Shown here: piece by piece, positions 1 to 64,000 of the stretch
Numbering within the stretch: position 1 is the stretch's first letter
Layout: every line of letters starts with the position of its first letter
NCBI GenBank assembly: GCA_900469625.1
Contig: UBXV01000015.1
Location: 21,221 to 85,220, forward strand
Direction of reading: 5' to 3'
Origin: Hyphomicrobiales bacterium
GTDB lineage: Bacteria; Pseudomonadota; Alphaproteobacteria; Rhizobiales; Rhizobiaceae
DNA: 64,000 bases
The notes under the pieces: model-generated
The model's input: the letters and a program-made list of their open reading frames with translations, nothing else
The model's database searches: none
What the model was told of the DNA's origin: nothing
Made by a program: the position numbers and the translations under genes

Positions 1-1
1 G

Positions 2-991
2 CCGCCGGTCGTTGCCGGAGACAAGGGCTTTTCGGGCCTTGCCGACGGCGAGGGAAACCCGGTCGACGACGATTTCAAGGCCCGCCGGCGGGACATGCTG
101 CTTGACGCTTTTGGTGAATGCGATCCCGATGTGGTGATTTTCGAAGCGTTTCCGTTCGGGCGCCGCCAGATGCGGTTCGAACTGATGCCCTTGCTCGAAC
201 GCATCGAGGCGACAAGCCCGCGGCCGCTGGTGGCGACTTCGCTGCGCGATATCCTTCAGGAGAGAAACAAGCCGGGTCGGGCCGAGGAAATGCTGGCGCT
301 GGTGCAGGCGCATTTTGATCTGGTGCTCGTGCATGGGGATCCAGCCTTTGCCCGGATCGAGGAGACCTTTCCATTTGCGCATGAGATTGCAGACAAGGTC
401 GTCTATACCGGGCTCGTCGCCGGCAGCCCGCCGGCGGCACCTTCGGAACATTTCCATGTGCTGGTTTCGGCAGGCGGCGGCGCGGTCGGCAAGGAGCTGA
501 TCGGCGCCGGTCTCGAGGCCGCCAAGCTCCTGCCCGCCGCGCTGAGCTGGTGCCTCATTACGGGTCCAAATCTGCCGCAGGCCGACTATGTCGCTTTCGA
601 GGCCAGTGCTCCCGGCAATGCCAAGCTGTTCCGATTTCGGCGCGATTTTGCCAGCCTGCTTTCGGGCGCGCGGCTTTCGGTCTCGCAAGCCGGATACAAC
701 ACGGTCTGCGATATCATTCGCGCCGGCTGCGCATCGCTGCTGGTGCCGTTCACGGCAGGCGGCGAGACGGAGCAGACGACACGGGCCTTGCGACTGGAAA
801 AACTTGGGCTCGCCGGTGTCCTGCCGGAGAGCGAGGTAACGCCAGCCCGTTTGGCGCACGACGTCGAGACGCAGCTGACGCGTGCGAAGCCCGCGATGCC
901 GCCGCTCGACCTCGAAGGAGCGGCCCACACCGCGGCAATCCTTCGCGAGCGGCTCTCGCTGATGCCGGTCAGACCTTCCCGATCAGCATGA
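2..991 (+). CDS. Predicted glycosyltransferase (GT-B / MurG-like), 5' end outside window
   Basis: The frame is open from base 2 and no start with a ribosome site precedes the conserved part, so the gene begins left of the window; about 329 residues are visible. The C-terminal half looks like the nucleotide-sugar binding half of GT-B enzymes (COG4671 / MurG-like): a glycine-rich loop 'SAGGGAVGKELIGAG', then 'SQAGYNTVCDIIRAG' and 'PFTAGGETEQTTRA', which match the layout of the MurG donor-binding loops. No signal peptide or membrane segment is seen, so a cytoplasmic enzyme is expected. It overlaps the 3' end of the convergent methyltransferase gene by 23 bases. Donor and acceptor are unknown; a role in a surface polysaccharide or glycolipid is an inference. 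Confidence 0.75.
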   Translation, partial: PPVVAGDKGFSGLADGEGNPVDDDFKARRRDMLLDAFGECDPDVVIFEAFPFGRRQMRFELMPLLERIEATSPRPLVATSLRDILQERNKPGRAEEMLALVQAHFDLVLVHGDPAFARIEETFPFAHEIADKVVYTGLVAGSPPAAPSEHFHVLVSAGGGAVGKELIGAGLEAAKLLPAALSWCLITGPNLPQADYVAFEASAPGNAKLFRFRRDFASLLSGARLSVSQAGYNTVCDIIRAGCASLLVPFTAGGETEQTTRALRLEKLGLAGVLPESEVTPARLAHDVETQLTRAKPAMPPLDLEGAAHTAAILRERLSLMPVRPSRSA

Positions 992-1643
992 AGCGCGTGT
1001 ATTTCTTCGTCGGCAAGGCGCCGGCGAAATCGAGAGTGGCGAGTTTGGCCTGATCGGCGAACGCCTCGATGGTCTCGACGCAATTGATATGCGTCGGTTC
1101 GCTGAAGTAGTCGTTGGACTGAAGAAGCACGCGCGTTCCCTTGGGGATCATGTCGAGCCAGCCCCGCAGGTCGGCAATGTGCTCGCAACTGGTGTTGACG
1201 ATCAGGTCCGCGCCAAGGCCCTGATAGTCGATCGCGTACATGTCGGCGGTCACGGCCCGGAAGCGTTCCGCAAAGGCGGCGTTCAGCGTGTGGGCAACTG
1301 TCTCGACCGACGGGTCGATGTCATAGCTCTCGGCCATGGCGATCTCGAAACGATAGTCCTCGAGCAACATCGCAGGCAGGATCCCGTACCAGCCGCCGAG
1401 TACGACAATGCGCTCATAGGACTTGCCTGCGGCTTTCAGCAGCGTGTCGCGCGCCCAGAGCTTGCAGGCGACCTGCTTGTGATTGAAGGCGTTGGCGATA
1501 TCGGCGTCCGGGTGCTTGGCGATAACCCTGGCGATGCCCGCGATCAACGGGCTCGCGGTATAGGCGGCAATTCCACGCGTCAGGTCGAACGCATTTTCGT
1601 ACCAATCGCTCACGGGAAGCTGGGGATGGCTGGTGTGTTTCAT
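969..1643 (-). CDS. SAM-dependent methyltransferase, class I, small
   Basis: 224 residues when started at the ATG at 1643 (MKHTSHPQLPVSDWYENAF); the frame is open further upstream but that part is Arg-rich and unlike a protein start. 'VVLGGWYGILP' at about residue 75 fits the glycine-rich SAM-binding motif I, and 'ADLIVNTSCEHIADLRGW' with 'GTRVLLQSNDYF' looks like the later beta strands of the Rossmann fold. There is no signal peptide. The gene is convergent with the glycosyltransferase and divergent from the ABC-like gene. The substrate is unknown. Confidence 0.65.
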   Translation of the reverse strand: MKHTSHPQLPVSDWYENAFDLTRGIAAYTASPLIAGIARVIAKHPDADIANAFNHKQVACKLWARDTLLKAAGKSYERIVVLGGWYGILPAMLLEDYRFEIAMAESYDIDPSVETVAHTLNAAFAERFRAVTADMYAIDYQGLGADLIVNTSCEHIADLRGWLDMIPKGTRVLLQSNDYFSEPTHINCVETIEAFADQAKLATLDFAGALPTKKYTRFMLIGKV

Positions 1644-1962
1644 GGCGTCGTTGTAAGCTGGCGGACAATCGAGCGCAACAAGGGCGTCGTTTGCCCCCCG
1701 GACGATCCGTCTGTCGTTAACAAGCCTGGATGCTGATCTCAACGCTGACGGTCTGTGTCCATTGCGGATTTCTCGTGCTCCTGCATAATCTAATAGACCG
1801 GATTCGCGGATCCGGCTGAGGTCTTGCCGAAGCACCGTCGCGACAGAGCGCCTGTGGCGGCATCGTCGAAGTGCATGACATAACAGGCATGTCGCAGCCG
1901 GGAATGGTGGCAGCTCGCGCCGCATACGTCGTAGTGTTCAATAAGGTCCCGTTGCCAGAAAC
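1644..1962. other. 319-base intergenic region, divergent promoters expected
   Basis: No credible gene is seen between the methyltransferase and the ABC-like gene. It holds a weak sigma-70-like pair in plus orientation (TTGCGG at 1762-1767, CATAAT at 1784-1789, spacer 16) and a 6-base-pair hairpin CCGGAT/ATCCGG at 1798-1815. The Arg/Cys-rich open frames here have no protein-like features. Confidence 0.35.
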
Positions 1963-4665
1963 ATGGAATCACGCCTCTCCCGCTACATTTGGAATCATAC
2001 GCGCAAGGACCAGCTCTGGATCCTCGTGATCGTCGCGCTGTCGATGATCCCGTATTTCCTGTCGTTCGATCTGCCCAAGCAGATTGTCAACGGACCGATC
2101 CAGGGCGACGGCTTCGACAGTCCGGAAGCGACCCAGGCATTCCTGGCGTTGTCCTTCGACCTGCCTTACGTCGGCACGATCAATCTCTTCGACGGCTTCC
2201 AGCTCGGTCGCGAAGGCATGCTTCTGGCGCTGAGCCTCGTCTTTCTGCTGCTCGTCGTCATCAACGGTCTCTTCAAGTTCTACATCAATACCTTCAAGGG
2301 CAGGCTTGGCGAGCGCCTATTGCGGCGCATCCGCTTCGAACTTGTCGATCGCGTCCTGCGATTTCCGCCGACGCATTTCAAGCGGGTGAAGCCCGCCGAA
2401 ATCTCGACCATGATCAAGGATGAGGTGGAGCCGCTCGGCGGCTTCACCGGCGATGCCTTCGTGTCGCCGGCGCTGCTCGGCGGACAGGCGCTGACGGCGC
2501 TGATCTTCATCCTGCTGCAAAGCTTCTGGCTCGGGCTGATTGCCACGGTCATCGTTGCCGTGCAGGCGGTCATCATTCCGCGCATGCGTAAGCGCCTGCT
2601 CGTGCTTGGGCGCGAGCGCCAGCTGACGGCGCGCGAACTGTCGGGACGGGTGAGTGAAATCGTCGACGGCATCGGCACGATCCGCGGCTACGACACGTCC
2701 AATTTCGAGCGTGCGGACATCGCTTCACGGCTCGCACGGATCTTCAAGATCCGCTACGACCTCTATCAGTGGAAGTTCCTGGTCAAGTTCATCAACAACT
2801 TCCTCGCCCAAGTGACGCCGTTCCTGTTCTACTCGATCGGCGGCTATTTCGCACTTCAGGGCCGGCTCGACATTGGCCAGCTCGTCGCGGTCATCGGCGC
2901 CTACAAGGATCTGCCCGGGCCGCTGAAGGAGCTTATCGACTGGGATCAGGCGCGCCAGGACGTGCAGGTCAAATATGCGCAGGTGGTCGAACAGTTCAGT
3001 GTCGATCCACTGATCGATCCCAAGGTTCACGCAATTGCAACGGCAAGCCCCGAGCCGCTGGTCGGTCCGTTGGCCGCCATCAACCTGACCGTGACCGACG
3101 ACGGCGGTGTGACGCTGCTCGATCACGTCTCGCTGCAGGTCCAGCCGGGTGAGGCGGTTGCACTCAAGGGCGGCGGCGAAGTGCTGGCCGAAGCCTTTGC
3201 ACGGCTGATCTGGCCGGCGGGTGGTCGTGTCGTCATCGGAGGCCAGGACATTCTCGACCTGCCGGAATCGGTCACTGGCCGCCGGATTTCCTATGCGTCT
3301 TCCGATGTCTACGTGTTTCAGGGCAGCCTTGGCGACAACCTGCTTTATGGCTTGAAGCATGCACCCCTGACCGATGTCCAATATGAGGGCGAGCGCGCTG
3401 CCCACCGCAAGTGGGAACTGGTCGAAGCCAAGCTGGCCGGCAACCCGCACTTCGACGTCAACAGCGACTGGATCGATTATCAGGCAGCAGGCGCAACCGG
3501 GCCGGACGATCTGCTCATCAAGATCCGGCCCGTTCTCGACGCTGTCCTCTTGACTAACGACGTGCTTGCGCTCGCCGTGCGCTCGACCATCGATCCGAAC
3601 CGCAATGCAGCCTTTGCTGCCGGGATCGTCGAAATGCGCAGCGCGCTGCGCGAGCGTCTCGAGACGGAAAAGTTGAGCGACCTCGTGGTGTTCTTCGAGC
3701 CTGGTTCGTACAATATCGAAGCAACGATCGGGGAAAACCTGCTCTTCGGCACGATCACCGATCAGGCGATGTGGGATGACGCGCTCGAAGGGCATCCGTT
3801 CTTCAAGACCGTGCTGCAGCGTGTCGGCCTGCGCGACGTCTTCTACGAGATGGGCCTGGAGATCGCGGAGAACGTCGTCGAACTGTTCCGCGACTTGCCG
3901 CCGGATCACCCGTTCTTCCAGCAGTTGACCTTCATGACGGCCGAGGAGATCCCCGTTTACGAAGCGCTGTTGCAGAAGGTGAGGGGCCGCCCGCGCGCCG
4001 ACGTCGCCGAGGATGACCAGGTCAAGATCATCCGCCTGTGCTTCGGCTATATCGAGCCGCGCCACCGTTTCGGTCTCCTGACGGACGAACTGATGGCAAA
4101 GATCGTTGCGGGACGTCGCGAATTCGACGAGGGCCTGCCCGCGGATCTCGCCGGCATGATCGAGCACTATCGCCCCAACCGCTACATCGCCTCCGGCAGC
4201 ATCATCGACAACGTCCTCTTCGGCCGCATCGGCCACAAGCATGCGGACGGATCGGAGAAGATCCGCGCGATCGTGCGCGACCTGTTCGAGGCCGTCGGTC
4301 TCTATAATGAAGTGCTCGCCTTCGGCTTCGATTTCAACGTTGGCGCCGGCGGCAAGCGCCTGACCGCCGGGCAGAGACAGAAGCTGGATCTGGCGCGGGC
4401 GCTGATCCGGATCTGCGATTTTTATATCTTCAATCAGCCTCTGCTCGCGCTCGACCAGCGGGTGCAGGAACAGGTGATCCGCAACGTGTTTGCGCTTCTG
4501 CGGCAGGATGGGCGCAATCCGGCAATCGTCTGGGTGGTGGCCAATCCGGCTGTCATGGAGTTGTTCGATCGGGTGGCCGTCTTCGAGAATGGCCGCCTGC
4601 TTCGCGACGAGACTACGGAAGTGGGGGCTAACGAAGGACCCGACTATAAGGAAATGGCATCTTGA
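1963..4665 (+). CDS. ABC-exporter-like membrane protein with degenerate, expanded nucleotide-binding domain
   Basis: 900 residues. Residues about 1-330 form an ABC exporter type membrane domain (hydrophobic stretches near 18-35, 88-105, 170-200 and 275-295, with 'KGRLGERLLRRIRFELVDRVLRFP' style coupling sequence). The rest is homologous to a nucleotide-binding domain but decayed: the Walker A site reads 'ALKGGGEVLAEAF' without the GKS/T lysine, the signature reads 'LTAGQRQKLDLARAL' instead of LSGGQ, and Walker B reads 'CDFYIFNQPLLALD' where a DE pair is expected. About 300 residues are inserted between the Walker A half and the signature half. The Q-loop-following motif appears three times: GSLGDNLLYG (near 452), ATIGENLLFG (near 587) and GSIIDNVLFG (near 744). 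ATP hydrolysis is therefore doubtful. The cyclic-nucleotide-binding gene follows after 92 bases. The ribosome site is weak. Confidence 0.8.
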   Translation: MESRLSRYIWNHTRKDQLWILVIVALSMIPYFLSFDLPKQIVNGPIQGDGFDSPEATQAFLALSFDLPYVGTINLFDGFQLGREGMLLALSLVFLLLVVINGLFKFYINTFKGRLGERLLRRIRFELVDRVLRFPPTHFKRVKPAEISTMIKDEVEPLGGFTGDAFVSPALLGGQALTALIFILLQSFWLGLIATVIVAVQAVIIPRMRKRLLVLGRERQLTARELSGRVSEIVDGIGTIRGYDTSNFERADIASRLARIFKIRYDLYQWKFLVKFINNFLAQVTPFLFYSIGGYFALQGRLDIGQLVAVIGAYKDLPGPLKELIDWDQARQDVQVKYAQVVEQFSVDPLIDPKVHAIATASPEPLVGPLAAINLTVTDDGGVTLLDHVSLQVQPGEAVALKGGGEVLAEAFARLIWPAGGRVVIGGQDILDLPESVTGRRISYASSDVYVFQGSLGDNLLYGLKHAPLTDVQYEGERAAHRKWELVEAKLAGNPHFDVNSDWIDYQAAGATGPDDLLIKIRPVLDAVLLTNDVLALAVRSTIDPNRNAAFAAGIVEMRSALRERLETEKLSDLVVFFEPGSYNIEATIGENLLFGTITDQAMWDDALEGHPFFKTVLQRVGLRDVFYEMGLEIAENVVELFRDLPPDHPFFQQLTFMTAEEIPVYEALLQKVRGRPRADVAEDDQVKIIRLCFGYIEPRHRFGLLTDELMAKIVAGRREFDEGLPADLAGMIEHYRPNRYIASGSIIDNVLFGRIGHKHADGSEKIRAIVRDLFEAVGLYNEVLAFGFDFNVGAGGKRLTAGQRQKLDLARALIRICDFYIFNQPLLALDQRVQEQVIRNVFALLRQDGRNPAIVWVVANPAVMELFDRVAVFENGRLLRDETTEVGANEGPDYKEMAS

Positions 4666-4757
4666 TGTAATATTAATGTCAGGGCACGAGCATAAGGTCC
4701 CGCAGCCAAGCGGGACACAGGTTGCCCCCGACCGAATACTGGGAGAAACGGATTGTG

Positions 4758-5222
4758 ATGTTGCTCAAGGATGAAGTGGAAATGCTGCGCCGGATAACCC
4801 TGTTTTCAGGATTGCCGCCTGCAAAATTGAAACTCCTCGCCTTCACGTCCGATCGGGTCATGTACAGTTCAGGAGAAGCGCTTTTCTACCAGGGCGATAT
4901 CGGCGACGCCGCCTATGTCATCCTGTCGGGCAAGGCCGACGTTCTGGTCACCACTGCCGGCGGACCGCTGAAACTCGCCGAAGTCGAGCAGAACTCGATC
5001 GTCGGCGAAATCGCCATTCTCTGTAACACGCCGCGCACGGCGACCGTGCGCACGACGACCCCGCTCGAAGCGCTGAGGATCCGCAAGGACGATTTCCTCA
5101 AGCTGCTGGCCGACTTCCCCGAGATGGCCGTTGAAATCATGCGGGTCCTTGCCGACCGCCTCAGCCAGACGACGGCCGAATTGACCGAAGCGCGTAGCCG
5201 AAACGAACGCATGGAAGCGTGA
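4758..5222 (+). CDS. Stand-alone cyclic nucleotide-binding domain protein
   Basis: 154 residues from ATG 4758; a GTG at 4755 is equally possible, both lying behind GGGAG at 4741-4745. The body is one Crp/Fnr-type cNMP-binding fold: 'RITLFSGLPPAKLKLLAF', 'GEALFYQGDIGDAAYVILSG', the phosphate-binding cassette region 'IVGEIAILCNTPRTATVRT', and a C-terminal helix. There is no helix-turn-helix, so it is not a transcription factor of the Crp type; it more likely senses a nucleotide and acts on a partner. It lies just downstream of the degenerate ABC-like gene on the same strand, so that protein is a candidate partner (inference). Confidence 0.8.
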   Translation: MLLKDEVEMLRRITLFSGLPPAKLKLLAFTSDRVMYSSGEALFYQGDIGDAAYVILSGKADVLVTTAGGPLKLAEVEQNSIVGEIAILCNTPRTATVRTTTPLEALRIRKDDFLKLLADFPEMAVEIMRVLADRLSQTTAELTEARSRNERMEA

Positions 5223-5321
5223 GGTCGCGTCAGGGTCATGCGCCGATGGCATGTCCCTTGCGCATGGAAGACCTCCGCAAAAACGATTCCGCTTGGCCGG
5301 GATATGGGCTAGAGAAGCGCC

Positions 5322-6083
5322 ATGCGTGCGATCACCTATTTCTGCAAGACCGTTCATTTCCCCGACAAGCCTGAGAAGAAGCGCTTTTTTGCGCGCCTCC
5401 AGAGCGGCGAATGGGAGCCGTGCACCTTTCAAAATATCGAGCGCCTCGTCGATGCCGAAACGACCTTTGTCGATATCGGCGGCTGGATCGGCGTCACACC
5501 CTATTGGGCAGCCCAGATCGCCGACAACGTCATCACCGTCGAGCCCGATCCGGTCTGCTTCGGCATCCTCAAGGAAATGGAGCCGCAGAATGAAGGCGAT
5601 GTCGCGCTGATCAATGCTGCCCTTTCGGAAGACGCCGTCCTCGTTTTGAATTCCGTCGGTGGCGGTTTCGGCAGTTCGGAGACCTCGGCGCTGATCGCCG
5701 ACGATACCGGGCAGGCGATCAAGGCGAAAACCATCACCATCGCCGAACTGCAATCGATGGCGCGCACCGACAGGCTGTGTTTCAAGATCGATATCGAAGG
5801 CTACGAATACCGGTCGCTCGCACAGTTTCGCGACATCGACCGCAAACGGACGACCGGCGTTCTGCTTGCCGTGCATCCGCAGATCCTGTTTGCTTCGCTG
5901 AGCGGGCCGGCCATCGTCAGGGCCTTTCGCACTGTCGCGGCCACCTGCGGGCTCGTGCGCAGCTTCCGCGGCTTCCGTCTCGACAATCCGCAGGCGATCT
6001 GGACCGCGCTCAAGAAGTCCATCGCGCGGCGCGAGTTCCGCGGCTTCGATCTGCTCTTTGTTTCCAAAACCACCGGCCGCTAG
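5322..6083 (+). CDS. FkbM family methyltransferase
   Basis: 253 residues. 'FVDIGGWIGVTPYWAAQIADNVITVEPDP' carries the FkbM signature: SAM motif I followed by an acidic residue at the end of the second strand. 'CFKIDIEGYEY' is the typical FkbM motif (KxDIEGxE). These enzymes usually O-methylate sugars or lipids. The gene starts 99 bases after the cNMP-binding gene on the same strand. Together with the nearby glycosyltransferase and small methyltransferase it suggests a surface glycan modification locus, which is inference only. Confidence 0.8.
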   Translation: MRAITYFCKTVHFPDKPEKKRFFARLQSGEWEPCTFQNIERLVDAETTFVDIGGWIGVTPYWAAQIADNVITVEPDPVCFGILKEMEPQNEGDVALINAALSEDAVLVLNSVGGGFGSSETSALIADDTGQAIKAKTITIAELQSMARTDRLCFKIDIEGYEYRSLAQFRDIDRKRTTGVLLAVHPQILFASLSGPAIVRAFRTVAATCGLVRSFRGFRLDNPQAIWTALKKSIARREFRGFDLLFVSKTTGR

Positions 6084-6215
6084 AAGGCTGCACGTTCGGC
6101 AGTCGCGTCGGTGAACTTGCGCGGACGAAATCGTTTGCGCTGCCGCGCAGGTGCCACCAACGATTGGCCACGATCTGTGGTTATGATGCCTCCTTTCAAA
6201 CCGAGGGAGGATCCG

Positions 6216-6635
6216 ATGAAGACTTGGGAAGCGATGCACCCCGGCGCCCGCTGGATTGCGCCTGAAACGGATTTGCGGACCGTCGCGCGGATCATGCGCG
6301 ACGAAGACATCGGCGCCCTGCCGGTCGGCGAGGACGATCGCCTCATCGGCATGGTGACGGATCGCGACATTGCGGTGCGCGCCTGGGCAAACGGCCACGA
6401 TGCGGCGACGCTGACCGCCCGCGACGTCATGACCAGGGACATCGTCTATTGCCGCACCAGCGAGACAATCGAGGATGCCGTGCGCTTGATGGAGACCCGC
6501 AAGGTCAGGCGGCTGCCCGTCATCGATGACGAAAAGCGCATGGTCGGCATGCTGTCGCTCGGCGACATCTCGCACGCGACCAGCCGTGAACTGACGAGTG
6601 GCCTTGTCAAGGCCGTCACGGCACATCACGCCTGA
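6216..6635 (+). CDS. CBS-domain pair protein
   Basis: 139 residues from ATG 6216, chosen because GGGAGG at 6205-6210 precedes it. It consists of two CBS motifs: residues about 5-60 ('DIGALPVGEDDRLIGMVTDRDIA') and 70-125 ('VRRLPVIDDEKRMVGMLSLGDIS'). Such stand-alone Bateman modules bind adenine nucleotides and sense energy state or stress. No enzyme domain is attached. It is followed by a hairpin and then the convergent ompW gene. Confidence 0.85.
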   Translation: MKTWEAMHPGARWIAPETDLRTVARIMRDEDIGALPVGEDDRLIGMVTDRDIAVRAWANGHDAATLTARDVMTRDIVYCRTSETIEDAVRLMETRKVRRLPVIDDEKRMVGMLSLGDISHATSRELTSGLVKAVTAHHA

Positions 6636-6658
6636 AGCGAGCGCGTGCCTTTGTTTTA

Positions 6659-6681
6659 CCCTCGCCGCCTGGCGGCGAGGG
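6659..6681. terminator. Convergent-gene hairpin
   Basis: Perfect inverted repeat CCCTCGCCGCC / GGCGGCGAGGG around a single base, between the stop of the CBS gene (6635) and the stop of ompW (6723). The TTGTTTTA run lies on its left side, so as read on the minus strand the hairpin is followed by an A-rich stretch (TAAAACAA), and there is no U-tract on the plus strand. Likely a shared terminator, not proven. Confidence 0.5.
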
Positions 6682-6722
6682 TTGTCAGGCGTCGATCAGA
6701 CGCCATACCGCTGATGCCAATG

Positions 6723-7427
6723 TCAGAAGCGGTAGCTGATGCCCGTACCGATCAGCCAGGGGTCGAGCTTCACCTTGCCGGTCACAGCACCTGCGCCCGG
6801 CAGGGTCGCGCTGACGTCCGTTTCCAGGAACAGCTTCTTGACGTCGAAGTTGATGCCCCAGTGATCGTCGAGCTTGATGTCGACGCCCGCCTGCAGGGCG
6901 ACGCCAAACGTATTTTTCAGGTCGAAGCTGGAGAAATCGCCCTTGGCCTTCTCGTTGTAGAACATGGTGTAGTTCACGCCGGCGCCGACATAGGGCTTGA
7001 TCGTGTCGGTCAGATTGACGTGGTACTGCAGCGTCAATGTCGGCGGCAGCAGCCATGCCTTGCCGATCTCGCCGAGCCCGGCGATCGATCCGCTGCCTCT
7101 GGCCGTGTGCGGCGTCGTGCCGAGGATCAGCTCGGCGGCAATGTTGTCGGTGAAGAAGTAGGTGATGTCGAGCTCGGGCACCACCGAATTGCTGACGCCG
7201 ACCTTCTCGCCGTCGAGCGCGCTGCCATTCAGCTGCAGCGAGGCCCTGTCCTCAGGCAAGACGGCAAGAGCGCGGGCGCGGATCATCCACGGGCTCTGCT
7301 CGCTGATCGCCGGCAATTCCGGGGCGGGTTCGCTCGGTGCGGATAGGTCCGCGGCGCGTGCCGCAGTGGCCGAGGCCGCCAGCAGGAAAAATGCGGCGGC
7401 AGTTGGCAGGATGGAGCGAGTAGACAT
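6723..7427 (-). CDS. ompW: OmpW family outer membrane protein
   Basis: 234 residues from ATG 7427. An N-terminal signal peptide (MSTRSILPTAAAFFLLAASA, cleavage after ARA) is followed by an eight-stranded barrel typical of OmpW/YiaT: alternating strands such as 'ELDITYFFTDNIAAELILG', 'LTLQYHVNLTDTIKPYVGAG', 'HWGINFDVKKLFLETDV', ending in the aromatic 'LIGTGISYRF' needed for outer membrane insertion. OmpW proteins are small hydrophobic channels often induced by low oxygen. An FNR/FixK-like box lies about 100 bases upstream, in agreement. Confidence 0.88.
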   Translation of the reverse strand: MSTRSILPTAAAFFLLAASATAARAADLSAPSEPAPELPAISEQSPWMIRARALAVLPEDRASLQLNGSALDGEKVGVSNSVVPELDITYFFTDNIAAELILGTTPHTARGSGSIAGLGEIGKAWLLPPTLTLQYHVNLTDTIKPYVGAGVNYTMFYNEKAKGDFSSFDLKNTFGVALQAGVDIKLDDHWGINFDVKKLFLETDVSATLPGAGAVTGKVKLDPWLIGTGISYRF

Positions 7428-7528
7428 GATTCCGGACCCCCAGAAGAGTTTAGACATTGCCGATAGGGCTGTTGGCGGCAGGGAATCTGCGGCCGGCCGC
7501 ACTATGGGCGACGGGGCTCGAAGAGGGG

Positions 7529-7542
7529 TTGTTCTAGATCAA
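7529..7542 (-). promoter_or_regulatory. Candidate FNR/FixK box upstream of ompW
   Basis: TTGTTCTAGATCAA matches the consensus TTGAT-N4-ATCAA at nine of ten defined positions, with the invariant TTG-N8-CAA spacing. It lies about 100 bases upstream of the ompW start. E. coli ompW is under FNR control and rhizobia carry FnrN/FixK, so oxygen control is a fair inference. Confidence 0.5.
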
Positions 7543-7614
7543 GGCCATGCGTTGATTGACGCGGTGAGCGGCGCGGCGGATTCGGTCCGGCCGACGCTTT
7601 AGCCCGCGCAGCGC

Positions 7615-8358
7615 TCAATCCGGCATGCGCGGAATGCTGGCAAGCAGCCGCTGCGTGTAGGGATGCTTCGGGCTGGCGAGAATATCGTGGGTCTTGCCGC
7701 TCTCCACCACCTGTCCCTTTTCGAGGATGACCATCTCCTCGCACAGTGCAGCGACGACGCCGAGGTCGTGCGACACGAACACGAGCGTCAGCGATGCCGA
7801 CAGGGTCTTGAACAGCTCGACGATCCGGATGCGGGTCGACAGATCAAGCGCGCTGACGGCTTCATCGGCAAGGATGATCTGCGGGCGCGCAACGATGGCA
7901 CGTGCGATCGCGATGCGCTGGCGCTGGCCGCCGGAGAACTCGTGCGGATAGCGCCGCATGGCGTCGAGGGGCAGTCCGACGGCGTCCAGTGCCTGGGCGA
8001 CAGCGTCCTTGTGCGGCCCGGCGATACGCAGGGATTGCAACGGCTCGGCAATGATGTCGAGCACCTTCTGGCGCGGATCGAGCGAGGAGTAGGGGTCCTG
8101 GAAAACCGGCTGCACCGCGCGGCGATAGCGCCGCATGAAGGCGCTGTCGCCGGGGTCGAGCGCGTCGTCACCGAACCGGATCGTTCCGCTCGTGGGGCGT
8201 TCGAGGCCGAGCAGCAGCCGCAGCAGCGTCGTCTTGCCAGACCCGGACTCGCCGACGAGGCCGACGCTCGCGCCGGAGCGCACGCTGAACGACACGTCGG
8301 ACAAAACCTTGCGGTGACGGGAATAACCGAAGTTCACACTCTGCAGGTCCAGCATCAT
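7615..8358 (-). CDS. Peptide-type ABC importer, ATP-binding subunit (DppF/OppF-like)
   Basis: 247 residues. Walker A 'GESGSGKTTLLRLLLGL', Q-loop 'PVFQDPYSSLDPRQ', signature 'FSGGQRQRIAIARAI', Walker B 'IILADEAVSALDLS', H-loop 'VFVSHDLGVVAALC'; the C-terminal 'SPKHPYTQRLLASIP' is typical of the oligopeptide/nickel family. It is the last gene of a five-gene minus-strand operon and its start overlaps the stop of the other ATPase gene by 4 bases. With its partner it forms the ATPase heterodimer on the inner membrane. Confidence 0.9.
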   Translation of the reverse strand: MMLDLQSVNFGYSRHRKVLSDVSFSVRSGASVGLVGESGSGKTTLLRLLLGLERPTSGTIRFGDDALDPGDSAFMRRYRRAVQPVFQDPYSSLDPRQKVLDIIAEPLQSLRIAGPHKDAVAQALDAVGLPLDAMRRYPHEFSGGQRQRIAIARAIVARPQIILADEAVSALDLSTRIRIVELFKTLSASLTLVFVSHDLGVVAALCEEMVILEKGQVVESGKTHDILASPKHPYTQRLLASIPRMPD

Positions 8359-9167
8359 GATCCCGTTCCCCCGAGCGCTTCATCGAACATGCGTGCAGCA
8401 TCGACGAGGGTCCGGGTATAGTCGTGCGAGGGACTGGCGAACACGTCGACAACCGCACCTTCCTCAAGCGCGACGCCGTCGCGCAGCACCATGACGCGCT
8501 CCACCACTTGCGCGACAACCGGCAGGTCATGGCTGATGAAGAGCAACGCCATTCCCGTTTCGCGCACCAGTCCGTCGAGCAGCCTGAGGATTTCGGCCTG
8601 CGTCGTGACGTCGAGGGCGGTCGTCGGTTCGTCTGCGATCAAGAGCCTTGGCCGACACGCAAGCGCCATGGCAATCGCGACGCGCTGGCGCTGGCCGCCC
8701 GAGACTTCGTGCGGGTAGGCGTTGGCAATGCGTTCCGATTGCGGCAGGGCGACCTTGTCGAGGAGATCAAGCACCTCGCGGTCGATCGCCGCCCGTGATG
8801 GTCGCTGTCCGTCTCGCGCCAACCTGCGGCGGACTGGTTCGGCAATCTGCTTGCCGATCTTCATCAGGGGATCGAGCGCCGTCAGCGGCTCCTGGAAGAC
8901 GACGGCGGTTGCGACGCCACGCAGCCGGTTCAGGTGCTTTTCATCCGCGCCGACCACCTCCTGGCCATCGAGCACGATCGACCCGCTGACGGAAATGTTT
9001 GCCGGCAACAGCCCGGTGACGGCCATAGCAGTCATGGACTTTCCCGAGCCGGATTCGCCGATCAGGCCCATGCGTTCGCCGGCGCCTATGGAAAACGACA
9101 GGTCCGAAACCAGCGTCTTGTCGCCAGCGCGCACGGTCAGGCCCTGAACGGAAAGCAAGGCGCTCAT
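8355..9167 (-). CDS. Peptide-type ABC importer, ATP-binding subunit (DppD/OppD-like)
   Basis: 270 residues from ATG 9167, whose ATGA overlaps the stop of the preceding permease gene; the open frame extends further upstream but only through the permease gene. Walker A 'GESGSGKSMTAMAVTGLL', Q-loop 'VVFQEPLTALDPLMKIGKQIAE', signature 'VSGGQRQRVAIAMALA', Walker B 'LLIADEPTTALDVT', H-loop 'LLFISHDLPVVAQV'. The C-terminal tail lacks the Cys-rich iron-sulfur binding segment found in many DppD/OppD proteins. Partner of the adjacent DppF-like subunit. Confidence 0.9.
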   Translation of the reverse strand: MSALLSVQGLTVRAGDKTLVSDLSFSIGAGERMGLIGESGSGKSMTAMAVTGLLPANISVSGSIVLDGQEVVGADEKHLNRLRGVATAVVFQEPLTALDPLMKIGKQIAEPVRRRLARDGQRPSRAAIDREVLDLLDKVALPQSERIANAYPHEVSGGQRQRVAIAMALACRPRLLIADEPTTALDVTTQAEILRLLDGLVRETGMALLFISHDLPVVAQVVERVMVLRDGVALEEGAVVDVFASPSHDYTRTLVDAARMFDEALGGTGS

Positions 9168-10015
9168 CGTGATCTCCCGCGTGTGGGATCGCCGACATCC
9201 CGCAGCCCATCGGCAAGAAGGTTCATGCCGATGACCAATGCGACAAGCGCGATGCCGGGTGCAATCGCGCCGACGGGTGCTGTGTAGACCGTGCCCTGCG
9301 CTTCCTGAAGCAGCCGGCCCCAGGATGCGTTTGGCGGTGGCGCGCCGAGGCCGAGATAGGAGAGTGACGCTTCCGCGATCACGGCGAGGCCGAATTGCAG
9401 CGCGAAGTTGACCGAAAGCGTCGGCCAGATGTTGGGCAGCACGTGACGCAGGACGACGCCCGGCCAGGAGGTGCCTGAGGTGCGTGAGGCGACGATGTAG
9501 TCCTGGCGCAGCACGCGTTTTGCCAGGATGCGGGTGAGGCGGGCGACGATTGCCGAGATCGCGAGCCCAAGCGCCAGGATCGCGGACCACAGGCTGGCGC
9601 TGTCGCTGGCGGCAACCACCAGCATCGCCAACAGCAGCGTCGGAAAGGCGATGAGGATATCGAGGGTGGCGGCCATCACGTCATCGAGCAGGCGCGTGGC
9701 GAAGGCCGCGAGGATGCCGAGCGTCACGCCGATGGTGGCGCCGATTGCGACAGCACCGGTGCCCACGATCAGGGCGGTGCGTGCGCCGATCATGATTTGC
9801 GTCAGGTAGTCGCGGCCGAGCCGATCCGTGCCGACCCAGTGCAGCAACGACGGCGCTTCGAGGCGACCGCCCGACGCATTGAGCGGATCGTAGGGCGTCC
9901 AGAACAGGGTGAGAAGTGCGACCGCGACATTGAGGCCGACCAAGGCAAGGCCGATGGACAGAGCCAGCGAGTGTTTGCGAGCCGGCCGGTCGATCGAAAG
10001 GTCCTGCGCGCTCAT
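9164..10015 (-). CDS. Peptide-type ABC importer, permease (DppC-like)
   Basis: 283 residues with an N-terminal membrane helix (LSIGLALVGLNVAVALLTLF), the periplasmic 'HWVGTDRLGRDYLTQIMIGARTAL' motif that marks the DppC/OppC subfamily, several further helices, and the cytoplasmic EAA loop 'SRTSGTSWPGVVLRHVLPN' that contacts the ATPases. It overlaps both neighbours by 4 bases (ATGA), showing translational coupling. Confidence 0.9.
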   Translation of the reverse strand: MSAQDLSIDRPARKHSLALSIGLALVGLNVAVALLTLFWTPYDPLNASGGRLEAPSLLHWVGTDRLGRDYLTQIMIGARTALIVGTGAVAIGATIGVTLGILAAFATRLLDDVMAATLDILIAFPTLLLAMLVVAASDSASLWSAILALGLAISAIVARLTRILAKRVLRQDYIVASRTSGTSWPGVVLRHVLPNIWPTLSVNFALQFGLAVIAEASLSYLGLGAPPPNASWGRLLQEAQGTVYTAPVGAIAPGIALVALVIGMNLLADGLRDVGDPTRGRSR

Positions 10016-11037
10016 GTGGCGGCTCCTGTCGCGCGTTCGCGCAGGCGGGGATCGATAACGCGCTGGGCGAGGTCGGCGGCAAAGCCGATCAAAAGCACCA
10101 GCAGGGTCGAGATGAACAACACGCCCTGGACGTTCGGGTAGTCGCGCTGCTCGATCGCGAGCAGCAGCATCGAGCCGAGGCCGGGCAGGGCAAACACCCG
10201 TTCGACCACGACGGCGCCCAGCAACGTCGTCGCCAGCTCAATGCCGAGGATCGAGACGATCGGCACGGCGCCGTTGCGGATTCCATGGCGGATCAGCGCC
10301 TCCGGGAAGCTCGCGCCGAGCGCACGGGCGGTGCGCAGGTAATCGCTGCCGAGAACGTCCTGTGTCGCCGAGCGGATATAGCGGATCAGCGAAGCGGCCA
10401 TAACCAGGCCGATCGTCAGCACCGGCAGCGCCAGCGCATAGAGCACTTGGCCTTCGTTCTGCCAGCCGCGACGGGGGTAGCCGCCCGACGGAAAGAGCCG
10501 GAGATTAACCGCAAAGACGGTGACGAGCAGGATCCCCACCCAGAAGACCGGAATGGCGATGCCGAGCTGGGAAACCGTCGAAATGGCTGCGCCGTACCAG
10601 CGGTGGGCCTTGACAGCCGAGAGAATGCCGAGCGGAACCGCGATGATGACGGCGAGCACAAAACCCAAAAGCGCCAACGGCACGGTCACGGTCAGGCGCG
10701 TGGCGATCTCCTCGATGACGGGTTTGCCGCTGACGAAGGACGTCCCGAGATCGAAACGGGCAAGGCTTCCGACGAAACGCAGGAACTGCTCATGAAGCGG
10801 CAGGTTCGACCCGACCTGCTCGCGCGCGGCCTCGATCTGCTGCTGGTCGGCACCGACGGAAAGAAGCGCATTCGCCGGGTCGCCCGGGAGCAAGCGCAAC
10901 AATACGAACAGCACCACCGCCGCGATCAGCAGCGACAGGATCAGGATGGCAAAACGGCGCAGGATATAGGCGAGAATGGCTGGCTTCCTTTCGTCCGACG
11001 GGTGCGAGACCTGGAGCCGGAGCGCTGGCTTTTGCAC
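10012..11037 (-). CDS. Peptide-type ABC importer, permease (DppB-like)
   Basis: Up to 341 residues from a GTG at 11037. Six or so helices, the EAA loop 'RTARALGASFPEALIRHGIRNG' and the family hallmark 'LLRLLPGDPANALL' place it in the DppB/OppB group. Start choice is uncertain: family members begin with 'M-x-x-YILRR', and the matching point here is an ATT codon at 10977 (I-L-A-Y-I-L-R-R-F) preceded by an AAAGGA ribosome site, whereas GTG 11037 has no clear ribosome site. The conventional GTG is used for the coordinates. It pairs with the DppC-like subunit. Confidence 0.85.
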   Translation of the reverse strand: MQKPALRLQVSHPSDERKPAILAYILRRFAILILSLLIAAVVLFVLLRLLPGDPANALLSVGADQQQIEAAREQVGSNLPLHEQFLRFVGSLARFDLGTSFVSGKPVIEEIATRLTVTVPLALLGFVLAVIIAVPLGILSAVKAHRWYGAAISTVSQLGIAIPVFWVGILLVTVFAVNLRLFPSGGYPRRGWQNEGQVLYALALPVLTIGLVMAASLIRYIRSATQDVLGSDYLRTARALGASFPEALIRHGIRNGAVPIVSILGIELATTLLGAVVVERVFALPGLGSMLLLAIEQRDYPNVQGVLFISTLLVLLIGFAADLAQRVIDPRLRERATGAAT

Positions 11038-11213
11038 AGAATCGACAGGGAGGCTACTGCATAATCCCTTATATCCTCACAGATTTCAGTGGGATCTGCA
11101 GCGTCTTTGCAACGCGGCTGCGTTCGTGGCGGACAAGGGTTGTCATTCGTGTTGGTGGGAATGACCCAACATTGCGTGGTCATTGTCATGACGGGCAGCC
11201 TCCCGAAAGCAAT

Positions 11214-11240
11214 GGGGCCCCCGATATGCTCGGGGGCCCC
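11214..11240 (-). terminator. GC-rich hairpin between binding protein and permease genes
   Basis: Perfect 11-base-pair stem GGGGCCCCCGA / TCGGGGGCCCC with a 5-base loop, 41 bases after the stop of the solute-binding protein gene and before the permease gene. No U-tract follows, so it may act as a partial terminator or as a 3' stabiliser giving more binding protein than permease, a common arrangement in ABC operons. Confidence 0.6.
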
Positions 11241-11280
11241 TTCATAGGCCGCTATGATCACGCGCCGGCGAAACCAGCGA

Positions 11281-12825
11281 TCAGTTGGCGCTCTTCTTGA
11301 TGTTGTAAGCGAAGAACTGCGAGTTCAGACCATTGACGGGATAGCCGGTGACGGCCGAGCTCGAGACGACGATCTGCGGATAGAGGTACAGCCAGTTGCT
11401 GGCGGCGTCCTCGGCGATGATGCGGTTGGCCTCCGTCAGCTTCGCCGTCTGTTCGTCGGTGTTGGATGCGGCTTCCGAAGCCTTGATGAGGTCCACGACC
11501 GCGGGGTTGTTGTACCCCCAGTAGAAGTCGGGGTTGCCGTAGAACACGATGTCGCGGTGATTGACGTGTTCCTGCAGGGTCGCCTGGAAGTCATGCGCCT
11601 TGTAGACCTTGGTGTACCACTCGTTGGCGGTGATGATGTTGATCTCGACCTTGATGCCAACCTTTGCAAGCTCGCTCTGCAGGAACTGGGCAACGATCGG
11701 GTGCGGATCGTAGTTCGGCGTGTCGAGCTTGAACGAGAAGCCGTCGGCAAAACCGGCTTCCTTCAGAAGCGCCTTGGCGCTTTCGACGTCATAGGCGTCG
11801 ACTGCGGTCAGGTCGACATACCAGGGGTCTGTCGGCGGCACGAACGAGCCGATCAGCGTGCCGTATTCGCCCCAGATCGACTGCAAGAGCTTCTTGTCGT
11901 CGATGGCGCGGGCAATCGCCTTGCGAACCTTGACGTTGTTGAAGGGCTCTACACGGTCGTTGAATGCCAGCAGTTCCTTGGTGGTCGACTGGCCCGCGGT
12001 GACGGTGAAATCCGCGTTGTCCTTGAACTGGGCGATCGAATCCGGGCTCTGGACGCTGGTTATGACGTCGACCGCTCCGGTCAGCAGCGCATTGTTGAGC
12101 GCCGTGGCATCGGTGAAGTACTGGAACACGACTTCGCCATTGGTCGGTGCCGTGCCCCAGTACTTGTCGTTGCGGGTCAGCGCCAGCGAGGAGCCGCGAC
12201 GCCATTCGTCCAGGCGGTAGGGGCCGGTACCGTCTTCCTTGGCGTTCAGATCTTTTGCCGCATCGTTGACGATCCAGACGTAGCTGAGGTTATAGGGCAG
12301 CGAGATGGAGCGGACGGAGAGCTTGACCACCACAGTCTGATCGTCGGGCGTCTGGATCTCGCTGATCGTCGCCAGGCTCTTCTTGCGCGAGCTTTTGGAA
12401 TCGGGCGCGACAACGCGCTCGATGCTGTATTTCACATCCTGCGCCGTCAGCGGATCGCCGGAGTGGAAGGTCACGTTCGGCTTGAGCTTGAACGTATAGG
12501 TGAGGCCGTCTTCGCTGATCGTCTGCTCGGCGGCGAGGCCGGGCGCAACGTCGCCGGCGTCGGTCAGGGTGAAAAGCGCCTCGTAGACGTTGCCGTTGAA
12601 GGCTTCGTTGATGCCCTGGCCGGCGCCGGCGGTGTTGTCCAGGTTCTGCGGCTCATAAAGCGAGCCGATGACGATGGAGGCATCCGGATCGAATTTTGCG
12701 TCCTGCGCAAGCGCTGCCGTGCTCGTCGACAACGCCATGGCCAGGGTAGCCGCGGCGAAAACGGAGCGGCCGCCTTTCCTGCCCTGTCCTGAAAGCGTGC
12801 TGAAATCGATCGTGTTGCCAGTCAT
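11281..12825 (-). CDS. Peptide-type ABC importer, solute-binding protein (family 5)
   Basis: 514 residues from ATG 12825, with GGAG about nine bases upstream. Positively charged start, hydrophobic core (FAAATLAMALSTSTAALAQ) and cleavage near AQ-DAK, so a periplasmic protein. Family 5 features: 'VYEALFTLTDAGDVAPGLAAEQTISEDGLTYTFKLKPNVTFHSGDPL', 'PDDQTVVVKLS', 'GTGPYRLDEWRRGSSLALTRNDKYW'. First gene of the operon with two permeases and two ATPases. Whether the ligand is a peptide, glutathione, an opine or a sugar cannot be read from the sequence. Confidence 0.9.
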   Translation of the reverse strand: MTGNTIDFSTLSGQGRKGGRSVFAAATLAMALSTSTAALAQDAKFDPDASIVIGSLYEPQNLDNTAGAGQGINEAFNGNVYEALFTLTDAGDVAPGLAAEQTISEDGLTYTFKLKPNVTFHSGDPLTAQDVKYSIERVVAPDSKSSRKKSLATISEIQTPDDQTVVVKLSVRSISLPYNLSYVWIVNDAAKDLNAKEDGTGPYRLDEWRRGSSLALTRNDKYWGTAPTNGEVVFQYFTDATALNNALLTGAVDVITSVQSPDSIAQFKDNADFTVTAGQSTTKELLAFNDRVEPFNNVKVRKAIARAIDDKKLLQSIWGEYGTLIGSFVPPTDPWYVDLTAVDAYDVESAKALLKEAGFADGFSFKLDTPNYDPHPIVAQFLQSELAKVGIKVEINIITANEWYTKVYKAHDFQATLQEHVNHRDIVFYGNPDFYWGYNNPAVVDLIKASEAASNTDEQTAKLTEANRIIAEDAASNWLYLYPQIVVSSSAVTGYPVNGLNSQFFAYNIKKSAN

Positions 12826-12911
12826 TTCCCTAACTCCTGCATAAATACTCGTCACGCGATGTCGCGTTTGCCATCCGAATGTACACATCGGGCGGTTGCG
12901 GTGCATCATAC

Positions 12912-12939
12912 AAATTCCCTAGTAATTTAGTGGGAATTT
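12912..12939. promoter_or_regulatory. 28-base inverted repeat upstream of peptide ABC operon
   Basis: Perfect 8-base arms AAATTCCC and GGGAATTT separated by 12 bases, so arm centres lie two helical turns apart, 87 bases upstream of the binding protein start. This is the geometry of an operator for a dimeric or tetrameric regulator; AT-rich in an otherwise GC-rich region. No matching regulator gene lies next to the operon. Confidence 0.5.
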
Positions 12940-13009
12940 TGGTTCGTTTTGTCGGTCAACATTGAAAATTGCACCCGCCGCCGGCGTCGCCAAGCGAAGG
13001 GCGTTCCGC

Positions 13010-13690
13010 TCAACGCTGCGCATAGCGTCGCGACCAGCGCCCGGGAATCATCAGAACCAGAATGCACAGCAGCCCGGCCAGGATCGCCGGCGCCCAGAGC
13101 GAAGCCTGTCCGAAACGGTATTCCAGGAGGGCACCGACGACGGCTCCGGCGAGCATTCCGACCCAGGGGACGATCTGCATCGTCCATTGAATATTTCCCG
13201 TGCCGATGATCCATCGTCCAAGCCCGCGGCCGAAGCGCGACAAGGCACCGGTGACATAGGTGAGCCCTATCGGCAGGCCCTCGATGTGCTCGACCGAAGC
13301 GTTGACAACACCCATGGCCAGGACGATGAGATAGAAGCGCGGCACGTTCGGCAAGTGGTCGCCACCTGCCGCGGCCACGGTGAGAATGACAGCGACGCTG
13401 CACAAAACGCCGACGGCGCGAAACCGGCTTGCGACGATCGTGCCCATGGCATTGCCGATGACGAAGACTGCGAGCGAGCCCAGCAGAACGAGTGCGCGCA
13501 GGATGCTGCCATCGGCCAGCGCGGTTGCAGCGCGTGTCGTGTTGCCGCTCATGAAGGAGACGAAGTCGCCAACCGTCAGAAGGCCGATCGCGTCGGTCAT
13601 CCCCGCCAGAAATGAAATGAGCGCCACAACGAGAAGCGCGGTCCCGGTGCGCTGGCGCGTGATGATCCGACGTCGTCGCTGAAAGGTCAT
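13010..13690 (-). CDS. DUF1275 (YoaK family) membrane protein
   Basis: 226 residues from ATG 13690; the upstream extension is not protein-like. About six hydrophobic helices (for example 'TALLVVALISFLAGMTDAIGLL', 'ALVLLGSLAVFVIGNAMGTIVA', 'IVPWVGMLAGAVVGALLEYRF'). The motif 'FLAGMTDAIGLLTVGDFVSFMSGNTTR' is the DUF1275 hallmark (D-A-hh-hhh-G-xF-xSF-xTGN). Function of the family is not established; inner membrane location is expected. It is not obviously linked to its neighbours. Confidence 0.8.
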   Translation of the reverse strand: MTFQRRRRIITRQRTGTALLVVALISFLAGMTDAIGLLTVGDFVSFMSGNTTRAATALADGSILRALVLLGSLAVFVIGNAMGTIVASRFRAVGVLCSVAVILTVAAAGGDHLPNVPRFYLIVLAMGVVNASVEHIEGLPIGLTYVTGALSRFGRGLGRWIIGTGNIQWTMQIVPWVGMLAGAVVGALLEYRFGQASLWAPAILAGLLCILVLMIPGRWSRRYAQR

Positions 13691-13968
13691 GCTGTTGCCC
13701 GGTCGTGTTTGCCTAGCCTTAGTCCGCGTCGCAGGGGAAAGGAAGACGTCGTGCCGGCTCTCGCGCATCTTCGTCGCCGGCCGCGGGCCGCTCACGGCAA
13801 TACGAATGTTGGCGACATCCTGCAGGATCTGTGGGAGTTTGTGTGCGCTCATCGGCCGAAACGTGGGCGTCCGGCACTGTTGCGGCGAGCCAAACCCGCA
13901 TCGCCGGTTTCAGGCATATCGCTGCATCGCTCAGTCATAGGCTTTCACTTGAACATTGGAGGGAAGAC

Positions 13969-14340
13969 ATGAGGCATACAGGTCTAGCCGTCGTCTCCAT
14001 CGTTTTGGCCTTCGGGCTTTACGGCTGCGAATCCTCCGGCACGTCCGCGCCCATGCCTGCGCAAACCCAATTGCCGACGGCGACCGCCCTCGTCGGGAGC
14101 GGTGCGCCGGTGACCGCCGGCAACAGGCCGGCCTATTGTCGGGGCGAAGTGGCGGGGCAATACGCGACGAAGCCGACCTATGTGAAAACAGGTGCGCCGG
14201 CGCAACAACCTGATGGCAGCGTCTGGATCGACGGCACTGTCGACAAGGGCAGCGAAGGCATCAAGGCTTTCCGTTGCCGTTTCGATAAGAGCGGTGCCTT
14301 CGTCGACGTGATGGCGATGACCTCCGACGGCGCTCTCTGA
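13969..14340 (+). CDS. Small putative lipoprotein of unknown function
   Basis: 123 residues from ATG 13969 behind GGAGGGAAG. A signal peptide ends in a lipobox-like 'FGLYGC' (Cys at residue 20), so an outer- or inner-membrane lipoprotein is likely. The mature part begins with a Ser/Thr/Pro/Ala linker and continues with a small domain ('CRGEVAGQYATKPTYVKTG', 'DGSVWIDGTVDKGSEGIKAFRCRFD') holding two cysteines that could form a disulfide. I do not recognise a named family. It stands alone, flanked by unrelated genes. Confidence 0.65.
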   Translation: MRHTGLAVVSIVLAFGLYGCESSGTSAPMPAQTQLPTATALVGSGAPVTAGNRPAYCRGEVAGQYATKPTYVKTGAPAQQPDGSVWIDGTVDKGSEGIKAFRCRFDKSGAFVDVMAMTSDGAL

Positions 14341-14608
14341 GGGGGCGGCCGATAGGGCCGGTTTGTCTACCTGCCGCCACCATCCGGCAGCCGCCGATCG
14401 AGCGAATAAGGGCAGGCGCAGTGCCTTCTGCCGATCCTGCTGTAAAGCGCTTGTTCAAACCTGGGTTTCGGGGCTGAGAGTTGACGCCTAGTGGTAGCGA
14501 GCGATCGGCAAACGCCGGGCATTTCCACAGGTGCTGCGTTTCCGTGCCGCAAAAATCATCCTGAGCCGGCAAAAGGATTCGACAGTGACGAGATTCTGAT
14601 ATATCGCA
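14341..14608. other. Intergenic stretch before the LacI operator
   Basis: About 270 bases between the lipoprotein stop and the LacI-type operator (the full gap to the next gene is 307 bases). No gene, tRNA or strong terminator was recognised; only a short GC-rich repeat just after the lipoprotein stop. The promoter of the downstream operon probably lies in the last part, next to the operator. Confidence 0.3.
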
Positions 14609-14626
14609 TGATTAATCGTTTAATCA
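14609..14626. promoter_or_regulatory. LacI-family operator
   Basis: TGATTAATCGTTTAATCA is symmetric at 16 of 18 positions around a central CG, the signature of LacI-family operators. It ends 21 bases before the TTG start of the adjacent lacI-type gene, so autoregulation and control of the whole transporter/nucleoside operon are likely. Confidence 0.7.
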
Positions 14627-14647
14627 CCGATAGCGGAAAACACGGCC

Positions 14648-15769
14648 TTGGCGCGTTCCGGACCAAAACTGACGAGGATTGCCAGAACACTGGGCGTCTC
14701 CGCGGCGACGGTCTCCAACGCGCTCTCCGGTAAGGGGCGGGTCTCGGTGGAGCTCGCCGAAAAGATCCGGGCGACGGCCGCAGAACTCGGTTATGTCCCG
14801 AGCCTTGCGGGCAGGGCGCTTCGCACCGGCCGCACCGCCGTCATCGGCCTCGTTCTTCCCGATATTGCCAATCCGCTCTTCCCGCAGATCGCACAGGCGA
14901 TCGAGCTCGCCGCGTCGTCGGCCGGCTATGGCGTTCTCATCGCCGACTCCCGCGGCGACGTCACCACCCAGACCAAGGCGATCGAACGGCTGATCGACCG
15001 CGATGTCGACGGCATGGTGATCGTGCCCCGGCGCGGAACGCGCATCGCGGATGTCGGCTGTCCCGTCGCCGTTATCGACACGGCTTCGACGCCCGGCAAT
15101 ACCGTTGCGGCCGACCACTGGGGCGGTGGCCGGCAGATCGCCGAGCATCTGAAGGCGCTCGGGCATCGGCGCGTTCTCGTCATCGGCAACAATCCCGCCT
15201 CCAACGTTCAGAACGACCGCATCGGCGGCATCCGCTCGGCCTTTGGTGACGGCGCCTTCGTCGAGATCCTGTGGATCGAACCGCTCGAGCGCGTCGAGGG
15301 CAAGGGCTGCCCGCTCGGCCTCGCCGAAAAGGTGGCGGAAGGCTTCACCGCCTTTGCCTGCGTCTCCGATCTTCATGCGCTGCGCGCGCTCACCGAGCTG
15401 CAACGCGCCGGCATCAACGTCCCGGAGAAGGCGAGCGTCACCGGTTTCGACGATCTCATCTGGTCGCCAGTGGTGACGCCGGCGCTGACCACGGCGCGCA
15501 TGGACATGACGCGCATCGCCGCGATCGCCGTCGAGGCGCTGGTCAAGGCGATCGGCGAGCGCGACCCGGCCGATGCCGGCATCGGCGCGCCGGTGACCGC
15601 CGACAACGCCGAAGTGCCGATGCAACTGGTCGTGCGGCAATCGTGCGCCGCTCCGCCCGAAGCCCAGTTTCAGCCTGCGCCGCCGATGGCCAACGCCAGA
15701 ACCGTGACCCCAGTCCATACCAAGGCCCCAGCCAAAATCACGACCCCAGAAGGAGAACACCAGCCATGA
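14648..15769 (+). CDS. LacI family transcriptional regulator of a purine-nucleoside import operon
   Basis: 373 residues from a TTG start preceded by GCGGAAAA. The N-terminal helix-turn-helix is clear: 'LTRIARTLGVSAATVSNALSGKGRVS' at residues 8-33, with hinge 'GYVPSLAGRALRTGRT'. The rest is a periplasmic-binding-protein-like sensor ('IGLVLPDIANPLFPQIAQAIE', 'VTGFDDLIWSPVVTPALTT'). The C-terminus has an extra Pro/Ala/Thr-rich tail of about 40 residues, unusual for the family. Its stop overlaps the ATG of the binding protein gene (ATGA at 15766-15769), so regulator and transporter are one operon. The ligand is predicted to be a purine or nucleoside from the downstream enzymes. Confidence 0.85.
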   Translation: MARSGPKLTRIARTLGVSAATVSNALSGKGRVSVELAEKIRATAAELGYVPSLAGRALRTGRTAVIGLVLPDIANPLFPQIAQAIELAASSAGYGVLIADSRGDVTTQTKAIERLIDRDVDGMVIVPRRGTRIADVGCPVAVIDTASTPGNTVAADHWGGGRQIAEHLKALGHRRVLVIGNNPASNVQNDRIGGIRSAFGDGAFVEILWIEPLERVEGKGCPLGLAEKVAEGFTAFACVSDLHALRALTELQRAGINVPEKASVTGFDDLIWSPVVTPALTTARMDMTRIAAIAVEALVKAIGERDPADAGIGAPVTADNAEVPMQLVVRQSCAAPPEAQFQPAPPMANARTVTPVHTKAPAKITTPEGEHQP

Positions 15770-16788
15770 AAAAGTTCCTGCTCGCCTCCAGCGCGCTTTT
15801 GCTCGTCGGCGCCAATGTCGCTTCCGCCCAGGAAAAGACCCTGACCATTTCCGTCTACGGTTTCGCCCAGGACGCTTTCAAGGAACTGGTCTACACGCCT
15901 TTTGAAGCCAAGTGCGGCTGCAAGCTCGTGGTCGAGACCGGCAACAGTGTTGAGCGCCTGGCGAAGATGGAAGCCAACAAGGCCAATCCCGTCGTCGACA
16001 TGGCCGTCGTCGCCATGGCTGATGCGCTTTCTGCCTCGCGCGCCGGCCTGATCGAGAAGATCGACAACAGCAAGCTTACGAACTTCAACAAGCTCTACGA
16101 CATCGCCAAGGACCCGAACGGCGACGGCATGAGCGTCGGCTACACCTTCTACGCGACGTCGATCGTCTATCGTTCCGACAAGATGGAAGTGAACTCCTGG
16201 GCAGACCTGCTCGACGAGAAGAACGCCAGCCATGTCGCCTTCCCGAACGTCACCACCAACCAGGGCCCGCCGGCGCTCTACATGGTCGGTGAGGCAATCG
16301 GCAAGAATACGCCTGATCTGAAGGAAGCCATCGCCGCCGTCGGCGCGAAGAAGGACGAGATCGTCACCTTCTACGTCAAGTCGTCGCAGCTGGTGCAACT
16401 GATGCAGCAGGAAGAAATCTGGGCCGCTCCCATTGGCCGCTTCTCCTGGGAAGGCTTCACCAAGCTCGGCCTGCCGATCAAGTGGGCAACGCCCAAGGAA
16501 GGCCAGACCGGCGGTATGAACGTCATGGTCCTGACCAAGGGCGGCAAGAACCAGGACCTGGCGCTCGAATTCATGGACTTCTGGCTCTCGACCGAAATCC
16601 AGACGGCGCTCGCCGAAAAGCTGGTCGACAGCCCCTCCAACAAGGAGGTGAAGGTCGCGCCGGAAATCGCTGAAAACCTCACCTATGGCGAAGAGACCGT
16701 GAAGAGCCTCAAGCTCATTCCGTCAGACGTCGCCCTCGACAACCGCGAAGCCTGGCTCTCCGAGTGGAACGCCCAGGTCGGCCAGTAA
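15766..16788 (+). CDS. Polyamine/iron-type ABC solute-binding protein (family 1)
   Basis: 340 residues from ATG 15766, with AGGAG 15751-15755. Signal peptide MKKFLLASSALLLVGANVASA, then the mature protein 'QEKTLTISVYGFAQDAFKELV'. The fold resembles PotD/FbpA-type proteins ('MSVGYTFYATSIVYRSDKM', 'VNSWADLLDEKNASHVAFPN'). The operon context (nucleoside hydrolase, adenine deaminase) suggests a purine nucleoside or related ligand rather than a polyamine; this is inference. Two close cysteines ('KCGCK') lie near residue 49. Confidence 0.85.
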   Translation: MKKFLLASSALLLVGANVASAQEKTLTISVYGFAQDAFKELVYTPFEAKCGCKLVVETGNSVERLAKMEANKANPVVDMAVVAMADALSASRAGLIEKIDNSKLTNFNKLYDIAKDPNGDGMSVGYTFYATSIVYRSDKMEVNSWADLLDEKNASHVAFPNVTTNQGPPALYMVGEAIGKNTPDLKEAIAAVGAKKDEIVTFYVKSSQLVQLMQQEEIWAAPIGRFSWEGFTKLGLPIKWATPKEGQTGGMNVMVLTKGGKNQDLALEFMDFWLSTEIQTALAEKLVDSPSNKEVKVAPEIAENLTYGEETVKSLKLIPSDVALDNREAWLSEWNAQVGQ

Positions 16789-16802
16789 TACCACTGAGAA
16801 AA

Positions 16803-16825
16803 GCCCCCATCCCAGGGGTGGGGGC
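16803..16825 (+). terminator. Hairpin between binding protein and first permease
   Basis: GCCCCCATCCCAGGGG plus TGGGGGC folds into an 11-pair stem (one G-T pair) with a minimal loop, 15 bases after the binding protein stop. No U-tract follows, so partial termination or RNA 3' protection is likely, as in the peptide operon. Confidence 0.55.
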
Positions 16826-16893
16826 GCTCTGCGGGCGTCCGGCGAACTGGGCCGAGCCCGCAATGAATGAACGTCACGAAAGGAAGACGAGGG

Positions 16894-17721
16894 ATGTTTC
16901 AGAACCGCGCCGAGGCATTGGCGCTCGCATTGCCGGCGGCGGTGTTTGCGGCGATCGTCTTTCTGGCGCCCGTCGTCATTCTGCTTGCCGAAGGCTTTCG
17001 CAGCGCCGACAGCTGGTCGATTACGGCCTATGTCGATTTCTTCACCGATCCCTTGAACCGCACGGTCTTCCTGCGCACGTTCCGGCTCGGCCTGATGGTG
17101 ACGGCGGTCTCCGCCGTGATCGGTTATGCGGCCGCCTTTGCGATCGTCAATCTGTCGCCGCGCAGCAAGGGGCAGATGATCGGCCTCGTGGTGCTGCCAC
17201 TGATGATCTCGTCGGTCGCGCGCACCTATGCCTGGATCGTCATTCTCGGCCGCACCGGCATCGTCAACCAGGCGCTGCAGCTCATTGGCCTTTCGGACGA
17301 ACCGATCCGCTTTCTCTTCACCGAGACGGCCGTGTTCATCGGCCTGTTGCAGCTGTTCCTGCCGCTGATGATCCTGTCCCTGATCAGCGCGCTCGAGAAC
17401 ATGCCGAAGGACGCGATCCCTGCGGCGCGCGTGCTCGGTGCCAACTGGTTCCAGGTCTTCTGGAAGGTCATCCTGCCGTTGACGAAGGAAGGTCTTGTGA
17501 TCGGTGGAACGCTGGTCTTCACCGGCTCTCTGACGGCCTATATCACGCCGGCCATCCTCGGTGGCTCCAAGGTGCTGATGCTCGAGACGTTGCTCTATCA
17601 GCGCGTCACTGTCGCCAATGATTTCGTCTCGGCCAGCGTCATTGCCTTCATCCTGATCGTCATGAGCTTTGCTGCCAATCTCCTTCTGAAACGGCTCGCC
17701 ACCGCGAGGAACAAGCGATGA
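16894..17721 (+). CDS. ABC importer permease (PotB-like)
   Basis: 275 residues from ATG 16894, behind GAAAGGAAG. Six helices (first 'ALALALPAAVFAAIVFLAPVVILLAEGF') and the EAA loop 'IPAARVLGANWFQVFWKVILPLTKEG' typical of the PotB/CysT/ThiP group. The stop overlaps the next permease start (ATGA at 17718-17721). It forms the membrane channel with the PotC-like subunit. Confidence 0.88.
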   Translation: MFQNRAEALALALPAAVFAAIVFLAPVVILLAEGFRSADSWSITAYVDFFTDPLNRTVFLRTFRLGLMVTAVSAVIGYAAAFAIVNLSPRSKGQMIGLVVLPLMISSVARTYAWIVILGRTGIVNQALQLIGLSDEPIRFLFTETAVFIGLLQLFLPLMILSLISALENMPKDAIPAARVLGANWFQVFWKVILPLTKEGLVIGGTLVFTGSLTAYITPAILGGSKVLMLETLLYQRVTVANDFVSASVIAFILIVMSFAANLLLKRLATARNKR

Positions 17722-18497
17722 CCCCTCGTATCTTTTCGCCTCTCGTCCTGTTTCTGGTTGTCGCCTTCCTGATCGGGCCGTTCTTCATCATCGTCGCGGC
17801 GTCGCTGTCGGGTGGCGAGACGCTCGCCTTCCCGCCCCAGGGGTTCTCGCTGAAATGGGTGGTGAAGGTCTTCACCGTGGAGAGCTTCCGCGAGAGCTTC
17901 GCCGTATCTATGTTCCTTGCCATTGGCGGCACCGCCATGGCGCTGGTGCTCGGCATTCCCGCGTCCTACGCGCTGTCACGCTACAAGTTGCCCTTCGGCG
18001 AGACCATCCGCACGATCGTGTCGCTGCCGATCATCGTGCCCGGCATCATCGTCGGCCTGGCGCTATTGCGCTACATCGTCGTGCCGTTCGGCTTCAACAT
18101 CACGCTGGCGCTGTTCCTGGCGCATACGGCGCTGGTGCTGCCCTACGCCGTGCGCGTCGTCTCGGCCAGCCTCAACAACCTGCGCTCGGATATCGAGGAG
18201 GCGGCCGTGCTGCTCGGCTCATCGCGTGCCGGCGCCTTCTTCCGGGTGGTGATGCCGAACATCCGCAGCGGCATTCTTGCCGCCTTCATTCTCGGCTTCG
18301 TGACGAGCTTCAACCAGGTGCCGGTGTCGCTGTTCCTGTCGGGCCCCGGCGTGCGCACGCTGCCGATCGACATGCTCTCCTACATGGAGATCACCTATGA
18401 CCCGTCGGTCGCGGCTCTGTCTGCGCTGCTCGCCTTCATGTCCATCGGCATCGTTTTCCTTGCCGAACGCTTCCTAGGATTTTCCCGCTATGTCTGA
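17718..18497 (+). CDS. ABC importer permease (PotC-like)
   Basis: 259 residues. Six helices (first 'FSPLVLFLVVAFLIGPFFIIVAASLSGG') and EAA loop 'IEEAAVLLGSSRAGAFFRVVMPNIRSG'. Its 3' end overlaps the ATPase gene by 8 bases. Second half of the membrane channel. Confidence 0.88.
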   Translation: MTPRIFSPLVLFLVVAFLIGPFFIIVAASLSGGETLAFPPQGFSLKWVVKVFTVESFRESFAVSMFLAIGGTAMALVLGIPASYALSRYKLPFGETIRTIVSLPIIVPGIIVGLALLRYIVVPFGFNITLALFLAHTALVLPYAVRVVSASLNNLRSDIEEAAVLLGSSRAGAFFRVVMPNIRSGILAAFILGFVTSFNQVPVSLFLSGPGVRTLPIDMLSYMEITYDPSVAALSALLAFMSIGIVFLAERFLGFSRYV

Positions 18498-19518
18498 TGC
18501 ACCCTTCCTCAGCCTCGAAAAACTCACGCTCGCCTATGGCGATACCGTCGCGGTGAAGGATCTCGACCTATCGATCCGCAAGGGCGAACTGGTGGCGTTC
18601 CTCGGCCCGTCCGGCTGCGGCAAGACGACGACGATGCGCTCGATCGCGGGCCTGCTGACGCCGGCCTCTGGGCGCATCAGCCTCGACGGCACGGATATCA
18701 CCCGCGTATCGGCCAACAAGCGCTCGGTCGGCCTGGTGTTTCAGTCCTATGCACTGTTTCCGCATCTCTCGGTGTTCGAGAACGTCGCCTTCGGTCTGCG
18801 CCTGAAGAAGCTGCCTGCAAGCGATATCGAGACGCGCGTCACCGCCGGCTTGAAATCCGTGGGCCTGTCGAAATTCGCGACCCGCAAACCGGCCGAGCTT
18901 TCCGGCGGCCAGCAGCAGCGCGTCGCCCTTGCTCGCTCGATGGTGATGGAGCCGAAGGTGCTGCTGCTCGACGAGCCGCTGTCGAACCTCGACGCCCGTC
19001 TTCGTCTCGAGATGCGCACCGAGCTGCAGCGCGTCCAGAAGGAAACCGGCGTGACGATGATCTTCGTCACCCACGACCAGGGCGAAGCGCTGTCGCTCGC
19101 TGACCGGATCGTGGTGATGCTCAACGGCGCGATCGAACAGATCGGCACGCCGGAAGACATCTACAATCGCCCGGTTTCCCGCTTCGTCGCCGACTTCGTC
19201 GGCTTCGAGAACATCTTTGCGGTCGAAGGCGGCAAGCTCAAAGCCGCAAACGGCCCGATCGCCCTTTCCGAATCCCTGCCGCCTGACACGGCAGGGCTTG
19301 CGTGGCGTCCGCGCATGGTGACCCTTGGTTCAGGTCCTTTCCAAGGCACTGTGCGCGGAGCCTCTTTCTCCGGAAGCACCCGCGAATATCTGCTCGATAC
19401 GCCGCTCGGCGCCATCAAGGCCGAGGAGGATGCGGGCCTTGCCGCGCACCAGCCGGGCACCGAGCTTGCCTTCGACCTGCCGGTCGCCAGGGCGGCGCGG
19501 CTCGAGCGGTTCGGATAA
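18490..19518 (+). CDS. ABC importer ATP-binding subunit (PotA-like)
   Basis: 342 residues. Walker A 'GPSGCGKTTTMRSIAGL', Q-loop 'VFQSYALFPHLSVFENVAFG', signature 'LSGGQQQRVALARSM', Walker B 'VLLLDEPLSNLDARL', H-loop 'FVTHDQGEALSL'. The C-terminal ~100 residues form a TOBE/OB regulatory domain ('PRMVTLGSGPFQGTVRGASFSGSTREYLL'), as in PotA/FbpC. Overlaps the preceding permease; the nucleoside hydrolase gene starts 6 bases after it. Confidence 0.9.
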   Translation: MSDAPFLSLEKLTLAYGDTVAVKDLDLSIRKGELVAFLGPSGCGKTTTMRSIAGLLTPASGRISLDGTDITRVSANKRSVGLVFQSYALFPHLSVFENVAFGLRLKKLPASDIETRVTAGLKSVGLSKFATRKPAELSGGQQQRVALARSMVMEPKVLLLDEPLSNLDARLRLEMRTELQRVQKETGVTMIFVTHDQGEALSLADRIVVMLNGAIEQIGTPEDIYNRPVSRFVADFVGFENIFAVEGGKLKAANGPIALSESLPPDTAGLAWRPRMVTLGSGPFQGTVRGASFSGSTREYLLDTPLGAIKAEEDAGLAAHQPGTELAFDLPVARAARLERFG

Positions 19519-19524
19519 CCGGCA

Positions 19525-20448
19525 ATGGGGATCTGGATCGATACCGACATGGGTTTCGACGACATCGCTGCGGTGCTCGTCGTTCTCCATGCCAATGAGC
19601 CGGTTGACGGCGTCTCGCTCGTCTTCGGCAATACGCCGATGGAGCAGGTGAGGCGCAATGCCGCGAGCGCCGCGCTGGCCTTCGGCTGGACGTTTCCCAT
19701 CCATGAGGGACGCGCCTTGCCGGTTCTCGGCAAGCTTGAGACCGCCGAGCGGATCCTTGGCGAGACCGGTATGCCGACCGCCGGCCTGTCGTTGCCGACG
19801 GCCCCACCGCTTCCCGCGAGTGACGCGTTCGATGCCCTGTGCCGTTGGCTGGACGACGGAGACGAACCCCGCCGGATCCTGGCGCTCGGGCCGCTCACCA
19901 ACCTGGCAGCCCTCTGCCTTGCCAGGCCGGATCTGGCCGCAAAGATCACCGACCTGACCTGGATGGGCGGCGGCGTCACCAGCGGCAACCACACGGCATC
20001 CGCCGAATTCAACGCCTTCGCCGACCCGGAAGCACTGGCGATCGTGCTCGCCCACGGCCTGCCGCTGCGCATGGTCGACCTCGACCTTTGCCGCAAGGTC
20101 TTTGCCTATCCCGATGATATCGCACCCATTCGCGCGGCCGGCGGCGTCAACGCCGCCCTGATCGCCGATCTGCTGTCGGGCTATGTCTCGATCGGCACCA
20201 GCCGCGGACGGCCGGGCATGGCGATTTACGATCCTTCAGCCGCTGTTGCCTTCGTCAATCCAGGGGCGATTTCCTTCGGCAAGGCACGCATCGATGCGGA
20301 GCTTGCCGGCGCGCTTACCCGTGGGCGCACCGTGGTCGAAACCCGTGAGAGCCATGCCGCCTTCAACGCCGAATACGCGACGGACGTACACGCGGAAACC
20401 GCCCGTGCGCAGATCCTTGGCGCCCTGATGAAGGAAGCCGCCAAGTGA
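19525..20448 (+). CDS. Nucleoside hydrolase (inosine/uridine-preferring family)
   Basis: 307 residues. The N-terminal calcium-binding signature reads 'DTDMGFDDIAAV' where most members have DTDPGxDD, so the Pro is Met here while the aspartates are kept. Other conserved blocks: 'LGPLTNLAAL', 'WMGGGVTSGNHTASAEFNAFADPEA', and the catalytic-site His region 'YDPSAAVAFV' (D-x-x-A). It splits the N-glycosidic bond of ribonucleosides to base and ribose in the cytoplasm. Located between the ATPase and adenine deaminase genes; GTGA overlap with the latter at 20445-20448. Confidence 0.88.
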   Translation: MGIWIDTDMGFDDIAAVLVVLHANEPVDGVSLVFGNTPMEQVRRNAASAALAFGWTFPIHEGRALPVLGKLETAERILGETGMPTAGLSLPTAPPLPASDAFDALCRWLDDGDEPRRILALGPLTNLAALCLARPDLAAKITDLTWMGGGVTSGNHTASAEFNAFADPEALAIVLAHGLPLRMVDLDLCRKVFAYPDDIAPIRAAGGVNAALIADLLSGYVSIGTSRGRPGMAIYDPSAAVAFVNPGAISFGKARIDAELAGALTRGRTVVETRESHAAFNAEYATDVHAETARAQILGALMKEAAK

Positions 20449-22238
20449 GCGACCAGCCGAGCCGTCTGCAGGAGCCGATGGACCTGATGGATGCGACGTT
20501 GCGCGCCCGCGCCGTTGCTGCAGCGCGTGGCGCCGAGGCATTCGATGTGCTGATCACCGGCGGCACCGTGGTCGACATGGTCACCGGCGAACGGCGCGCG
20601 GCCGACGTCGGCATTGTCGGCTCGCTGATTGCGAGCGTGCATGCGCCGGGGAGCCGCAGCGATGCCGCAGCGATGGTCGACGCCTCCGGCGCCTTCCTGT
20701 CGCCGGGGCTGATCGATACGCATATGCATGTCGAAAGCTCGATGGTGACGCCCGCGGCCTATGCCGATGCCGTGCTGCCGCGCGGCGTCACGACGATCGT
20801 CTGGGACCCGCACGAGTTCGGCAATGTCAGCGGCATCGCCGGCGTGCGGTGGGCGGCCGATGCGATCGCGGATTTGCCGCTGCGCTGCGTGCTGCTGGCT
20901 CCCTCGAGCGTGCCTTCAGCGCCTGGTCTGGAAGTGGCCGGCGCCGATTTCGACGGCGGTGCCATCGCCACCATGCTTGCCTGGCCCGAGATCGGCGGTA
21001 TTGCCGAGATGATGAACATGCGCGGGGTGATCGATGGCGATCCACGTATGCACGCCATCGTCCAGGCGGGGCTGACAGCGGGAAAGCCGGTCAACGGCCA
21101 TGCGCGCGGCCTCACCGGAGCCGACCTTCAGGCCTTCGTGACCGCGGGCGTCAGCTCGGACCACGAGCTGGTTTCCGCCGATGATCTCGTGGCCAAGCTC
21201 CGCGCTGGTCTGACGATCGAACTGCGTGGCTCGCACGATCATCTGCTGCCGGAGTTCGTCGCGGCGCTGAACGCGCTCGGCCACCTTCCGCAGACAGTGG
21301 CGCTCTGCACCGATGATGTCTTCCCCGATGATCTCGACCGCTCCGGCGGTCTCGACGACGTGGTCAGGCGGTTGGTGCGCTACGGGCTCAGGCCCGAATG
21401 GGCGCTGCGCGCCGCAACGTTGAACGCCGCTCAGCGCCTGGGCCGTAGCGACCTCGGTCTGGTTGCTCCGGGACGGCGAGCAGATATTGCGATCTTCGAG
21501 GATCTTCAGGATTTGCGCGCCCGTTCGGTCATTGCCGGCGGCCGGCTTGTCGCTTCGGGCGGGCGAATGATCGACGCTCCGCCGCAGGCCGATGTTCAGG
21601 CACTCGCCGGCACGATGAAGATCGCGCCGCTGTGCGAGACGGACTTCGCCATCGCCTCGTCGGGCTCGAAGGTCCGTATCGCCACGATCGATCGCCCGCG
21701 CTTTACCCAATGGGGCGAGGCCGTGGCTGACGTCGAAAACGGCTTCGTCGTTCCGCCTGTGGGCGCAACCCTGATTGCCGTCGCCCATCGCCACGGCCGC
21801 GCTGACAGCAAGCCGCGCGTCGGCCTGCTCACCGGCTGGGGCGAATGGCGCGGCGCGTTTGCAACGACGGTCTCCCATGACAGCCACAACCTCACGGTCT
21901 TCGGTGGTAACGCCCACGACATGATGGTGGCGGCAAATGCCGTCATCGCCGCCGGCGGCGGCATGGCGGTGGCATCCTCAGGCAAGATCGATGCAATCCT
22001 GCCGTTGCCGCTTTGCGGCCTCGTCTCCGATGCGCCGCTGGCCGAGGTGTCGGCCGGTTTCGCGCGCCTGCGCGACGCTGTCGGGCGGATCGTCGATTGG
22101 CAGCCGCCCTATCTCGTCTTCAAGGCCTGTTTCGGCGCGACGCTCGCTTGCAACGCCGGCCCGCACCAGACCGATCGCGGCATTGCCGACGTGCTGACAG
22201 GCAAGGTGCTCGACAACCCGGTCCTCGAGGTCCTCTGA
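20445..22238 (+). CDS. ade: Adenine deaminase
   Basis: 597 residues from a GTG whose GTGA overlaps the hydrolase stop. Amidohydrolase fold: metal ligands 'PGLIDTHMHVESSMVTP', 'VWDPHEFGNVSG', 'GHARGLTGADLQAFVTAGVSSDHE', and the late 'CTDDVFPDDL'. The C-terminal domain 'GGGMAVASSGKIDAILPLPLCGLVSD' is specific for adenine deaminases. Converts adenine to hypoxanthine and ammonia. The N-terminus (MSDQPSRLQEPMDLMDATLR) is normal for the family. Follows the nucleoside hydrolase, giving nucleoside to adenine to hypoxanthine in one operon. Confidence 0.9.
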   Translation: MSDQPSRLQEPMDLMDATLRARAVAAARGAEAFDVLITGGTVVDMVTGERRAADVGIVGSLIASVHAPGSRSDAAAMVDASGAFLSPGLIDTHMHVESSMVTPAAYADAVLPRGVTTIVWDPHEFGNVSGIAGVRWAADAIADLPLRCVLLAPSSVPSAPGLEVAGADFDGGAIATMLAWPEIGGIAEMMNMRGVIDGDPRMHAIVQAGLTAGKPVNGHARGLTGADLQAFVTAGVSSDHELVSADDLVAKLRAGLTIELRGSHDHLLPEFVAALNALGHLPQTVALCTDDVFPDDLDRSGGLDDVVRRLVRYGLRPEWALRAATLNAAQRLGRSDLGLVAPGRRADIAIFEDLQDLRARSVIAGGRLVASGGRMIDAPPQADVQALAGTMKIAPLCETDFAIASSGSKVRIATIDRPRFTQWGEAVADVENGFVVPPVGATLIAVAHRHGRADSKPRVGLLTGWGEWRGAFATTVSHDSHNLTVFGGNAHDMMVAANAVIAAGGGMAVASSGKIDAILPLPLCGLVSDAPLAEVSAGFARLRDAVGRIVDWQPPYLVFKACFGATLACNAGPHQTDRGIADVLTGKVLDNPVLEVL

Positions 22239-22249
22239 GGCACCAAGCG

Positions 22250-22267
22250 GGGCGACGGTTGTCGCCC
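22250..22267. terminator. Hairpin after the ade operon
   Basis: GGGCGAC-GGTT-GTCGCCC, a perfect 7-base-pair stem with a tetraloop, 11 bases after the ade stop and before the convergent amidohydrolase stop (22329). No U-tract; a probable end of the operon. Confidence 0.45.
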
Positions 22268-22328
22268 TGCCTCAAATGCAATCAGGCGCGGCCTGGATAG
22301 GCCAAACGCTCTTCCGTCAGCGATCCGC

Positions 22329-23498
22329 CTAAGCGATCAATTCCTGTTGCACCAAAGTCGTCCAGAAAGTCGCGCCGGGACCTATGGCCCCGTCGTTGAA
22401 GTCGTATGCGGTGTTGTGGTGAAGCGCGCCGTCGACGGCGGGGCCGTTGCCGAGCCAGACGTAGCAGCCGGGGGCTTCGAGCCCGAAGAAGGCGAAGTCG
22501 TCGCCGGCGGTTGACGGCGGAAACTGTGTGCGCGTCTTCTCTCCGAAGACGGCGCGAGCGGCCAAAAGCGCCCGTTCGCTCGCATCGGCATCATTGACCA
22601 CGGGCGGAATGCGGCGCTCGAAGGCGTAGTCGACTTCGATGCCATACATCTGGGCGGTGCCACGGGCGAGACGGCCAATCTCTTCCTCGAGCTGGTCGCG
22701 CACATGCGGTGTATAGGCGCGCGCCGTGCCGCCGATCTCGACGGTATCGGGAATGACGTTGAGCGCCTTCGGGTCGCCGGCGCGGACCGAGCAGGCGCTG
22801 ACAACGGCCGGCTGCAGCGGATCGACGACGCGACCGACGATCGATTGCAGCGAGGCGAGGAAGGTGCCGGCGGCGGTCACCGGATCACGGCCGAGATGCG
22901 GCTTGGCGCCATGGGTGCCGACGCCGCGGAACGTCAGCCGCCAGCTGTCCGACGAGGCGAGCTGCGGTCCGGAGACCACTGCCATCTCGTCAGGTTCCAG
23001 GCCCGGCATGTTATGCAGGCCGTAGACGGCATCGCAGGGGAAGAGCTCGAAGAGGCCGTCCTCGACCATGCGCCTGGCGCCACCGCGACCTTCCTCGGCC
23101 GGCTGGAAGATGAAATGCACCGTACCGGAAAAATCGCGTGTCCTGGCGAGATGGCGAGCCGCGCCAAGTAGCATGGCGGTGTGGCCGTCATGGCCACAGG
23201 CATGCATCTTGCCGGCTTCCTTGGATTTGTATGGCCGGTCGGCCAGCTCCGGCATGGCGAGTGCATCCATATCGGCCCGAAGGCCGATCGAGCGTGTGCC
23301 GTTGCCGACCTGCAGCGTGCCGACCACACCGGTTTTTCCAAGGCCACGGTGGACTTTAAGACCCGCTTCTTCAAGCAGCCTTGCGACCAGATCGCTGGTG
23401 CGGACTTCCTCGAAACCGAGTTCGGGATGGGCGTGCAGATCACGTCGGAATTCGGTAAGGAAGGGCAGGTCGTTGGTGATCCCGTCTGGCACGCGCAT
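22329..23498 (-). CDS. M20D family amidohydrolase (hippurate hydrolase / N-acyl amino acid hydrolase type)
   Basis: 389 residues. Metal and catalytic motifs: 'LRADMDALAMPE', 'MHACGHDGHTAMLLGAA', 'IFQPAEEGRGGARRM', 'HGAKPHLGRDP' and the final 'LHHNTAYDFND'. This pattern matches HipO/AmaA/Cyg-type cytoplasmic hydrolases that release an amino acid or an acyl/aryl acid from an N-acyl amide. The exact substrate cannot be read. Divergent from the phosphoribosyltransferase gene with 187 bases between; no clear pathway link. Confidence 0.85.
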   Translation of the reverse strand: MRVPDGITNDLPFLTEFRRDLHAHPELGFEEVRTSDLVARLLEEAGLKVHRGLGKTGVVGTLQVGNGTRSIGLRADMDALAMPELADRPYKSKEAGKMHACGHDGHTAMLLGAARHLARTRDFSGTVHFIFQPAEEGRGGARRMVEDGLFELFPCDAVYGLHNMPGLEPDEMAVVSGPQLASSDSWRLTFRGVGTHGAKPHLGRDPVTAAGTFLASLQSIVGRVVDPLQPAVVSACSVRAGDPKALNVIPDTVEIGGTARAYTPHVRDQLEEEIGRLARGTAQMYGIEVDYAFERRIPPVVNDADASERALLAARAVFGEKTRTQFPPSTAGDDFAFFGLEAPGCYVWLGNGPAVDGALHHNTAYDFNDGAIGPGATFWTTLVQQELIA

Positions 23499-23685
23499 TG
23501 TCTGGCAGTTCCTTGCATGTCTATCGGTGGAGGGCTGTCGAATTCCCCAGATTTGCGTCGGCCGGGGCGCCCTTTCGGTTTGATCGAAGTGATAATCGGT
23601 ATAGACGAAAACCGCCGGAACCAGAACAGTGCCCCGGTGTTTTCATCGCCTTTCGTTGAGGGCAAAAGAGACGCAGGAGAGGTCC

Positions 23686-24372
23686 ATGCCGATGGAGCCG
23701 CATGAATTCTGGCAGGAAGTCTTTCCGCCGAAAAGCTTCGACGCTGGAAGCGGTTATCGCGATTTCTTCCCGGCAACGCTTAAAGACGGTCGACAGATCC
23801 TGTTGCCGATCCGCCATCTCGCCGATGGCAAGCACGCACTGGCGTCGCTGATCATCAATCAGGCGAGTTTCGCCGTTGAGGAAGCGCTGGCATCCGAACT
23901 CGCCGCGAAACTTGCGCCTTTAGAGCCGGATGTGATCGCAGGTCTGCCGACGCTCGGATTGACGCTCGCTGCCGCCGTCGCCCGCAAGCTCGGCCATGCA
24001 CGCTACGTGCCGCTCGGCACCTCGCGAAAGTTCTGGTACGTCGACGATCTTTCCGTGCCGCTGTCGTCGATCACTACGCCCGACCAGAAGAAGCGGCTCT
24101 ACGTCGATCCGCGCATGCTGCCTCTTCTAAAGGACAAGCGTGTTGCGCTCATCGACGACGTCATCTCCAGCGGCACGTCGATCGTGGCCGGGCTGACGCT
24201 GATGCGGACCTGCGGCGTGGAGCCGATCGCGATCGGCGCCGCCATGCTGCAGACCGAGCGGTGGAGACAACCCCTGGCCGACCTCGCGCCGCATTGGCCA
24301 GAGCGGGTTGTCGGTGTGTTCCGAACGCCGCTGCTGGCCAAGGGCGACGACGGCGCGTGGCGCGCCGCCTGA
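23686..24372 (+). CDS. Phosphoribosyltransferase, purine type
   Basis: 228 residues from ATG 23686 (GGAGAGG upstream); ATG 23692 is an alternative. The PRPP-binding motif is 'RVALIDDVISSGTSIVAGL' (two acidic residues, then SGTS), and 'DVIAGLPTLGLTLAAAVARKLGHARYVPLG' matches the Apt/Xpt group core. It probably converts a free purine base and PRPP into the nucleotide, which fits a window rich in purine genes, but the base is unknown. It stands alone between the amidohydrolase and copper genes. Confidence 0.75.
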   Translation: MPMEPHEFWQEVFPPKSFDAGSGYRDFFPATLKDGRQILLPIRHLADGKHALASLIINQASFAVEEALASELAAKLAPLEPDVIAGLPTLGLTLAAAVARKLGHARYVPLGTSRKFWYVDDLSVPLSSITTPDQKKRLYVDPRMLPLLKDKRVALIDDVISSGTSIVAGLTLMRTCGVEPIAIGAAMLQTERWRQPLADLAPHWPERVVGVFRTPLLAKGDDGAWRAA

Positions 24373-24388
24373 AGGCCCCTCGATCGCG

Positions 24389-24856
24389 CTATTGCGCCGG
24401 CCGCACCTTGTAATAGACGGTCGCCGCTGCGCCGGATGTCTTGGCGATGGTGTAGACATCATAGGACGCCTTCGGATCGTCGCCCATGCCGAGCGAGCCC
24501 GCCGGCATGCCGGGCACAGCAATGCCGGCCACATCCGGCTTTTCGGTCACAAGCTTCTGAACCGCCTCAAGCGGCACATGCCCTTCGACCACGTAACCGT
24601 CGATGACGGCGGTGTGGCAGCCCTCCATGTCGGCCGGAACGCCGAACCGGGTCTTGATCGGGGTCATGTCGGCTTCGTCGCGAATATCCACCTTGAAGCC
24701 GGCTGCCTCCATTGCATCGGCCCACTGTTCGCAGCACCCGCATTGCGGGTCCTTGTAGACCGTCATCGGACCGGCCGCGAGCGCCATGCCTGATGTAAGC
24801 ATCGACATGCCAATGATCGTACCGGCGATGAAATGTCTGCGTTTGAGGTTCAACAT
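24389..24856 (-). CDS. DUF411 periplasmic metal-binding protein
   Basis: 155 residues. Tat-like or Sec leader 'MLNLKRRHFIAGTIIGMSMLTSGMALA' followed by the DUF411 core: 'VYKDPQCGCCEQWADAMEAAGFKVDI' with the CGCC cysteines, 'GCHTAVIDGYVVEGHVP', 'IAVPGMPAGSLGM'. DUF411 proteins are found in copper and silver resistance loci and are thought to bind metal. Last gene of the periplasmic copper operon. Confidence 0.85.
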   Translation of the reverse strand: MLNLKRRHFIAGTIIGMSMLTSGMALAAGPMTVYKDPQCGCCEQWADAMEAAGFKVDIRDEADMTPIKTRFGVPADMEGCHTAVIDGYVVEGHVPLEAVQKLVTEKPDVAGIAVPGMPAGSLGMGDDPKASYDVYTIAKTSGAAATVYYKVRPAQ

Positions 24857-24932
24857 CGAACACTCCTTTCCTGTCTGTTCGGCCTGGTGTCCAAGGCCCG
24901 GTCACATCTTATACCGGGCCTTTGGCGTGTGA

Positions 24933-25205
24933 TTACTTGATCTCGGTCACTGTCAGCTTGCCGTCGACGCGGTCGGCGACGAATTCGATGGCGGCCCCTT
25001 CCTTGAGCTTGGCCAGGATAGCCTCATCCTTGACCCGGAACACCATGGTCATGGCGGGCATATCAAGGTTCTTCAGGTCCTCATGGGCGATGGTCACCTT
25101 CTTGGCAGAGGTATCGAGCTTCTTGACGGTTCCCTTGGTGAACTCGGCTGCCTGGGCGGAAGCGGCGAGCGCCAGAGCGGCAAACAGCGTGACGAACGTT
25201 TTCAT
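24933..25205 (-). CDS. CusF-like periplasmic copper-binding protein
   Basis: 90 residues with signal peptide MKTFVTLFAALALAASAQA. The mature 70 residues match the CusF_Ec family: 'GTVKKLDTSAKKVTIAHEDLKNLDMPAMTMVFRV' contains the His and the two Met-rich positions (M-P-A-M-T-M) that bind Cu(I) or Ag(I) in CusF. No RND pump is encoded nearby, so it may pass copper to the oxidase or cupredoxin of the same operon. 26 bases separate it from the cupredoxin gene. Confidence 0.88.
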   Translation of the reverse strand: MKTFVTLFAALALAASAQAAEFTKGTVKKLDTSAKKVTIAHEDLKNLDMPAMTMVFRVKDEAILAKLKEGAAIEFVADRVDGKLTVTEIK

Positions 25206-25231
25206 AATGGCATCCTTTCAATCGGTTACAG

Positions 25232-25717
25232 TTACTTCTTCACGACTTCGAGCGGCCCGTGCATGCCGGCGTCGTAGTGGCCGGGGACCAGGCAGGCGAA
25301 TTCGAAGGTGCCGGTGTTGGTGAAGGTCCAGACGATCTCGCCGGATTTGCCCGGCTCGAGCCGAATGGCGTTTGCGTCGGCGTGTTCCATGTCCGGGAAC
25401 TTCTCCATTGCTACCTTGTGTTCCTGGATCTGTGCCTTGTCGTCGAGCACGAATTCATGTTCGAGTTCGCCGACATTCTTGAGGGCGAAGCGCACGGTCT
25501 GCCCCTGGCGGACCTTGATGCTCGCGGGTGTGAAGATCATCTTGCCGTCATCGGTTTCCTTCATTGTCACGCGCACCGTCTGCGTGGCGTTCTTGGCGTC
25601 GCCGGGCTGGCCGATCGACATGGCCTCATGGCCACCGCCGTGCGTACCACTCGCCAGCATAGGCGACGCGAGCGAGGAGGTGGCGAGGAACGCCAGCGCG
25701 AAAAGTGTCGTCTTCAT
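25232..25717 (-). CDS. Periplasmic cupredoxin
   Basis: 161 residues from ATG 25717, chosen for AAGGAA seven bases upstream; an in-frame ATG at 25759 would add 14 residues. Signal peptide 'MKTTLFALAFLATSSLASPMLA', a Gly/His linker 'GTHGGGHEAMS', and a cupredoxin domain: 'FTPASIKVRQGQTVRFALKNVGELEHEFVL' holds the first His ligand, and 'FEFACLVPGHYDAGMHGPLEV' gives the Cys-x4-His-x4-Met ligands of a type 1 copper site. Likely an electron carrier or copper store for the neighbouring multicopper oxidase. Confidence 0.9.
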   Translation of the reverse strand: MKTTLFALAFLATSSLASPMLASGTHGGGHEAMSIGQPGDAKNATQTVRVTMKETDDGKMIFTPASIKVRQGQTVRFALKNVGELEHEFVLDDKAQIQEHKVAMEKFPDMEHADANAIRLEPGKSGEIVWTFTNTGTFEFACLVPGHYDAGMHGPLEVVKK

Positions 25718-25764
25718 CTTGGTTTCCTTGGTTGCATTGCTTGCATTGGCAGAGGTCATTCGGG

Positions 25765-27120
25765 TCAGCCTTTCTTTGCGGGAGGGGGCGTGATCACTGT
25801 CTTGGCATCGGTAGCGCGGGTGGCATCCGGCAGCGCGCCGGTCCATTCCCAGGCTTGGGTGCCCGGCGGGTTTTCGTACCAGCCGGGGTCGCTGTAATCG
25901 CCGGAGGAGATGCCTTCGCGCACCTTCACCACGGAGAACATGCCGCCCATCTCCAACGCGCCATGAGGGCCCCAGCCAGCCATCATCGGGATCGTGTTGT
26001 CGGGAAGCGGCATTTCCATTTCGCCCATGTCGGCCATGCCGGCCGTGCCCATCGGCATGTAGTCGGGCGCGACTTTTCGGATCTTCGCCGCGACCGCCTT
26101 CTTGTCGGCGCCGATGAAGGTGGGGACATCGTGGCCCATCGCATTCATCGTATGGTGCGACTTGTGGCAATGGATCGCCCAGTCGCCTTCGTATTTGGCG
26201 TCGAACTCGTAGGCGCGCATGGCGCCGACCGGAATGTCGATCGAGACCTCCGGCCAGCGAGCTTCCGGGCGGACCCAGCCGCCATCCGTGCAGGTGACCT
26301 CGAAATCGTAACCGTGCATGTGGATCGGGTGGTTGGTCATCGTCAGGTTGCCGACCCGCACCCGCACACGGTCGTTCTTGGCGACGACCAGCGGGTCGAT
26401 GTCCGGGAAGATGCGGCTGTTCCAGCACCACATGTTGAAGTCCGTCATCTCCATGATGCGCGGGACATAGGTGCCGGGATCGATGTCGTAGGCGTTGAGC
26501 AGGAAGACGAAGTCGCGGTCGACCCGCATGAAGGCCGGGTCCTTCGGGTGGATGACGAAGAAACCCATCATGCCCATGGCCATCTGCACCATCTCGTCGG
26601 CATGCGGATGGTACATGAAGGTCCCCGATTTCACGAGGTCGAACTCGTAGACAAATGTCTTGCCGGCCGGGATATGCGGCTGCGACAGTCCGCCGACACC
26701 ATCCATGCCCGATGGCAGGATCATGCCGTGCCAATGGACCGTCGTGTGCTCCGGCAGCTTGTTGGTGACGAAGATGCGCACCCGATCGCCCTCGACCGCC
26801 TCGATCGTCGGGCCGGGGGACTGGCCGTTGTAGCCCCAGAGATAGGCGGTCATGCCGTCGGCCATCTCGCGTTCCACCGGCTCGGCGACGAGATGGAACT
26901 CCTTGACGCCGTTGTTCATCCGGTGCGGCAAGGTCCAGCCGTTGAGGGTCACGACCGGGTTGTAGTCCGGTCCGCTCGTCGGCACGAGCGGCTTCTGCGT
27001 TGCGGCATTGTCCATGCCTTCCGCTTCCGGCAGGCCGGAATTCGAGGTCTGTGCCCAGGCGGTGGTGGAAACGAGTGCCGCGCCTGCGCCGAGGATTTGT
27101 CGTCTGTTGAACATGGTCAT
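25765..27120 (-). CDS. Periplasmic multicopper oxidase (CopA/CueO-like)
   Basis: About 451 residues from ATG 27120; ATG 27114 is better spaced from the AAAGGA site. The leader 'MFNRRQILGAGAALVSTTAWA' has twin arginines, so Tat export of the folded enzyme is likely. All copper ligand motifs are present: 'HTTVHWHGM', 'MYHPHADEM', 'NHPIHMHGYDF' and 'WAIHCHKSHHTMNAMGHD' (Cys and Met ligands of the type 1 site). A Met-rich stretch 'MPMGTAGMADMGEMEMPL' near the C-terminus is typical of copper-resistance oxidases. It would oxidise Cu(I) to the less toxic Cu(II). Confidence 0.9.
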   Translation of the reverse strand: MTMFNRRQILGAGAALVSTTAWAQTSNSGLPEAEGMDNAATQKPLVPTSGPDYNPVVTLNGWTLPHRMNNGVKEFHLVAEPVEREMADGMTAYLWGYNGQSPGPTIEAVEGDRVRIFVTNKLPEHTTVHWHGMILPSGMDGVGGLSQPHIPAGKTFVYEFDLVKSGTFMYHPHADEMVQMAMGMMGFFVIHPKDPAFMRVDRDFVFLLNAYDIDPGTYVPRIMEMTDFNMWCWNSRIFPDIDPLVVAKNDRVRVRVGNLTMTNHPIHMHGYDFEVTCTDGGWVRPEARWPEVSIDIPVGAMRAYEFDAKYEGDWAIHCHKSHHTMNAMGHDVPTFIGADKKAVAAKIRKVAPDYMPMGTAGMADMGEMEMPLPDNTIPMMAGWGPHGALEMGGMFSVVKVREGISSGDYSDPGWYENPPGTQAWEWTGALPDATRATDAKTVITPPPAKKG

Positions 27121-27128
27121 CGTTCCTT

Positions 27129-28574
27129 TCAATCCGCATCAGCTGCGGCGGGAGCGGCAGCCTCTGCAGCCGTGCCTGCCTCGCCGCCGCCATGGATGGC
27201 CGCCACCAGATCGGCATCGGCAAGCCAGAAATCGCGTTTCGCGTTGGTGGTCAGGATCACCGAATCCACCTTGGACCTGGTGTCGGCGAGCAGCTCGAAG
27301 GTGCTGGTAATCATGCCGTTGTAGCTGAGGGTCGCCTCCTCCTCGATCTTCGTGCGCAATGGCACGACCGTGTTGCGGTAGTGCCTGGCGATGTCGTAGC
27401 GCGACCGATAGGCCTGGTAGGCCGAGCGCGCTTGCGAGCGAACGTTGACCGCCTTCTCGGCAAGCTGGTTAGCCGCGCGCATATGCGCGAGTTCCGCCTT
27501 GCGCAGGCGCGCCTGGCCGGTGTCGAAGATCGGGATCGAGAACTCCAACTCGGCCTGAGCTGTCGTTTCGACCTTGGTATCGCCGTCTTCGCGCTCGCGT
27601 TCGGCTTCCGCACCGGCAACGAGCGTGAGATCGCTGACGAAGCGCGTGGCCTCGGTCAGTCGATAGGACTTTGCCACGGCCTCGAGATCGAGCCGCGCCA
27701 TCTGCAGGTCGACGCGGCGCTTGAGCGCCTCTGCCTCGATGCTATCGCGCCGGGTGAGCGTCTTGGGCAGGTCGGGCAGGCGGTTTGGCACCTGATAGTC
27801 GGTATCCGCCCCCCAAAGCCCCATTTTCCGTGTCAGGTTTTCCTTGGCGAGCCGCGCCGCCAGGCGCGCCTCGGCCACCTGGCCGGCGAGCTCGGCATTG
27901 AACACATGTTCGCGAGCCTGATCGGCCTTGCCCATGGCTCCGGTTTCTCCAAGCTTGGCGGCGAGTTCGGAGGCCGCGTCGGCGGCCGATTGCGCCCTGT
28001 TAAGCTGGGCCACCGTTTCCCAGGCCGATACCGTCTCGACCCAGGCGCGCCGGGTTTCAACCGCCAGCGCAAGCGTCTGCAGGGCCGCTGCCAGCTGCGC
28101 CTGGCGGAAGCGCGCATCTGCGACGGCGATGGTCTTTTCACGTGTGATCAACGCCAGAATATTGGTGGTGATCAGCCCTTCGATGGCGCGATAGGCCTGT
28201 AGCTCCGGCGCGCCGATCCCGGTGGTCCCGATGGATAGGGTGGGGTTGAGGAACATCGTCGCCTGCCAGGCGTCCGCAGAGGCCTCGCCGAGATCGGCAT
28301 AGGCCGCCTGCAGGCCCTTGTTGTTGAGAAGCGCGATCTGCACGGCGGTGTCGGCATCCACGGACTTGCGCGCGAGCAATGCCTTCACCTGCGCGTCTGC
28401 CTTTGCGGCCTGTTCGCGGTTCTGGATCCAGACACTGCGCTTGGCCGTGCCGGCGCCGACCTTGGCTTCGACGGCGGTGAAGCCGGCATCGGTTGCCGAA
28501 TACTCGGCGTTCGTCGCGCAGCCGGCAAGCAGGAGCGGCAGGCCGATGAGGGCTGCGAGCTTGAACTTGGTCAT
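27129..28574 (-). CDS. TolC family outer membrane lipoprotein
   Basis: 481 residues from ATG 28574, which overlaps the previous stop (ATGA). Signal peptide with lipobox 'LPLLLAGCATNA'. Long coiled-coil helices and the internal duplication expected of outer membrane efflux proteins: 'TAVQIALLNNKGLQAAYADLGEASADAW' and 'FSIPIFDTGQARLRKAELAHMRAANQLAEKAV'. It ends with an Ala/Gly-rich tail. No RND or ABC pump partner is in the operon; this TolC-oxidase-cupredoxin-CusF-DUF411 set is a recurring copper resistance arrangement in proteobacteria (established only as a pattern, mechanism unclear). Confidence 0.88.
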   Translation of the reverse strand: MTKFKLAALIGLPLLLAGCATNAEYSATDAGFTAVEAKVGAGTAKRSVWIQNREQAAKADAQVKALLARKSVDADTAVQIALLNNKGLQAAYADLGEASADAWQATMFLNPTLSIGTTGIGAPELQAYRAIEGLITTNILALITREKTIAVADARFRQAQLAAALQTLALAVETRRAWVETVSAWETVAQLNRAQSAADAASELAAKLGETGAMGKADQAREHVFNAELAGQVAEARLAARLAKENLTRKMGLWGADTDYQVPNRLPDLPKTLTRRDSIEAEALKRRVDLQMARLDLEAVAKSYRLTEATRFVSDLTLVAGAEAEREREDGDTKVETTAQAELEFSIPIFDTGQARLRKAELAHMRAANQLAEKAVNVRSQARSAYQAYRSRYDIARHYRNTVVPLRTKIEEEATLSYNGMITSTFELLADTRSKVDSVILTTNAKRDFWLADADLVAAIHGGGEAGTAAEAAAPAAADAD

Positions 28575-28801
28575 GATGCAGCTCCCTTGGCGGGGGATTG
28601 TGCATCGTTGAGCGGCACCCAGCGCTTCGGCCCGACCGGTTCGCGGTGGACGTAACCGGCCACAGGGCTTCGATAGGTCTCGCTGGCGGTGGTCGCGGTG
28701 CTTTCCGCGGGATCGGCGAGGCTCGTGACGTCGGCAGGCATAGTGGTTGCGCATCCGCCCAGAAGGATGGGCAGGAGCGCCATGGGAAACAGACGTTTCA
28801 T
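28571..28801 (-). CDS. Small lipoprotein, first gene of copper operon
   Basis: 76 residues. Signal peptide with lipobox: 'MALLPILLGGCATTM', Cys at residue 17. The short mature part (54 or so residues) is rich in Thr, Ser, Ala and Pro and contains 'GYVHREPVGPKRWVPLNDAQSP', which resembles small lipoproteins that precede TolC genes in copper clusters. The stop overlaps the TolC start. Function unknown; probably acts in the envelope with the TolC-like protein. Confidence 0.7.
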   Translation of the reverse strand: MKRLFPMALLPILLGGCATTMPADVTSLADPAESTATTASETYRSPVAGYVHREPVGPKRWVPLNDAQSPAKGAAS

Positions 28802-28896
28802 GGTTCAACCTGAATGTGAATGATGGATATCGGCATCCGACCGGCAGAACCGGGCAGGCCAAGACCTCGACCGCTTAGGGTCGGCTGTTCACGAAA

Positions 28897-29292
28897 TCAG
28901 GCTCTTGGGGGGCGGTGCAGGCCGGCACGGTCACCAGGGCTCAGCTGCGACTGCAGACCGGCGTTCAGTGTGGAGCGGGGCAGGCCGAAGCGGTCTTCGC
29001 CGCTATTGGCAAGCACGGCGACGGACGCACAGAACGTCTTGCAGCAATCCTTCTTGTCGGCCTTGCCGCTGTCGCTGATCGGTTTCGTCTTGTTGCTGTC
29101 GGCGCTGGGGCAATGCTCGCTTGGCGCTGACGCGCTGACGTCGGCCGTAACGTCCATCTGCATGGTCGCGTGCGATGCCATGTGGGTCATGCCGGCAGCG
29201 GTTGAAAAAGGAAGCACGGCCAGCGACAGCATCGTCACCAGCTTGAGCATGGTCAGCAGGCGCTGATATGCGTGTTTCACCTTTTCCATCAT
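28897..29292 (-). CDS. CopL-like small exported protein
   Basis: 131 residues from ATG 29292 (a second ATG follows at 29289). Hydrophobic leader 'MLKLVTMLSLAVLPFSTAAG', then a Met/His-rich part 'MTHMASHATMQMDV', then cysteines 'EHCPSADS' and 'KKDCCKTFCASV', and a C-terminus ending 'LHRPPRA'. Leader, metal-type residues and the RPP end resemble CopL proteins that precede copper operons in Xanthomonas and are needed for their induction. No exact family match can be claimed. A TTGACA box lies 34-39 bases upstream of the start with a weak -10 (TACGGA). Confidence 0.55.
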   Translation of the reverse strand: MMEKVKHAYQRLLTMLKLVTMLSLAVLPFSTAAGMTHMASHATMQMDVTADVSASAPSEHCPSADSNKTKPISDSGKADKKDCCKTFCASVAVLANSGEDRFGLPRSTLNAGLQSQLSPGDRAGLHRPPRA

Positions 29293-29342
29293 CAATCCGT
29301 AGAAATGCTGACGATTCCTGTCAATGCCGCCGCTGCCGCCGG

Positions 29343-29362
29343 GGCTCACGAATGCGTGAGCC
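29343..29362 (-). terminator. Hairpin after cueR
   Basis: Perfect 8-base-pair stem GGCTCACG / CGTGAGCC with a 4-base loop, 9 bases past the cueR stop on the minus strand. No U-tract follows. It would separate cueR from the CopL-like gene. Confidence 0.5.
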
Positions 29363-29371
29363 TTCACCGGA

Positions 29372-29842
29372 TCAGGCCTGCCGGCGGTTGCGGACCGGGT
29401 CGATGCCGGCGGTGCCGAAGCGCGCCGGCTCCGGCGTCCTGCCCGGTTCGGTGGTCATGGCGGCGAGGTCGTCGAGGATCGGGCAATCCGGCCGGCCGTC
29501 GCCGTGGCAGTTGGCGGCCAGGTGCTTCAGCGTCCGGCTCATCGCCTTCAGTTCCTCCGCCTTGCGTTCGAGGATCTCCACATGTTCGAGTGCGATCTTC
29601 TTGACCTCGCTGCTCGCGCGCGAGCGGTCGCGCCAGAGCGTCAGGAGGTCGGTCATCTGCTCGACGGTGAAGCCGAGATCGCGGGAGCGGCGGATGAAGC
29701 GAAGGGTGTGGACATCGTTGTCGCCGTAGTTGCGATAACCGGCCTCGCTGCGGTCAGCCGGCGGAATGAGGCCGATCGTCTCATAGTAGCGGATCATCTT
29801 CGTCGAAACGCCGGAGGCGCGTGCGACTTCGCCGATGTTCAT
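29372..29842 (-). CDS. cueR: Copper-responsive MerR-family activator (CueR/HmrR)
   Basis: 156 residues from ATG 29842, behind AAAGGTGA. N-terminal MerR helix-turn-helix 'MNIGEVARASGVSTKMIRYYE', coiled-coil dimer helix, and the metal loop 'NCHGDGRPDCPIL' with two Cys separated by seven residues, exactly the Cu(I) site spacing of CueR. This sets it apart from Zn, Hg or SoxR types. The C-terminus is about 20 residues longer than E. coli CueR and Arg/Pro-rich. It sits next to copA, and CueR-type promoters lie before copA and copZ. The name hmrR is used in Sinorhizobium. Confidence 0.92.
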   Translation of the reverse strand: MNIGEVARASGVSTKMIRYYETIGLIPPADRSEAGYRNYGDNDVHTLRFIRRSRDLGFTVEQMTDLLTLWRDRSRASSEVKKIALEHVEILERKAEELKAMSRTLKHLAANCHGDGRPDCPILDDLAAMTTEPGRTPEPARFGTAGIDPVRNRRQA

Positions 29843-29897
29843 GGCTTCACCTTTCGAGGAGCGCAGAGAGCGCTGGTATTCAGATCGAATATAGGAA

Positions 29898-29937
29898 CTC
29901 TGCCCGGCGGACACCATGTGGGCCACCCCGGGCAGAG
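29898..29937 (-). terminator. Terminator after copA
   Basis: Arms CTCTGCCCGG (29898-29907) and CCGGGCAGAG (29928-29937) pair perfectly over 10 bases, just past the copA stop. On the minus strand the stem is followed by TTCCTATATTC, moderately U-rich. It separates copA from cueR. Confidence 0.65.
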
Positions 29938-29945
29938 ATGTCGTT

Positions 29946-32468
29946 TTATCGCGTCGCCGGCGTTTGTGCGACAACACCGCGGAAACTCCGCAGGCGGAGC
30001 GCATTGCCGAGCACGAAGACGCTCGATAGTGCCATCGCGCCTGCCGCGAAGATCGGCGACAGCAGCAGGCCATAGGCCGGATAGAGCGCACCGGCCGCGA
30101 CCGGGATCAGGACCGCGTTGTAGGCGAAGGCCCAGAACAGGTTTTCCTTGATGTTGCGGATCGTTGCCTTCGACAGGGCGATCGCGTTCGGCACACCGAG
30201 CAGGTCGCCGGACATCAGCACCACGTCGGCGCTTTCGATTGCCACGTCGGTCCCCGTGCCGATCGCCAGCCCAACATCGGCTTCGGCAAGGGCCGGCGCG
30301 TCGTTGATGCCATCGCCGACAAAGGCGACGGCGCGGCCATCAGCCTTCAGGCGCTTCAGGGCGGCCACCTTGCCGTCGGGCAGTACCTCGGCGATGACTT
30401 CGTCAATCCCGAGCTTGGCGGCGATCGCCTCGGCAGTGCGACGATTGTCGCCGGTGATCATCGCCACCTTGAGGCCGAGGTCGTGCAGCATGCGGATCGC
30501 CTGCGGCGTCGTTTCCTTGATCGGATCGGCAACCGCAATGATGGCGGCAAGCTTGCCGTCGACAGCGGCATAGAGCGGGCTTTTGCCCTCGGAGCCGAGG
30601 CGGGCCGCCTGGTCGGCAAAGGCCGAGACGTCGAGACCAAGCTTGGCCATGAGCCGATCGGCGCCGACATGAACGCTGCGTCCGCTGACCGTGGCGCTGG
30701 CGCCGAAGCCGGGCACGGCTTCGAAATTCGAGGGCGCCGCGATGGCGATGCCTTCTGCCTTGGCCGCCTCGACGATCGCCTCGGCGATCGGGTGCTCGGA
30801 CCGGGTTTCGACGGCGGCCACGAGCGCCAGCACGTCGCCGCGCTCATAACCGGGAGCGGTGTCGAGGTCGGTTAGTTCCGGGCGCCCCTTGGTCAGCGTG
30901 CCGGTCTTGTCGACGGCGATGATCTCGGCATTGCGCAGGGTCTGCAGCGCTTCGCCCTTGCGGAACAGGACGCCCATTTCCGCCGCCCTGCCGGTCCCGA
31001 CCATGATCGAGGTCGGGGTCGCAAGACCCATGGCGCAAGGGCAGGCAATGATCAGCACCGCTACGCCATTGACGAGCGCGAAGCTCAGGGCCGGATCGGG
31101 GCCGAAGATCAGCCAGATCGCGAAGGTGATGGCTGCAATCGCGATAACGGCCGGCACGAACCAGGCGGTCACCTTGTCGACCAGCGACTGGATGGGCAGC
31201 TTGGCACCCTGGGCCTGTTCGACCATGCGGATGATCTGCGCCAGCACGGTGTCGGCACCGACCTTGGTGGCGCGGAAGGTGAAGGAGCCAGTCTTGTTGA
31301 TCGTGCCGCCGACCACGTCGGCGCGGGCGATCTTCTCGACGGGAACCGGCTCGCCGGTGATCATCGATTCGTCGACATAGGAACTGCCCTCGATGACGGT
31401 ACCGTCGACCGGCACGCGGTCGCCGGGCCGTACCAGCACGGTGTCGCCGGCATGAACGTCGGCAAGCGCGATCTCGATCGTCTCGCCGTCGCGAACGACA
31501 CGGGCCGTCTTTGCCTGCAGACCCATCAAATGCTTGATCGCCTCGGAGGTTCGGCCCTTGGCGCGGGCTTCCAGCACCCGGCCGAGCAGGATCAGCGCGA
31601 CGATGACGGCGGCGGCTTCATAATAAACGTTGGCAGTACCCTCTGGCAGCAGCCCGGATGCGAAGGTGGCGACGACTGAATAACCCCAGGCGGCAGCGGT
31701 GCCGATGGCGACCAGCGAATTCATGTCTGGCGCCAGGCGCAGGAGCGCCGGGATGCCCTTCTGATAGAAGCGCAAGCCCGGGCCGAAGAGCACGAGCGTC
31801 GTCAGCACGAACTGCAGATACCAGCTCTCCTGCATGCCGATATTGTTCATGACGAAGTCGTGTACGGCCGGTATGAAATGCGAGCCCATCTCGAGGACGA
31901 AGATCGGCAAGGTAAGCACGGCGGCAATCAGCAAGGAGCGGCTGAGGCGCCTTGCTTCGCGCTCGCGCTTTTCGGCTTCTTCGTCATTGTTTTCCGCGCC
32001 GGTGATGCGCCTGGCGTCGTAACCGGCCGCGCGCACGGCCTCTTCCAGGCTGGCGATCGTTGCGATGCCCTTGGTCAGGCGCACGGAGGCGCGTTCGGTC
32101 GCGAGATTGACGGTCGCATTGCTGACGCCGGGCACCGCCTTCAATGCCTTTTCGATGCGGGCGACGCAGGAGGCGCAGGTCATGCCTTCGATCGAAAGCT
32201 CGATCGATTCTTCGGCCGCGCCATAGCCGCTGTTTTCGATCGCCTTCACGATGTCGGTGGTCTTCGTCGTTGCATCGAAACGGACGTCCGCCCGCTCCGT
32301 CGCGAGATTGACGGAAGCGGAGGTGACGCCTGGAACGGCACGAATGGCCTTTTCGACGCGCGCGACGCAGGAGGCACATGTCATGCCTTCGACCGGAATG
32401 CTGGCGATCAGCGCATCGCCGGCAATTGCCCTGGCGTTCTTGGTTTCGATGGTCGTCACGGATCCCAT
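29946..32468 (-). CDS. copA: Copper-exporting P1B-type ATPase
   Basis: 840 residues from ATG 32468 (AAAGGAGC upstream). Two N-terminal heavy-metal-associated domains, each with GMTCASC (residues about 28-34 and 95-101). Eight membrane helices; the transmembrane CPC motif of Cu(I) pumps ('[13 protein letters not shown]', near residue 476); phosphorylation site DKTGTLTKG (Asp near 520); '[14 protein letters not shown]' and '[24 protein letters not shown]' of the ATP-binding and hinge region; '[18 protein letters not shown]' in the last helices. Pumps Cu(I) out of the cytoplasm. It has its own CueR-type promoter and is called actP in rhizobia. Confidence 0.95.
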
Positions 32469-32500
32469 GATCGTGCTCCTTTGTACTGTTCTTTTACCGG

Positions 32501-32531
32501 AAGATGGGGCTTCCAACGATGGGAAGGTCAA
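32501..32531 (-). promoter_or_regulatory. CueR-type promoter of copA
   Basis: Read on the minus strand: -35 TTGACC (32531-32526), a 19-base spacer holding the dyad TTCCCATCGTTGGAA, and -10 CATCTT (32506-32501). The overlong 19-base spacer with a central dyad is the hallmark of MerR-family activated promoters, and ACCTTCC-N-GGAA matches known CueR/HmrR sites. Confidence 0.85.
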
Positions 32532-32605
32532 GGGTGGTTCGAAAGATTTCTTCCGACGGATGCGCGCCCCTGATCTTCGCCCTGCACGGCCATCAGGAAC
32601 GACAA

Positions 32606-32631
32606 ACGCCCCGGCGCGATGGCCGGGGCGT
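32606..32631 (-). terminator. Terminator after copZ
   Basis: 10-base-pair stem ACGCCCCGGC / GCCGGGGCGT with a 6-base loop, followed on the minus strand by TTTGTCG. It lies between the copZ stop (32667) and the copA promoter, so the two copper genes are separate transcripts. Confidence 0.7.
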
Positions 32632-32666
32632 CAACGGTGACCGGTGGCACCGTTTCGTTGCCGTTG

Positions 32667-32864
32667 TCAGAGTTGGCGGCTCTCGTAGCCTGCAGCCATC
32701 AACGCCTCGGCGATCGGGCCGGGTGCGGCGACTGTCTCCACGCTGACTTCGCGCGAGCCGAGATCGACCCTGACGACTGCCTGCGGGTCGACGGTCAGGA
32801 TCGCCTTTTGCACGGTGCCGGCGCAGTGTCCGCAGGTCATGTTGTCGATCTTGTAAGTCTGCAT
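32667..32864 (-). CDS. copZ: Copper chaperone, heavy-metal-associated domain (CopZ-like)
   Basis: 65 residues: a single HMA domain with 'IDNMTCGHCAGTVQKAI' (the M-x-C-x2-C metal site) and the usual beta-alpha-beta-beta-alpha-beta length. Cytosolic carrier that hands Cu(I) to CopA. It has its own CueR-type promoter and a terminator. The metal loop is CGHC rather than the CASC of the CopA domains. Confidence 0.9.
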   Translation of the reverse strand: MQTYKIDNMTCGHCAGTVQKAILTVDPQAVVRVDLGSREVSVETVAAPGPIAEALMAAGYESRQL

Positions 32865-32894
32865 TGCTTGTCTCCTTCAATTCGATGTGAGACA

Positions 32895-32925
32895 AAGATG
32901 GGGTTTCCCACCGTTGGAAGGTCAA
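32895..32925 (-). promoter_or_regulatory. CueR-type promoter of copZ
   Basis: Minus strand: -35 TTGACC (32925-32920), 19-base spacer with dyad TTCCAACGGTGGGAA, -10 CATCTT (32900-32895). Same hexamers and spacer length as the copA promoter about 390 bases away. Confidence 0.85.
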
Positions 32926-33019
32926 GAGGCCTTTCGACGATATTTTCGCCCACGCTTCGGCCGCTGAAACAGGCGCGAAAGCTCCGGGTCCGGCGTCGCG
33001 ATCGCCCGGTAATGGGTCC

Positions 33020-33036
33020 GAAAAATTTGAAAGTCT
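33020..33036 (+). promoter_or_regulatory. Purine-island motif, copy A
   Basis: GAAAAATTTGAAAGTCT, identical at 16 of 17 positions to copy B (40420-40436) upstream of uraH and similar to copy C (46723-46739) upstream of puuD. It lies about 260 bases upstream of the purine permease start, in the same orientation as the gene. Possible regulator site or promoter element (TTGAAA resembles a -35 hexamer). Confidence 0.45.
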
Positions 33037-33237
33037 TTCATCACCGAACCCTGGAATGGACGGCTAGCAGTCTGCCGCGGGAAGACGCACAATCCCAAGG
33101 CTGTGCACAAGGCATTCGCGTCGTCTCAAGGGGGCGGACGATCGCCCGCCCGGCACGGACCACGAACGGTCCGTGATGCGATCATGCCGGATCTTCCGGG
33201 TTGATCGAAATGCACTGGTCGGTGACTGGAGGAGACT
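33037..33237 (+). ncRNA. Candidate structured 5' leader of the purine permease
   Basis: The 257-base stretch between motif A and the permease start has no clear long gene but several stems: AGACGC with GCGTC...TCT enclosing GCACA / TGTGC; GGGCG / CGCCC at about 33131-33147; and a perfect 8-base-pair stem CACGGACC / GGTCCGTG with loop ACGAAC (33154-33175). Such a structured leader before a purine permease could be a riboswitch or attenuator. I could not match it to a known consensus by eye. Confidence 0.3.
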
Positions 33238-33318
33238 ATGTCCCGATCTCTGTCGTTCGGCTGCGTCGTGGCGACGCCGCCAAGGGAGGAAATATGTTTG
33301 AACGACTATTCAAGTTAA
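33238..33318 (+). CDS. Possible 26-residue leader peptide overlapping the permease start
   Basis: A 27-codon frame starts at ATG 33238 directly behind a strong ribosome site GGAGGAG (33229-33235) and stops at 33316-33318, 22 bases inside the permease gene in another frame. The peptide is MSRSLSFGCVVATPPREEIC-LNDYSS. Strong ribosome site and overlap suggest translational coupling, but no conservation evidence is available, so it may be chance. Confidence 0.35.
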   Translation: MSRSLSFGCVVATPPREEICLNDYSS

Positions 33319-34586
33319 AAGAGCACAACTCGTCCGTGCGCACCGAAGTGATCGCCGGCGTTACGACATTCCTGACGATGTCCTACATCATCTTCGTCAA
33401 CCCCGACATTCTGTCGACCACGGGCATGGATAGGGATGCCGTCTTCGTCGCGACCTGTATTGCCGCGGCGCTCGGTTCGGCGGTCATGGCGCTCGTCGCC
33501 AACTGGCCGATCGGCATGGCGCCGGGCATGGGCCTCAACGCCTTCTTCGCCTTTACCGTCGTCGCGGCCCTCGGCTTTACCTGGCAGCAGGCACTGGGCG
33601 CCGTGTTCATCTCCGGCGTGATCTTCCTGATCCTGACCGTGACCGGGGTGCGCAGTTGGCTGATCGCCGGCATTCCGCATTCGCTCAGAAGCGCGATTGC
33701 CACCGGTATCGGCCTGTTTCTCGGCATCATCGCCTTGAAGAATGCCGGTATCGTCGTCGACAATCCGGCAACGCTGGTCGGTCTCGGCGATCTGAAGCAG
33801 ACCGGCCCGCTCTTGGCGATCCTCGGCTTCTTCGTCATTGCAGTGCTCGATTCGCTCAAGGTTCGCGGCTCGATCCTCATCGGCATCCTTGTCGTCACCG
33901 TCCTGTCGATGCTGCTCGGGGTCAGCGAGTTCAAGGGCATCGTCTCGACGCCGCCAAGCATCGCGCCGACCTTCATGCAGCTCGATATCATGGGCGCGCT
34001 GCATGGCGGCCTGATCCACGTGATCCTCGTCTTCGTGCTCGTTGAAGTCTTCGATGCCACGGGAACGCTGATCGGCGTCGCCAAGCGCGCCAAGCTGGTG
34101 GAGGAGGGCAAGCCGAACCGTCTCGGCCGGGCGCTTCTGGCCGACAGCACCGCGATCGTTGCCGGTTCGCTGATCGGCACCAGCAGCACCACGGCCTATG
34201 TCGAAAGCGCCTCGGGCGTTCAGGCGGGCGGCCGCACCGGCCTGACGGCGCTGACAGTCAGCGTGCTCTTCCTGGCAGCCTTGTTCTTCTCGCCGTTGGC
34301 CGCTGCCGTCCCGACTTACGCAACGGCTCCGGCCCTGCTCTATGTCGCCGGCCTGATGATGCGCGAACTGACGGAAGTCGACTGGGACGATCTGACGGAA
34401 GCGGCTCCGGCGGCGCTGACCGCGCTTGCCATGCCCTTCACCTATTCGATCGCCAACGGCCTTGCCTTCGGCTTCGTGAGCTACGTCGTGCTCAAGGTGT
34501 TTACCGGCAAGTGGAGCGTCATCCATCCGGCGACGCAGCTGGTCGCAGCGCTCTTCGTCATTCGCTTCGCCTTCTTCGCCGAATAG
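33294..34586 (+). CDS. NCS2 purine permease, AzgA/GhxP-type (guanine/hypoxanthine/xanthine)
   Basis: 430 residues from ATG 33294 behind AAGGGAGGAAA. The N-terminus 'MFERLFKLKEHNSSVRTEVIAGVTTFLTMSYIIFVNP' is typical of the AzgA/PbuG branch of purine:proton symporters, as are 'PGMGLNAFFAF' and 'FDATGTLIGVAKRA'. About 12-14 membrane helices. It takes up a purine base through the inner membrane. It stands at the edge of the purine degradation island, which makes guanine, hypoxanthine or xanthine likely. Two hairpins follow it. Confidence 0.88.
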   Translation: MFERLFKLKEHNSSVRTEVIAGVTTFLTMSYIIFVNPDILSTTGMDRDAVFVATCIAAALGSAVMALVANWPIGMAPGMGLNAFFAFTVVAALGFTWQQALGAVFISGVIFLILTVTGVRSWLIAGIPHSLRSAIATGIGLFLGIIALKNAGIVVDNPATLVGLGDLKQTGPLLAILGFFVIAVLDSLKVRGSILIGILVVTVLSMLLGVSEFKGIVSTPPSIAPTFMQLDIMGALHGGLIHVILVFVLVEVFDATGTLIGVAKRAKLVEEGKPNRLGRALLADSTAIVAGSLIGTSSTTAYVESASGVQAGGRTGLTALTVSVLFLAALFFSPLAAAVPTYATAPALLYVAGLMMRELTEVDWDDLTEAAPAALTALAMPFTYSIANGLAFGFVSYVVLKVFTGKWSVIHPATQLVAALFVIRFAFFAE

Positions 34587-34593
34587 CAAAATA

Positions 34594-34618
34594 AGCCGGG
34601 GCAGACGTTGCCCCGGCT
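34594..34618 (+). terminator. First hairpin after the purine permease
   Basis: Perfect 10-base-pair stem AGCCGGGGCA / TGCCCCGGCT with a 5-base loop, 7 bases after the permease stop. No U-tract; a second, stronger terminator follows at 34650. Confidence 0.55.
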
Positions 34619-34649
34619 CCGTAAACCAAGGACTTCCCCCCGCGAAGCT

Positions 34650-34686
34650 GACCGGACCGCAGGCATCCTGCGGCTCCGGTCTTTTT
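34650..34686 (+). terminator. Intrinsic terminator after the purine permease
   Basis: GACCGG / CCGGTC outer and CCGCAGG / CCTGCGG inner stem with loop CAT, followed by TTTTTGTG. A good rho-independent terminator on the plus strand, between the permease and the convergent ferredoxin gene. Confidence 0.85.
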
Positions 34687-34712
34687 GTGTCCGCCGGCGC
34701 GAAAGCCGAAGG

Positions 34713-35033
34713 TCAGTATTGGCCGTCCGGCAGATGCACCACGAGACCGTCGAGCGCCGCCGAAACCGTGATCTGACAGCTGAGGCGGCTGCGCTCGTCC
34801 GGATTGACGACGCACTCGATCATGTCCTGCTCCTGGTAATCGGGCGTCGGCAGCTTTTCGCTCCACGCCGCATCGATGTAACAGTGGCATGTGCCACAGG
34901 CGCAGGAGCCGCCGCATTCGGCTGCGATGGCGTCGATGCCGTTCTGAACGGCGGCCGACATCACCGACTGGCCGATTTCGGCCTCGACCTCGGTCGACTT
35001 CCCCTCGGCATCCACAAATACGATCCTGGGCAT
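34713..35033 (-). CDS. [2Fe-2S] ferredoxin, P450 partner
   Basis: 106 residues from ATG 35033 (GGAG upstream). The cluster ligands are 'ECGGSCACGTCHCY' (C-x5-C-x2-C) and a later 'RLSCQITV' Cys, the adrenodoxin/putidaredoxin-type vertebrate ferredoxin pattern. Such ferredoxins pass electrons to class I bacterial P450s, and the P450 gene lies directly upstream (68 bases). A ferredoxin reductase is not in the window. Confidence 0.9.
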   Translation of the reverse strand: MPRIVFVDAEGKSTEVEAEIGQSVMSAAVQNGIDAIAAECGGSCACGTCHCYIDAAWSEKLPTPDYQEQDMIECVVNPDERSRLSCQITVSAALDGLVVHLPDGQY

Positions 35034-35101
35034 AAATGGTCTCCACTCAAATCTGAAATCGGTCTGATGATGATGGGCGCCCCTGGCGCCATCGTCGTCG
35101 C

Positions 35102-36355
35102 TCAAGCTGGCCTTATGGCGATCTGCAGTCGCTTCGGCCCGCGCACGGAGAGCCCGCGCTTGTATTCAGGCCTCTCGTCGACAAGCGCGATCGTCGGGAA
35201 ACGACGCAACAAGGTGCTGAAGATGATGTCCATATCCAGCCGGGCGAGATGGTTGCCGAGACAGAAGTGCACGCCTCCGCCGAAGGCGAGATGCCTGTTA
35301 GGGCTGCGGCCGATATCGAAGCTGTCGGCATCGTCGAATTGCCTTGGGTCGCGGTTGGCAGAACCATAGAGCACGCCGAACTTTGTGCCGCGCGCGAAGG
35401 TTTGCCCGCCGATCTCGACATCCTCGATGCAATGGCGATGGAAGAACGGCAACGGCGATTCGTAGCGGAACATTTCCTGCACCGCCGTCTGGATCAATGC
35501 CGGATCCTGGCGCAGGCGCAGCATCTGCTCGGGAAAACGCAAGAGTGCATGCATGCCACTGCCCAGCACGTCGATCGTCGAGCCGTGTCCAGCCATCAGG
35601 ATCAGCATGCAGGTCGAGATGAACTCGTCAGCGTTCATCGCTCCGGCGCGTTCTGCCTCGATCAGAACGGAGATCAGGTCGTCTTTCGGACAGCGTTCGC
35701 GCTCGTGCTTCAGGGCTGTGAGGTATTCGTAGAATTCAGTCGTGTTGGTCTCGGCGATGCGCTTGCGTTCATCCGAGCGATCGACGTCGAAGAACTGGAC
35801 GATGTTTTCCGACCAGATGCGCAGCTGGGGACAGTCCTCGTCGGGAACGCCGAGCAATCGGCCGATGATATGCCCGGGAACGTGGGCTGCCAGATCGTCG
35901 ACGAAATCGATCTCGCCGCGATCGGAAAGGCTGTCGATCAGGCTATCGACATAGGCCTGGATCTGGTCGCGCAGCTTGGCGATCATCGCCGGCGTGAACA
36001 GCTTGAACACCTGCCGGCGCAGCCGGTCGTGCACGGCGCCGTCGCTGTCGAGCAGGCTGAACTGCACGAAGCGCGAGTGGTTCGGCATGTCGTGCCAGTT
36101 GCCGGCGCGCTGGATCCGGGCGATCTCTTCAACCGTGGCGAGATCCTCGAGCGAACGGACCATGCGCTTGTCCATCACGATCGCCGAGACGTCCTCGAAG
36201 CGCGAGGCAAGCCAGATGTCGAAATCCGCGAAATAGTGCAGGCCGCCCTTGTCGCGAAGCGCCTTGTAGGTCGGATAGGGATCGCGTGCGAAATCGGGCG
36301 AGAGCGGGGCGAACGTCACCTCCAATTGGTCCGAAGTCGGTAAGTTCACTGTCAT
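35102..36355 (-). CDS. Cytochrome P450 with altered I-helix
   Basis: 417 residues from ATG 36355 (GGGAG upstream). Heme loop 'LAFGGGVHFCLGNHLAR' with Cys near residue 365; ExxR in 'EMFRYESP'. The I-helix oxygen-activation site reads 'LMAGHGSTIDVLG' (residues 255-260 A-G-H-G-S-T); most bacterial P450s have an acid then Thr there (A-G-x-D/E-T), so the acid is Gly and the first alcohol is Ser. The cytosolic class I form fits the ferredoxin downstream. The substrate is unknown. An AraC-type regulator is divergent, and the gene is in the purine island without an obvious link. Confidence 0.92.
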   Translation of the reverse strand: MTVNLPTSDQLEVTFAPLSPDFARDPYPTYKALRDKGGLHYFADFDIWLASRFEDVSAIVMDKRMVRSLEDLATVEEIARIQRAGNWHDMPNHSRFVQFSLLDSDGAVHDRLRRQVFKLFTPAMIAKLRDQIQAYVDSLIDSLSDRGEIDFVDDLAAHVPGHIIGRLLGVPDEDCPQLRIWSENIVQFFDVDRSDERKRIAETNTTEFYEYLTALKHERERCPKDDLISVLIEAERAGAMNADEFISTCMLILMAGHGSTIDVLGSGMHALLRFPEQMLRLRQDPALIQTAVQEMFRYESPLPFFHRHCIEDVEIGGQTFARGTKFGVLYGSANRDPRQFDDADSFDIGRSPNRHLAFGGGVHFCLGNHLARLDMDIIFSTLLRRFPTIALVDERPEYKRGLSVRGPKRLQIAIRPA

Positions 36356-36451
36356 TGGCCGCGCTCCCTGCAAAGCTGCAGAATAGCGTCATCGCCTATC
36401 GCAGGGAAATGCAGCGATCTCGCGAAATGATGGACAAAACTCGCATGCATG

Positions 36452-36464
36452 TGGCATTGTGCCA
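36452..36464. promoter_or_regulatory. Inverted repeat between P450 and AraC genes
   Basis: TGGCA-TTG-TGCCA, perfect 5-base arms, within the 112-base divergent region and very close to the AraC start. Possible operator; short and unproven. Confidence 0.3.
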
Positions 36465-36467
36465 TCT

Positions 36468-37316
36468 ATGCTGGCCGAGCACGAAGAGATCTATTTTCAT
36501 ACACCCGCCCGCCTGGCTGGAGCATTTCCCTACAGGGCGCTGGTGGCCGGGGCGCGCGTCGCGCTGCCCGACGAGCCGCCGATCCGTAAGCGTTTCCACC
36601 AGCACGTGCTCGTTCACACGATTGCCGGCCAGGGTCTGATCGAGGTGCGGGGCCAGCGCTTCATCGCAGAGAAGGGCTTCTCGATCTGGCTGGATACGGC
36701 GCAGGCCTATGAACATCGCTGTTGCCCGGACGCGGCTGAGTGGCGCTACCTCTGGATGGGTATCGATGGCCACGGGCTCGACGACGTCTATGCCTTTCTC
36801 AACGTCCAGCAGCAGCCGTTGTTCGAACCGTCCGACAGCGCGGCGGCGCAGGCGGCGTACCGGTCCGTCATCGAATATCTCGATGATCGCTCGTCTGCGA
36901 CCGATGCGCTCGTCAGTGCAGCCATCGCCGGGCTGATCGCCAATCTGAGCGCGCCGCGATTGGCGGGGGCCGCGACTAACGACGATCCGGCACTGGGCGA
37001 CCGGGTGAGCACGGTTCTGGCGGCCGTTCGCAAGGACCTGGCCCGTGCCTGGACGATCGATGAGCTCGCCGGGCTCGCGCATCTCAGCGCCTCGCAGCTT
37101 TTTCGCCGGTTCAAGGATACGATCGGCACGACGCCGATGGACTGGCTGCGGCACGAACGCATCAACCAGGCGAAACGCCTGTTGGTCGCGCCGGGGGCCA
37201 AGGTTTCGGCTGTGGCCGCCCACTGCGGCTATCCCGACCCCTACCACTTCTCGCGCGACTTCCGCCGCCTGACTGGCTACACGCCGACGAAATTCAGGCG
37301 CGACGGCGGGTACTAG
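36468..37316 (+). CDS. AraC family transcriptional regulator
   Basis: 282 residues from ATG 36468; a GTG at 36459 is an alternative, neither with a clear ribosome site. N-terminal cupin-like sensor ('RFHQHVLVHTIAGQGLIEVRGQRFIAEKG'), then a C-terminal double helix-turn-helix: 'WTIDELAGLAHLSASQLFRRFKDTIG' and 'VSAVAAHCGYPDPYHFSRDFRRLTGYTPTKFR'. Divergent from the P450-ferredoxin pair with a small inverted repeat between, so it most likely controls them in response to the P450 substrate or a related compound. Confidence 0.88.
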   Translation: MLAEHEEIYFHTPARLAGAFPYRALVAGARVALPDEPPIRKRFHQHVLVHTIAGQGLIEVRGQRFIAEKGFSIWLDTAQAYEHRCCPDAAEWRYLWMGIDGHGLDDVYAFLNVQQQPLFEPSDSAAAQAAYRSVIEYLDDRSSATDALVSAAIAGLIANLSAPRLAGAATNDDPALGDRVSTVLAAVRKDLARAWTIDELAGLAHLSASQLFRRFKDTIGTTPMDWLRHERINQAKRLLVAPGAKVSAVAAHCGYPDPYHFSRDFRRLTGYTPTKFRRDGGY

Positions 37317-37385
37317 GCGGGGCTGCGAAAAGATGACGGTCCCCACCCGGCCGAGCGGGTCCGTCCTCCAGTTGCAGGCCTGTCT

Positions 37386-37871
37386 TCAGCGCAGCAGGAA
37401 TGGCTGCTCGAAGAAGTGCTCTTCCAGGTTGACACCTTCGCCGCCACGGTCGACCACCGCAAAGTCCGAGACGTCATCGAGCGGCGTCAGGATGCCGTGC
37501 CAGACATTGCGGGCGATGTTGACGCCTTGGCCGGGTGCCGTGCGGAAGGCGATGGGTTCGCTCGGACCTTCTGTCGTCTCCTCGGATACGACCACCAGAA
37601 ATGGATTGTCTGTCAGGGGAATGAACGCCTGGCTGCCGAGCGGGTGGCGCTCGACCATGGTGAGCGTCAGGGGCAGCGGATAGGGCTCGCCGCGCACGAG
37701 GCTGATCATCGGCCGACCCTTGTCGCCGGCGGTCTCGATCTTGGCAAGGTCGTGATAGCGGGTACATTTTCCGCCGTTGATGGGAAAGCTGTGGGCGTTC
37801 TCTGTCTCGATCACGTCGCCGAATGGTGCGAATGCCTCGCGTGTCAGCGGCTTTATCTCGATCTCCTTCAT
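37386..37871 (-). CDS. allA: Ureidoglycolate lyase (AllA)
   Basis: 161 residues. AllA family features: 'FAPFGDVIETENAHSFPINGGKCTRYHDLA', 'MVERHPLGSQAFIPLTDNPFLVVV', 'PGQGVNIARNVWHGILTPL'. It splits ureidoglycolate into glyoxylate and urea (or ammonia and CO2 in some views). Third gene of the minus-strand operon after puuE and the allantoicase gene, 29 bases after the latter. The glyoxylate formed feeds the gcl operon 13 kb away. Confidence 0.92.
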   Translation of the reverse strand: MKEIEIKPLTREAFAPFGDVIETENAHSFPINGGKCTRYHDLAKIETAGDKGRPMISLVRGEPYPLPLTLTMVERHPLGSQAFIPLTDNPFLVVVSEETTEGPSEPIAFRTAPGQGVNIARNVWHGILTPLDDVSDFAVVDRGGEGVNLEEHFFEQPFLLR

Positions 37872-37900
37872 GTGACGCTCCTCCGTCTGATGTTGGTCGT

Positions 37901-38923
37901 TTAAGGGGTGCCGGCACCTGCAATGCGCCCGAAGACACGCAGCCGGCTGACGCCGCCATCGGGGTAGATGTTGAGACGGACATGGGTGGCAAAACCGATG
38001 TCTTCGATCATCTCGGGGCCAAAATCATGGATGCTGTCGGCGCTCAGCTTCTGGCATGGCAGCGCCTGCCGCCAGAAGAGCGAGGAGGCGGAGACAAGCG
38101 CATCCACCGCGCAATCGCCCGCTCGGAGGTCTGCCGCCTGCACCGAACAGGCGTCAGGGAAATTGCCCTTGAAATGGGCGGTATCGACGACGATGCGCTC
38201 GATCTTCGTGCGCGCCGCCAGCCTGACGATGACCCAGTCGTTGCCCGGCTCGCGCCGGCGCCGCGTTTCCCAGCCGTCGCCCATATTGATCCCGCGACCG
38301 GGGGCGAGCAGCCGTTGATGTCCGTAGTGGCCATTGGAAAAGACGACAATCCGGCCGCCGAGCAAGGATGATGCAAGATCGACGGGCGCCTCGCCGACCC
38401 GCGCCCGGTCGAGCTCGGGCGTGCCATAGACCCTGAGCCGGGCGACGCCGCCGTCGGGATAGATCCGCAGCCTGACATGGCTCCAGTTGCCCTCGGCGAT
38501 GGCGGTAAAGTGGTGGTGGGCGTTCGGGCCGAGCGGGCTCGTGCCCAACAGCTCGGTCCAGACGGTGGTTTCATCAGGGCCATCCGGCGCCAGACAGGCA
38601 TCGATGGCGCAGGCGGTCGGGTAGTTGCCGATGAAATGGGTCGTATCCACATCGAAACCGGCGATCCGGCCGCTCGCGGCAAGGGCGACGATGGCATGGT
38701 CATGGCCGGGGCCGCGTCGACGCCGCGTTTCCCAACCGTCCATCCATTTGCCATGCTCGTCATAAACGCCCGGATGAAAGACGGCCGGACAGTCCTGCAG
38801 CAGCCGCTCGAGCGGGGCGAAGAATTCGTCGGTTGCAAAGACCGGCCTGGCGCCGAGACCGGCGGAAGCAAGATTGATCGTCTTGCGCGCGAATTCAGGA
38901 AGGCTGTCGCCGTCGATCGTCAT
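37901..38923 (-). CDS. alc: Allantoicase
   Basis: 340 residues. Two allantoicase repeats, each with a similar core: 'WETRRRRGPGHDHAIVALAASGRI' near residue 63 and 'WETRRRREPGNDWVIVRLAART' near 235, each followed by 'TTHFIGNYP' or 'TAHFKGNFP'. It hydrolyses allantoate to ureidoglycolate and urea. It starts 8 bases after the puuE stop. The presence of allantoicase shows the urea-forming branch rather than the allantoate amidohydrolase branch. Confidence 0.93.
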   Translation of the reverse strand: MTIDGDSLPEFARKTINLASAGLGARPVFATDEFFAPLERLLQDCPAVFHPGVYDEHGKWMDGWETRRRRGPGHDHAIVALAASGRIAGFDVDTTHFIGNYPTACAIDACLAPDGPDETTVWTELLGTSPLGPNAHHHFTAIAEGNWSHVRLRIYPDGGVARLRVYGTPELDRARVGEAPVDLASSLLGGRIVVFSNGHYGHQRLLAPGRGINMGDGWETRRRREPGNDWVIVRLAARTKIERIVVDTAHFKGNFPDACSVQAADLRAGDCAVDALVSASSLFWRQALPCQKLSADSIHDFGPEMIEDIGFATHVRLNIYPDGGVSRLRVFGRIAGAGTP

Positions 38924-38931
38924 CGCCGCAC

Positions 38932-40347
38932 TCAGCTCGGCAGCATATCTTTGAGGCGCAGAAGCGCAATGCGCTCCACCTGGCGGCAGGCCGTCTCCAG
39001 TTCGCTGTCGCGGTCGTTGCCGATCCGGGTTTCGAAGGCCGCCAGGATGTCATCCTTGCTGCGGCCCCTGACGGCGATGATGAAGGGGAAACCGAATTTG
39101 GCGACATAGGCGCTGTTGAGTTCGGTGAAGCGCGCACGTTCTGCGTCGGTCAGCGCGTCGAGGCCGGCCGAGGCCTGTTCGCTGGTCGAGCTTTCGGTGA
39201 GCCGCTTGGCCTGCGCCAGCTTGCCGGCGAGATCGGGGTGGGCATTGAGCACGCCGAGCCGCTCTTGCGGTGTTGCCTCGCGGAAAACGGACGTGAGTGC
39301 TGCCGCAAGGCCGATCGCTGTGTCGTTGGCGACGGACAATTCGCCGGCAAAGGCACGCTTGGCGATCCATTCGGAATGTTCGAACACCCCGCCGAAGCGG
39401 GCAACGAAATCGGACTCGGACAGCCGCGACGGGCGATCGTCAGAGGCCCTGAACGGATAGGTTTTCGCCCAGTGGCGGGCGATATCGATGCGCCGGGCGA
39501 GCCAGACCTTTTCGTGACCTTTGACATAGTCGATAAAGCGGGCAAGGGCTGCGGCGCGTCCCGGCCGGCCAACGAGACGGCAGTGCAGGCCAATGCTCAG
39601 CATTTTTGGCGCGCCGCCCGCACCTTCCGCGTAGAGCACGTCGAAACTGTCCTTGAGATAGCTGAAGAACTGGTCGCCGCTGTTGAAGCCCTGCGGCGTT
39701 GCAAAGCGCATGTCGTTGGTGTCGAGCGTGTAGGGAATGACCAATTGCTGACGGCCGGCATGTTCATGCCAATAGGGCAGGTCGTCGGCATAGCTGTCGG
39801 AGACATAGTCGAAGCCGCCGGTCTCGGTCACGAGGTCAAGCGTGTTGTCCGAGCAGCGGCCGGTATACCAGCCGCGCGGCGGTTCGCCGGTGACCACCGT
39901 GTGCAGCCGGATCGCTTCGGCGATCTCCGCCCGCTCCTGTTCCGGGCTGAAATCCTTGTGCTCGATCCACTTCAGGCCGTGCGATGCGATCTCCCAGCCG
40001 GCTTCCTGCATGGCTGCTACCTGGCTCGGGGACCGTTTCAGCGCCGTTGCAACGCCATAGACCGTCGCCGGCACGCCCTTTTCCGTGAACATGCGGTGCA
40101 GCCGCCAGAAGCCGGCGCGGGCGCCGTACTCGTAGATCGATTCCATGTTCCAGTGGCGCTGCCCGGGCCAGGCCTGCGCGCCGACGATTTCCGACAGGAA
40201 GGCCTCCGATGCGGCATCGCCGTGCAGCACGCAGTTCTCGCCGCCTTCTTCGTAGTTGATCACGAATTGCACGGCGATCCGCGCCTCATCGGGCCAGACG
40301 GTGGTGGTATCAGGGCCGTGGCCGTGAAGATCGCGGGGGTATCTCAT
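38932..40347 (-). CDS. puuE: Fusion of allantoinase (PuuE) and OHCU decarboxylase (UraD)
   Basis: 471 residues from ATG 40347, chosen because GGAGGA lies nine bases upstream; an upstream ATG 40368 would put that site inside the gene. Residues about 1-300 are a NodB-like deacetylase fold (PuuE, cofactor-light allantoinase): 'NYEEGGENC', 'GWEIASHGLKWIEHKDFSPEQERAEI', 'SIGLHCRLVGRPGR'. Residues about 305-471 are UraD: 'ARFGGVFEHSEWIAKRAF', 'NAHPDLAGKLAQ' with the catalytic His, 'FGFPFIIAVRGRSKDDI'. So one protein makes S-allantoin from OHCU and then opens it to allantoate. Divergent from uraH. Confidence 0.93.
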   Translation of the reverse strand: MRYPRDLHGHGPDTTTVWPDEARIAVQFVINYEEGGENCVLHGDAASEAFLSEIVGAQAWPGQRHWNMESIYEYGARAGFWRLHRMFTEKGVPATVYGVATALKRSPSQVAAMQEAGWEIASHGLKWIEHKDFSPEQERAEIAEAIRLHTVVTGEPPRGWYTGRCSDNTLDLVTETGGFDYVSDSYADDLPYWHEHAGRQQLVIPYTLDTNDMRFATPQGFNSGDQFFSYLKDSFDVLYAEGAGGAPKMLSIGLHCRLVGRPGRAAALARFIDYVKGHEKVWLARRIDIARHWAKTYPFRASDDRPSRLSESDFVARFGGVFEHSEWIAKRAFAGELSVANDTAIGLAAALTSVFREATPQERLGVLNAHPDLAGKLAQAKRLTESSTSEQASAGLDALTDAERARFTELNSAYVAKFGFPFIIAVRGRSKDDILAAFETRIGNDRDSELETACRQVERIALLRLKDMLPS

Positions 40348-40419
40348 AACAAGCAGTCCTCCAGACATTTGTCTCTGCGGCCTGATTCCTAACGGGATTT
40401 TTCCGACGTCATTCCCCCT

Positions 40420-40436
40420 GAAAATTTTGAAAGTCT
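40420..40436 (+). promoter_or_regulatory. Purine-island motif, copy B
   Basis: GAAAATTTTGAAAGTCT, 16 of 17 identical to copy A and 13 of 17 to copy C. It lies in the divergent region between puuE (start 40347) and uraH (start 40519), 82 bases before uraH, in plus orientation. Confidence 0.5.
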
Positions 40437-40518
40437 CGAATGAACCGCCCGCTTCTCAATGCCCTGGCTCACCTCGATACTGCCAACTGGAAAGCTGACT
40501 TCGGGAGGAGCGATACGC

Positions 40519-40890
40519 ATGCAATCTCATGGTGGAAACGACGGCCGTCTGACGACCCATGTGCTGGATACGGCCAGTGGCAAACCGGCCAAGGACCTGC
40601 GCATCGAGCTCTACCGCATCGAAGGCAATCAACAGACGCATCTGCGCTCGGTCCGCACCAACGACGATGGACGCTGCGACCAGCCGCTCTTGAGCGGATC
40701 GCTGATGCAGGCGGGCACCTACGAGCTGCATTTCCATGCCGGCGACTATCTCGGATCGGAAGCGGCGCGCGGTGCCAATCCGTTTCTCGATGTCATCCCC
40801 ATCCGTTTCGGCATAGACGACCAGGCTGCGCACTATCACGTGCCGCTGCTGCTCTCGCCCTATGGCTATTCGACCTATCGCGGGAGCTGA
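40519..40890 (+). CDS. uraH: 5-hydroxyisourate hydrolase (transthyretin-like)
   Basis: 123 residues from ATG 40519 behind GGGAGGAG. Transthyretin-related protein motifs: N-terminal '[24 protein letters not shown]', '[12 protein letters not shown]', and the C-terminal signature tetrapeptide YRGS that separates these enzymes from true transthyretins. No signal peptide, so cytosolic. It converts 5-hydroxyisourate, the product of urate oxidase, into OHCU. First gene of the uraH-xdhABC operon. Confidence 0.93.
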
Positions 40891-40896
40891 TTGCCC

Positions 40897-42378
40897 ATGA
40901 CCATCCAGATCCGCAACACCATCCGTTTCCTGTTGAACCATCGCCTCGTCGAGCTTGCCGACGTGTCGGCGGTCCAGACTTTGCTCGACTTCCTGCGCAT
41001 CGATCGCAACTTGCGTGGCACCAAGGAAGGTTGCGCTGAAGGCGACTGCGGCGCCTGCACCGTACTGGTCGGCCGCCTGCTCGGCGGCGAGCTGAAATAC
41101 GAATCCGTCAATGCCTGCATCCGCTTCGTCGGCTCGCTCGACGGTTGCCACGTGGTGACGGTGGATAGCCTGGCAACGCCGGGCGGCCCGCTGCATCCGG
41201 TTCAGCAGGCGATGGTCCAGACGCATGCCTCGCAATGCGGCTTCTGCACGCCGGGCTTCGTCATGTCGCTCTATGGGCTCTGGATGGAAAACCCCAAGCC
41301 CTCGATCGCCGAAATCGAGAAGGCGCTGCAGGGCAATCTCTGTCGCTGCACCGGCTATGCCGCCATCATTCGCGCCGCAGAAGCGATCTCGACGATCGGC
41401 GATCTCGGCACGGATCCGCTGTTTGCCGAACGCGACCGGATCGCCGGCGAACTCGCGAGCCTTCAGGACGGTCGCCGCGTGGTGATTGGCGAGGGATCGG
41501 AGCTGTTCATGCTACCGGCCTCTGTCGACGACTTTGCCGATGTGCTCGAAGCCAACCCGAAGGCGACCATCGTCGCCGGTTCGACCGATGTCGGTCTCTG
41601 GGTTACAAAGTTCATGCGTGACATTGCGCCGGTCGTGCACCTGACGCATCTCGAAGAGCTGCGCCGCATCACCGTCGACGACAAGGGCGTGACGCTCGGC
41701 GCCGGCGTCAGCTATGCCGAGGCCTTTCCTGTGATCACCGAGCATTTCCCGCAAATGCGCGAGCTCTGGGATCGCATCGGCGGGCAGCAGGTGCGCAACA
41801 TGGGCACCGTCGGCGGCAACATTGCCAATGGCTCGCCGATCGGCGACACGCCGCCCGCACTGATAGCGCTCGGTGCTTCGGTGACGCTGCGCAAGGGTGC
41901 GCGCCGCCGGAGCGTCGCGCTCCAGGATTTCTTCATCGCCTATGGCAAGCAGGATCGCGAGCCCGGCGAATTCGTAGAGGCGGTGCACATCCCCTTCCTC
42001 GAAGCCGACACGCGTTTTGCCGTCTACAAGATCACCAAGCGGCTCGACGAGGATATCACAGCGGTCTGCGGCGCGTTCCGAATGACGTTCGACGGTGCCG
42101 GCCGCGTCGCCGATGCGGTCATCGCCTTCGGCGGCATGGCCGGAACGCCGAAGCGGGCCGACCATGTCGAAGCTGCGCTCAAGGGCGAGGCATGGAGTGA
42201 GGCGACGGTCGATCAGGCGATCACCGCCTTCGACCAGGATTTCACGCCGCTGACCGACTGGCGGGCCTCTGCGGAGTATCGCCAACTGGTGGCGAAGAAC
42301 TTGCTTCGCCGCTTCTATCTGGAAACACAGGCGGCCGGACAGATCCGGCTCGACCGTACCGTCGCCGTTGCTGTCTAG
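40897..42378 (+). CDS. xdhA: Xanthine dehydrogenase small subunit (FeS and FAD)
   Basis: 493 residues from ATG 40897; a TTG at 40891 directly after the uraH stop is an alternative. The first [2Fe-2S] cluster is 'GCAEGDCGACTVLVG' (Cys 46, 51, 54), the second 'QCGFCTPGFVMSL' and 'GNLCRCTGYAAI'. A FAD-binding domain follows: 'ATIVAGSTDVGLWVTK' and 'VRNMGTVGGNIANGSPIGDTPP'. It passes electrons from the molybdenum subunit to NAD. Directly follows uraH. Confidence 0.93.
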   Translation: MTIQIRNTIRFLLNHRLVELADVSAVQTLLDFLRIDRNLRGTKEGCAEGDCGACTVLVGRLLGGELKYESVNACIRFVGSLDGCHVVTVDSLATPGGPLHPVQQAMVQTHASQCGFCTPGFVMSLYGLWMENPKPSIAEIEKALQGNLCRCTGYAAIIRAAEAISTIGDLGTDPLFAERDRIAGELASLQDGRRVVIGEGSELFMLPASVDDFADVLEANPKATIVAGSTDVGLWVTKFMRDIAPVVHLTHLEELRRITVDDKGVTLGAGVSYAEAFPVITEHFPQMRELWDRIGGQQVRNMGTVGGNIANGSPIGDTPPALIALGASVTLRKGARRRSVALQDFFIAYGKQDREPGEFVEAVHIPFLEADTRFAVYKITKRLDEDITAVCGAFRMTFDGAGRVADAVIAFGGMAGTPKRADHVEAALKGEAWSEATVDQAITAFDQDFTPLTDWRASAEYRQLVAKNLLRRFYLETQAAGQIRLDRTVAVAV

Positions 42379-42390
42379 GAGGTGAGACCC

Positions 42391-44736
42391 ATGAATGTGA
42401 TGCAGCCCATCGACCGCATCCGCGGTGGCGTCCACGAAAACGAGAAACACGAATCCGGCCACAAGCACGTGTCGGGAACCGCCGAATATATCGACGATAT
42501 CCCGGAACCCTCGGGCACGTTACACGGCTATCTCGGCCTGTCCCAGCGCGCCCATGCCGATATCCTGTCGATCGATTTCGACGCGGTTTCAGCCAGTGAA
42601 GGCGTGATCGGCATCCTGACCGCCGACGACATCCCCGGCGAAAACGACATCAGCCCGGCACACAAACACGACGATCCGGTGTTTGCGACCGGCAAGGTCG
42701 AATTCCACGGCCAACCGATCTTCGCGGTCATCGCGACGTCGCGCGAGGCCGCACGGCGTGCCGCCGCCAAGGTCAAGGTCGAGTACCGTGACTTGCCGCA
42801 TGTCACCGACGTACTTGAAGCGGCTGCCGCCAACTATCCGCTTGTTATCGATCCCTTGAAGTTGGAGCGCGGCGACATCGAAGCCGGCTTCGCCAAGGCG
42901 AAGAACGTCCTTCAAGGCGAAATGCGCATCGGCGGCCAGGATCATTTCTATCTCGAGGGCCAGATTTCCTTCGCCATCCCCGGTGAGGACGACGAGGTCC
43001 TGGTCTATTCGTCGACCCAGCATCCGAGCGAAACCCAGCACATGGTGGCAACCGTGCTTGGCGTGCCGTCGAATGCCGTGACCGTGAACGTGCGCCGCAT
43101 GGGCGGCGGTTTCGGCGGCAAGGAAACGCAGGCCAACATCTTTGCAGCCGTGGCCGCACTGGCCGCCAAGAAGTACCGCTGCGCCGTCAAGGTGCGCCCG
43201 GACCGGGACGACGACATGTCGGCAACCGGCAAGCGCCACGATTTCCATGTCGACTACAAGGTCGGCTTCGACGACGAGGGCCGCATCGAAGCGGTTGATG
43301 CGGTGTTTGCCGCGCGTTGCGGCTTCTCCGCCGATCTCTCCGGTCCGGTCACCGACCGCGCGCTGTTTCATGCCGACAACTGCTACTTCTATCCGAACGT
43401 CCGCCTGCGTTCGAAGCCGTTGAAGACCAACACCGTCTCCAACACCGCGTTTCGCGGCTTCGGCGGCCCGCAGGGCATGGTCGGCGGCGAACGCATGATC
43501 GAGGACGTAGCCTATGCCGTCGGCAAGGATCCGCTCGAGATCCGCAAGCTCAATTTCTACGGCGGCGAGGGCCGCAATCTCACGCCCTATCACCAGACGG
43601 TCGAGGACAACATCATCGGCCGCATCATCGAGGAGCTGGAGACCTCGGCCGATTACGCCGCGCGCCGCAAGGCGGTGATCGCCTTCAACCGCGAAAACCA
43701 CATCATCAAGCGCGGTATCGCGCTGACGCCGGTCAAGTTCGGCATCTCCTTCACCAAGACCGAGTACAACCAGGCCGGCGCGCTGGTCCATGTCTATGCC
43801 GACGGCTCGATCCACCTCAATCACGGTGGCACCGAGATGGGGCAGGGGCTTTACACCAAGATCGCCCAGGTGGTGGCTGACGAGTTCCAGGTCGATCTCG
43901 GCCGCATCAAGGTGACGGCGACGACGACCGCGAAGGTGCCGAACACGTCTGCGACCGCTGCATCATCCGGTACGGATCTGAACGGCATGGCGGCCGCCAA
44001 TGCGGCCCAGCAGATCAAGGCGCGGCTGGTGCGCTTTGCCGCAGAACGTTGGAGCGTTGCGGAAACCGATATTGCCTTTGAACCCAACACGGTGCGCGTC
44101 GGCGCGGAACGGCTGCCTTTTGGCGAGTTCATCAAGCTTGCCTACGGCGCCCGCATCCAGCTGTCGGCCGCCGGTTTCTACAAGACGCCGAAGATCCACT
44201 GGAACCGTTCGGAAGGCCGTGGCCGACCGTTCTTCTATTATGCCTATGGCGCGTCTTGCTCCGAGGTCAGCGTCGACACGTTGACGGGTGAATATCAGGT
44301 CGACCGAACCGACATCCTGCATGATGTCGGCCGCTCGCTGAACCCGGCACTGGATCTCGGCCAGGTGGAGGGCGCATTCGTTCAGGGGATGGGCTGGCTG
44401 ACGACGGAAGAGCTGTGGTGGGATGCCAAGGGTCGGCTGCGCACGCATGCGCCTTCGACCTACAAGATCCCGCTTGCCTCGGATCGGCCGCGCGTGTTCA
44501 ACGTCCGGTTGGCGGAGTGGTCCGTCAACCGCGAGGAGACGATCCGCCGCTCGAAGGCGGTCGGGGAACCGCCGTTCATGCTGGGCATTTCGGTTCTGGA
44601 AGCCTTGTCGATGGCGGCCGCCAGCGTTGCGGAGTATCGTATCGCTCCGCGCATCGACGCGCCGGCAACGCCGGAGCGGGTGCTGATGGCGATCGAGCGG
44701 CTACGGGCCGCAGCAAGACAAGGGGCGGTGGCGTAA
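42391..44736 (+). CDS. xdhB: Xanthine dehydrogenase large subunit (molybdopterin)
   Basis: 781 residues from ATG 42391 with AGGAGGTGAG just upstream. Molybdopterin domain motifs: 'HVSGTAEYIDDIPEP', 'GGQDHFYLEGQ', 'NVRRMGGGFGGKETQA', 'AFRGFGGPQGM', and near the C-terminus 'AVGEPPFMLGISV' with the active-site Glu ('GEPP'). Oxidises hypoxanthine to xanthine and xanthine to urate. It lies between xdhA and xdhC. Confidence 0.94.
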   Translation: MNVMQPIDRIRGGVHENEKHESGHKHVSGTAEYIDDIPEPSGTLHGYLGLSQRAHADILSIDFDAVSASEGVIGILTADDIPGENDISPAHKHDDPVFATGKVEFHGQPIFAVIATSREAARRAAAKVKVEYRDLPHVTDVLEAAAANYPLVIDPLKLERGDIEAGFAKAKNVLQGEMRIGGQDHFYLEGQISFAIPGEDDEVLVYSSTQHPSETQHMVATVLGVPSNAVTVNVRRMGGGFGGKETQANIFAAVAALAAKKYRCAVKVRPDRDDDMSATGKRHDFHVDYKVGFDDEGRIEAVDAVFAARCGFSADLSGPVTDRALFHADNCYFYPNVRLRSKPLKTNTVSNTAFRGFGGPQGMVGGERMIEDVAYAVGKDPLEIRKLNFYGGEGRNLTPYHQTVEDNIIGRIIEELETSADYAARRKAVIAFNRENHIIKRGIALTPVKFGISFTKTEYNQAGALVHVYADGSIHLNHGGTEMGQGLYTKIAQVVADEFQVDLGRIKVTATTTAKVPNTSATAASSGTDLNGMAAANAAQQIKARLVRFAAERWSVAETDIAFEPNTVRVGAERLPFGEFIKLAYGARIQLSAAGFYKTPKIHWNRSEGRGRPFFYYAYGASCSEVSVDTLTGEYQVDRTDILHDVGRSLNPALDLGQVEGAFVQGMGWLTTEELWWDAKGRLRTHAPSTYKIPLASDRPRVFNVRLAEWSVNREETIRRSKAVGEPPFMLGISVLEALSMAAASVAEYRIAPRIDAPATPERVLMAIERLRAAARQGAVA

Positions 44737-44742
44737 GGGTCG

Positions 44743-45612
44743 ATGGCGATGGTTGCGAGCCGAGAGGATATCCGGGATTTCCTGCGCCGCGAGCCGGACT
44801 GCGTGCTCGTCGAGGTGACGGGGGCTGCCGGTTCGACGCCGCGCGACACCGACGCCTGGATGCTGGTGGCGGCGGACGGACTGTTCGGCACCATCGGCGG
44901 CGGCCAGCTCGAATATATGGCGATCGACCATGGACGGCGTGCACTGAAGCGTGGCGACCGTGCCGATACAATGACGATCCCGCTCGGTCCCGAGATCGGC
45001 CAGTGTTGCGGCGGGCGTGTCGCGCTCGCCTTCACGCGCATCGATTGGGAGAAAGCCGCCATGCTGATTGAACGCAGCGATCTGGAGATTGCCAGCCGAC
45101 CCCATGTCTATGTCTTCGGCGCGGGTCATGTCGGCGACGCCCTGGCGATGGCGCTGTCGCTCGTGCCGGTGCGCACCATTCTGGTCGACACGCGCGAGGA
45201 CGAACTCGAGGCTGCCGGCATCCATGGCATCGAGACCTGCCTGACGGCGATGCCCGAGGCGGTGGTGCGCGATGCCCCGCGCGGCAGCGCCTTCGTCATC
45301 CTCACCCACGACCACGCGCTCGACTTCCTGATCGCGGCCGAGGCGCTGCGCCGCGACGACGCCTCCTATGTCGGCATGATCGGTTCGAAGACGAAGCGGT
45401 CAACGTTCAAGAGCTGGCTGTCGCGGGAAATCGGCCGGCCGGATCTGTTCGACCGGCTCGTCTGCCCGATCGGCGGCACTGCGGTAAAGGACAAGAGGCC
45501 CGCCGTCATCGCGGCGCTGGCCGCCGCCGAGATCATGACGGCGGCCCTCAATCAAAGTTGGGAAACGCTGGCGATCACGTCGACGAAGCCGGGAAAGCGC
45601 GTCGGCGCCTGA
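44743..45612 (+). CDS. xdhC: Xanthine dehydrogenase accessory protein XdhC
   Basis: 289 residues. 'GAAGSTPRDTDAWMLV' with 'GTIGGGQLEYMAI' forms the XdhC N-terminal domain, including the 'CCGG' Cys pair used to bind the cofactor ('GQCCGGRV'); the C-terminal part is Rossmann-like: 'VYVFGAGHVGDALAMAL' and 'SYVGMIGSKTKRSTF'. It binds, sulfurates (with a helper) and inserts the molybdenum cofactor into XdhB. Six bases after xdhB. Confidence 0.92.
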   Translation: MAMVASREDIRDFLRREPDCVLVEVTGAAGSTPRDTDAWMLVAADGLFGTIGGGQLEYMAIDHGRRALKRGDRADTMTIPLGPEIGQCCGGRVALAFTRIDWEKAAMLIERSDLEIASRPHVYVFGAGHVGDALAMALSLVPVRTILVDTREDELEAAGIHGIETCLTAMPEAVVRDAPRGSAFVILTHDHALDFLIAAEALRRDDASYVGMIGSKTKRSTFKSWLSREIGRPDLFDRLVCPIGGTAVKDKRPAVIAALAAAEIMTAALNQSWETLAITSTKPGKRVGA

Positions 45613-45749
45613 GCAGGCGCACCATCGGAAAACCAGCCTGAGCGTGGCCGGCAGTCGTGGTCACTCGCCCATTCCCAGTGTGAGCACCCCACGGTCGGGC
45701 CTCGAGGCCTCTTCTGGCACGACGCAAAATTCGGCCGATCTGCCGGCCC

Positions 45750-46664
45750 TCAGGCCAGCATCTTGCCGATCAGCCGCTGACAGCGCTCCGCCATGTAGTC
45801 GATCATCAGCCGCACCTTCGGGTCCTGAAAGCGCTTGTGCGGATAGATCGCCGCCAGTTGCACGCCGAGCGGGGGCGTCGCCGTCAGGATCGGCACCAGC
45901 TCGCCGGCATTGATGTGGCTCTTCACTTCGAAGAGCGGCTTGTTGATGATGCCGCGCCCGTCGAGCGCCCATTGGGTCAGCACGTCGCCGTCGTCTGAAT
46001 CATAGGGGCCGGTGACTTCGAGCTTCTTGACGCCTTCCGGTGTCTGCAGCGTCCAGAAATATTCCTTCGAGCCGGGATAACGCAGCAGCAGACAGTCGTG
46101 CTTGTCGGCGATGAGCTCGTCCGGGGTTTGCGGCGTGCCGCGCTTCTCGAGATAGGCGGGTGCTGCGCAGACGACCCGCTCGCAGTTCATGATGCCGCGC
46201 ATGCGCAGGTTCGAATCTTCGAGGATACCCAGCTTGAAGGCGACGTCGACACCTTCCGACAGGATGTCGACATTGTGGTCGGAGAGCCTGAGCCGCACCT
46301 CGATATCGGGATACTTGTCGTGAAACTCGGGAATGCCCGAGGCAATCAGCCTGCGACCTATCCCCAAGGGAGCGGTAATCTTCAGCGCACCCTTCGGATT
46401 GTGCGAGAGGTCGGCGATGGCGTTCTCCGCCTCGTTGACCGCTTCCAGGATCTTGACGGCACCGTCGTAGAACACGCGGCCGTGCTCCGTGGGCGTCAGC
46501 TTGCGCGTCGTCCGATTGAACAGCCGAACGCCCATATGGCGTTCCAACTCCTTGATTCTATTGCTGGCGACCGCCGGCGTTACGCGCTGGTCGCGACCAG
46601 CCGCCGATAGGGTTCCAAGTTCTACGACGCGCACGAAGACGCGTACATTGTCCAGATATGACAT
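45750..46664 (-). CDS. LysR family transcriptional regulator next to puuD
   Basis: 304 residues. N-terminal winged helix 'VRVFVRVVELGTLSAAGRDQRVTPAVASNRIKELERHMGVRLFNRTTRKL' is a standard LysR domain; the rest is the sensor domain ('LKITAPLGIGRRLIASGIPEFHDKYPDIEVRL'). Divergent from puuD with 147 bases between, so it is the best candidate for regulator of urate use. The inducer is unknown. Confidence 0.88.
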   Translation of the reverse strand: MSYLDNVRVFVRVVELGTLSAAGRDQRVTPAVASNRIKELERHMGVRLFNRTTRKLTPTEHGRVFYDGAVKILEAVNEAENAIADLSHNPKGALKITAPLGIGRRLIASGIPEFHDKYPDIEVRLRLSDHNVDILSEGVDVAFKLGILEDSNLRMRGIMNCERVVCAAPAYLEKRGTPQTPDELIADKHDCLLLRYPGSKEYFWTLQTPEGVKKLEVTGPYDSDDGDVLTQWALDGRGIINKPLFEVKSHINAGELVPILTATPPLGVQLAAIYPHKRFQDPKVRLMIDYMAERCQRLIGKMLA

Positions 46665-46722
46665 GCCTCCCGATCTCTCCTCCGGGCGTTATGTAACGCA
46701 TCCATTCCGTCGCGATTATATA

Positions 46723-46739
46723 GATTTTTTTGAAAGTGT
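46723..46739 (+). promoter_or_regulatory. Purine-island motif, copy C
   Basis: GATTTTTTTGAAAGTGT matches copy B at 13 of 17 positions, with the core TTTTGAAAGT identical. It lies 72 bases before the puuD start, in plus orientation, in the LysR-puuD divergent region. Confidence 0.4.
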
Positions 46740-46811
46740 TGGTGAAGCAGCGACGTTCCCGCGACCTCCAGCAATGACACATAATGCGGCCCGGAGAAAT
46801 GGGAGAATTGC

Positions 46812-48050
46812 ATGTACGAGTATGCCATAGCCTGGGATTGGCTGACCTTTGCCATGAGATGGCTGCACGTCATCACCGGTATCGCATGGATCGGTTCGTC
46901 GTTTTATTTCGTCGCGCTCGACCTTGGCCTGAAGAAGAGACCCGACCTGCCGGTTGGCGCCTATGGCGAGGAATGGCAGGTCCACGGCGGTGGCTTCTAC
47001 CACATCCAGAAGTATCTGGTGGCGCCGGCCAACATGCCCGAGCACCTGATCTGGTTCAAATGGGAATCCTACGTCACCTGGCTTTCCGGCTTCGGCATGC
47101 TGTGCATGGTCTATTATGCCGGTGCCGACCTCTATCTGATCGACCCGAATGTGCTCGATGTCTCGAAGACGACGGCGATCGCCATTTCGCTGGCATCGAT
47201 CGGTTTCGGCTGGCTCGCCTATGACACCATCTGCAAGTCGCCGGCAGGCCGCGACAACACCAAGCTGATGGTGCTTCTGTACTTCATCCTGGTCGGCATG
47301 GCCTGGGGCTATACACAGCTCTTCACCGGCCGCGCCGCCTTCCTGCATCTCGGCGCCTTCACCGCGACGATCATGTCGGCGAACGTCTTCTTCATCATTA
47401 TTCCGAACCAGAAGATCGTCGTCGCCGACCTCATCGCCGGTCGCACACCGGACGCGAAATACGGCGTCATCGCCAAGCAACGCTCGACCCACAACAACTA
47501 CCTGACGCTGCCAGTGTTGTTCCTGATGCTGTCGAACCACTATCCGCTGGCGTTCGGCACCCAGTACAACTGGATCATCGCCTCGCTGGTGTTCCTGATG
47601 GGCGTCACCATCCGCCACTATTTCAACACCCGCCATGCCGACAAGGGCAACCCGACCTGGACGTGGCTTGCGACCGCGCTGCTCTTCATCGTCATCATGT
47701 GGCTGTCGACCGTGCCGAAGATCCTGAGCGGCGAGGAAGAGGCGAAGGTTTCGGCCGCACAGCAGCCGTTCGTCACCGCCGAAGCCTTTCCGAAGGTGCG
47801 CGACACCGTGCTCGGCCGCTGTTCCATGTGCCATGCGAAAGAGCCCGGCTGGGAGGGACTGGTCGTGCCGCCGAAGGGGGTGACGCTCGAGACCGATACC
47901 GAGATCGCCAACCACGCCCGCGAAATCTATCTGCAGGCCGGTCGCTCGCACGCGATGCCGCCCGCCAATGTCACCGGCATATCGGACGAGGAGCGCAAGC
48001 TCCTCGTCGCCTGGTATGAGACCGTCGTAAAGGGAGACAAGGTTCAATGA
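46812..48050 (+). CDS. puuD: Membrane urate oxidase with cytochrome c domain
   Basis: 412 residues. N-terminal ~300 residues hold about eight membrane helices ('FAMRWLHVITGIAWIGSSFYFVAL', 'HIQKYLVAPANMPEHLIWFKWESYVTWLSGFGMLCMVYYAG'), matching the PuuD urate hydroxylase family. The C-terminal domain is a c-type cytochrome with heme site CSMCH (residues 337-341) and a likely Met ligand in 'SHAMPPANV'. Oxidises urate to 5-hydroxyisourate with electrons to the respiratory chain, so no H2O2 is made. Its stop overlaps guaD (ATGA at 48047-48050). Confidence 0.92.
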   Translation: MYEYAIAWDWLTFAMRWLHVITGIAWIGSSFYFVALDLGLKKRPDLPVGAYGEEWQVHGGGFYHIQKYLVAPANMPEHLIWFKWESYVTWLSGFGMLCMVYYAGADLYLIDPNVLDVSKTTAIAISLASIGFGWLAYDTICKSPAGRDNTKLMVLLYFILVGMAWGYTQLFTGRAAFLHLGAFTATIMSANVFFIIIPNQKIVVADLIAGRTPDAKYGVIAKQRSTHNNYLTLPVLFLMLSNHYPLAFGTQYNWIIASLVFLMGVTIRHYFNTRHADKGNPTWTWLATALLFIVIMWLSTVPKILSGEEEAKVSAAQQPFVTAEAFPKVRDTVLGRCSMCHAKEPGWEGLVVPPKGVTLETDTEIANHAREIYLQAGRSHAMPPANVTGISDEERKLLVAWYETVVKGDKVQ

Positions 48051-49402
48051 CCGATTTGCTGATCCGCGGCCGCGTGCTGACCTTCGTCGAAAGGCCCGAG
48101 GGCATCGACGATGCCGCCTCCTATCGCTACTTCGAAGACGGTGCCGTTCTGGTGCGGAGCGGCAAGGTTGCCGATATTGGCGAGCATTCGGATGTCGCGC
48201 GGCGTGCCGGTCCTTCAGTCAAGGTTGCCGATCACCGGCCAAACCTGGTGCTGCCGGGGCTGATCGACACGCATCTGCATTTTCCGCAGACGCAGGCGAT
48301 CGCCTCCTATGGCGCGCAGCTGCTCGAATGGCTGAACACCTACATCTTCGTCGAGGAACAGAAGTTCCGCGAGCCCAAGCATGCGCAGTTCATCGCCGGC
48401 CGGTTCATGGACGAATTGCTGTCCAATGGAACGACCACGGCGGTTGCCTATTGCTCGGTGCATCCGGAAAGCGTTGACGCCTACTTCGGTGCCGCCGAAG
48501 ACCGCGGCATGCTGATGATCGGCGGCAAGGTGATGATGGATCGCAACGCGCCCGACGCGCTGCGCGACACGCCACAGCTTGGCTATGACGAGACGAAGCA
48601 ACTGATCGGCAAGTGGCATGGCCGCGGCCGCGCGCATTACGCCATCAGCCCGCGTTTCGCCATCACCTCGACGCCGGAACAGATGGAGATGAGCCGGGCG
48701 CTCGTTGCCGAACATCCCGAATGTTACGTGCAGACCCATCTGTCCGAGAACAAGGACGAGATCGCGTTTGCCACCTCGCTCTATCCGGACGCGAAGGATT
48801 ACACCGACATCTATGCGCGCTACGATCTCCTGACGCGCAAGACGCTGCTCGGGCACTGCATCTACCTGAGCGATCGCGAGATTTCGGTTCTGGCCGAGAC
48901 AGGGGCCGTCGGCACGTTCTGCCCGACGTCGAACCTGTTTCTGGGATCGGGCCTGTTCGATCGCGACCGGTTTGACAAGCTCGGCGCGCGATGGTCGGTT
49001 GCAACCGATGTCGGCGCCGGCACCAGCTTCTCGATGCTCGAAACCATGGACGAGGCCTACAAGGTGCTTCACCTGCAGGGGCAGCGGCTCTCGCCGCTCA
49101 ACTCCTTCTACATGATGACGCTCGGCAATGCCCGGGCGCTCGATCTCGATGACCGTATCGGTTCGCTGCATATCGGCGCAGACGCCGATATCGTCGTGCT
49201 CGACAGCCGCGCCAAGCCGTCGATGGAACTGCGCATGCGCGTGGCCAAGACGCTGGCCGAAGAGCTGTTCATCCTGCAGACGATGGGGGACGACCGCTCG
49301 GTGGCCGAGACCTATGTCGCCGGCAAGCCGATGAAACATCGTGCGCGTGCCGATGCCGTTGCGGCAGAGATCGACAGTAGCCGGAAACTCGAATCGGTCT
49401 GA
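48047..49402 (+). CDS. guaD: Guanine deaminase
   Basis: 451 residues. Amidohydrolase metal ligands: 'LIDTHLHFPQTQAIASYG', 'YAISPRFAITSTPEQME', 'YVQTHLSENKDEIA', 'LLGHCIYLSDRE', 'SVATDVGAGTSFSML'. The 'RFAITST' and 'FPQT' segments are specific for guanine deaminase rather than other amidohydrolases. It turns guanine into xanthine for xanthine dehydrogenase. Translationally coupled to puuD. Confidence 0.93.
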   Translation: MTDLLIRGRVLTFVERPEGIDDAASYRYFEDGAVLVRSGKVADIGEHSDVARRAGPSVKVADHRPNLVLPGLIDTHLHFPQTQAIASYGAQLLEWLNTYIFVEEQKFREPKHAQFIAGRFMDELLSNGTTTAVAYCSVHPESVDAYFGAAEDRGMLMIGGKVMMDRNAPDALRDTPQLGYDETKQLIGKWHGRGRAHYAISPRFAITSTPEQMEMSRALVAEHPECYVQTHLSENKDEIAFATSLYPDAKDYTDIYARYDLLTRKTLLGHCIYLSDREISVLAETGAVGTFCPTSNLFLGSGLFDRDRFDKLGARWSVATDVGAGTSFSMLETMDEAYKVLHLQGQRLSPLNSFYMMTLGNARALDLDDRIGSLHIGADADIVVLDSRAKPSMELRMRVAKTLAEELFILQTMGDDRSVAETYVAGKPMKHRARADAVAAEIDSSRKLESV

Positions 49403-49431
49403 GCCGGTGTGGCGGCTGCATTCCAAAGCTT

Positions 49432-49612
49432 AAGGCTGGAAAGCCTTGGGAGCACATTTTCGCGAGAGCAATGTCGACTTCTCTCATTCCGGCCTTGTGC
49501 CGGAAGCCAGCGACCTGACGTCCGTCAGGTCGTAGGGCCTTTCAGCCCAAGGACTTGTGCTGGTCCCGCAGTTCTACGGAACTGCTAGAGATTCCTGTGA
49601 CGAGCCAGGAAT
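49432..49612. ncRNA. Array of perfect hairpins between guaD and IclR gene
   Basis: Within 181 bases seven stems follow each other: AAGGC/GCCTT (49432-49447), TTCCGGC/GCCGGAA (49487-49505), CGACCTGAC/GTCAGGTCG (49511-49532), GGGC/GCCC (49535-49548), GGAC/GTCC (49551-49566), GCAGTTC-TACG-GAACTGC (49568-49585) and ATTCCTG/CAGGAAT (49591-49612). A further GAAAGC/GCTTTC stem lies at 49675-49689. This density is far above that of other intergenic regions in the window. A structured RNA or an extragenic palindromic element are both possible; strand unknown. Confidence 0.4.
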
Positions 49613-49693
49613 GATGGCGGACGTGGCTAGCGCCGTGTAACCCAATGCTGCTCGTCAGCGCTTCGGCCTCGCCCGAAAGCTAGGCTTTCCTCG

Positions 49694-50515
49694 TCAGAGC
49701 TCTTCCGGCCGCTTGCCGCCCATGGCCCGGGTCAGTGCATCGGCGCGCTCGCGCACGACCGGACCGAGCTGCGCCAGCCTGTCGTCGTTGACGCGCACCG
49801 AAGGGCCCGAGATCGAGATCCCGGCGATGGTTTCGCCATATTCGTTGAAGATCGGTGCCGCCACGCAGCGCATGCCGAGCGTATGTTCTTCGTCGTCGAC
49901 CGACCAGCCGCGCTGGCGAATGGTCTGGATGTCCTGCAGCAGCGCCGGCAGACTGTCGCGCGTCTTGTCGGTAAAGTGCGCGAGATCGCGCCCGGCGAGC
50001 AGATGCGCCACATCCTTGTCGGCCCAGGTCGACAGGATCGCCTTGCCGATACCTGAGGCATGGATCGGGCCGCGGCGGCCCGGGCGGAAGAACGCGCGCA
50101 TCGGCGCATGGCTCTCGACCTGCGAGATGAAAACGACGTCGCCTCCCTCCTCGATGCCGATATTGGCGGTTTCTCCACTTTCTTCCATCAACTGCTTCAG
50201 GAATGGACGGCTGATGGTGCCGAGCTTGCGGAAGCGCAAATAGGCGTTGCCGATCTCGAAGGCCTTGAGGCCAATGGTCCAGGCGCCGGTGTCCGGATCG
50301 TTCATCACCATGCCGTGGTTGGCGAGCGACGTCAGCAGCCGGTGCACGGTCGATGGTGCCATGCCGGTCACGTCTGACAGATGCGTCAGGGTTGAGCCGT
50401 CGTTTTCAGCAACGATCGCCAGCAGCGTCAGACTGCGGTCGAGCACCTGTACGGAGCCGGGTGCTGCGTTCTCGCCGGCCTTCCGGCCACGTTTACCCTT
50501 GCCTGGCGCATCCAT
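49694..50515 (-). CDS. IclR family regulator of the glyoxylate (gcl) operon
   Basis: 273 residues. N-terminal winged helix: '[49 protein letters not shown]'. The C-terminal ligand domain has '[13 protein letters not shown]' and '[33 protein letters not shown]', typical of the AllR/BhcR branch that senses glyoxylate or allantoin products. It is divergent from gcl, and a palindrome fitting an IclR-type operator lies between them. Confidence 0.88.
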
Positions 50516-50601
50516 CTTCCGTCCTCCAGCCCGTCCCGAGTCGCGTCCATCATCCTCTAGCAGGACCGGGATCGATTGTTTCGAAATTCTTGAAGATGTT
50601 T

Positions 50602-50620
50602 ATTTCCATATTATGGAAAT
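50602..50620. promoter_or_regulatory. Palindrome in the IclR-gcl region, likely IclR operator
   Basis: ATTTCCAT-ATT-ATGGAAAT, perfect 8-base arms. Related partial copies follow: a half-site ATTCCAT near 50623 and CCAT-T-ATGG near 50648-50656. They lie between the IclR gene start (50515) and gcl start (50688), as expected for operators of this family. Confidence 0.65.
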
Positions 50621-50687
50621 GCATTCCATTTATCGATTGAGTATCGTCCATTATGGGTTATCGTCTCATCAAACAGGAGGAGTTCCC

Positions 50688-52472
50688 ATGGCTAAGATGC
50701 GTGCCGTCGACGCGGCTGTTTACGTTCTCGAAAAAGAGGGCATCGATTGTGCCTTTGGCGTGCCGGGTGCGGCGATCAATCCGTTGTATTCCGCCCTCAA
50801 GGCGCGCGGCTCGGTTCGTCACATCCTCGCCCGCCATGTCGAGGGTGCCTCGCACATGGCAGAAGGCTACACCCGGGCCAAACATGGCAATATCGGCGTC
50901 TGCATCGGTACCTCGGGGCCGGCCGGCACCGACATGATCACCGGTCTCTATTCTGCGTCGGCCGATTCGATCCCGATCCTCTGCATCACCGGTCAGGCAC
51001 CGCGTGCGCGACTGGACAAGGAGGATTTCCAGGCGGTCGATATCGCCAAGATCGCAGCACCCGTCACCAAATGGGCCGTCACCGTCATGGAGCCGGCACT
51101 GGTACCCTTCGTCTTCCAGAAAGCCTTCCACCTGATGCGTTCCGGCCGTCCGGGTCCGGTGCTGATCGACCTGCCGGTCGACGTCCAGCTCGCCGAGATC
51201 GAGTTCGATCCCGAAACGTATGAACCGCTGGAACCCTATAAGCCCAAGGCCACGCGCGCCCAGGCCGAGAAGGTCATCGCGATGCTGAACGAGGCCGAGC
51301 GGCCGTTGATCGTCGCCGGTGGCGGCATCATCAACGCCGACGCCTCGGACCTGCTCACCGAATTTGCCGAGATCACCGGCATTCCCGTTATCCCGACACT
51401 GATGGGCTGGGGCACGATCCCCGACGACCATCCGCTGATGGCGGGCATGTGCGGCCTGCAGACGTCGCATCGCTACGGCAATGCCAACATGCTTGCCTCG
51501 GATTTCGTGCTCGGCGTCGGCAATCGTTGGGCCAATCGCCACACAGGTAACGTCCCGACCTACACCGAGGGTCGCAAGTTCGTCCATGTCGACATCGAAC
51601 CGACGCAGATCGGCCGCGTCTTTGCTCCGGATTTCGGCGTTGTCTCGGATGCGGGTGCTGCGCTGAAGCTTTTCCTCGACGTCGCAACCGAGTGGAAGAC
51701 TGCCGGCAAGCTTCGCGACTGGACAGGCTGGGCCGAAGAATGCCGCGAACGCAAGCGGACCATGCTGCGCAAGACCCATTTCGACCAGACGCCGCTCAAG
51801 CCCCAGCGCGTCTATGAAGAGATGAACAAGGCCTTCGGCCGCGACACCTGCTATGTCTCGACCATCGGTCTCAGCCAGATCGCCGGTGCCCAGTTCCTGC
51901 ACGTCTACAAGCCGCGCAACTGGATCAATTGCGGCCAGGCCGGTCCGCTCGGCTGGACACTTCCCGCCGCTCTCGGTGTTCGTGCCGCCGATCCCGACCG
52001 GACGATCGTCGCACTTTCCGGCGACTACGATTTCCAGTTCATGATCGAGGAACTGGCGGTCGGCGCCCAGCACAAGCTGCCCTACCTGCATGTGGTCGTG
52101 AACAATTCCTATCTCGGCCTCATCCGCCAGGCCCAGCGCGGCTTCAGCATGGACTTCGAAGTCAGCCTCGCCTTCGACAACATCAATGCGTCGGGCGATG
52201 CGGAGAAGGGCTATGGCGTCGACCATGTCGCCGTCGCCGAAGGGCTCGGCTGCAAGGCCATCCGGGTGCGCAGCCCCAACGAGTTCCAGGACGCGTTCGA
52301 CCGGGCACGGGCGCTCATGGACGAACATCAGGTTCCTGTCGTCATCGAATTCATCCTCGAGCGTGTCACCAACATCGCCATGGGCGTCGATATCAACGCC
52401 GTCGTCGAGTTCGAGGAACTGGCGGCGCGCGGCGAAGACGCGCCGACCGCGATCGAAGCGCTGCTCGACTAA
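50688..52472 (+). CDS. gcl: Glyoxylate carboligase
   Basis: 594 residues from ATG 50688 behind GGAGGAG. Thiamine diphosphate enzyme of the acetolactate synthase family: '[14 protein letters not shown]', '[17 protein letters not shown]', cofactor motif '[34 protein letters not shown]'. The residue usually a catalytic Glu is Val here ('[13 protein letters not shown]'), a known trait of Gcl. It joins two glyoxylates to tartronate semialdehyde and CO2. First gene of the gcl-hyi-glxR-glycerate kinase operon. Confidence 0.95.
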
Positions 52473-52498
52473 GAACAATCTCAAGGAGGATACACCGC

Positions 52499-53314
52499 AT
52501 GGCGAAGTTCGCTGCGAACCTGACAATGCTGTTTACAGAGGCGCCGTTCCTCGATCGTTTTGCCCTAGCTGCCAAGGCCGGCTTCGAGGGGGTCGAGTAT
52601 CTCTTCCCCTATGAGTTCGAGAAGGTGAGCCTGCGCGGCGCGTTGCAGCGCTACGGCCTGACGCAGGTGCTGCACAACCTGCCCGCCGGCAACTGGGCCG
52701 GCGGCGAGCGCGGCATCGCCATCCTGCCCGACCGGATCGACGAGTTCCGCAAGGGCGTGGCGAGTGCCATCGACTACGCGACCGCGCTCGACTGCAAGCA
52801 GGTCAATTGCCTGGTCGGCATCGCGCCGGCCGGGATCTCGGAAGAGGTGCTGCGCGGCACCCTGGTCGCCAACCTCAGGCTTGCGGCCAGCGAACTCGGC
52901 AAGCAGGGAATTCGCCTGCTGATCGAGCCGATCAACGACTTCGATATCCCCGGCTTCTATCTCAACACGGTCGAGCAGGCCGCTTCGATCATCGACGAGG
53001 TCGGCAGCGACAACCTCTTCATCCAGTACGATCTCTATCATCAGCAGCGCACGCAGGGCGAACTGATCGGCACCTACAAGCGCTTCGCCGACCGCATCGT
53101 CCACGTTCAGTTCGCCGACAACCCGGGCCGCAACGAGCCGGGGACCGGGGAGATCAACTATCCCTACGTTTTCGATGCGCTCGAGGCGGCAGGCTACGAC
53201 GGCTGGATCGGCTGCGAATACAAGCCGCGCACGACGACGGCCGACGGCCTCGGCTGGCTTGGCACCGAGCGCCAGCGCACGCAATCCGCAGACATCATCA
53301 AGATCAGGAGTTAA
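52499..53314 (+). CDS. hyi: Hydroxypyruvate isomerase
   Basis: 271 residues from ATG 52499 behind AAGGAGGA. TIM barrel of the xylose isomerase-like family; 'MAKFAANLTMLFTEAPFLDRFALAAKAGFEGVEYLFPYEF' is the typical Hyi N-terminus, with metal-binding residues in 'LLIEPINDFDIPGFYLN' and 'GCEYKPRTTTADGLGW'. It interconverts hydroxypyruvate and tartronate semialdehyde. 26 bases after gcl. Confidence 0.93.
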   Translation: MAKFAANLTMLFTEAPFLDRFALAAKAGFEGVEYLFPYEFEKVSLRGALQRYGLTQVLHNLPAGNWAGGERGIAILPDRIDEFRKGVASAIDYATALDCKQVNCLVGIAPAGISEEVLRGTLVANLRLAASELGKQGIRLLIEPINDFDIPGFYLNTVEQAASIIDEVGSDNLFIQYDLYHQQRTQGELIGTYKRFADRIVHVQFADNPGRNEPGTGEINYPYVFDALEAAGYDGWIGCEYKPRTTTADGLGWLGTERQRTQSADIIKIRS

Positions 53315-53319
53315 GCACA

Positions 53320-54204
53320 ATGGCAACGATCGGCTTTATTGGACTGGGCATCATGGGCACGCCGATGGCACGCCATCTGCAGGATGCCGGACACACGGTC
53401 ATCACCTCGAAATTCGCCATCCCGCCGCGCCAGGAACTGCTCGACAACGGGCTGAAGTTCGTCGAGACGCCGAAGGCGCTGGCCGAAGCTGTCGACACCA
53501 TCATCCTGATGCTGCCGGATACGCCCGAAGTGAAGGATGTTCTCTTCGGCGAAAACGGCGTCGCCTACGGTCTTTCGAAGGGCAAGCTGGTCATCGACAT
53601 GAGCTCGATCTCGCCGATCGAGACCAAGGAGTTCGCCAGGAAGGTGCGCGAAACCGGGGCGGAATACGTCGATGCGCCGGTCTCGGGCGGTGAAGTCGGC
53701 GCCAAGAACGCCTCGCTGTCGATCATGGCCGGCGGCTTGCAGGAAAGCTTCGACCGCGCTCTGCCGCTGTTCAAGCTGATGGGCAAGAACATCACGCTCG
53801 TCGGCGACTGCGGCGACGGCCAGGTAACCAAGGTGGCCAACCAGATCATTGTGGCCCTGACGATCGAGGCGGTTTCCGAAGCGCTCGTCTTCGCCTCAAA
53901 GGCTGGGGCTGACCCGGCGCGGGTGCGCGAAGCGCTGATGGGCGGTTTTGCCTCCTCGCGCATCCTTGAAGTGCATGGCGATCGCATGATCAAGCGCACC
54001 TTCGATCCGGGCTTCCGCATCTCGCTGCACCAGAAGGACCTGAATCTCGCGCTGCAGGGCGCAAAGTCGCTCGGGATTTCCTTGCCGAACACGGCCGCAA
54101 CCCAGGAATTGTTCAACAACTGTGCTGCCAACGGCGACAGTGGACTGGATCATTCCGGCCTGGTGCGCGCGCTCGAGCGCATGGCCAACCACCAGGTCGC
54201 CTGA
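53320..54204 (+). CDS. glxR: Tartronate semialdehyde reductase
   Basis: 294 residues from ATG 53320. Rossmann dinucleotide motif 'IGFIGLGIMGTPMARHL', substrate motif 'DAPVSGGEVGAKNASLSIMAGG', and catalytic Lys in 'GQVTKVANQIIVA', as in the 3-hydroxyisobutyrate dehydrogenase family. 'YVDAPVSGGE' and 'LHQKDLNLAL' are conserved. Reduces tartronate semialdehyde to D-glycerate with NADH. It follows hyi after 5 bases. Confidence 0.93.
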   Translation: MATIGFIGLGIMGTPMARHLQDAGHTVITSKFAIPPRQELLDNGLKFVETPKALAEAVDTIILMLPDTPEVKDVLFGENGVAYGLSKGKLVIDMSSISPIETKEFARKVRETGAEYVDAPVSGGEVGAKNASLSIMAGGLQESFDRALPLFKLMGKNITLVGDCGDGQVTKVANQIIVALTIEAVSEALVFASKAGADPARVREALMGGFASSRILEVHGDRMIKRTFDPGFRISLHQKDLNLALQGAKSLGISLPNTAATQELFNNCAANGDSGLDHSGLVRALERMANHQVA

Positions 54205-54340
54205 AGCGTTGCCCGCAACCGTGGCAATGACGGCTTGAAATGCGCATGACCGGCCGGTGGAGCCTTCCGCCGTGCCGATCGTGCCTCCGGGCGGCGGAAG
54301 GAGGAGCCGCCGCCCGAGATATCATATGAAAGGGAGAGAC

Positions 54341-55609
54341 ATGGCTGCCATTGCCGATCCGCGCAGGTTTCTGGAAACGTTGTTTACATCCGCGGTCGCC
54401 GCCGCCGATCCGGCGCTGGTGATTGCCGCCAACCTGCCGGCGCGGCCGATAGGCCGCACCGTTGTCGTCGGCGCCGGCAAGGGTGCGGCCCAGATGGCAC
54501 AGGCTTTCGAGCGCCACTGGGATGGTCCGCTGTCCGGCGTCGTCGTGACCCGGTACGGCTATGCAGCCCCTTGCGAACGCATCGAGGTGCTCGAGGCGTC
54601 GCATCCGCTTCCCGATGACAATGGCCTGCAAGCGTCGCGGCGCCTGCTTGCCGAGGTCTCCGATCTGACGAAGGACGATCTGGTCGTTGCCCTTGTCTGC
54701 GGAGGCGGTTCCGCATTGCTGCCGGCGCCGCCTCCCGGCCTTTCACTGGAAGACGAAGTCGCCGTCAACCGGGCGCTGCTTGCCTCGGGCGCACCGATCA
54801 GCGCCATGAATGCGGTGCGCAAGCACGTCTCGTTGATCAAGGGGGGGCGGCTTGCGGCTGCGGCCTATCCGGCCAAGGTCGTCTCGCTCATTGTCTCCGA
54901 CATTCCCGGCGACGACCCTGCTCTGGTGGCATCGGGCCCGACATTGCCCGACGCAAGCACCCGTGCCGACGCTCTCAAGATCGTCGAGCGCTACGGTTTG
55001 ACGTTGCCTGAAAACGTTTTGGCATGGCTCGCCAATCCGGCGGCTGACGCGCCGTCGCCGTCCGACGCGCGTTTCGCGGCAAATGAAGTCCGGTTGATCG
55101 CATCCGCCTCGGTCTCGCTTGAAGCGGCTGCCGCCAAGGCGCGCGAGGCCGGCATAGAGGCAATCATTCTATCCGACGCCATTGAAGGCGAGGCGCGCGA
55201 TGTCGGCAGCGTGCACGCGGCGATCGCCCGCGAGGTCGCTGGGCGCGGCCGGCCCTTCGCCAAGCCGGTCGTGGTTCTCTCCGGCGGCGAAACGACCGTG
55301 ACCATGAAGGGCGCCGGCAAGGGCGGACGCAACAGCGAGTTCCTGCTGTCGCTGGCGCTCGGCATCGATGGCGCTAGCGGCGTTTCGGCTCTCGCGGCCG
55401 ATACTGACGGCATCGATGGCTCCGAGGACAATGCCGGTGCCTTTGCCGATGGTACGACCATCGCGCGGCTTGCCGCGCAACGGCTCGATGCGGCCACGTT
55501 CCTGCAGAGAAACGACAGCTGGAGCGCCTTCGACGCGCTTGGCGATATCTTCAAACCGGGCCCGACCGGTACCAACGTCAACGATTTTCGCGCGATCCTG
55601 GTGCAGTAG
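54341..55609 (+). CDS. Glycerate 2-kinase, MOFRL family
   Basis: 422 residues from ATG 54341 behind AAAGGGAGAG. N-terminal 'VVVGAGKGAAQMAQAFERHW', 'VTRYGYAAPCERIEVLEASHPLPDD', 'VCGGGSALL' and C-terminal MOFRL domain 'VLSGGETTVTMKGAGKGGRNSEFLLSLAL'. Class II glycerate kinases of this type (TtuD/GckA) make 2-phosphoglycerate. It ends the glyoxylate pathway. 136 bases separate it from glxR, so it may have its own promoter. Confidence 0.9.
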   Translation: MAAIADPRRFLETLFTSAVAAADPALVIAANLPARPIGRTVVVGAGKGAAQMAQAFERHWDGPLSGVVVTRYGYAAPCERIEVLEASHPLPDDNGLQASRRLLAEVSDLTKDDLVVALVCGGGSALLPAPPPGLSLEDEVAVNRALLASGAPISAMNAVRKHVSLIKGGRLAAAAYPAKVVSLIVSDIPGDDPALVASGPTLPDASTRADALKIVERYGLTLPENVLAWLANPAADAPSPSDARFAANEVRLIASASVSLEAAAAKAREAGIEAIILSDAIEGEARDVGSVHAAIAREVAGRGRPFAKPVVVLSGGETTVTMKGAGKGGRNSEFLLSLALGIDGASGVSALAADTDGIDGSEDNAGAFADGTTIARLAAQRLDAATFLQRNDSWSAFDALGDIFKPGPTGTNVNDFRAILVQ

Positions 55610-55625
55610 CGCGCCAGGCAGGCGG

Positions 55626-56462
55626 TCAGGGATTGCCGGCATCCGGGCTGGCGGTGCCTTGGCCGAAGTGGCAACTGACGGTGCCATGGATGCCGAAATC
55701 AGCGACGAATGTATCGCCGCAGCGCGCCTCCACCGCCCGCACGAACGAACCGGAAAGCACGATCTGCCCCGGCTCGATCGCATCGCCATACTGGGCCAGG
55801 CGGTTCGCTAGCCAGGCGATGCCGCGGGCCGGGTGATTGAGGACGCCTGCGCCCAATCCGGTTTCCTCCACTTCGGCATTGCGCGAGAGGATCGCGCCCA
55901 TCCAGCGCATGTCGACCGCGTCGGCGCGCATCGGCCGCCCGCCAAGGATGAGCCCTGCATTGGCTGCGTTATCGGCAATCGTATCGGCGATGCGCCGCGT
56001 CTCATGGGTTTCGGGATCTCGCCGGACGATGCGCGTATCGAGGATCTCGATTGCTGGGATGACGAAATCAGTGGCGTTGAGCACGTTCAGCACGGTCACG
56101 CGCGGCCCTTTGAGTGGCGCCTTCATCACGAAGGCGATCTCCGCTTCGACACGGGGCTGGATGAACTTGCCGGCGGGGATGGTCGCGCCGTCCTCGAACA
56201 GCATGTCGTCGAACAGCACGCCGGAATCCGGTGTATCGATTTCGAGCGCCTGCTGCATCGCCTTTGACGTCAGGCCGATCTTGAAGCCGATGATGCGTCG
56301 GCCGAGGTCGCGCTTGCGCCGGACCCAGGCGGATTGAACCGCATAGGCGTCATCGACAGTCATGCCGGGGTGCTTGAGAGACAAAAGGCCGATCTGGCAG
56401 CGCTCGCTTTCCGCCCGGTGAAGGCTCTCTGCCGCTTGCGATATCTCTGCAGGACTGAGCAT
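55626..56462 (-). CDS. 2-keto-4-pentenoate hydratase / HpaH-like hydratase
   Basis: 278 residues. Fumarylacetoacetate hydrolase-like fold of the hydratase branch: 'GFKIGLTSKAMQQAL', 'PRVEAEIAFVMKAPL', 'ILGGRPMRADAVDMRWMGAIL', 'AGVLNHPARGIAWLAN', 'GSFVRAVEARCGDTF'. This pattern matches 2-oxo-hept-4-ene-1,7-dioate hydratase (HpaH) and MhpD, which act in meta-cleavage of aromatic compounds. No other aromatic pathway gene is nearby, so the substrate is open. Convergent with the glycerate kinase, 16 bases apart. Confidence 0.85.
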   Translation of the reverse strand: MLSPAEISQAAESLHRAESERCQIGLLSLKHPGMTVDDAYAVQSAWVRRKRDLGRRIIGFKIGLTSKAMQQALEIDTPDSGVLFDDMLFEDGATIPAGKFIQPRVEAEIAFVMKAPLKGPRVTVLNVLNATDFVIPAIEILDTRIVRRDPETHETRRIADTIADNAANAGLILGGRPMRADAVDMRWMGAILSRNAEVEETGLGAGVLNHPARGIAWLANRLAQYGDAIEPGQIVLSGSFVRAVEARCGDTFVADFGIHGTVSCHFGQGTASPDAGNP

Positions 56463-56610
56463 GCGACCGTCCTCTTCTCGAACCGGCGCCTGCCATCCCT
56501 AGATGATGGACGTGCAAGGGATCAAGTGTTCCGCTGACGTTTCAGGCGCCGCCATCATCGCCGAAACAGGCGCAATAGAAAAGGGCGCGCTCGTTCGTTA
56601 GGCCCCTGTC

Positions 56611-57225
56611 TCAGATCGGTTGTGTCGCCAGTATCATGCCGAGGCCGATGAGAATGGAGCCGCAGGCTCGCGGGACGATACGGCTCTCGCCGCCGATGAA
56701 ACGGCCGAGCGTGAGTGACGCGAGCAGGACTGCGGCCACATCCGCCATCGACAACGCAAGGTTGACGAGGAGGCCGAAGATTAGGAACTGGAGCGTGACC
56801 GGCATTGCTGCATCAGGGTCGACGAACTGCGGCAGGAACGTCACGAAAAACAACGCGGTCTTCGGATTGAGAATTTCGACCACGATGCTGTCGCGCAAGA
56901 CGCCCGGCTTGGCGTTGGACTTCTGTTCGCCACGTTTGCCGATTTCGAACAGCATCGTGCCGCCGAGCCAGACGAGATAGACCGCGCCGGCAAGCTTGAT
57001 CGCCGCATAGAGAAGTGGGGCGTGCGTGAGGAGCGCGGCAAGGCCGAGCGTTGCCGCGGCGATATGCACGTAGCAGCCGATATGAATCCCGAAAGCCGCG
57101 AGGAAGCCGGCCCTGCGGCCGTGCGCAAGGGTCTGCGCTGTCATGTAGAGAATGGCGGGCCCCGGCATGCAGGCAAAGATCGCGGTCGCGACCGCAAACG
57201 AAATCCAGTGATCGATCGATGGCAT
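56611..57225 (-). CDS. LysE family amino acid exporter
   Basis: 204 residues from ATG 57225 behind GGAGGA. Six helices; 'FAVATAIFACMPGPAILYMTAQTLAHGRRAG' is the LysE/RhtB hallmark (PGP followed by G-R-x-x-G), and 'EILNPKTALFFVTFLPQFVDP' is another conserved block. Exports amino acids or their derivatives through the inner membrane. The neighbours give no clue to the substrate. Confidence 0.88.
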   Translation of the reverse strand: MPSIDHWISFAVATAIFACMPGPAILYMTAQTLAHGRRAGFLAAFGIHIGCYVHIAAATLGLAALLTHAPLLYAAIKLAGAVYLVWLGGTMLFEIGKRGEQKSNAKPGVLRDSIVVEILNPKTALFFVTFLPQFVDPDAAMPVTLQFLIFGLLVNLALSMADVAAVLLASLTLGRFIGGESRIVPRACGSILIGLGMILATQPI

Positions 57226-57437
57226 CCGCTGTTCCTCCGCTTTGCCCGCCGCCGCAGCCGGGCGGCGGGGCATTCGGCCCGGTCCAGCAAGTGTGCGAAG
57301 CGGGCAGATGGAGAACTACGCTTGGTTGTGTTCGGGCGACATACGGCAGGTGTCGTATTTCGCACCGCCGAAGTCGCGGGGGATGTCGCGGTGGTTAAAG
57401 GAACGTCACCCCTGGGGGCGGATCGCGCGTTCGAAGC

Positions 57438-58097
57438 TTAACCGACAGGCAGGCCAATGCGCACCGCATAGGCGGCGATCTCGGCGGCGCTATGGAGGCT
57501 CAACTTGCGCATCAGGTTTTCGCGGTGCTTGCGGGCGGTGAGGGGGCTGATGCCCAGCCGCTCGGCGATCTCCCGCGCGGTCAGACCCTGGGCGGAGAGT
57601 GAGAGGATCTGCATCTCCCGCCGGGTCAGCGGAATCGGCGAAAGTGCCTCTTCGGTCGCCGAATGCAGCGTCTGTCGCGCCGGGTCGCTGACGGCGAAGC
57701 GGATCGATTGTGCGAGATAGCTCTCGTTGGTGCGTAGTGCTTCAACTGCATCCGCGAGTTCGGCAGGGTCGCCGTTCTTGGTCAGATAGCCGCTGGCGCC
57801 AGCCTCGATGGCGGCACGAACGGTGCGTGGTTCGATATTGGCGGTCAGCACCAGGACCTTCATCCTCGGGGCAAGTTCCCGGATATCCGCAATGAACTGG
57901 ATGCCCGTGACGCCGGGCATGCCAAGGTCGAGGACCAGAAGATCTGCCGGCGTGCTGCGGGCGAGTGCCAGCACGGCCTCGCCGTCGGCAGCCTCGGCAA
58001 CGACGAATACGTCCGCCAGCGTCGAAAGCAGCATCTTCAAGCCTTCGCGCACGATGGCATGGTCGTCGGCAACGATGATGGTCATGGCCTTCGACAT
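57438..58097 (-). CDS. NarL/FixJ family response regulator, orphan
   Basis: 219 residues. Receiver domain with 'IIVADDHAIVREGLKMLL', phosphate acceptor in 'DLLVLDLGMPGVTG', and Lys in 'GYLTKNGDPAEL'; then a LuxR helix-turn-helix 'LTRREMQILSLSAQGLTAREIAERLGISPLTARKHRENLMRKL'. No histidine kinase gene is adjacent, so the partner is elsewhere. Regulates unknown targets. 191 bases separate it from pbpC. Confidence 0.88.
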   Translation of the reverse strand: MSKAMTIIVADDHAIVREGLKMLLSTLADVFVVAEAADGEAVLALARSTPADLLVLDLGMPGVTGIQFIADIRELAPRMKVLVLTANIEPRTVRAAIEAGASGYLTKNGDPAELADAVEALRTNESYLAQSIRFAVSDPARQTLHSATEEALSPIPLTRREMQILSLSAQGLTAREIAERLGISPLTARKHRENLMRKLSLHSAAEIAAYAVRIGLPVG

Positions 58098-58288
58098 TGA
58101 TGCGATCCTTCATGCAGGTGGGCAGGTTGGGCGAGCGAGGGGCCGCCATGCAACGCTTATACGCCGGCGGGATTCGGGCGGCTGCACCCTCCATCGACAA
58201 GGCTTACTAATTCGTCAACCTTACGTGGTGCTGTCGGCCAGTTTGCCGATCCGTTCTGGCACAGTGCGTTTAAAAAGACCGCTTGGCC

Positions 58289-60370
58289 CTATTCGATGAA
58301 GACACGAACGCTCGCGGCCCGGCCGACAGCGTCGATCACCGTAAGGATGGAATAGCCGGCGCCATCGGGCTGCCACTGTGTCGTCCGCCTGCGGGTCGGA
58401 TCAGGCAAGGGCTTGCCGTTGGCAAGCCAGCGGAAGGGCGCGCGGCCGCCCTGCAGCTTCAGGGTCAGGGGCGACATGGTCGAAAGGCCGGTGCCCAGTT
58501 CGACGCGGGCGCCCTCGGGTGGGAAAACAATCTGTGGCGCCGGCTCGCGCGCCGAAGCGTTGACCAGGCCGCTGGCGGTCATCGAGAAACGGCGCTGGCT
58601 GATCGGCAACTCCGTCTGCGAGATGCGCAGGGCCCCGGATGGCGCATCCGGCAGTGGCGTGATCGGCAGTCCCGATTTGGCAAAGCCTTCGAACAGAATG
58701 GGTGCCGCTGCACCATAGCCCGTCAGGCCGGGAACGGCGCCGTTGTCAGGCCGCCCGACCCAGACGCCGAGAACATATCGTCCGTCGTAACCCACCGACC
58801 AGGCGTCGCGGTAGCCGTAGCTGGTGCCGGTCTTGTAGGCGATGCCGCGCTGGCGGCTTCCGGCCGGCGGCAGCACGGCTGACAGCATATCCGAAACATG
58901 CCAGGCCGAGACCGACGACAGCAGCGGCTCGCCGTCGATCGGGCCTGCCGTACCGGTGATGCCGTCGCCGAGGCGCACCGGGAAGCCACGATTGGCGAGA
59001 CCGGCATAGAGCTGCACCAGATCGCGCAGCGTCAGCCCGACACCGCCGAGGCCGATCGCCAGCCCCGGTGCTTCGCCGGCTGGCAGCACCGGCTTCACTT
59101 CGGCACGGCGGAACCGGACCATCAGGCGCGCAGGCCCGACGACATCGAGCAGGCGGATCGCGGGCACATTGAGCGACAGCTGCAGCGCCTGGCGCACGCT
59201 GACGTCGCCCTGATAGCTCATGTCGAAATTGCGCGGACGATAGCCGAAGAAATCGGCCGGCCGATCCTCGATGATGGTTTCCTGGCTGACCAGACCCTCC
59301 TCGAAGGCGAGGCCGTAGATGAAGGGCTTGAGCGTCGAGCCGGGGGAGCGGGTGACCCGTGTCATATCGATCCAGCCCGAGCGGCTGGCATCGAAATAGT
59401 CGGCCGAGCCGACTTCGCCGATGATTTCGCCGGTGCGCGCGTCGGCCATGATCATGGCAACGGAGACCCGCGGACCCAACTTGGCGGCGCCGTCGCGTGC
59501 GACCGCCTCGAGCCCGCGCTGGACGGTGCGGCGCAACGTCGTTTGGTGTTTCTCGGCCGTCGGCTGCCTGCGTAGCGCCAGCCCGGCAAGGTGCGCTGCA
59601 TGCGCCGGGAGTTGCAGGCGCCGCGTAGGAACGGCGGTGATCGCCGCGCGCTCTGCCTCCCCTTCACCGATCACGTCTGCAACGGCCATGCGGGTCAGGA
59701 CGCGTTGGCGAGCCGTCTCGGCTGCTGCGTGGTTCCTGTCGGGCCGGCGTTTCTCCGGCAATTGCGGCAGGGCCACGAGCAGGGCGGCTTCGCCGACCGA
59801 AAGGCGTTTCGGCTCCTTGCCGAACCAGGCGAGGCTGGCTGCGCGCACGCCCTCCAGATTGCCGCCATAGGGAGCGTGGCTGAGATAGAGGTCAAGGATC
59901 TGGTCCTTGCTCAGACGACGCTCGATCTGGACCGCGCGGGCGATCTGCAGCAGCTTGGCAGTGATGCTGCGCTGTTCGCGTGGCTCGATCAGCCGCGCCA
60001 CCTGCATCGAAAGCGTGGACGCGCCGGAGACGATGCGGCCGTTGGTGACGAACTGCAGCGCGGCGCGCCCGAGCGCGAGGACGTCGATGCCGCCGTGCTC
60101 ATAAAACCGCTGGTCCTCATAGGCGACCAGCATGCGCAGGAACTGCGGATCGACGTCGTCCACCGACGTTTTCAACCGCCACAGACCGCCTGATGTGGCA
60201 AAGGCCCGCAGCAACTGTCCGTCAGCATCGAGCACTTCGCGCGACACCACGCCCGCCGCCTCCAGCGGCGGCGGAAAGGCCCTGTCGGCTTTCTCGAGCC
60301 CAAAAATCGATAGCCCCGTCAGCAACAGGCCGACGGGGATCGCGATCAGCAGTTTGGGTCCAATCGACAT
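58289..60370 (-). CDS. pbpC: Penicillin-binding protein 1C
   Basis: 693 residues. An N-terminal membrane anchor 'LLIAIPVGLLLTGLSIFGLEK' is followed by the GT51 glycosyltransferase ('VAYEDQRFYEHGGID' with the catalytic Glu, 'GASTLSMQVARLIEP'). The transpeptidase part holds 'SPGSTLKPFIYG' (SxxK) and 'YKTGTSYGYRDAW' (KTG), and the C-terminal ~95 residues are the BiPBP_C domain typical of PBP1C. A periplasmic peptidoglycan polymerase/crosslinker. It starts 8 bases after the alpha-2-macroglobulin stop, the usual pbpC-yfhM pair. Confidence 0.93.
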   Translation of the reverse strand: MSIGPKLLIAIPVGLLLTGLSIFGLEKADRAFPPPLEAAGVVSREVLDADGQLLRAFATSGGLWRLKTSVDDVDPQFLRMLVAYEDQRFYEHGGIDVLALGRAALQFVTNGRIVSGASTLSMQVARLIEPREQRSITAKLLQIARAVQIERRLSKDQILDLYLSHAPYGGNLEGVRAASLAWFGKEPKRLSVGEAALLVALPQLPEKRRPDRNHAAAETARQRVLTRMAVADVIGEGEAERAAITAVPTRRLQLPAHAAHLAGLALRRQPTAEKHQTTLRRTVQRGLEAVARDGAAKLGPRVSVAMIMADARTGEIIGEVGSADYFDASRSGWIDMTRVTRSPGSTLKPFIYGLAFEEGLVSQETIIEDRPADFFGYRPRNFDMSYQGDVSVRQALQLSLNVPAIRLLDVVGPARLMVRFRRAEVKPVLPAGEAPGLAIGLGGVGLTLRDLVQLYAGLANRGFPVRLGDGITGTAGPIDGEPLLSSVSAWHVSDMLSAVLPPAGSRQRGIAYKTGTSYGYRDAWSVGYDGRYVLGVWVGRPDNGAVPGLTGYGAAAPILFEGFAKSGLPITPLPDAPSGALRISQTELPISQRRFSMTASGLVNASAREPAPQIVFPPEGARVELGTGLSTMSPLTLKLQGGRAPFRWLANGKPLPDPTRRRTTQWQPDGAGYSILTVIDAVGRAASVRVFIE

Positions 60371-60378
60371 CGCCTGAC

Positions 60379-63300
60379 CTATTGGGCTGCCAGAACCTCC
60401 ATGCGCCCCGTCGCGGTGCGGGCCGAGAACTGCGGCCGGTACATGTCCTCGACGCTGGCGGCGGGATGGTCATAGACGCCGGGGTTCACCGCCCGTACGA
60501 CATAGGCAAGCGTCAGCTCGCGGCTGTCGCCCGTGCCGCGGTCGAAGGCGGCGACGAACCGGTCGTTGCGGAACTCCGTGTGCGTCGCGCTGATCTCGCC
60601 GAGCCATTCGAAGTTCGTGAGCTGTGCGCTGTCGACCAGGCTCGGATTGTCGATCTGGAAGCCTGCCGGCAGCAGATCCGACACCAGAACGCGAGACGGC
60701 CAGTCGTTGGTCTCCGTCACTTTCAGCACAACCACATAACGTTCGTTCTGCCGTGCCTGGCTGACATTGGCCTCGGCACCGTCGAGCGTGTAGTAGGTGC
60801 GCTCGATGGCAAAGCCATCGCCGCCGGCCGACAGCGGCTGGGCCGGGGCTGCAACCGTTGTCACCACCGCAGAGACGGCGTCTGCCCCCTCGTTGCGGAT
60901 CACCACCGGGTGCGACAGCAGCGCGTCACCGGCGATCCTTGCAGCGTAGGCGCCGGTCTTCGATGCGCCGTTGACGTCGAGCAACATGTCCTCGTCGCCG
61001 CCCTGCACGGCGCGTGCGGCGAGCAGCATCCAGGCCTGTTCCTGGGTGCTGGTGTATTTCTTCTGCTCCCATTGCCGTGCAACGATCTTCGACAGTTCCG
61101 GGATGATGGGCGGAACCGGGCGGCTTTCGGCGGCGAGAGCCAGAACCGCGGCGTCGTCGCGTAGCGAAGAACCATAGTCGGACCGCGACAGGCTGACATT
61201 GACGAGGCCCGTCGACATGTTGGCAGACGACGCAAAGATCTCCTGCGACCGCTGGGCATCGCCATAGAGCGCCAGCGCCGCTGCCACATGCGCCTTTGCG
61301 AGCGGCGTCGGGAAGTCGTTGATCAACGTGTTGGCGTAGTAGCGGATGTCATTGACCGCGGCCTTGCGATTGCGCGCCAGCACATAGAGCGAATAGGCGA
61401 TCTCGTTGCCGCGATCCCTGACATTGGTGTCGTAGCCGAGCCCGTTTTGCAGATTTTCCAGCGCCTGCACCATCGCTGCCTCGGGCACGTCGTATTTCTG
61501 TTCGCGTGCGCGCGTCAGGAAATCGGTGACATAGGCGTCGAGCCAGAGGTCGCCATAACCCGGGCCCCACAGGCCAAAGCTGCCGGAAGATGACTGGTAG
61601 GAAAGCACGCGGTAGATCGCCTCCTGAACGCGTTTGGTCACCTCGTCGTCTTCGGGAAGGCCCGACTGCTTGGCAAGCTCGCTCATGTAGAGCAGCGGAA
61701 GCGCCCGGCTGGTGGTCTGCTCGGCGCAGCCGTAGGGGTAACGGTCGAGCGCCATCAGGATGGCCGGAATATCGAAGGCGGCCGAACGGGTGACACTGAG
61801 CGAAACCGAGGCGCCCTGAAGCACGCTGTCCGCCAGCAATTGGCCGTCGATCGTCAGGCTGCTTCCTGCGGCAAGGTCGACGACCTGCCGCTGGGTGACG
61901 GGAAGGGAGGCAGGGCGAACGGGAATGTTCAGCGCCTGCTCCAGCGAGAGGCCGGAGGCGCCGGTGAGCGTCACCGTGATCAGCCCGTCGCCCGGGTGTT
62001 GGCCAACCAGCGGCAACGTCAGGACCGACTTGCCGCCCGCATCGAGGCGCACCGTTTCGCTCGGACCCGCCTGTTCGACCGTCACCGGGCCGTTGGTGGT
62101 CAACTGGACCTGATAGTCGCCCGCAGGTGCATCGGTGTTGGCGATATCCAGCCGGAGTTCGGCCCGGTCTCCCGGCGCCAGGAACCGCGGCAGGCTCGCG
62201 GTCACCACGACAGGGTCACGGATGACGACGTCGCGCACCGCATGGCCGACCCCGGACTTCGTCCAGGCGACGCTCATGATACGCGCCGTGCCGTTGAACT
62301 GCGGGATATCGAAGCTGACGGTCGCCTTGCCGTCGGCGTCGAGCTTCACCGGGCCCTCGAAGAAGGCGACGAGCTTTTCCGTCGGAGGACTTCCCTGCAG
62401 CGCGACCTGGCCGCCATCGCCGCCGGTGCGCAACTTTCCGGTGGCACCCAGCGAGCCGTCGATCAGTCGGCCGTAGAGATCGCGCATTTCGAGGCCCAGC
62501 TGACGCTGGCCGAAATACCAGGCGGCCGGATCCGGTGCTTCGTAGCGGGTGAGGTTCAAGATGCCGACGTCGACGGCGGCAACCGTGACATAGGCTTCCT
62601 CGTTGGCGCCGGCGCCTGCCACCTGCAGGCTGATGTCGAGCGGCGTGCGCGGCTCGGTCTTTTCGGGTGCTTCAAGCGTGACGGCGAGCTTGCGATCGGC
62701 CGGGTCGACGGTCAGCCACTTGATGCCGATGGCGCGCATCGGCATACGGCTTTCCTGCGCCTCGCCCGGTCGGTAGAGCGTTGCGGTCACATACGCGCCA
62801 GCACCCCACTCGGCGGTAACGGGCAGATCGACCTCGCCGCCTTCGGCGGCAATCGTCGCGCTCTTCGTCGTCACCAGGTCCTCTGTTCCGACGGTGACCA
62901 GCAGTTCGCCGGCGAAACGCGGCGAGACCTTGAGCTTGGCGGTCTCGCCGACGGCGTAGTTTTCCTTGTCGAGCGCGATTTCGAGGCCGTCGGGCGTTTC
63001 GGTCGACGTGGAGGCGACATACCAACCGGCATCGAATTCGACGCTTGACGTCGGACCGTCGAGGGCCGTCGTCTCGACTTCGAGACGGTAGCGGCCCCAG
63101 CCGACGGGCACGGAAATCTCGCCGCCATCGGCGGTCACGTCGAGAGTGCCGTTCGCCACCTGCTTCGTGGTGACGACAGGCTCATACTTCCAGGCGGTTC
63201 CGTCGCGGTACCATTGATAATTGCGCTCGACGCTGATCAGCTTCCAGAGCGCACCCGGCATGGCGGCCTTGCCGCCGTCGGCGTCGACCGCGATCACGCG

Positions 63301-64000
63301 GAACTTGCCGACAGAGTTTTCCTGCAGGTCTCCGGAAAATTCCGGCTTTATGCCGATAACAGGGCCTTCCGGCTTCACCGGCAGCGTCAGTGAGCGCTCG
63401 ACCGCACGGCCGCCGGCCTCGCGCATGCGCACGGTGACGTTGGCGTTGATGAGCTGTGTCGTGGATGGGACTTCGGCGAGCGCGACGTCGAAGGTCGACT
63501 TGCCCTCCTCATCGAGCGGCGTCAGGTCTTCGAGCGGCAGGCGCGTGTCCTCGCTCGCCTCTTCATCGGCAAGGCCGAAGACGTATCCCTTGAAGGCAGC
63601 GTTTTCGCGCGTCGGTTTCAGCACGACTTCGCCTTCGAGCTCGAGGCCGGCGGCGGGCGCGCCATAGAGATAACGTCCATCGACTGCGACCTGCACCGGT
63701 TCGCCGATGGCGATTTCCTTCGCTTCGCTCGTCAGATCGAACTCGGTGCGATCCGGCACGAAATCGTCGACGAGAAACTGTTTCTCGCCGATCGGCGAGG
63801 CCTTGGGGTCGGTGTAGATCTGCATCGTCCAGGTGCCGCGCATGGCGTTTTCCTGGACATCGAGATCGAGCGTGTGTCCGCCGAGTTTGCCGCCGTCGCT
63901 GATCATCCGTCGGTATTCGACGCCATCCGGGCGCAGGAACACGAAGGTGAGCGGCAGGTTCTCGATCGCCACGCCGTTGACGTCGCGGGCGAGCGCTGCC
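60379..64000 (-). CDS. Bacterial alpha-2-macroglobulin (YfhM-like), N-terminus outside window
   Basis: The frame stays open to the window edge and no start with a leader is visible, so the gene begins to the right; about 1200 C-terminal residues are present. Macroglobulin-like beta domains (repeated) are followed by the bait-region area, then the thioester site 'YPYGCAEQTTSRALPLLYM' (C-x-E-Q), and the C-terminal complement-like domain 'EISATHTEFRNDRFVAAFDRGTG'. Such proteins are periplasmic, usually lipid-anchored, protease traps. Forms the usual pair with pbpC, thought to protect the cell when the wall is damaged. Confidence 0.93.
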   Translation of the reverse strand, partial: AALARDVNGVAIENLPLTFVFLRPDGVEYRRMISDGGKLGGHTLDLDVQENAMRGTWTMQIYTDPKASPIGEKQFLVDDFVPDRTEFDLTSEAKEIAIGEPVQVAVDGRYLYGAPAAGLELEGEVVLKPTRENAAFKGYVFGLADEEASEDTRLPLEDLTPLDEEGKSTFDVALAEVPSTTQLINANVTVRMREAGGRAVERSLTLPVKPEGPVIGIKPEFSGDLQENSVGKFRVIAVDADGGKAAMPGALWKLISVERNYQWYRDGTAWKYEPVVTTKQVANGTLDVTADGGEISVPVGWGRYRLEVETTALDGPTSSVEFDAGWYVASTSTETPDGLEIALDKENYAVGETAKLKVSPRFAGELLVTVGTEDLVTTKSATIAAEGGEVDLPVTAEWGAGAYVTATLYRPGEAQESRMPMRAIGIKWLTVDPADRKLAVTLEAPEKTEPRTPLDISLQVAGAGANEEAYVTVAAVDVGILNLTRYEAPDPAAWYFGQRQLGLEMRDLYGRLIDGSLGATGKLRTGGDGGQVALQGSPPTEKLVAFFEGPVKLDADGKATVSFDIPQFNGTARIMSVAWTKSGVGHAVRDVVIRDPVVVTASLPRFLAPGDRAELRLDIANTDAPAGDYQVQLTTNGPVTVEQAGPSETVRLDAGGKSVLTLPLVGQHPGDGLITVTLTGASGLSLEQALNIPVRPASLPVTQRQVVDLAAGSSLTIDGQLLADSVLQGASVSLSVTRSAAFDIPAILMALDRYPYGCAEQTTSRALPLLYMSELAKQSGLPEDDEVTKRVQEAIYRVLSYQSSSGSFGLWGPGYGDLWLDAYVTDFLTRAREQKYDVPEAAMVQALENLQNGLGYDTNVRDRGNEIAYSLYVLARNRKAAVNDIRYYANTLINDFPTPLAKAHVAAALALYGDAQRSQEIFASSANMSTGLVNVSLSRSDYGSSLRDDAAVLALAAESRPVPPIIPELSKIVARQWEQKKYTSTQEQAWMLLAARAVQGGDEDMLLDVNGASKTGAYAARIAGDALLSHPVVIRNEGADAVSAVVTTVAAPAQPLSAGGDGFAIERTYYTLDGAEANVSQARQNERYVVVLKVTETNDWPSRVLVSDLLPAGFQIDNPSLVDSAQLTNFEWLGEISATHTEFRNDRFVAAFDRGTGDSRELTLAYVVRAVNPGVYDHPAASVEDMYRPQFSARTATGRMEVLAAQ

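Follow-up and report, generated by a model that had tools for sequence, protein, structure and literature searches.

What does a protein do that has the fold of an ABC exporter and a nucleotide-binding domain without its ATPase residues? ATP use is what defines an ABC exporter. A protein of 900 aa that raises this question is encoded, from an ATG start, at positions 1963-4665 (+ strand) of the window, i.e., the whole stretch of 64,000 nucleotides that was analysed. Its membrane half (residues 1-345; 1963-2997, +) was delimited from Pfam ABC_membrane, the predicted model and the conserved columns. The ABC_membrane match spans residues 87-311 (E = 3.4e-21), which shows that an exporter-type transmembrane domain is present, as the first-pass annotation had read it. 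In the predicted model, this half has exporter-type helices and strands in the first loop (residues ~58-81). The Pfam ABC_tran matches were split into two stretches, the best of them at residues 386-473. The best NCBIfam score was obtained with the MsbA model TIGR02203 (149.3 bits), below its curated cut-off of 602. Annotating the family in the usual way, as an "ABC transporter ATP-binding protein", is misleading. The conserved columns of the alignments showed that conservation across the family is highest in the membrane half. This fits a working membrane function and suggests that some path through the membrane or binding site is still important. The non-transport role first proposed for the protein is conjectural. 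Scans for promoters and terminators gave nothing better than shuffled sequences. Clr-type DNA sites numbered 6 in the window against 7.2 expected, and none lay in the gap upstream of the 900-aa gene.

The ATPase residues were then compared. The degenerate Walker A (residues 398-411; 3154-3195, +) lies in a region reading LKGGGEVLAEA and has no Lys. The degenerate signature (KRLTAGQRQ) and Walker B (YIFNQ) occupy residues 798-825 (4354-4437, +); the Walker B region reads DFYIFNQP, with NQ replacing DE. The H-loop region (WVVANP, residues 857-862; 4531-4548, +) has no His. Both Walker motifs had been described as defective in this way, and the close relatives agree. Among the 64 aligned close sequences, the window's included, the Walker A Lys was found in 0/64 and the Walker B Asp was replaced by Asn in 64/64; the two were missing together in all of them. 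In a wide set of 127 sequences, five residues were scored: the Walker A Lys, the Ser/Thr, the Walker B Asp, the Glu and an H-loop His. These counts keep the five most divergent relatives (L199-L203) and leave out three membrane-half-only relatives. All five residues were kept in 0/127 sequences, and four (Lys, Ser/Thr, Asp and Glu) in 3/127, all of one genus. The Walker A Lys was present in 37/127, Lys with Ser/Thr in 5/127, Walker B Asp with Glu in 7/127, and a His within the H-loop stretch in 23/127. The signature reads LTAGQR in the window protein; its Gln was kept in 106/127 and the following Arg in 117/127. All six ordinary exporters of the same genome were canonical at all five residues.

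Between the two halves of the nucleotide-binding domain lies an insert, residues 471-740 (3373-4182, +), of about 270 residues rather than the 300 originally estimated. Motif copy 1 (GSLGDNLLYG, residues 454-463; 3322-3351, +) follows the degenerate Q-loop. Copy 2 (ATIGENLLFG, residues 587-596) belongs to repeat unit A (residues 548-633; 3604-3861, +), and copy 3 (GSIIDNVLFG, residues 745-754) to repeat unit B (residues 707-790; 4081-4332, +). A triple motif had been noted near residues 452, 587 and 744, close to these starts at 454, 587 and 745, but the strict G-S form holds only for copies 1 and 3, copy 2 having A-T. By profile comparison, units A and B are homologous (E = 8.6e-17, score 104.5), while 30 shuffled controls scored 19 or less. 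Copy 1 aligned with copy 3 at E = 9.3e-7 (hhalign) and with copy 2 at E = 5.1e-5. The repeat profiles were built without L199-L203. The internal repetition noted at first goes beyond the Q-loop motif alone: a block of ~85 residues occurs twice, and a shorter third match lies in the core of the domain, after the degenerate Q-loop. R559 and N592 of unit A and R718 and N750 of unit B were invariant (each 127/127), and the Asn of the motif was kept in 108/127, 127/127 and 127/127 for copies 1, 2 and 3. A relaxed form of the motif matched none of 2000 shuffled versions of the 900-aa protein; in the family (n = 127), 5 sequences had three matches, 34 had two, 56 had one and 32 had none. Written as a pattern, the motif is no family rule, though its copies align as profiles. 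Against Pfam, the inserts of 64 aligned members gave nothing better than E = 0.02; residues 468-760 gave nothing better than E = 0.04 against PDB sequences and no match at E <= 0.001 against PDB folds. An assignment of the insert to Roadblock/LC7 was dropped (E = 0.16 with the whole protein, 0.034 with the fragment, in 1/64 members only).

The gene downstream encodes a free cyclic-nucleotide-binding (CNB) domain protein (4758-5222, +; Pfam cNMP_binding, E = 3.2e-20). Its ORF was listed from a TTG at 4722, and the ATG at 4758 fits the relatives. It scored 72.3 bits against Pfam PF00027 (cut-off 27.5). The phosphate-binding cassette (VGEIAILCNTPRTATV; 5001-5048, +) is intact. In an alignment of 193 CNB rows, which leaves out 2 of the 14 fused proteins, the cassette Gly was conserved in 193/193, the Glu in 187/193 and the Arg in 191/193. 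The loci compared were those of 126 relatives less 10 whose flank measured only ~1.5 kb. Among these 116 loci, 97 have a separate CNB gene in the fetched stretch, 14 have the domain fused to the C-terminus of the 900-aa-type protein, and 5 have no CNB domain in the fetched stretch. The fusions are spread over at least three clades of the family tree, and Pfam confirmed the domain in 3/3 fused proteins scanned. A CNB gene was present at 80/80 named loci. The fusions together with the separate linkage indicate that the CNB neighbour is a partner of the ABC-like protein, a link far stronger than was visible when the first-pass annotation recorded a free cNMP-binding neighbour.

Two known systems can be compared for their CNB domains. 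HetC of Nostoc is an ABC exporter with an N-terminal cNMP-type domain needed for function; it also carries a C39 peptidase, and its ATPase glutamate is essential (excerpts of PMC10986499). In contrast, the window protein has no peptidase match in Pfam (C39 included) and has lost its ATPase residues, and the CNB domain here is a separate protein or C-terminal. CNB domains need not bind cyclic nucleotides, as HetC's bound ppGpp, not cAMP (excerpts of PMC10986499). TIGR03896 is a CNB family (NHLM/bacteriocin-associated) named for bacteriocin-type transport. The CNB protein of the window (P0002) matches it at E = 7.4e-12 and 45 bits, under the cut-off of 161; unlike in that setting, the genes around it are of glycan type, with no peptidase or precursor gene among them.

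These neighbours include the C-terminal part of a GT28-like glycosyltransferase (2-991, +; Pfam Glyco_tran_28_C, E = 1.3e-12, and conserved context), a SAM-methyltransferase-like protein (969-1643, -) and an FkbM-family methyltransferase (5322-6083, +; NCBIfam TIGR01444, E = 1.4e-20), a gene that adjoins the S. meliloti relative too. The frame of the SAM-methyltransferase-like protein is open from 1925; the start at 1643 was chosen by eye, its relatives being ~222 aa, and it has no Pfam match itself, a relative having a weak Methyltransf_25 match. The GT28-like gene was found in 89/94 genomes with the pseudo-ABC gene and in 2/203 without it; across the 297 genomes of the order, 89 had both, 5 only the first, 2 only the second and 201 neither. 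Glycosyltransferases lay within the fetched stretch in 40/60, 38/57 and 70/80 loci of three locus sets, and were absent from it in 20/60 and 19/57, about a third. The context models were trained on the 60 order loci; the named and the class/phylum sets were outside the training set.

The ATP engine is lost, a cyclic-nucleotide sensor is nearly always linked and sugar-linking enzymes often are, so the protein is probably pump-like, with a second messenger as its switch and no longer ATP as its power source. We believe that the best reading, and one we hold with moderate confidence, is an ATPase-dead, cyclic-nucleotide-controlled component with the ABC-exporter fold in a dedicated glycan system. 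The sequences themselves show the loss of the ATP-site residues, the conservation of the protein, the duplication, the partnership with the CNB domain by fusion and linkage, the intact cassette and the co-occurrence with the glycosyltransferase. The membrane protein would act as a homodimer. A nucleotide cyclase would raise the level of the messenger, which we infer to be the ligand; the CNB protein would bind it and dock on the degenerate, repeat-enlarged nucleotide-binding domain. The docked protein would then shift the membrane half, control running in that direction, and the membrane half would govern how a glycan or glycolipid, the putative cargo made by the co-conserved glycosyltransferases, passes or is assembled at the membrane. 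We slightly prefer the view that a lipid-linked sugar passes through a gate without ATP to one of pure regulation of the glycosyltransferases. As for a source of the messenger, the whole genome of the window (6.54 Mb) has 24 PF00211 cyclase genes, and one of them lies in the same orientation ~12 kb upstream. Cyclase-like genes were found at 37/60 order loci (the model-training set) and at 35/80 named loci. Against this reading, they were near only 7/60 loci of a wider sample, in which the three membrane-half-only loci are included, and two membrane-half-only relatives lie, by eye, among copper-type genes. The protein is a possible non-transcriptional target of cyclic nucleotides in these cyclase-rich bacteria. 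More tentatively, the family may form a new class of membrane gate, in which the messenger replaces ATP, and a CNB subunit, sometimes fused, lets a lipid-linked glycan through without ATP; two GT28-like and two GT4 glycosyltransferases would build this glycan, as an envelope system across the Alphaproteobacteria. In the open-licence papers, no description of the family or of its CNB pairing was found. A family like this, its membrane half kept under strong selection, would show how a pump can turn into a gate or regulator under the control of a signal, and it draws attention to a glycan system that has been overlooked in rhizobia, including S. meliloti, and their relatives.

Pure regulation is a serious alternative, though on balance an unlikely one. 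Here, the membrane protein would be a regulator or scaffold that moves nothing, and its CNB-bound state would activate or recruit the glycosyltransferases. The family-wide loss of the ATP site, the tight co-occurrence with glycosyltransferases and the intact messenger cassette would all be expected of it. Analogies exist, as SUR1 regulates a channel, and PelD and Alg44 regulate polysaccharide synthases. In SUR1/CFTR-like proteins, the ABC-exporter fold serves to gate or regulate and not to pump. They still gate with ATP, whereas in the window system the cyclic-nucleotide subunit seems to replace it. However, the most conserved part of the family is the membrane half, which suggests that a membrane path or binding site matters.

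We consider it improbable that the protein is still an ATP-dependent exporter, whether it works with unconventional residues or pairs with an ordinary half-exporter whose gene lies elsewhere. In that case, the degenerate site would only bind nucleotide, as in TAP or TmrAB. The likeness to ABCB-type (type IV) exporters (MsbA, NdvA, P-glycoprotein, ABCB4, TmrAB and PCAT1) lies in the common membrane half and the split nucleotide-binding domain. ABCB4 matched by sequence at E = 1.5e-26 and NdvA at E = 4.9e-19. Among the Foldseek matches listed, exporter folds matched the predicted model at E = 8.5e-16 to 2.5e-13, with globally low TM-scores (<= 0.39 on the query). Unlike these exporters, the window protein has no Walker A Lys, Walker B Asp/Glu or H-loop His, and it has the repeat-bearing insert of ~270 residues and a CNB partner. 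Many heterodimeric and full-length exporters have a degenerate site, and such a site can be functional (excerpts of PMC7756269), but these precedents retain one good site (PMC7756269). Because the Walker A Lys persists in 37/127 sequences, and Lys, Ser/Thr, Asp and Glu together in three of one genus, some members of the family may still bind or use ATP. The close sequences (64/64) lack both the Walker A Lys and the Walker B Asp, and no recurrent second exporter half stood out among the 30 largest clusters of linked genes at 60 loci.

A Pycsar-like anti-phage module, i.e., a cyclase with a CNB-controlled membrane effector, is very improbable. The PADLOC model PycTIR matched the CNB protein (E = 2.1e-16), and PycC matched a cyclase of the same genome (E = 8.9e-15) and the cyclase of another locus (E = 1.9e-23), but these matches reflect shared domains only. 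The ABC-like protein matched no Pycsar model, so a cyclase with a recognised Pycsar effector in one locus was lacking; the only PADLOC model that it matched was mad3, at residues 788-876, where the signature and Walker B lie (E = 1.5e-5, 22.8 bits). A Pfam scan found no TIR domain, and the order-wide co-occurrence with glycosyltransferases is unlike a defence island.

A decaying gene or sequencing artefact would account for the lost catalytic residues but has a negligible chance, since the losses are identical in 64/64 close sequences (Walker A Lys 0/64, Walker B Asp to Asn 64/64), which excludes a sequencing error, and the wide, mostly full-length relatives with dN/dS <= 0.215 in every region tested reject a pseudogene. 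Relatives, mostly full-length, were found in 94/297 genomes of the order and in 128/385 genomes of the class, i.e., a third of those sampled. The dN/dS values of four regions against five relatives ranged from 0.015 to 0.215; they are rough, as dS was high (0.53-1.36), and point to purifying selection on the 900-aa gene. The domain had been called decayed, which is right for the ATP site, lost family-wide, but not for this selected and widespread gene. In the tree, built without L199-L203, the family splits from ordinary exporters with a support of 0.984. Alignment A2 holds 63 of the 80 named loci; of the other 17, one had a length break and the remainder were dropped to keep redundancy low. 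The S. meliloti relative sits on pSymB, and its locus tag may be SMb20813, which is named as the msbA homologue in an excerpt of PMC10945364.

The ORF at 1963-4665 (+) encodes an ABC-exporter-like protein of 900 residues (the ABC-like protein). Pfam placed ABC_membrane at residues 87-311 (E 3.4e-21), and two stretches matched ABC_tran. The gene is single-copy in its genome, where the next-best matches were ordinary exporters (E 1.4e-13 or weaker). The first-pass annotation had claimed that Walker A lacks its Lys and that Walker B has NQ for DE; this was confirmed in the window protein, which is also missing the H-loop His. The sequencing error it had proposed to check for was ruled out: among 64 aligned close sequences, window included, the Walker A Lys was present in none, and the Walker B Asp was Asn in 64/64. 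The residue after this Asn position was Arg in 53/64.

The same residues were counted in 127 sequences: that of the window, 69 of the order sample and 57 of the class and phylum samples, with three relatives that have only the membrane half excluded. The Walker A Lys was present in 37/127, Lys followed by Ser/Thr in 5/127, and Walker B Asp and Glu in 7/127; 23/127 had a His within the H-loop stretch. All five ATPase residues occurred together in 0/127, whereas the ordinary exporters of the window's genome had all five in the same alignment (6/6). K, S/T, D and E occurred together in 3/127, all from one genus. Among the 37 Lys-bearing sequences, Glu or Asp directly followed the Lys in 27, and Walker B read NE or SE in 23. 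The position after the Walker A Lys and the Walker B Asp coordinate magnesium in ABC ATPases. Both are altered in many Lys-bearing sequences, which suggests that these positions were the first to go.

In the tree, from which the five most divergent members were omitted, the split between the family and ordinary exporters was supported at 0.984. Against five relatives, the window gene had a dN/dS of 0.015-0.215 in the insert, the membrane half and each NBD half; these values are rough, the synonymous divergence of the pairs being 0.53-1.36. This indicates that the dead NBD is still under selection. An AlphaFold2 model built from 64 sequences of close relatives had a mean pLDDT of 81.5 (below 50 at residues 154-172, 318-336 and 887-900). 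Among the Foldseek matches listed, it matched type IV exporters with E 8.5e-16 to 2.5e-13 and global TM-scores on the query of at most 0.39. The insert modelled alone (residues 468-760) had a pLDDT of 86.3 and zero PDB fold matches at E <= 0.001.

The post-Q-loop motif occurs at residues 454-463, 587-596 and 745-754, and each copy was modelled as a strand, a loop and a short helix. When the profiles of residues 470-650 and 641-812 were compared, 84 columns aligned (548-633 with 707-790; E 8.6e-17, score 104.5), and the top score of 30 column-shuffled controls was 19.0. Of the remaining protein parts, only the NBD core (340-470) stood out, with a score of 30.9 at the third motif; the others gave 9.8-14.5. 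The match of copy 1 had E 9.3e-7 (probability 91%) against copy 3 and E 5.1e-5 (probability 67%) against copy 2, all E-values between copies being single-comparison; these weaker matches leave the homology of copy 1 less sure. Arg559 and Arg718, like Asn592 and Asn750, occupy equivalent places in the two repeat units and are invariant (127/127).

In the window, the next gene on the same strand (4758-5222) encodes a free cyclic-nucleotide-binding (CNB) domain protein. Among 116 loci with enough flank, 97 had a separate CNB gene within the fetched stretch, 14 had the CNB domain fused to the C-terminus of the ABC-like protein (one also with a separate CNB ORF), and five had neither in the fetched stretch, four of them from the divergent group L199-L203. 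In 46/60 class and phylum loci, the next modelled same-strand gene was CNB; among the named loci, 80/80 contained a CNB gene. Pfam confirmed cNMP_binding in 3/3 fused proteins scanned. Fusions occupy at least three tree positions, namely one mostly-fused clade, L076/L044 and L063, the latter two nesting among separate-CNB relatives (node supports 0.51 to 1.0). From fusion and linkage together, we strongly infer that the CNB protein is a subunit or close partner of the ABC-like protein. The fused relatives L206, L207 and L210, from one genus, carry K, S/T, D and E and may represent a stage of the family that uses ATP under CNB regulation.

The CNB cassette kept its Gly in 193/193, Glu in 187/193 and Arg in 191/193 sequences, so the messenger cassette was preserved while the ATP site was lost. 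This combination suggests that the trigger of the conformational switch would have changed to a new one. Thr directly follows the cassette Arg in 166/193 sequences; Thr at this position is associated with cGMP preference in protein kinases.

The class and phylum sample was independent of context-model building; 32/60 of its loci (counted from the listed locus rows) had GT28-like, GT4, GT4 and GT28-like genes on one strand, then the ABC-like and CNB genes on the opposite strand. A glycosyltransferase was present at 40/60 order, 38/57 class and phylum (membrane-half-only loci excluded) and 70/80 named loci. In 297 order genomes, linkage ignored, a GT28-like gene (E <= 1e-40) was found in 89/94 ABC-like carriers vs 2/203 non-carriers (Fisher p 7e-67, uncorrected for shared ancestry). 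Of the five carriers lacking it, three belong to one genus. Given this co-occurrence, a glycan or glycolipid is the likely subject of the system, and the role of the ABC-like protein may be gated passage or pure regulation.

Cyclase-like genes were found at 37/60 order, 35/80 named and 7/60 class and phylum loci. The corresponding counts for a metallo-beta-lactamase-fold (MBL) hydrolase were 29/60, 41/80 and 1/60. Their scarcity in the class and phylum loci indicates that this part of the neighbourhood is largely Rhizobiales. In the window genome, the gene island extends upstream of the window. In order, its products include a GT4-type glycosyltransferase, a deacetylase-like protein, the MBL hydrolase, a DUF3095 protein, what by eye resembles a sugar-nucleotide dehydrogenase, a PF00211 cyclase and a polysaccharide lyase. 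Next comes an ABC importer, assigned to the peptide type by eye and from its S. meliloti counterpart, and after it lie the GT28, GT4, GT28, methyltransferase, ABC-like, CNB and FkbM genes. The deacetylase-like protein itself had no family match; a relative matched Polysacc_deac_1 below the cut-off (E 0.0023). The MBL protein weakly resembled a cyclic-nucleotide-degrading phosphodiesterase model (31 bits vs a cut-off of 400, E 1.2e-7), and RNase Z models outscored it; degradation of the messenger by this protein is only a lead. Around the S. meliloti pSymB relative, for which the gene table is incomplete, the importer, glycosyltransferase, methyltransferase, ABC-like, CNB and FkbM genes follow one another as in the window genome, downstream of genes annotated as an adenylate/guanylate cyclase and a polysaccharide lyase. 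The DUF3095 protein (7144-8412 of L266, the upstream stretch; Pfam E 3.5e-131) showed the cyclase-like stretches ADIVNST and FGGDG by eye and is possibly an unrecognised nucleotide cyclase family. After the FkbM gene, window 6111-6635 encodes a protein with two CBS-domain matches, outside the set of recurrent neighbours found.

According to PMC10986499, HetC is an ABC exporter with a CNB domain whose ATPase is kept and required, whereas the present family is ATPase-dead. Asymmetric exporters with single degenerate ATP sites are already known, as PMC7756269 describes. Searches of open-licence literature yielded no exporter family that is ATPase-dead, partnered with CNB and linked to dedicated glycosyltransferases. 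If messenger-gated, ATP-independent passage were true, the family would be categorically new.

With the window protein as query, matches were found in 94/297 genomes and 56/123 genera of the order sample and in 128/385 genomes and 85/277 genera of the class sample (both E <= 1e-60), most spanning almost the entire query. In the phylum sample (E <= 1e-40), 31/398 matched, all bearing labels of the same class or closer, the non-class share of the 398 not being listed. Among the best 80 of 574 matches, the closest named relatives were Sinorhizobium/Ensifer (95%), and Sinorhizobium, Rhizobium, Mesorhizobium, Agrobacterium, Brucella and Phyllobacterium were represented. Relatives also lie on Ruegeria and Azospirillum plasmids. 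L199-L203 aligned with the query in the NBD and insert, and for most of them blastp gave no alignment of the membrane half. The relatives at L208 (5531-6727), L209 (5001-6197) and L211 (5543-6781) are membrane-half-only, of about 400 aa, with no NBD and an additional N-terminal segment. Those at L208 and L211 adjoin genes that by eye resemble multicopper-oxidase and cupredoxin genes, and look like the same membrane fold in a copper-type setting. In L264 (S. meliloti 1021 pSymB), the tblastn match was limited to residues 135-900, while the 2011 record spans 1-900, so the beginning of the 1021 copy may be different.
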